Source: Eubacterium sp.
GTDB lineage: Bacteria; Bacillota_A; Clostridia; Peptostreptococcales; Anaerovoracaceae
Length of the DNA stretch: 11,846 nucleotides
Direction: 5' to 3'
Assembly: GCA_017425345.1 (NCBI GenBank)
Contig: JAFOML010000031.1
Location: 1-11,846, forward strand
Position numbers and translations under genes: made by a program. Positions 1-11,846 of this stretch are shown here, in pieces; the first letter of the stretch is position 1, and each line of letters begins with the position of its first letter. The notes under the pieces were generated by a model. That model did not search any database, was not told the origin of the DNA, and saw only the letters and a list, made by a program, of their open reading frames with translations.

Positions 1-1
1 C

Positions 2-976
2 ACCGAGACCGGTGCCGGCCAGTGGGGCACTGCCCTCTCCATGGCCTGCGCTTATCTGGGTCTGGACTGCGAAGTTTTCATGGTCAAGGTCTCTTATGAG
101 CAGAAGCCGTTCCGGCGCGAAGTCATGCGCACCTACGGCGCATCGGTCACCCCTTCCCCATCGATGACGACGGAGATCGGAAGAAAGATCAACGCGGAGC
201 ATCCCGGCACCACCGGTTCGCTCGGCTGCGCAATCTCCGAAGCCGTGGAAGCGGCCACCGGAAAAGAGGGCTATCGCTACGTGCTCGGAAGCGTCCTGAA
301 CCAGGTCGTCCTGCATCAGTCGATCATCGGACTTGAGACCAAGGCTGCGCTCGAGAAATACGGAATCGAACCGGACATCATCATCGGATGCGCCGGCGGC
401 GGATCCAATCTGGGCGGACTGGTCTCCCCGTTCGCGGGACAGATCCTCCGCGGAGAAAAAGATATGGAGATTCTGGCGATCGAACCGGCCTCCTGTCCGA
501 GTCTGACCCGCGGCAAGTACCGCTACGACTTCTGCGATACGGGCGCTGTCTGCCCGCTCGCCAAGATGTACACGCTCGGCAGCCAGTTCATGCCTTCCCC
601 GAACCACGCAGGCGGACTCCGCTACCACGGCATGAGCCCGATCATCTCCGAGCTCTACGATCAGGGGATCATCAAGGCACGCTCCTACGAGCAGACAGAG
701 GTCTTCGAGGCGGCAGAGCTGTTCGCACGCTGCGAAGGGATCCTCCCGGCTCCGGAATCCAGCCACGCGATCAAAGGCGCGCTGGATGAGGCGCTGAAGT
801 GTAAGGAAACCGGTGAGGAGAAGACCATCGTGTTCGGTCTCACCGGTACCGGATATTTCGACATGGTCGCCTACCAGCAGTACAACGACGGAGCGATGAC
901 GGATTATGTCCCGACGGACGAAGATCTGGCGGCAGGATTCGCAACAATCCCGCAGTTCCCAGGAAATGAACTCTAA
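2..976 (+). CDS. trpB: Tryptophan synthase beta chain, TrpB2 type (5' end outside window)
   Basis: This is a PLP-dependent enzyme that joins indole and serine to make tryptophan. The reading frame is open from base 2 with no start, so the gene enters from the left; the first ATG, at base 41, is internal because the residues before it already read ETGAGQWG, a family hallmark. Further on are GCAGGGSN (386-409), the glycine loop that holds the PLP phosphate, then TRGKYRYDF, HAGGLRYHG, PAPESSHA and GTGYFD, all in TrpB2 order. TrpB2 proteins are usually about 450 residues, so roughly 325 are present; the PLP lysine and the N-terminal substrate region lie outside the window. The wording of the motifs separates it from classical TrpB1, which works with TrpA. 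TrpB2 can occur without an adjacent trpA, but the upstream neighbour cannot be seen. The gene ends at TAA and is followed at once by a terminator facing the minus-strand operon. Confidence 0.93.
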   Translation, partial: TETGAGQWGTALSMACAYLGLDCEVFMVKVSYEQKPFRREVMRTYGASVTPSPSMTTEIGRKINAEHPGTTGSLGCAISEAVEAATGKEGYRYVLGSVLNQVVLHQSIIGLETKAALEKYGIEPDIIIGCAGGGSNLGGLVSPFAGQILRGEKDMEILAIEPASCPSLTRGKYRYDFCDTGAVCPLAKMYTLGSQFMPSPNHAGGLRYHGMSPIISELYDQGIIKARSYEQTEVFEAAELFARCEGILPAPESSHAIKGALDEALKCKETGEEKTIVFGLTGTGYFDMVAYQQYNDGAMTDYVPTDEDLAAGFATIPQFPGNEL

Positions 977-982
977 TCTCAT

Positions 983-1035
983 AAAAAAAGCAGGGCCGGA
1001 AATGCGTACAGCAGATCCGGTCCTGTTTTATTTTC
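983..1035. terminator. Bidirectional intrinsic terminator
   Basis: A 10-bp stem pairs CAGGGCCGGA (991-1000) with TCCGGTCCTG (1016-1025); one pair is G-U on the plus strand. The loop is 15 nt. A run of seven A precedes it (983-989) and a T-rich run follows it (1026-1034), so each strand has a hairpin followed by U residues. It lies between the trpB2 stop and the transporter stop in a 64-base convergent gap, so it probably ends both transcripts. Confidence 0.8.
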
Positions 1036-1040
1036 ATACT

Positions 1041-2411
1041 CTATTTTTTCCTTGCCAGTGAGAAGAACACACCGATCGTACACAGCACGATGAACACGTG
1101 GAAGCAGGTGTGCATCGTCCGGATCAGAAGGTCAGGTCCCGCAGCATCCAGTGACGATGTGCCCAGAAACAGCCCCACAATGATCGTCACGATCGACATG
1201 CTGGACGAGTGCCCGACATTCCGCATCGTCGCGAGGATCGAATTGGCGACACTGTAGTCTTTCTTTTCCACGCAGCTCATGATCGCGTTCGTGTTCGGCG
1301 AGGAGAACAGGCCGAATCCGATTCCCTCCAGCACTAGCGCGACGATCACATGCGCGATTCCGCTGTCTGCCTGCAGGAACGAGAGAACGATCAGGCCGCT
1401 CACACAGAACAGCATGCCGGCAGTTGCCAGCTTATACGGCGCGATTTTGTCAGACGCTCGTCCGGAAACCGGCGCAATGCAGGCCTGTACGACCGGCATA
1501 CATACCAGGATCAGACCGGCAGTCTGCGAGCTGTAGCCGAAAACGATCTGCAAAAAGATGCTGACGAGATACGTGATCGCAAATGTCGAGCCGTAATTGA
1601 GCAGCGCAGCGAAATTAGACAGTGTAAACACGAGGTCCTTGGTAAACATCGTGACACGGATGACCGGATCCTCTGCCCGGCTCTCCACGAAGAAGAAGAG
1701 AATCCCAAGCGCGATACCGATGACCAGAAATATCCATCCGAACCGGTTTGTCGTCAGACTCGTAAGCCCGTACAGGAAGGACGCGATCCCAAAGATAAAG
1801 AGAATGCTGCCTGCAGCATCGACTTTCAGTCCAGTGCCCTTCTGGTCGCGCGGCGCGCCCATCCAGGCAAACAGGAAGGAGCAGACCGCTATCGCGGTAC
1901 TGAACAGAAAGATCGAACGCCAGCCGAAATTCTGGTTCAGAAATCCTCCGAGAACCGGCCCGAGCGAAAGGCCTGTATAGACGGCAGCCGTTGAAATTCC
2001 AAGCACCTTTCCCCTTTGATTCCCCGGGAATACACTGATCAGAATGGCATTGTTCGTCGCAAAGATCATCGACCCGAAAATGCCCTGCAGCACGCGCAGG
2101 AATACCATAACCTTTATATTAGCAACCATCGAGATCGCCACATTTAAAAGGCCAAACACCGCGATTCCGATCAGCAGAATCCGGCGCCGGCCGGTCGCAT
2201 CCGCCAGTTTTCCCATCGGCACGCTGAAGGCTGCAACCGTCAGCGTATATGCGGTTACGATCCACCCTACCATGGCGCCGCTGACCGCAAATTCCGTCTC
2301 GATCGCCGGGATAGACAGATTGAGGGCGCTGCCCATGAAAGTCGTCACGAAGGATGTCACGACCGCCATACGCAGCGCCGCTTTTCTTTGTTTTTCCGTA
2401 TATTCTTCCAT
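1041..2411 (-). CDS. MFS transporter, DHA2-like (14 TM) drug/solute:H+ antiporter
   Basis: This is a membrane transporter of 456 residues, predicted to export a small molecule in exchange for protons. About 14 hydrophobic segments can be read (near 13-34, 48-66, 77-96, 101-122, 136-157, 164-184, 199-219, 226-243, 261-288, 296-317, 328-346, 353-371, 402-418 and 435-452). MFS motif A is GKLADATGRRR (67-77), motif B is RVLQG (106-110), and the antiporter motif C is GLSLGPVLGG (147-156). Motif C and 14 helices point to the DHA2 (EmrB/QacA) group. Its ATG shares one base with the stop of the upstream metA-aspartokinase gene (TAATG on the minus strand). There is only a weak purine stretch before it, so translation is probably coupled. 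It is the last gene of the operon and faces the bidirectional terminator. The substrate cannot be told from sequence: a drug, a metabolite or an amino acid are all possible. Confidence 0.88.
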   Translation of the reverse strand: MEEYTEKQRKAALRMAVVTSFVTTFMGSALNLSIPAIETEFAVSGAMVGWIVTAYTLTVAAFSVPMGKLADATGRRRILLIGIAVFGLLNVAISMVANIKVMVFLRVLQGIFGSMIFATNNAILISVFPGNQRGKVLGISTAAVYTGLSLGPVLGGFLNQNFGWRSIFLFSTAIAVCSFLFAWMGAPRDQKGTGLKVDAAGSILFIFGIASFLYGLTSLTTNRFGWIFLVIGIALGILFFFVESRAEDPVIRVTMFTKDLVFTLSNFAALLNYGSTFAITYLVSIFLQIVFGYSSQTAGLILVCMPVVQACIAPVSGRASDKIAPYKLATAGMLFCVSGLIVLSFLQADSGIAHVIVALVLEGIGFGLFSSPNTNAIMSCVEKKDYSVANSILATMRNVGHSSSMSIVTIIVGLFLGTSSLDAAGPDLLIRTMHTCFHVFIVLCTIGVFFSLARKK

Positions 2412-4666
2412 TACTTTCTCGTAAACTCCGCATAGATCGCGCGGATGCTGGCGCCATAGTCCTTCGCATCCACACTGATCGTCATACTGATGCCTTCCAC
2501 ACCATAGTCGATCATCTTGACATTGACCCCCTTGGCGGCGAGGCAGGACAGCAGTTTCGCGCCTACCGCGGGCGAACTTGTCATCTGCCGTCCAATGACC
2601 GCAATGACGGCCAGACCGCTGGTCACATTGACATGCGTCGCATCCACTGCATCCCGGAGCCTTGCGCTGACTTCCCGGATGCGGCCCTTCAGATCCCGCT
2701 CATCGACGATGAAGTTCAGCGAATCGATTCCGGAAAGGATATTCACGATCCCGATCCGGTTCTCCGCGAAGACGTGCATCAGATCCATTCTGGCCTGCGG
2801 ATCGTCGTTCAGCTTGTCCTTTTCGACTACGATGCTGGCATAGCCGGTCCCTCCGGAAATGCCCGAAATCCTAAGAACAGACTGATAGTACTCCGCGTTC
2901 TTGACGATCATCGTGCCGGCATCCTCCGGCTGATTCGTATTCCGGATGCTGATTGGAATACCCTTCCTGCGTACCGGGAAGACCACATCCTCATGCATAA
3001 CTTCCGCGCCCATGACGGACATTTCCCGAAGCTCTTTATACGTGATGACCGGAACCGTCAGCGGATTCTTCACGATGGACGGATCTGCCAGCAGCATGCC
3101 GCTGACATCGGTCCAGTTCTCATACATATCCGCCGTCGTTCCCGCTGCGATCAGGGCGCCGGTGATATCCGACCCGCCCCGCGGGAAAGTCACGATCCTG
3201 CCCTCCGGATCCGATCCGTAGAAGCCCGGGATCACGGCCGTCTTATGCTCTTTCAGCACACGGCCGATGCGGCGGTCGGTCTCCTTGTCGCGGAGCGTTC
3301 CATCCGCATCGAACAGAACGAGCGCGGACGCGTCTACAAAATCATAGCCCAGATACTCCGCCATCACCTTTGCCGACAGATATTCGCCGCGGCTCACAAG
3401 ATAGGACTTCCCTGCCCCGCCTGCCATATCGGCTGCGATCTGATCGATCTCCGCATCCAGATCAAACCGGATGCCCAGTCCGCGGATAATCTCGCGGAAC
3501 CTCGTGATCACCGGAAGCAGCGCATCCCGGAGTTCGTCCGATGACGCGGCTTTGATCAGATGATCCGTGATCTTGATATCGTCTTTATTCCGTTTTCCCG
3601 GCGCAGATACGACCACATACTTGCGTGTGGCATCCGCCCGGATCACTTCCGCCGCCTTCTTGAACTGCGCGGAATTGGCGAGTGAAGTACCGCCGAACTT
3701 GACCACCTTCAAATCCGCCTTCTGCGGCAGCACCGGCGTCAGGTCCTCCATCTCGATCCGTTCGATCTCATAAGGGGTCGACTGGTAGACAAAGTAGTTC
3801 AGCCAGTTTGAATACAAAAGATTCGCGCAGGAACGCCAGCGCACGATCGGCTGCTTCGTATCGTCATCGTCCGGGAAGTAGTTGTCCGGAACGTGCGGGT
3901 TGATGCCCGCCTTCTTATCCCGGGTGTACTCTTTCAGAAGCGTATCCCAGTCGTACTCGGAATGCCCCATCACGAAGATCTGACGGTCGTTCTCCGTCTT
4001 GATCGCAAAAATCCCGGCCTTATCCGAGCTCGCGATGATTTTCAGCTCCGGAATGCGCTCCACATCTTCCCGGTATACCGTCGTATTGCGGGAATGCGGC
4101 ACGTAGAACTCGTCGTCAAAGCCGCGGAACAGCATGCCGTTCTTGTAATCCAGATGGTGCAGGAACACGCCGGAAAGCTTGCACGGCAGCACGTGCTTCT
4201 GGATGCCGAAGTGGTAATACAGCGCCGCCTGCGCGCCCCAGCAGATGTGGAACGTGCTGTGCACGTGGCTCTTGCTCCACTCCATGATCTCACAGAGCTC
4301 GTCCCAGTATTCCACGTCCTCAAACTCCATCAGCTCCACCGGAGCGCCGGTGATGATCATGCCGTCGTAATAGTTCTCGCGGACCTCGTCAAAGGTCTTG
4401 TAGAACGCGATCATGTGCTCCTGCGATGTGTTTTTGGACTTATGGGAACTCGTCTGCAAAAGCTCCAGCTCGATCTGCAGTGGCGTGTTACCGAGCAGTC
4501 TCGTCAGCTGGGTCTCCGTGTCGATCTTCGTCGGCATCAGGTTCAACAGCAGAATATGCAGCGGACGGATGTCCTGCGTCATCGCGCGCGCATCCGTCAT
4601 CACGAACACGTTCTCACGTGTCAGCGTATCCACTGCAGGTAAATTATTCGGTACTTTAATCGGCAT
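2411..4666 (-). CDS. metA: Fusion: homoserine O-acyltransferase (MetA) - aspartate kinase
   Basis: One unbroken 751-residue frame holds two enzymes. Residues 1 to about 306 (3749-4666) are MetA, which acylates homoserine for methionine synthesis: catalytic Cys142 in FHICWGAQ, His235 and Glu237 in GHSEYDW, and the usual C-terminal NLLYSNWLNYFVYQ. Position 111 is Glu (TGAPVEL), the residue reported for acetyl-CoA-using MetA enzymes, whereas E. coli has Gly; acetyl transfer is therefore predicted. After a short linker (307-317), residues 318-751 (2414-3715) form aspartate kinase, which makes aspartyl phosphate: KFGGTS (323-328), SRGE (425-428), RGGSD (496-500), WTDVSG and ADP (518-529), then two ACT-like regulatory domains (about 598-665 and 682-750). 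Both halves are near full family length with motifs intact, so both may be active. Start: ATG with a strong SD. It sits 23 nt after the aminopeptidase gene and overlaps the transporter gene by one base. No riboswitch precedes it; feedback through the ACT domains is likely. Confidence 0.93.
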   Translation of the reverse strand: MPIKVPNNLPAVDTLTRENVFVMTDARAMTQDIRPLHILLLNLMPTKIDTETQLTRLLGNTPLQIELELLQTSSHKSKNTSQEHMIAFYKTFDEVRENYYDGMIITGAPVELMEFEDVEYWDELCEIMEWSKSHVHSTFHICWGAQAALYYHFGIQKHVLPCKLSGVFLHHLDYKNGMLFRGFDDEFYVPHSRNTTVYREDVERIPELKIIASSDKAGIFAIKTENDRQIFVMGHSEYDWDTLLKEYTRDKKAGINPHVPDNYFPDDDDTKQPIVRWRSCANLLYSNWLNYFVYQSTPYEIERIEMEDLTPVLPQKADLKVVKFGGTSLANSAQFKKAAEVIRADATRKYVVVSAPGKRNKDDIKITDHLIKAASSDELRDALLPVITRFREIIRGLGIRFDLDAEIDQIAADMAGGAGKSYLVSRGEYLSAKVMAEYLGYDFVDASALVLFDADGTLRDKETDRRIGRVLKEHKTAVIPGFYGSDPEGRIVTFPRGGSDITGALIAAGTTADMYENWTDVSGMLLADPSIVKNPLTVPVITYKELREMSVMGAEVMHEDVVFPVRRKGIPISIRNTNQPEDAGTMIVKNAEYYQSVLRISGISGGTGYASIVVEKDKLNDDPQARMDLMHVFAENRIGIVNILSGIDSLNFIVDERDLKGRIREVSARLRDAVDATHVNVTSGLAVIAVIGRQMTSSPAVGAKLLSCLAAKGVNVKMIDYGVEGISMTISVDAKDYGASIRAIYAEFTRK

Positions 4667-4674
4667 TCAGATTG

Positions 4675-4681
4675 CCTCCTT
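4675..4681 (-). promoter_or_regulatory. Ribosome binding site of the MetA-aspartokinase gene
   Basis: AAGGAGG on the minus strand lies 8 nt before the ATG at 4664-4666, an ideal spacing. It fixes the start of the fusion at the MetA N-terminus. No comparable site with a start codon was noticed at the aspartokinase junction (3716-3748), in line with one fused product. Confidence 0.85.
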
Positions 4682-4689
4682 CAGGTTGA

Positions 4690-6111
4690 TCAGTCGATTC
4701 TCCTCGCATTGCGCAGGAATGCGGCATAGCCGCGTTTTGTCTCGTAGACATCGGCTTTGCTCGTAGCCTCCCACGGCGCATGCATATTCAGCACTGCGAC
4801 ACCGCTGTCGATGACGTTCATGCCGTACAGCGCCAGAATGTACGCGATGGTCCCGCCGCCGCCCAGGTCGACGCGGCCGAGCTCGGAGAACTGGTAGTTG
4901 ACATCTTCCTTATCCAGGATATCCCGCAGATGGGCGATGTACTCCGCGTTCGCGTCATTCGAACCGGACTTGCCGCGGGCTCCCGTGAACTTATTGAACA
5001 CCATGCCGCCGCCCAGGGACGCCACGTTCTTCTTGTCGAAGCTCGAAGCATACGTCGGGTCGAAAGCACTGCTCACGTCCGAAGACAGCATCGTGCAGCG
5101 AGACAGGCAGCGCTTGAGTCTGAGCTCGCTGTACTCACCTGTCATCGCAAGAACCTCCGCGACCGTATTCTCAAAGAATTTTGATTCCATTCCGGTAGCG
5201 CCTACACTGCCAATCTCCTCCTTGTCCACGAGGATGCAGCATGCGGTGCGCTTCACTTCCGGCACCTCCAGCATCGCGCGGTAAGAAGCAAACGCGCAGA
5301 CGCGGTCATCCTGCCCGTAGGAAAGAACCATGCTGCGGTCCAGTCCTGCCTCACGGGCGCGGCCTGCCGGCACGACCTCCAGCTCAGCCGAGAGGAAATC
5401 CTCCTCTTCGATTCCATAATCCCTCTTCAGGATGTCGAGCACGCGGTTTCTGACCGGATCCTTCTCCGCCTTCGCCTCCTCGCCGTCATCCTTCTTCTCG
5501 ATCTTCAGCGGGCGGTTTCCGACGATGATATCCAGTGCCTCACCGGTGATGACCTCCGTCGCCTTTTTCTGCATCTGCTCCTGCGCAAGGTGGATCAGAA
5601 GATCCGACACGAAGAACACCGGATCTTCCGGACGCTCGCCGATATTGAACTTAACACGGGTGCCGTCTTTCCGTACGGCAACACCGTGGATCGCAAGCGG
5701 CAGAGCCACGTACTGGTATTTCTTGATGCCGCCGTAGTAGTGCGTATCCATGAGCGCGAACCCGCCATCCTCATACAGCGGATTCTGCTTGATGTCAAGA
5801 CGCGGTGAATCGATGTGCGCGCCGAGAATGTTCATGCCGTTATCGATCGGTTCTTCCCCGATGTTGAACATCACGATGGATTTATCCATGTTGATGCGAT
5901 ATACCTTGTCCCCGGGCTCAAGTCTGCGGCCGGAGTCGATCAGCGGTTCCAGATCCGTATATCCGGCTGCCTCGATTTCCCTGCAGATCACGTCCACACA
6001 CTCGCGTTCCGTCTTTCCTTCACTGAGAAAATCCATGTAGTCTGCGCAGAACGCATTGCATTCCGCGACCTGTTCTTCCGTATACTTTTCCCACGTATTC
6101 TTGCCTTCCAT
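4690..6111 (-). CDS. M18 family metalloaminopeptidase (aspartyl aminopeptidase-like)
   Basis: This is a 473-residue cytosolic zinc aminopeptidase of the M18 family. Members remove N-terminal residues, often Asp or Glu, from peptides. Visible metal and catalytic motifs are GAHIDSPR (His99, Asp101), YGQDDR (Asp268), DKEEIGS (Glu298/Glu299), SSDVSSAFDP (Asp345) and NMHAPWE (His444), in family order and spacing. No signal peptide is seen. Length and the MHAPWE ending resemble the longer clostridial type often named apeA rather than the shorter apeB type; this subtype call is tentative. A charged stretch near 203-235 is probably a surface insert. The start is supported by AGGAGG 4 nt upstream, which overlaps the stop codon of the GTPase-nuclease gene. 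The next gene, encoding an aspartokinase fusion, begins 23 nt downstream, so the aminopeptidase may supply free aspartate to that pathway; this link is inference. Confidence 0.92.
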   Translation of the reverse strand: MEGKNTWEKYTEEQVAECNAFCADYMDFLSEGKTERECVDVICREIEAAGYTDLEPLIDSGRRLEPGDKVYRINMDKSIVMFNIGEEPIDNGMNILGAHIDSPRLDIKQNPLYEDGGFALMDTHYYGGIKKYQYVALPLAIHGVAVRKDGTRVKFNIGERPEDPVFFVSDLLIHLAQEQMQKKATEVITGEALDIIVGNRPLKIEKKDDGEEAKAEKDPVRNRVLDILKRDYGIEEEDFLSAELEVVPAGRAREAGLDRSMVLSYGQDDRVCAFASYRAMLEVPEVKRTACCILVDKEEIGSVGATGMESKFFENTVAEVLAMTGEYSELRLKRCLSRCTMLSSDVSSAFDPTYASSFDKKNVASLGGGMVFNKFTGARGKSGSNDANAEYIAHLRDILDKEDVNYQFSELGRVDLGGGGTIAYILALYGMNVIDSGVAVLNMHAPWEATSKADVYETKRGYAAFLRNARRID

Positions 6112-6115
6112 AATG

Positions 6116-6121
6116 CCTCCT
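6116..6121 (-). promoter_or_regulatory. Ribosome binding site of the M18 aminopeptidase, overlapping upstream stop
   Basis: AGGAGG on the minus strand shares bases with the TAG stop (6120-6122) of the GTPase-nuclease gene and lies 4 nt before the ATG at 6109-6111. The spacing is short, and the overlap suggests that ribosomes finishing the first gene affect initiation of the second. Confidence 0.7.
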
Positions 6122-8699
6122 AATAGTTTCTGATCGCCTCGAGCACCGATTCCTCCACGAACCGGACCTCCTCCACAAACTCTCTGGACGAAGTCCTCAC
6201 CGCGCCATGCCCCAGAATAATGAGCTGCTCCAGCCCATCCGAGGACACGACCCGCACCTTGTGGCGTCGCGCGATCTCATGCGTTACCTTCTCAATATAC
6301 ATATCCGCAGTCTCCGCCTCTTTGGTGTAGACTACGTAGATATTCCGTATTTTCTGCTGCGACCCGATGCCGCCCTTGACCTTATATGCGTCGAAGACGA
6401 CGATCACCTCGTACTGCGTGAACCCCTGGTAGTTGCACAGGATATCCACGAGGCGGTCTCTCGCGGCGCCGAACTCGATCTGCGACAGCTCGGCGAGCTC
6501 CGGCCACGCGTGGATCAGGTTGTAGCCGTCGATGAGGATGTAGGTCGGCCCGGTTTTCTGCGGGGTCTTTTTCTTTTTATATACAAAATCTTCATCCCCG
6601 CTCACCGGCCTCTTCGGCGGCTTCCTCCTGCGCGCCGCGCCCGGCGCGGTCAGATCGTGCCGCTTGACCGGCCCGTACGTCCGCTCGAAGATCGCCATCA
6701 GCTCCGCGTCACTCGCAAGCTGCCTGGTGTACTCCTTCGCGCGGGCTGCCATCTGTTCCTCATCCGAGAGCAGATCGCCTGCGTCCAGGACGGACGGGAG
6801 CGACATGTGCTCCTCCACCTCGTCCCACGGGACGATCATCGAACCGCCGTGATCACAGAACACGGAGTCTGCGGTGTTCTCCACATCGCGCAGCGGATCG
6901 TAGCCGATGCGCTCGATCACAGCTTCCTGATCGTGACAGGGTTCATACCCGCTGACCTGACACCGCATGTGTCCTCTTCCCTGCGTATAGGACGCAAGCT
7001 GAGACGGATATCCTTCCATCTCCGAGGCGGGCGCAAAACCCTCCAATACAGACATTATACCCCTAGTCTCGGGTTCTGAAAACCTGCCGTGCATTTTCTG
7101 GATATCGCTCATCGCCCGCCCGACGGATTCCGTCGGCAGTTCGATGGAAAAGCTGAGCCAGGGCTCCAGCAGGATCGTCTCTGCCTTCATCAGACCGTTC
7201 CGCACGGCGCGGTACGTCGCCTGGCGGAAATCTCCGCCCTCCGTATGCTTCTTATGCGCGCGTCCGGCTGCCAGCGTGATCTTCACATCTGTGATCGGCG
7301 CGCCGGTCAGAACGCCGATGTGCGGCTTCTCCGCGAGGTGTGTCAGGATCAGTCTCTGCCAGTTGCGGTCCAGATCATCTTCGTTCGCGATCGTGCTGAA
7401 GATCAGACCGCTGCCCCGCTCGGCGGGTTCCAGCAGCAAGTGCACCTCCGCATAGTGCCGCAGGGGTTCAAAGTGTCCGACCCCTTCCACCGGCGGGCTG
7501 TCCGGCGCCAGCGTCTCCTTGTACACGATCCTTCCGGCATCAAACTGGACCGGATATCCAAAGCGGTCTTCCGCGAGGCGCGCCAGCACCTCCAGCTGGA
7601 CCTGCCCCATGATCTGCACCGTGATGCAGCCTGCCCGGCTGTCCCAGTCCACGTGCAGCATCGGATCTTCCTCTGCGAGCTCGCGGAAGTTCCCGAGCGC
7701 CTTATGCGCGTCGATCTCTCCCGGAAGCAGAACGCGATAGGTCATATATGGCTCCAGGAGTTCCTCTGCCGCGTCCTCTGCGGCGCCAAGGCCCATTCCC
7801 GGTCTAGTCTTCGTCAGTCCTGTGAGAGCACATACGTCGCCTGCCACCGCCGTATCTACAGTCCGGTAACGAAGTCCGGAGTAGATGCGGATCTGGTGAA
7901 CCTTCTCTCCGTCTATCTCCTCTTTCACGGAGAGGCTTCCGCCTGTCATGCGGACGAACGTCAGACGCTCGCCGTTATCATCCCGGCTGATCTTGAACAC
8001 GCGGGCGGCCAGCTCTTCACCCGCCGGCGCGGGTTCCATATACCTTGCCATACCGGAAAGCAGCGTATCGATCCCCTCGATCTTCAGCGCCGAGCCGAAG
8101 TAACATGGGAACACTTCCCGTGCGCGGATCGCCTCCCGGATATCATCGTCCTCGATTTCTCCTTCGGAAAGCAGCTTTTCAGTCAGAGGCTCGCTGGCAA
8201 GCGTCAGCGCGTCTTCCAGTGTATTCTTATCCTCCAGGTCGATACAGCCATTTCCAAATCGCTCCTTCAGATACTCTGTAATCTCGGAGCGCCTACGTAT
8301 GGCCAGGTCCATCTTGTTTACAAAGAGAAAAGTCGGCACCTGATACCGTTCCAAAAGCTTCCACAGCGTATCGGTGTGGCTCTGCACGCCGTCTCCCGCG
8401 CTTATCACGAGCAGCGCGTAGTCGAGTACGGAGAGTGTTCGCTCCATCTCGGCAGAGAAATCCACGTGTCCCGGTGTGTCGAGCAGCGTAAACTCCGCGT
8501 CATTCCAGCTCATCTCGGCTGTCTTGGAGAAGATCGTGATGCCGCGGTTCCGCTCCAGCGTATTTCCGTCAAGGAAAGAATCGCCGTGGTCGACGCGCCC
8601 GGCGTTTCTGATCTCTCCTGCTGTATATAGCATCGCTTCTGACAGTGTGGTCTTTCCTGCGTCCACATGTGCCAGAATGCCGACGGTCCGCTTGCTCAT
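6120..8699 (-). CDS. Fusion: EF-G/TetM-like ribosomal GTPase - Rae1/YacP-type NYN ribonuclease
   Basis: A single 859-residue frame. Residues 1 to about 590 form a complete translational GTPase of the EF-G/TetM type: AHVDAGKT (10-17), RGIT (52-55), DTPGH (74-78), NKMD (128-131) and GSAL (202-205), followed by the domain II-V regions. The domain IV tip reads RAHKKHTEGGDFR (480-492). Residues about 591-678 belong to no part I can name. A Lys/Arg-rich linker (679-717) leads to residues 718-859 (6120-6548), a NYN (PIN-like) domain matching YacP/Rae1: LIDGYN (Asp724), Asp748, VVFDAY (Asp770), TKEAETAD (Asp799), SSDGLEQ (Asp821). B. subtilis Rae1 cuts mRNA on the ribosome. The likely role is GTP-dependent delivery of a nuclease to the ribosomal A site; this is inference. 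Pipelines may call it tetracycline resistance, but the tip does not match the TetM YSPVSTPADFR region, so that is not supported. First gene of the operon, with its own promoter. Confidence 0.92.
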   Translation of the reverse strand: MSKRTVGILAHVDAGKTTLSEAMLYTAGEIRNAGRVDHGDSFLDGNTLERNRGITIFSKTAEMSWNDAEFTLLDTPGHVDFSAEMERTLSVLDYALLVISAGDGVQSHTDTLWKLLERYQVPTFLFVNKMDLAIRRRSEITEYLKERFGNGCIDLEDKNTLEDALTLASEPLTEKLLSEGEIEDDDIREAIRAREVFPCYFGSALKIEGIDTLLSGMARYMEPAPAGEELAARVFKISRDDNGERLTFVRMTGGSLSVKEEIDGEKVHQIRIYSGLRYRTVDTAVAGDVCALTGLTKTRPGMGLGAAEDAAEELLEPYMTYRVLLPGEIDAHKALGNFRELAEEDPMLHVDWDSRAGCITVQIMGQVQLEVLARLAEDRFGYPVQFDAGRIVYKETLAPDSPPVEGVGHFEPLRHYAEVHLLLEPAERGSGLIFSTIANEDDLDRNWQRLILTHLAEKPHIGVLTGAPITDVKITLAAGRAHKKHTEGGDFRQATYRAVRNGLMKAETILLEPWLSFSIELPTESVGRAMSDIQKMHGRFSEPETRGIMSVLEGFAPASEMEGYPSQLASYTQGRGHMRCQVSGYEPCHDQEAVIERIGYDPLRDVENTADSVFCDHGGSMIVPWDEVEEHMSLPSVLDAGDLLSDEEQMAARAKEYTRQLASDAELMAIFERTYGPVKRHDLTAPGAARRRKPPKRPVSGDEDFVYKKKKTPQKTGPTYILIDGYNLIHAWPELAELSQIEFGAARDRLVDILCNYQGFTQYEVIVVFDAYKVKGGIGSQQKIRNIYVVYTKEAETADMYIEKVTHEIARRHKVRVVSSDGLEQLIILGHGAVRTSSREFVEEVRFVEESVLEAIRNY

Positions 8700-8706
8700 A
8701 AGTCAT

Positions 8707-8711
8707 CCTCC
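8707..8711 (-). promoter_or_regulatory. Ribosome binding site of the GTPase-nuclease gene
   Basis: GGAGG on the minus strand lies 7 nt before the ATG at 8697-8699, and the P-loop begins ten residues later, as expected for this GTPase family. The start is therefore firm. Confidence 0.8.
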
Positions 8712-8721
8712 ATAAACATAT

Positions 8722-8751
8722 ATTATACATGAAAACGGCCTTTGGGGGCAA
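8722..8751 (-). promoter_or_regulatory. Putative sigma-A promoter of the four-gene operon
   Basis: On the minus strand a perfect TATAAT (8722-8727) lies 18 nt after TTGCCC (8746-8751), a 4 of 6 match to the -35 consensus. Transcription would start near 8715, giving a leader of only about 15 nt, too short for a riboswitch or T-box. It is the only clear promoter I found for the four genes down to 1041. Confidence 0.65.
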
Positions 8752-8764
8752 ATAAATATATCGT

Positions 8765-8793
8765 TTCACCAATTGACGGTTTTGTGGTAAAAT
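8765..8793 (+). promoter_or_regulatory. Putative extended -10 promoter of the class A PBP gene
   Basis: TTCACC (8765-8770; 4 of 6 match) is followed after 17 nt by TAAAAT (8788-8793), preceded by TGG, which makes an extended -10. Transcription would start near 8800, about 37 nt before the ATG at 8837. The -35 box is only 13 nt from the -35 box of the opposing promoter, so both are likely bound in competition or controlled together. Confidence 0.6.
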
Positions 8794-8824
8794 AGAAAGA
8801 TCAGATATATTGGAAAGATTTAAA

Positions 8825-8829
8825 AAGGA
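8825..8829 (+). promoter_or_regulatory. Ribosome binding site deciding the PBP start
   Basis: AAGGA lies 7 nt before ATG 8837. A possible earlier in-frame TTG at 8810 would add nine residues but has no good SD and would sit only about 10 nt from the predicted transcript start. ATG 8837 is therefore the better start. Confidence 0.7.
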
Positions 8830-8836
8830 CATTCTT

Positions 8837-11659
8837 ATGAGAAGCGAGAAGTATTCCAAGGCGGCAGACCGCAATGCGGAGCCTGCAGGAAAGAGAAAGA
8901 AAAAACTCCCTGTATGGCGTAAGATCCTTCGCGCCATCCTGATCCTGATCGTGGTATGCGTGATCGGCGTAGGCGGATATCTCGTCGCGGCTATCGCCAG
9001 CGCCCCGAGCATCGATCCGAAGAACATCTACGATGATATCGCGCAGTCCTCCATTCTGTACGACCAGGACGGCAATGAGATCGACTCGGTCGATTACGGA
9101 CAGGACCGCACGATCATCAAGTATCAGGATCTGAACGAGGATACGATCCACGCGTTCGTGGCACTGGAGGATAAGACCTTCTTCCAGCACCACGGTTTCA
9201 ACTGGGTCCGCATGATCGGCGCGATCACGCAGGCGGTCCGGGGCAATTCCCAGATCAGCGGCACCAGTACGATCACGCAGCAGCTCGCGCGTAACGTATA
9301 CCTGCCGGAGATCAAGAGTGAACGCAGTATCCGCCGTAAGATCATCGAGATGTACTACGCATTCCGGATCGAGCAGGCGCTGAGTAAGAAGGAGATCGTC
9401 ACAGCTTACCTGAACAGCATCTACTTCGGATACGGCAACTACGGCATTGAGGCTGCGGCGAACACCTATTTCTCCAAGACGACGAGCGAACTGAGCCTGC
9501 TGGAAAGCGCGGCTCTGGCTGCCCTGCCCCAGTCGCCGGACACCTACGCGCTGTTGAAAGACGTGGACAGCGATACGCTGAACGCAGACAATGCGCAGCA
9601 GATCGTGGTCGGCGGAGATACCTACATCTGCAATGATATCGCCAAAGACCGCCGCGACCTCTGCCTCAAACTCATGGCGGATCAGGGGTATATCACGGAA
9701 AAGAAGATGAAGAAGAATCAGGGGAAGGACCTGATCGACTTTATCGATCCGACCATCGAGAAGGAGAGCTCGGATAAGGCATCCTACTTTACCGATTACG
9801 TCTGTGAGACCGTGATCAACGATCTGATGGAGCGCTTCAACCTCCCCTATGATGAGGCCGCGAATATGCTCTACACCGGCGGTCTGAAGATCCACACGAC
9901 GCTGGACTCTCAGGCGCAGTCGGTCGCAGAATCAGAATTCGACGACTCCTATAACTTCCCGGGACTGGCTTATCTCAACCAGGATGAGAACGGGAACATC
10001 GTGACCGACAGCGGCGCGATCTCTCTGTACGCATACGATAATATGTTTGAGGAAGATGGAGATTTTGTCCTCAAGGACAGCGAGGTCGACGTAAACAAGG
10101 ACGGCTCCGTCACCATCAAGGCCGGCCACAGACTCTATATCTACCAGACAGACACGGCCTCCGGCACGGATTACTCCATCGAGTTCAAGCCCTGCTACAA
10201 GAACTCTGACGGCTTCTACATCTACCCGGGCGGCTACATCAACATCCCGCTTTCGGAGAAGACTCCGTCCGGCGACTCGGACGTAACGATCAGCGCGGAA
10301 TACCTCGAAGATAATCCGGAGCTCTTCGATGTCGGTTCTGACAGCCTGAAGGTACGCAGCAGCGCCTACACGCTGCAGGAGGGTGTGATCCAGCCGCAGG
10401 GCGCGATGGTCATCACAGAGGTCGGTACCGGCGAGATCAAGGCGATGATCGGCGGACGCGGCGTCACCGGAAGTCAGACGTTCAACCGCGCGACCGCGAC
10501 CAGACAGCCGGGATCTTCCATCAAGCCGCTGGCAGTCTACAGCGCTGCGCTGCAGGAGAGCTACGAGCTGGAGAAGGAAGGAAAGAAATTCAAATACGTG
10601 GACCTGCACAACGATACGCAGGGAACCAATTATTACGGAGATTACCTGACGGCTGCATCGACGATCATCGACGAGCCGACCAAATACGATGGCAAGAACT
10701 GGCCGTCCAACTCGTATAACGGCTATATGGGAAAGGTCAGCATGCGCAAGGCGCTGCAGCAGTCCATCAACGTCTGCGCAGTCAAGCTGTACAATCAGGT
10801 CGGCGGCGACTACTCCTTCGAGAACGTCAAGAAGTTCGGCATCACTTCTCTCGATGAAGAGAACGACCGCAATCCGGCCGCACTGGCCCTTGGCGGACTG
10901 TCCAACGGTGTTTCCCCGCTGGAGATGTCCCTCGCTTATGCGACGTTCCCGAACGGCGGTGTCCGCAACAGCGCGATCTGCTACACGGAGATTCAGAACC
11001 GTAAGGGAGAGACCCTGATGGAGGGTGAATCGAAAACGACTAAGGTACTGGATGAAGGCGTGGCGTGGATCATGACCGACATGCTCAAGTCCGTCGTCTC
11101 CCAGGGTATCGGCGGAAACGCTTCCGTAAGCGGTGTACAGTCCGGTGGCAAGACCGGAACTACATCCAGCCAGTATGATATCTGGTTTGACGGATTCACA
11201 CCGACCTATGCAGCGGCGCTCTGGATCGGTACGGACGTCAACATACCGCTGACGTCCATGTCCGGCACAGCTGCCCTGCTCTGGGGAAAGATCATGACCC
11301 AGATTCCGGCGGCGACCACTGGCGAGTACCGCGAGAAGCCGGCGAACGTCATTCAGAAGAGCGGCGAATACTTCACCAAGGGAACCGAGACTGGTCTGAA
11401 CCTGTCCCGGGATAACAAGAAGGTGAAGGAGAAGGACGACGAGGAAGAGCCGCAGACTGAGACTGAGGAAAAGAAGAAAGAGAAGAAGACTTCTCCTGAG
11501 AAGCCGGCGATACCGGTCGATCCGGAGCCATCCGATCCGACGGAACCGACTGAGCCGACCGAGCCGACGGAACCGACCGAGCCGACCGAGCCGACTGAGC
11601 CAACGGAACCGACCAACCCGGATAATCCGGACAATCCGAGCAGTTCGACTGCGGGATAA
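8837..11659 (+). CDS. Class A penicillin-binding protein (PBP1A-like): glycosyltransferase + transpeptidase
   Basis: This bifunctional enzyme polymerises and cross-links peptidoglycan on the outer face of the membrane (ponA/mrcA type). Counting from ATG 8837 (940 aa): a basic cytoplasmic tail (1-30) and one TM helix (about 31-54) are followed by a GT51 glycosyltransferase domain with catalytic Glu111 in EDKTFFQHHG, GTSTITQQLARN (142-153) and YLNSIYFGYGNYGIEAA. The transpeptidase has SxxK at Ser560-Lys563 (RQPGSSIKP), SxN at 643-645 (SIN) and KTG at 772-774. Between the two, residues about 366-515 form a long, Asp- and Tyr-rich linker region of unknown fold. The tail after about 855 is charged, then becomes a Pro-Thr-Glu repeat (901-926) and ends NPDNPDNPSSSTAG; it probably lies in the cell wall. 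All catalytic residues are present, so it should be active and beta-lactam sensitive in principle. It is transcribed alone, divergently from the GTPase operon, and ends in a strong terminator. Confidence 0.95.
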   Translation: MRSEKYSKAADRNAEPAGKRKKKLPVWRKILRAILILIVVCVIGVGGYLVAAIASAPSIDPKNIYDDIAQSSILYDQDGNEIDSVDYGQDRTIIKYQDLNEDTIHAFVALEDKTFFQHHGFNWVRMIGAITQAVRGNSQISGTSTITQQLARNVYLPEIKSERSIRRKIIEMYYAFRIEQALSKKEIVTAYLNSIYFGYGNYGIEAAANTYFSKTTSELSLLESAALAALPQSPDTYALLKDVDSDTLNADNAQQIVVGGDTYICNDIAKDRRDLCLKLMADQGYITEKKMKKNQGKDLIDFIDPTIEKESSDKASYFTDYVCETVINDLMERFNLPYDEAANMLYTGGLKIHTTLDSQAQSVAESEFDDSYNFPGLAYLNQDENGNIVTDSGAISLYAYDNMFEEDGDFVLKDSEVDVNKDGSVTIKAGHRLYIYQTDTASGTDYSIEFKPCYKNSDGFYIYPGGYINIPLSEKTPSGDSDVTISAEYLEDNPELFDVGSDSLKVRSSAYTLQEGVIQPQGAMVITEVGTGEIKAMIGGRGVTGSQTFNRATATRQPGSSIKPLAVYSAALQESYELEKEGKKFKYVDLHNDTQGTNYYGDYLTAASTIIDEPTKYDGKNWPSNSYNGYMGKVSMRKALQQSINVCAVKLYNQVGGDYSFENVKKFGITSLDEENDRNPAALALGGLSNGVSPLEMSLAYATFPNGGVRNSAICYTEIQNRKGETLMEGESKTTKVLDEGVAWIMTDMLKSVVSQGIGGNASVSGVQSGGKTGTTSSQYDIWFDGFTPTYAAALWIGTDVNIPLTSMSGTAALLWGKIMTQIPAATTGEYREKPANVIQKSGEYFTKGTETGLNLSRDNKKVKEKDDEEEPQTETEEKKKEKKTSPEKPAIPVDPEPSDPTEPTEPTEPTEPTEPTEPTEPTEPTNPDNPDNPSSSTAG
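11537..11614 (+). repeat. 9-bp tandem repeat coding Pro-Thr-Glu
   Basis: Eight Pro-Thr-Glu units plus a final Pro-Thr lie inside the PBP gene (residues 901-926). The codons vary (ACG, ACT, ACC; GAA, GAG; one CCA), so the protein repeat is better kept than the DNA repeat. Such tails are usually extended and may span or bind the cell wall. The tract is a candidate for length variation between strains. Confidence 0.9.
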
Positions 11660-11669
11660 GGAGCTTGCT

Positions 11670-11712
11670 GGAGGCTGCCGTGCGAAGCAATTCGTGCGCA
11701 GCCTCCTTTTTT
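11670..11712 (+). terminator. Strong intrinsic terminator of the PBP gene
   Basis: A perfect 9-bp stem, GGAGGCTGC (11670-11678) with GCAGCCTCC (11698-11706), is followed by six T (11707-11712). Inside it a second helix (11680-11686 with 11691-11697, two G-U pairs) closes on a GCAA tetraloop, leaving one bulged C. It begins 11 nt after the PBP stop. Confidence 0.92.
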
Positions 11713-11846
11713 AAGTCGGAGCGTAGCTCCTGGCGTGCTCGCACGTCAAGGACGTAGCGAACGACTGCAACGGGCGCCGGGAGCTTCAGCTCCTCCGGGT
11801 TTCAGTGGGGGATTATAACCCACCACTGAAAGTCGGAAATGGAACC
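11713..11846. other. Hairpin-rich intergenic segment (possible structured RNA or IS end), cut by right edge
   Basis: No convincing gene is seen here. The stretch holds at least four stem-loops: GGAGC/GCTCC (11718-11722 with 11726-11730, loop GTA); about seven pairs at 11731-11737 with 11742-11748; GGAGC/GCTCC again (11780-11784 with 11789-11793) extended by CCG/CGG; and the long hairpin at 11800-11831. The same GGAGC/GCTCC stem occurs twice with different loops, so the two could also pair with each other. The density of helices suggests a structured RNA or a decayed mobile-element end, for example of the IS200/IS605 type. I cannot name a family, and a partner gene may lie beyond the right edge. 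Confidence 0.45.
11800..11831. other. Perfect 9-bp inverted repeat / hairpin
   Basis: TTTCAGTGG (11800-11808) pairs with CCACTGAAA (11823-11831). Three further G-C pairs (11809-11811 with 11819-11821) continue the helix past a single bulged A and leave a 7-nt ATTATAA loop. No T run follows, so it is not a plus-strand terminator. The bulged-base hairpin is like the subterminal hairpins of IS200/IS605 elements or a helix of a structured RNA; the sequence alone does not decide. Confidence 0.75.

Follow-up and report, generated by a model that had tools for sequence, protein, structure and literature searches.

Why would a clostridial genome encode a translational GTPase and an mRNA nuclease of the Rae1 type as one polypeptide? 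This question is raised by a gene of 859 aa (6120..8699, minus strand, ATG start), delimited by its open reading frame and by homologue searches, in the window, i.e., the whole 11,846-nucleotide stretch of Eubacterium sp. DNA that was analyzed. The preliminary description had read this gene as one uninterrupted frame that joins a complete EF-G/TetM-type GTPase to a YacP/Rae1 NYN domain, and this reading is borne out by the ORF, by Pfam, and by the match of the NYN part to the solved structures of YacP/Rae1 from B. subtilis (chains 5mq8/5mq9, E ~7e-28).

It had been left undecided whether such a fusion was described before. The architecture is already in print: according to passages of Atkinson 2015 (PMC4342817), ten species of Clostridiales have Tet proteins to which a YacP-like NYN domain is attached, and a role in antibiotic resistance is suggested there. 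The window protein is a member of this Tet-NYN group, as judged by architecture and taxon and not by sequence identity with the printed species. We found no further literature on the fusion, in a search that reached neither of the founding papers on Rae1 (Leroy 2017 and, on its distribution, Condon 2018). What is new here is the comparative evidence on what the fusion replaces.

Domain architecture of the fusion protein

On the 5' side of the gene, a GGAGG ribosome binding site can be read from the sequence 9 bases before the ATG (8707..8711, on the minus strand like all features below). A promoter-like TTGCCC-18-TATAAT (8722..8751), about 22 bases 5' of the start codon, is a consensus match only, and the promoter scan of the region returned three such matches against 1.7 expected from shuffles.

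The N-terminal GTPase domain (residues 4-222, 8034..8690; Pfam GTP_EFTU, E 1.9e-52) contains, by conservation, the motifs G1 (AHVDAGKTT), G2 (RGIT), G3 (DTPGH), G4 (NKMD), and G5 (SAL). It is followed by EF-G-like domains II (residues 231-297, 7809..8009) and III (residues 317-385, 7545..7751), which score below the Pfam gathering threshold of 27 (25.4 for EF-G_D2 and 20.6 for EFG_III) yet are present in the structural model with a fold that agrees, and then by domains IV (residues 390-507, 7179..7532; Pfam EFG_IV) and V (residues 510-591, 6927..7172; Pfam EFG_C). The tip of domain IV, GRAHKKHTEGGDFRQAT (residues 479-495, 7215..7265), is as in unfused relatives of the GTPase and differs from that of TetM (GLYYSPVSTPADFR) and of EF-G. 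The alignment further shows that the GTPase is extended at its C-terminal end (residues 587-637, 6789..6941) by a stretch with the segments ADSVFCDHG and PWDEV, which is common to the unfused relatives, where it forms their end point, and is missing from the TetM-like and EF-G rows that were compared.

A linker (residues 638-716, 6552..6788) carries the motif ELMAIFERTYGPVKR and is elsewhere basic and poorly ordered, according to conservation and AlphaFold2. It leads to the YacP/Rae1 NYN nuclease domain (residues 721-854, 6138..6539; Pfam NYN_YacP, PF05991, E 1.3e-46), which scores 159.1 bits against a curated cut-off of 24.6 and contains the acidic residues D724, D770, D799, E803, and D821. 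Altogether, the G motifs, domains II-V, and Rae1-type acidic residues that had been claimed for this protein were all recovered, whether by Pfam, by conservation, or by structure matches, and the G motifs and EF-G domains I-V are intact.

The AlphaFold2 model, built from a 56-row alignment (mean pLDDT 83.6, pTM 0.62), predicts two folded modules, at about residues 1-640 and 717-859, and does not fix the position of the NYN domain. Within the linker, pLDDT falls below 50 at residues 641-646, 661-664, and 679-716. When the whole model was compared by Foldseek, the matches listed were EF-G-type chains, with EF-G itself the best, and none was informative on the NYN part.

The fusion is widespread. 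Both parts were found in 120/120 homologues (the best 120 of 7982 candidates, rechecked with two profiles) and in all 80 loci kept from a GTDB search that returned at least 573 candidate stretches encoding a relative; named carriers include Hornefia, Aminicella, Anaerotruncus, Pygmaiobacter, Agathobaculum, Monoglobus, and Agathobacter rectalis. This recurrence rules out a sequencing or assembly join of two genes. We also rejected the possibility that an internal start allows the NYN part to be made on its own: within 25 codons before the NYN domain, only 2 of 123 fusions have a start codon accompanied by a Shine-Dalgarno-like sequence, and such a site is thus not conserved. The single frame is retained in all intact examples seen.

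Fused and free Rae1 across clostridial genomes

The preliminary description had suggested looking for a separate yacP beside rlmB, and in the relatives the two arrangements proved to be mutually exclusive. Among 196 genomes of the class Clostridia, 58 have a free Rae1, 70 have the fusion, none has both, and 68 have neither form. If the two forms were independent, about 20.7 genomes would be expected to carry both (probability of the observed zero 1.3e-14, with kinship ignored); the test covers genomes of unstated completeness, with PF05991 matches in 128/196. Free and fused copies were told apart by open-frame length (168-217 aa for free frames), and both parts were confirmed in one frame for 29 fusion loci of this sample, two of them clipped by contig ends. 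Three loci are clipped on the N-terminal side (L130, L121, and L248), one genome (G200) is counted as a fusion with just the GTPase C-terminal sequence left before the NYN domain by a contig end, and another (G071) is counted as such though frameshifted. The Rae1 complement is otherwise one copy per genome, a feature that the fusion shares except in G153, which has two fusions; in G156, a second PF05991 match lies under the cut-off. In 20/20 further genomes reached via fusion loci, the single PF05991 match lies inside the fusion.

The genomic surroundings of the two forms also differ. Free rae1 has rlmB immediately upstream in 51/58 loci and sigH immediately downstream in 49/58, and 57/58 copies lie beside one or both of these genes, compared with 0/81 fusion loci; this rlmB-rae1-sigH neighborhood is one of context and not of defining biochemistry. 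Since no genome has both forms and the rlmB/sigH locus has been abandoned, the fusion would be the Rae1 of the genomes that carry it. Furthermore, rlmB itself is retained in 19/20 fusion genomes. Therefore, rae1 was lost from its old locus and survives inside the fusion. No conserved neighbor gene was found around the fusion in these 81 loci, of which no more than 11 share any other cluster, nor was a conserved mobile-element neighborhood; operon or element context therefore gave no clue to function.

Residues D724 and D770 are unchanged in 122/122 other fusions, and D799, E803, and D821 in the 121/121 that reach them; the same five acidic residues are found in 58/58 free Rae1 copies. Their catalytic role is known from the NYN/PIN fold. 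Residue E796 is not strictly required, since it is E in 99 fusions and Q in 22. On the GTPase side, the 88-90 rows that extend over G1-G4 show no change at these motif residues, bar a replacement of H11 in one, and S203 of G5 is A in six fusions. As judged by residue conservation, both active sites are conserved in the fusions.

The fused and free forms differ at their C-terminal ends. The NYN match of the window protein ends at Pfam position 136 of 166, and therefore this copy lacks the C-terminal tail of free Rae1. All 58 free copies have 24-48 residues past the NYN core, whereas fewer than 15 such residues are found in 93/123 fusions, a set skewed towards the window because 80 of its loci were chosen by similarity to the window protein. 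In the class sample, the match ends before Pfam position 159 in 45/70 fusions and in 0/58 free copies; tail loss is not general, since the tail is retained in 25/70. In B. subtilis, the Rae1 change R166P, in the C-terminal part, is among the suppressors that the authors interpret as loss of function, according to excerpts of that study (PMC6613710). Given this suppressor and the tail loss in fusions, the tail seems to matter in free Rae1 and to be dispensable when the GTPase is attached. These data hint that free Rae1 may be helped to the ribosome by its tail, which the GTPase may render unnecessary.

Ancestry of the GTPase and nuclease parts

In a GTPase tree, a single branch (SH-aLRT 91) sets apart 26/26 fusions, and their sister group consists of 8 unfused GTPases (98). 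The 26 fusions and 8 unfused proteins together form one branch (100), apart from EF-G and from 8 Tet-like rows, which are of the TetM/O/W type, OtrA and TetQ being absent. The unfused relatives known from the analysis as a whole are L131-L134, L136, L138, L195, L196, and L270, the last with a tip variant; besides clostridia, the unfused GTPase is also found on plasmids of Ligilactobacillus salivarius. In an NYN tree of 147 columns, with 44 of its 102 inner branches open, 45/46 fusions and one free copy (L210, from G180) form a supported set (97), and the remaining fusion (L250) lies outside it on a long branch. Both trees come from quick searches, and several long rows were flagged. By tree and alignment, each part is shown to derive from a known neighbor family, the unfused Tet-like GTPase of about 650 aa in one case and free Rae1 in the other.

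Repeated independent fusion, hinted at by L250 and L210, was considered and set aside, since one origin is not rejected and a clade of all 46 fusions has the higher likelihood (p-AU 0.882); with L210 added, the test gives a p-AU of 0.543. The trees are most simply explained by one fusion event. As the free copy L210 falls beside fusions on the NYN tree, the link may have been broken again.

We further searched genomes of each class for the GTPase. Among 40 of the 58 free-Rae1 genomes, five have an unfused GTPase of about 650 aa that is 42-46% identical (two copies in G141), one has a 36% relative, and one has a true TetM-like protein. The remaining 33/40 have no GTPase match at E 1e-60, from which it follows that the GTPase and Rae1 activities are not obligately coupled outside the fusion. 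In 20 genomes without PF05991, the unfused GTPase is present in two and Tet-like genes in two. All 30 fusion genomes searched with the GTPase returned the fusion, and four of them have, in addition, one or two Tet-like genes.

Proposed function and comparison with known systems

The genome comparisons above show one polypeptide in which both active sites are conserved and which excludes free Rae1 genome by genome. According to excerpts of the Rae1 literature, Rae1 is a ribosomal A-site mRNase, which enters the A site when ribosomes pause and cuts the mRNA there (PMC6613710, PMC12320835, PMC10100781). The preliminary description proposed that a nuclease is carried to ribosomes by a GTP-driven factor, an idea that finds backing of an indirect kind: the fusion replaces free Rae1, and Rae1 acts in the A site. 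We think it probable, though well short of certain, that the fusion is the clostridial Rae1, i.e., a ribosome-associated mRNA endonuclease tethered to a translational GTPase that guides its cleavage in the A site.

How the two activities might be combined can be outlined as follows. Tet-type factors occupy the A site, and their release needs GTP hydrolysis, as stated in excerpts of PMC8161019. The GTPase module of the fusion would bind ribosomes with a free A site, like TetM and EF-G, and the tip of domain IV would read or clear that site. GTP hydrolysis would then release the module from the ribosome, and the NYN domain, on its flexible tether of about 80 residues, would move into the vacated A site and cut the mRNA. 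Since domain IV and docked Rae1 need the same space, the GTPase and nuclease steps would most likely be sequential and not simultaneous. Nuclease delivery might, moreover, be timed: the GTPase would sample the A site when a ribosome is slow or stalled, and the Rae1 domain would cut only if the site is still empty after hydrolysis and release, so that the mRNA is committed to decay and its ribosome to being rescued. We offer this timed version tentatively and regard it as less likely than not.

Several observations weigh against this reading of the fusion. Free Rae1 works without a GTPase of this kind, and 68/196 genomes have neither form of Rae1. Domain IV and Rae1 compete for one site, and the model assigns the NYN domain no fixed placement (pTM 0.62). 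In addition, the tail is kept in 25/70 fusions, the free copy L210 lies beside fusions on the NYN tree, and antibiotic resistance is the one function so far suggested in print (passages of PMC4342817).

The two enzymes could instead perform separate ribosomal jobs, with an EF-G-like or drug-independent rescue role for the GTPase, and be joined for co-expression or co-localization with no hand-over between them. A long, poorly ordered linker would suit such an arrangement, as would the 5/40 genomes in which the unfused GTPase and free Rae1 are separate, non-adjacent genes; moreover, since 2/20 genomes lacking PF05991 hold the unfused GTPase, this enzyme can presumably have a job of its own. Nevertheless, we consider a mere convenience of this sort unlikely, given that a single frame is kept in every intact example seen, that free Rae1 has been given up, and that the Rae1 tail is missing in many fusions.

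Another explanation, that of Atkinson 2015 (PMC4342817), is a resistance factor, in which a Tet-type ribosome protection protein has acquired an RNase. No other role has been suggested for these proteins in print, and public records label several of them, including that of Agathobacter rectalis, as TetM/TetW/TetO/TetS family tetracycline resistance proteins. The best NCBIfam model for the fusion is indeed tet_protect, but the score is 396.7 against a cut-off of 775. Scores for the OtrA model (306.6 bits against 900) and the EF-G model (283.7 against 659.4) are likewise below their cut-offs. The Tet cut-offs were reached by none of the fusion proteins scanned, whereas a TetM-like clostridial control (L137) passes them, with 1503 against 1420, and L199 passes two. 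The GTPase branch is also separate from the Tet proteins (support 100), and of 25 positions compared at the domain IV tip, 18 agree with the unfused L131, 6 with EF-G, and 5 with the TetM-like L137. In excerpts of the TetM literature, loop III at this tip is key to drug displacement (PMC4750697), in which Pro-509 takes part (PMC8161019); because several loop III changes leave TetM active (PMC4750697), the tip sequence alone would still allow ribosome protection, and the tip comparison lowers this reading without removing it. Furthermore, 4/30 fusion genomes own one or two true Tet-like genes besides the fusion, no conserved mobile neighborhood accompanies it, and the gene that it replaces is a housekeeping one. 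By the tests run (model score, branch against TetM/O/W-type rows, and tip against the TetM type), the GTPase of the fusion is not a Tet protein, and we find a resistance function quite improbable. A housekeeping role appears to suit the fusion better than one in resistance.

In a very remote alternative, the NYN part would serve in rRNA or tRNA processing, as was proposed earlier for NYN domains (quoted in Atkinson 2015, PMC4342817), and the GTPase in ribosome assembly or recycling; this agrees with the linkage of free rae1 to rlmB and with the action of B. subtilis rae1 and rlmB (yacO) loss in one pathway (excerpts of PMC6613710), but the characterized Rae1 cleaves mRNA during translation (excerpts of PMC6613710, PMC12320835, and PMC10100781) and the fusion is no longer at the rlmB locus.

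The reading of the fusion as a GTPase-tethered Rae1 has practical consequences. The fusion is the sole Rae1 in 70/128 Rae1-bearing genomes of the sample, and it makes the route of Rae1 to the A site of chosen ribosomes testable in one protein with two active sites, each of which could be abolished by a single mutation. If delivery is timed as proposed, a general form of Rae1, present in roughly half of Rae1-bearing clostridial genomes, is now labeled as tetracycline resistance. Surveys of resistance in gut genomes may be mistaking a housekeeping gene for a resistance determinant.

Finally, the fusion can be placed among known systems. It resembles the Tet-NYN proteins of Atkinson 2015 (PMC4342817), as presented in the passages cited, in architecture, domain order, and Clostridiales home; that work files the group under Tet with a link to resistance, whereas here the GTPase does not fall within the Tet branch and free Rae1 is replaced by the fusion. 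TetM, TetO, and TetW have the same domain order and about 31-32% identity to the fusion, but they differ in their tip and C-terminal end and pass the Tet cut-offs, which the fusion does not reach. EF-G shares the fold of domains I-V, providing the best Foldseek matches, but has a different tip, is without the C-terminal extension, and is the essential translocase that is retained alongside the fusion. The GTPase part is matched by the unfused Tet-like GTPase of about 650 aa, with 42-49% identity over this part and the same tip type and C-terminal extension, which stops where the linker of the fusion begins and is without the nuclease. The nuclease part has its counterpart in B. subtilis Rae1/YacP (5mq8, 5mq9), an NYN protein with the same acidic residues and likewise the sole PF05991 protein of its genomes; unlike the fusion, it is a free protein of 170-180 aa that has the C-terminal tail, adjoins rlmB and sigH, and is without a GTPase.

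A second fusion protein and other features of the window

A second fusion gene in the window (2411-4666, minus strand) was recognized from its Pfam domains and encodes a protein of 751 aa, in which homoserine O-succinyltransferase occupies residues 2-299 and the aspartokinase part consists of an AA_kinase domain (319-576) and an ACT domain (688-748). Two steps of one amino acid pathway are carried by a single polypeptide. Among the matches listed, all 120 of 120 homologues contain both the homoserine O-succinyltransferase and the aspartokinase Pfam domains.

An M18 aminopeptidase gene (4690-6111, minus strand) starts 8 bases past the stop codon of the GTPase-NYN fusion, on the same strand. When gene neighbourhoods were compared across fusion loci, this aminopeptidase was not conserved as a neighbour of the fusion. 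On the plus strand, a penicillin-binding protein gene contains a tandem repeat (11525-11614) that encodes Thr-Glu-Pro units at the protein's C-terminal end.

Unusual loci and genomes

On the tree of free and fused Rae1 NYN domains, a free NYN protein of 202 aa (locus L210, 2285-2893, genome G180) grouped with the fusions, and a GTPase search of its genome at E 1e-60 returned no match. This protein is perhaps a former fusion that has lost its GTPase. At locus L265 (genome G071), the GTPase and NYN parts, read apart, occupy separate reading frames that overlap; this frameshift is either real or a product of assembly. In genome G153, a single 1.8-Mb assembly, two contigs each hold a distinct fusion gene, reflecting either duplication or a mixed assembly.

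Tetracycline-resistance names and the unfused GTPases

In public records, several GTPase-NYN fusions and their unfused relatives are named as TetM/TetW/TetO/TetS tetracycline resistance proteins, with examples in Agathobacter rectalis and on Ligilactobacillus salivarius pMP118. Yet neither the window's GTPase-NYN protein nor the relative from L. salivarius reaches the score cut-offs of models for tetracycline ribosome protection proteins. The unfused pMP118 GTPase gene (locus L270) is located on a 242-kb plasmid, where it adjoins a gene for 30S ribosomal protein S14; plasmids of this species commonly carry similar genes. A further GTPase (locus L135, genome G167), 636 aa long and 36% identical to the GTPase of the fusion, has a domain IV tip, EGEDHVMHSNPGDF, intermediate between the tip types of the fusion and of the Tet proteins.
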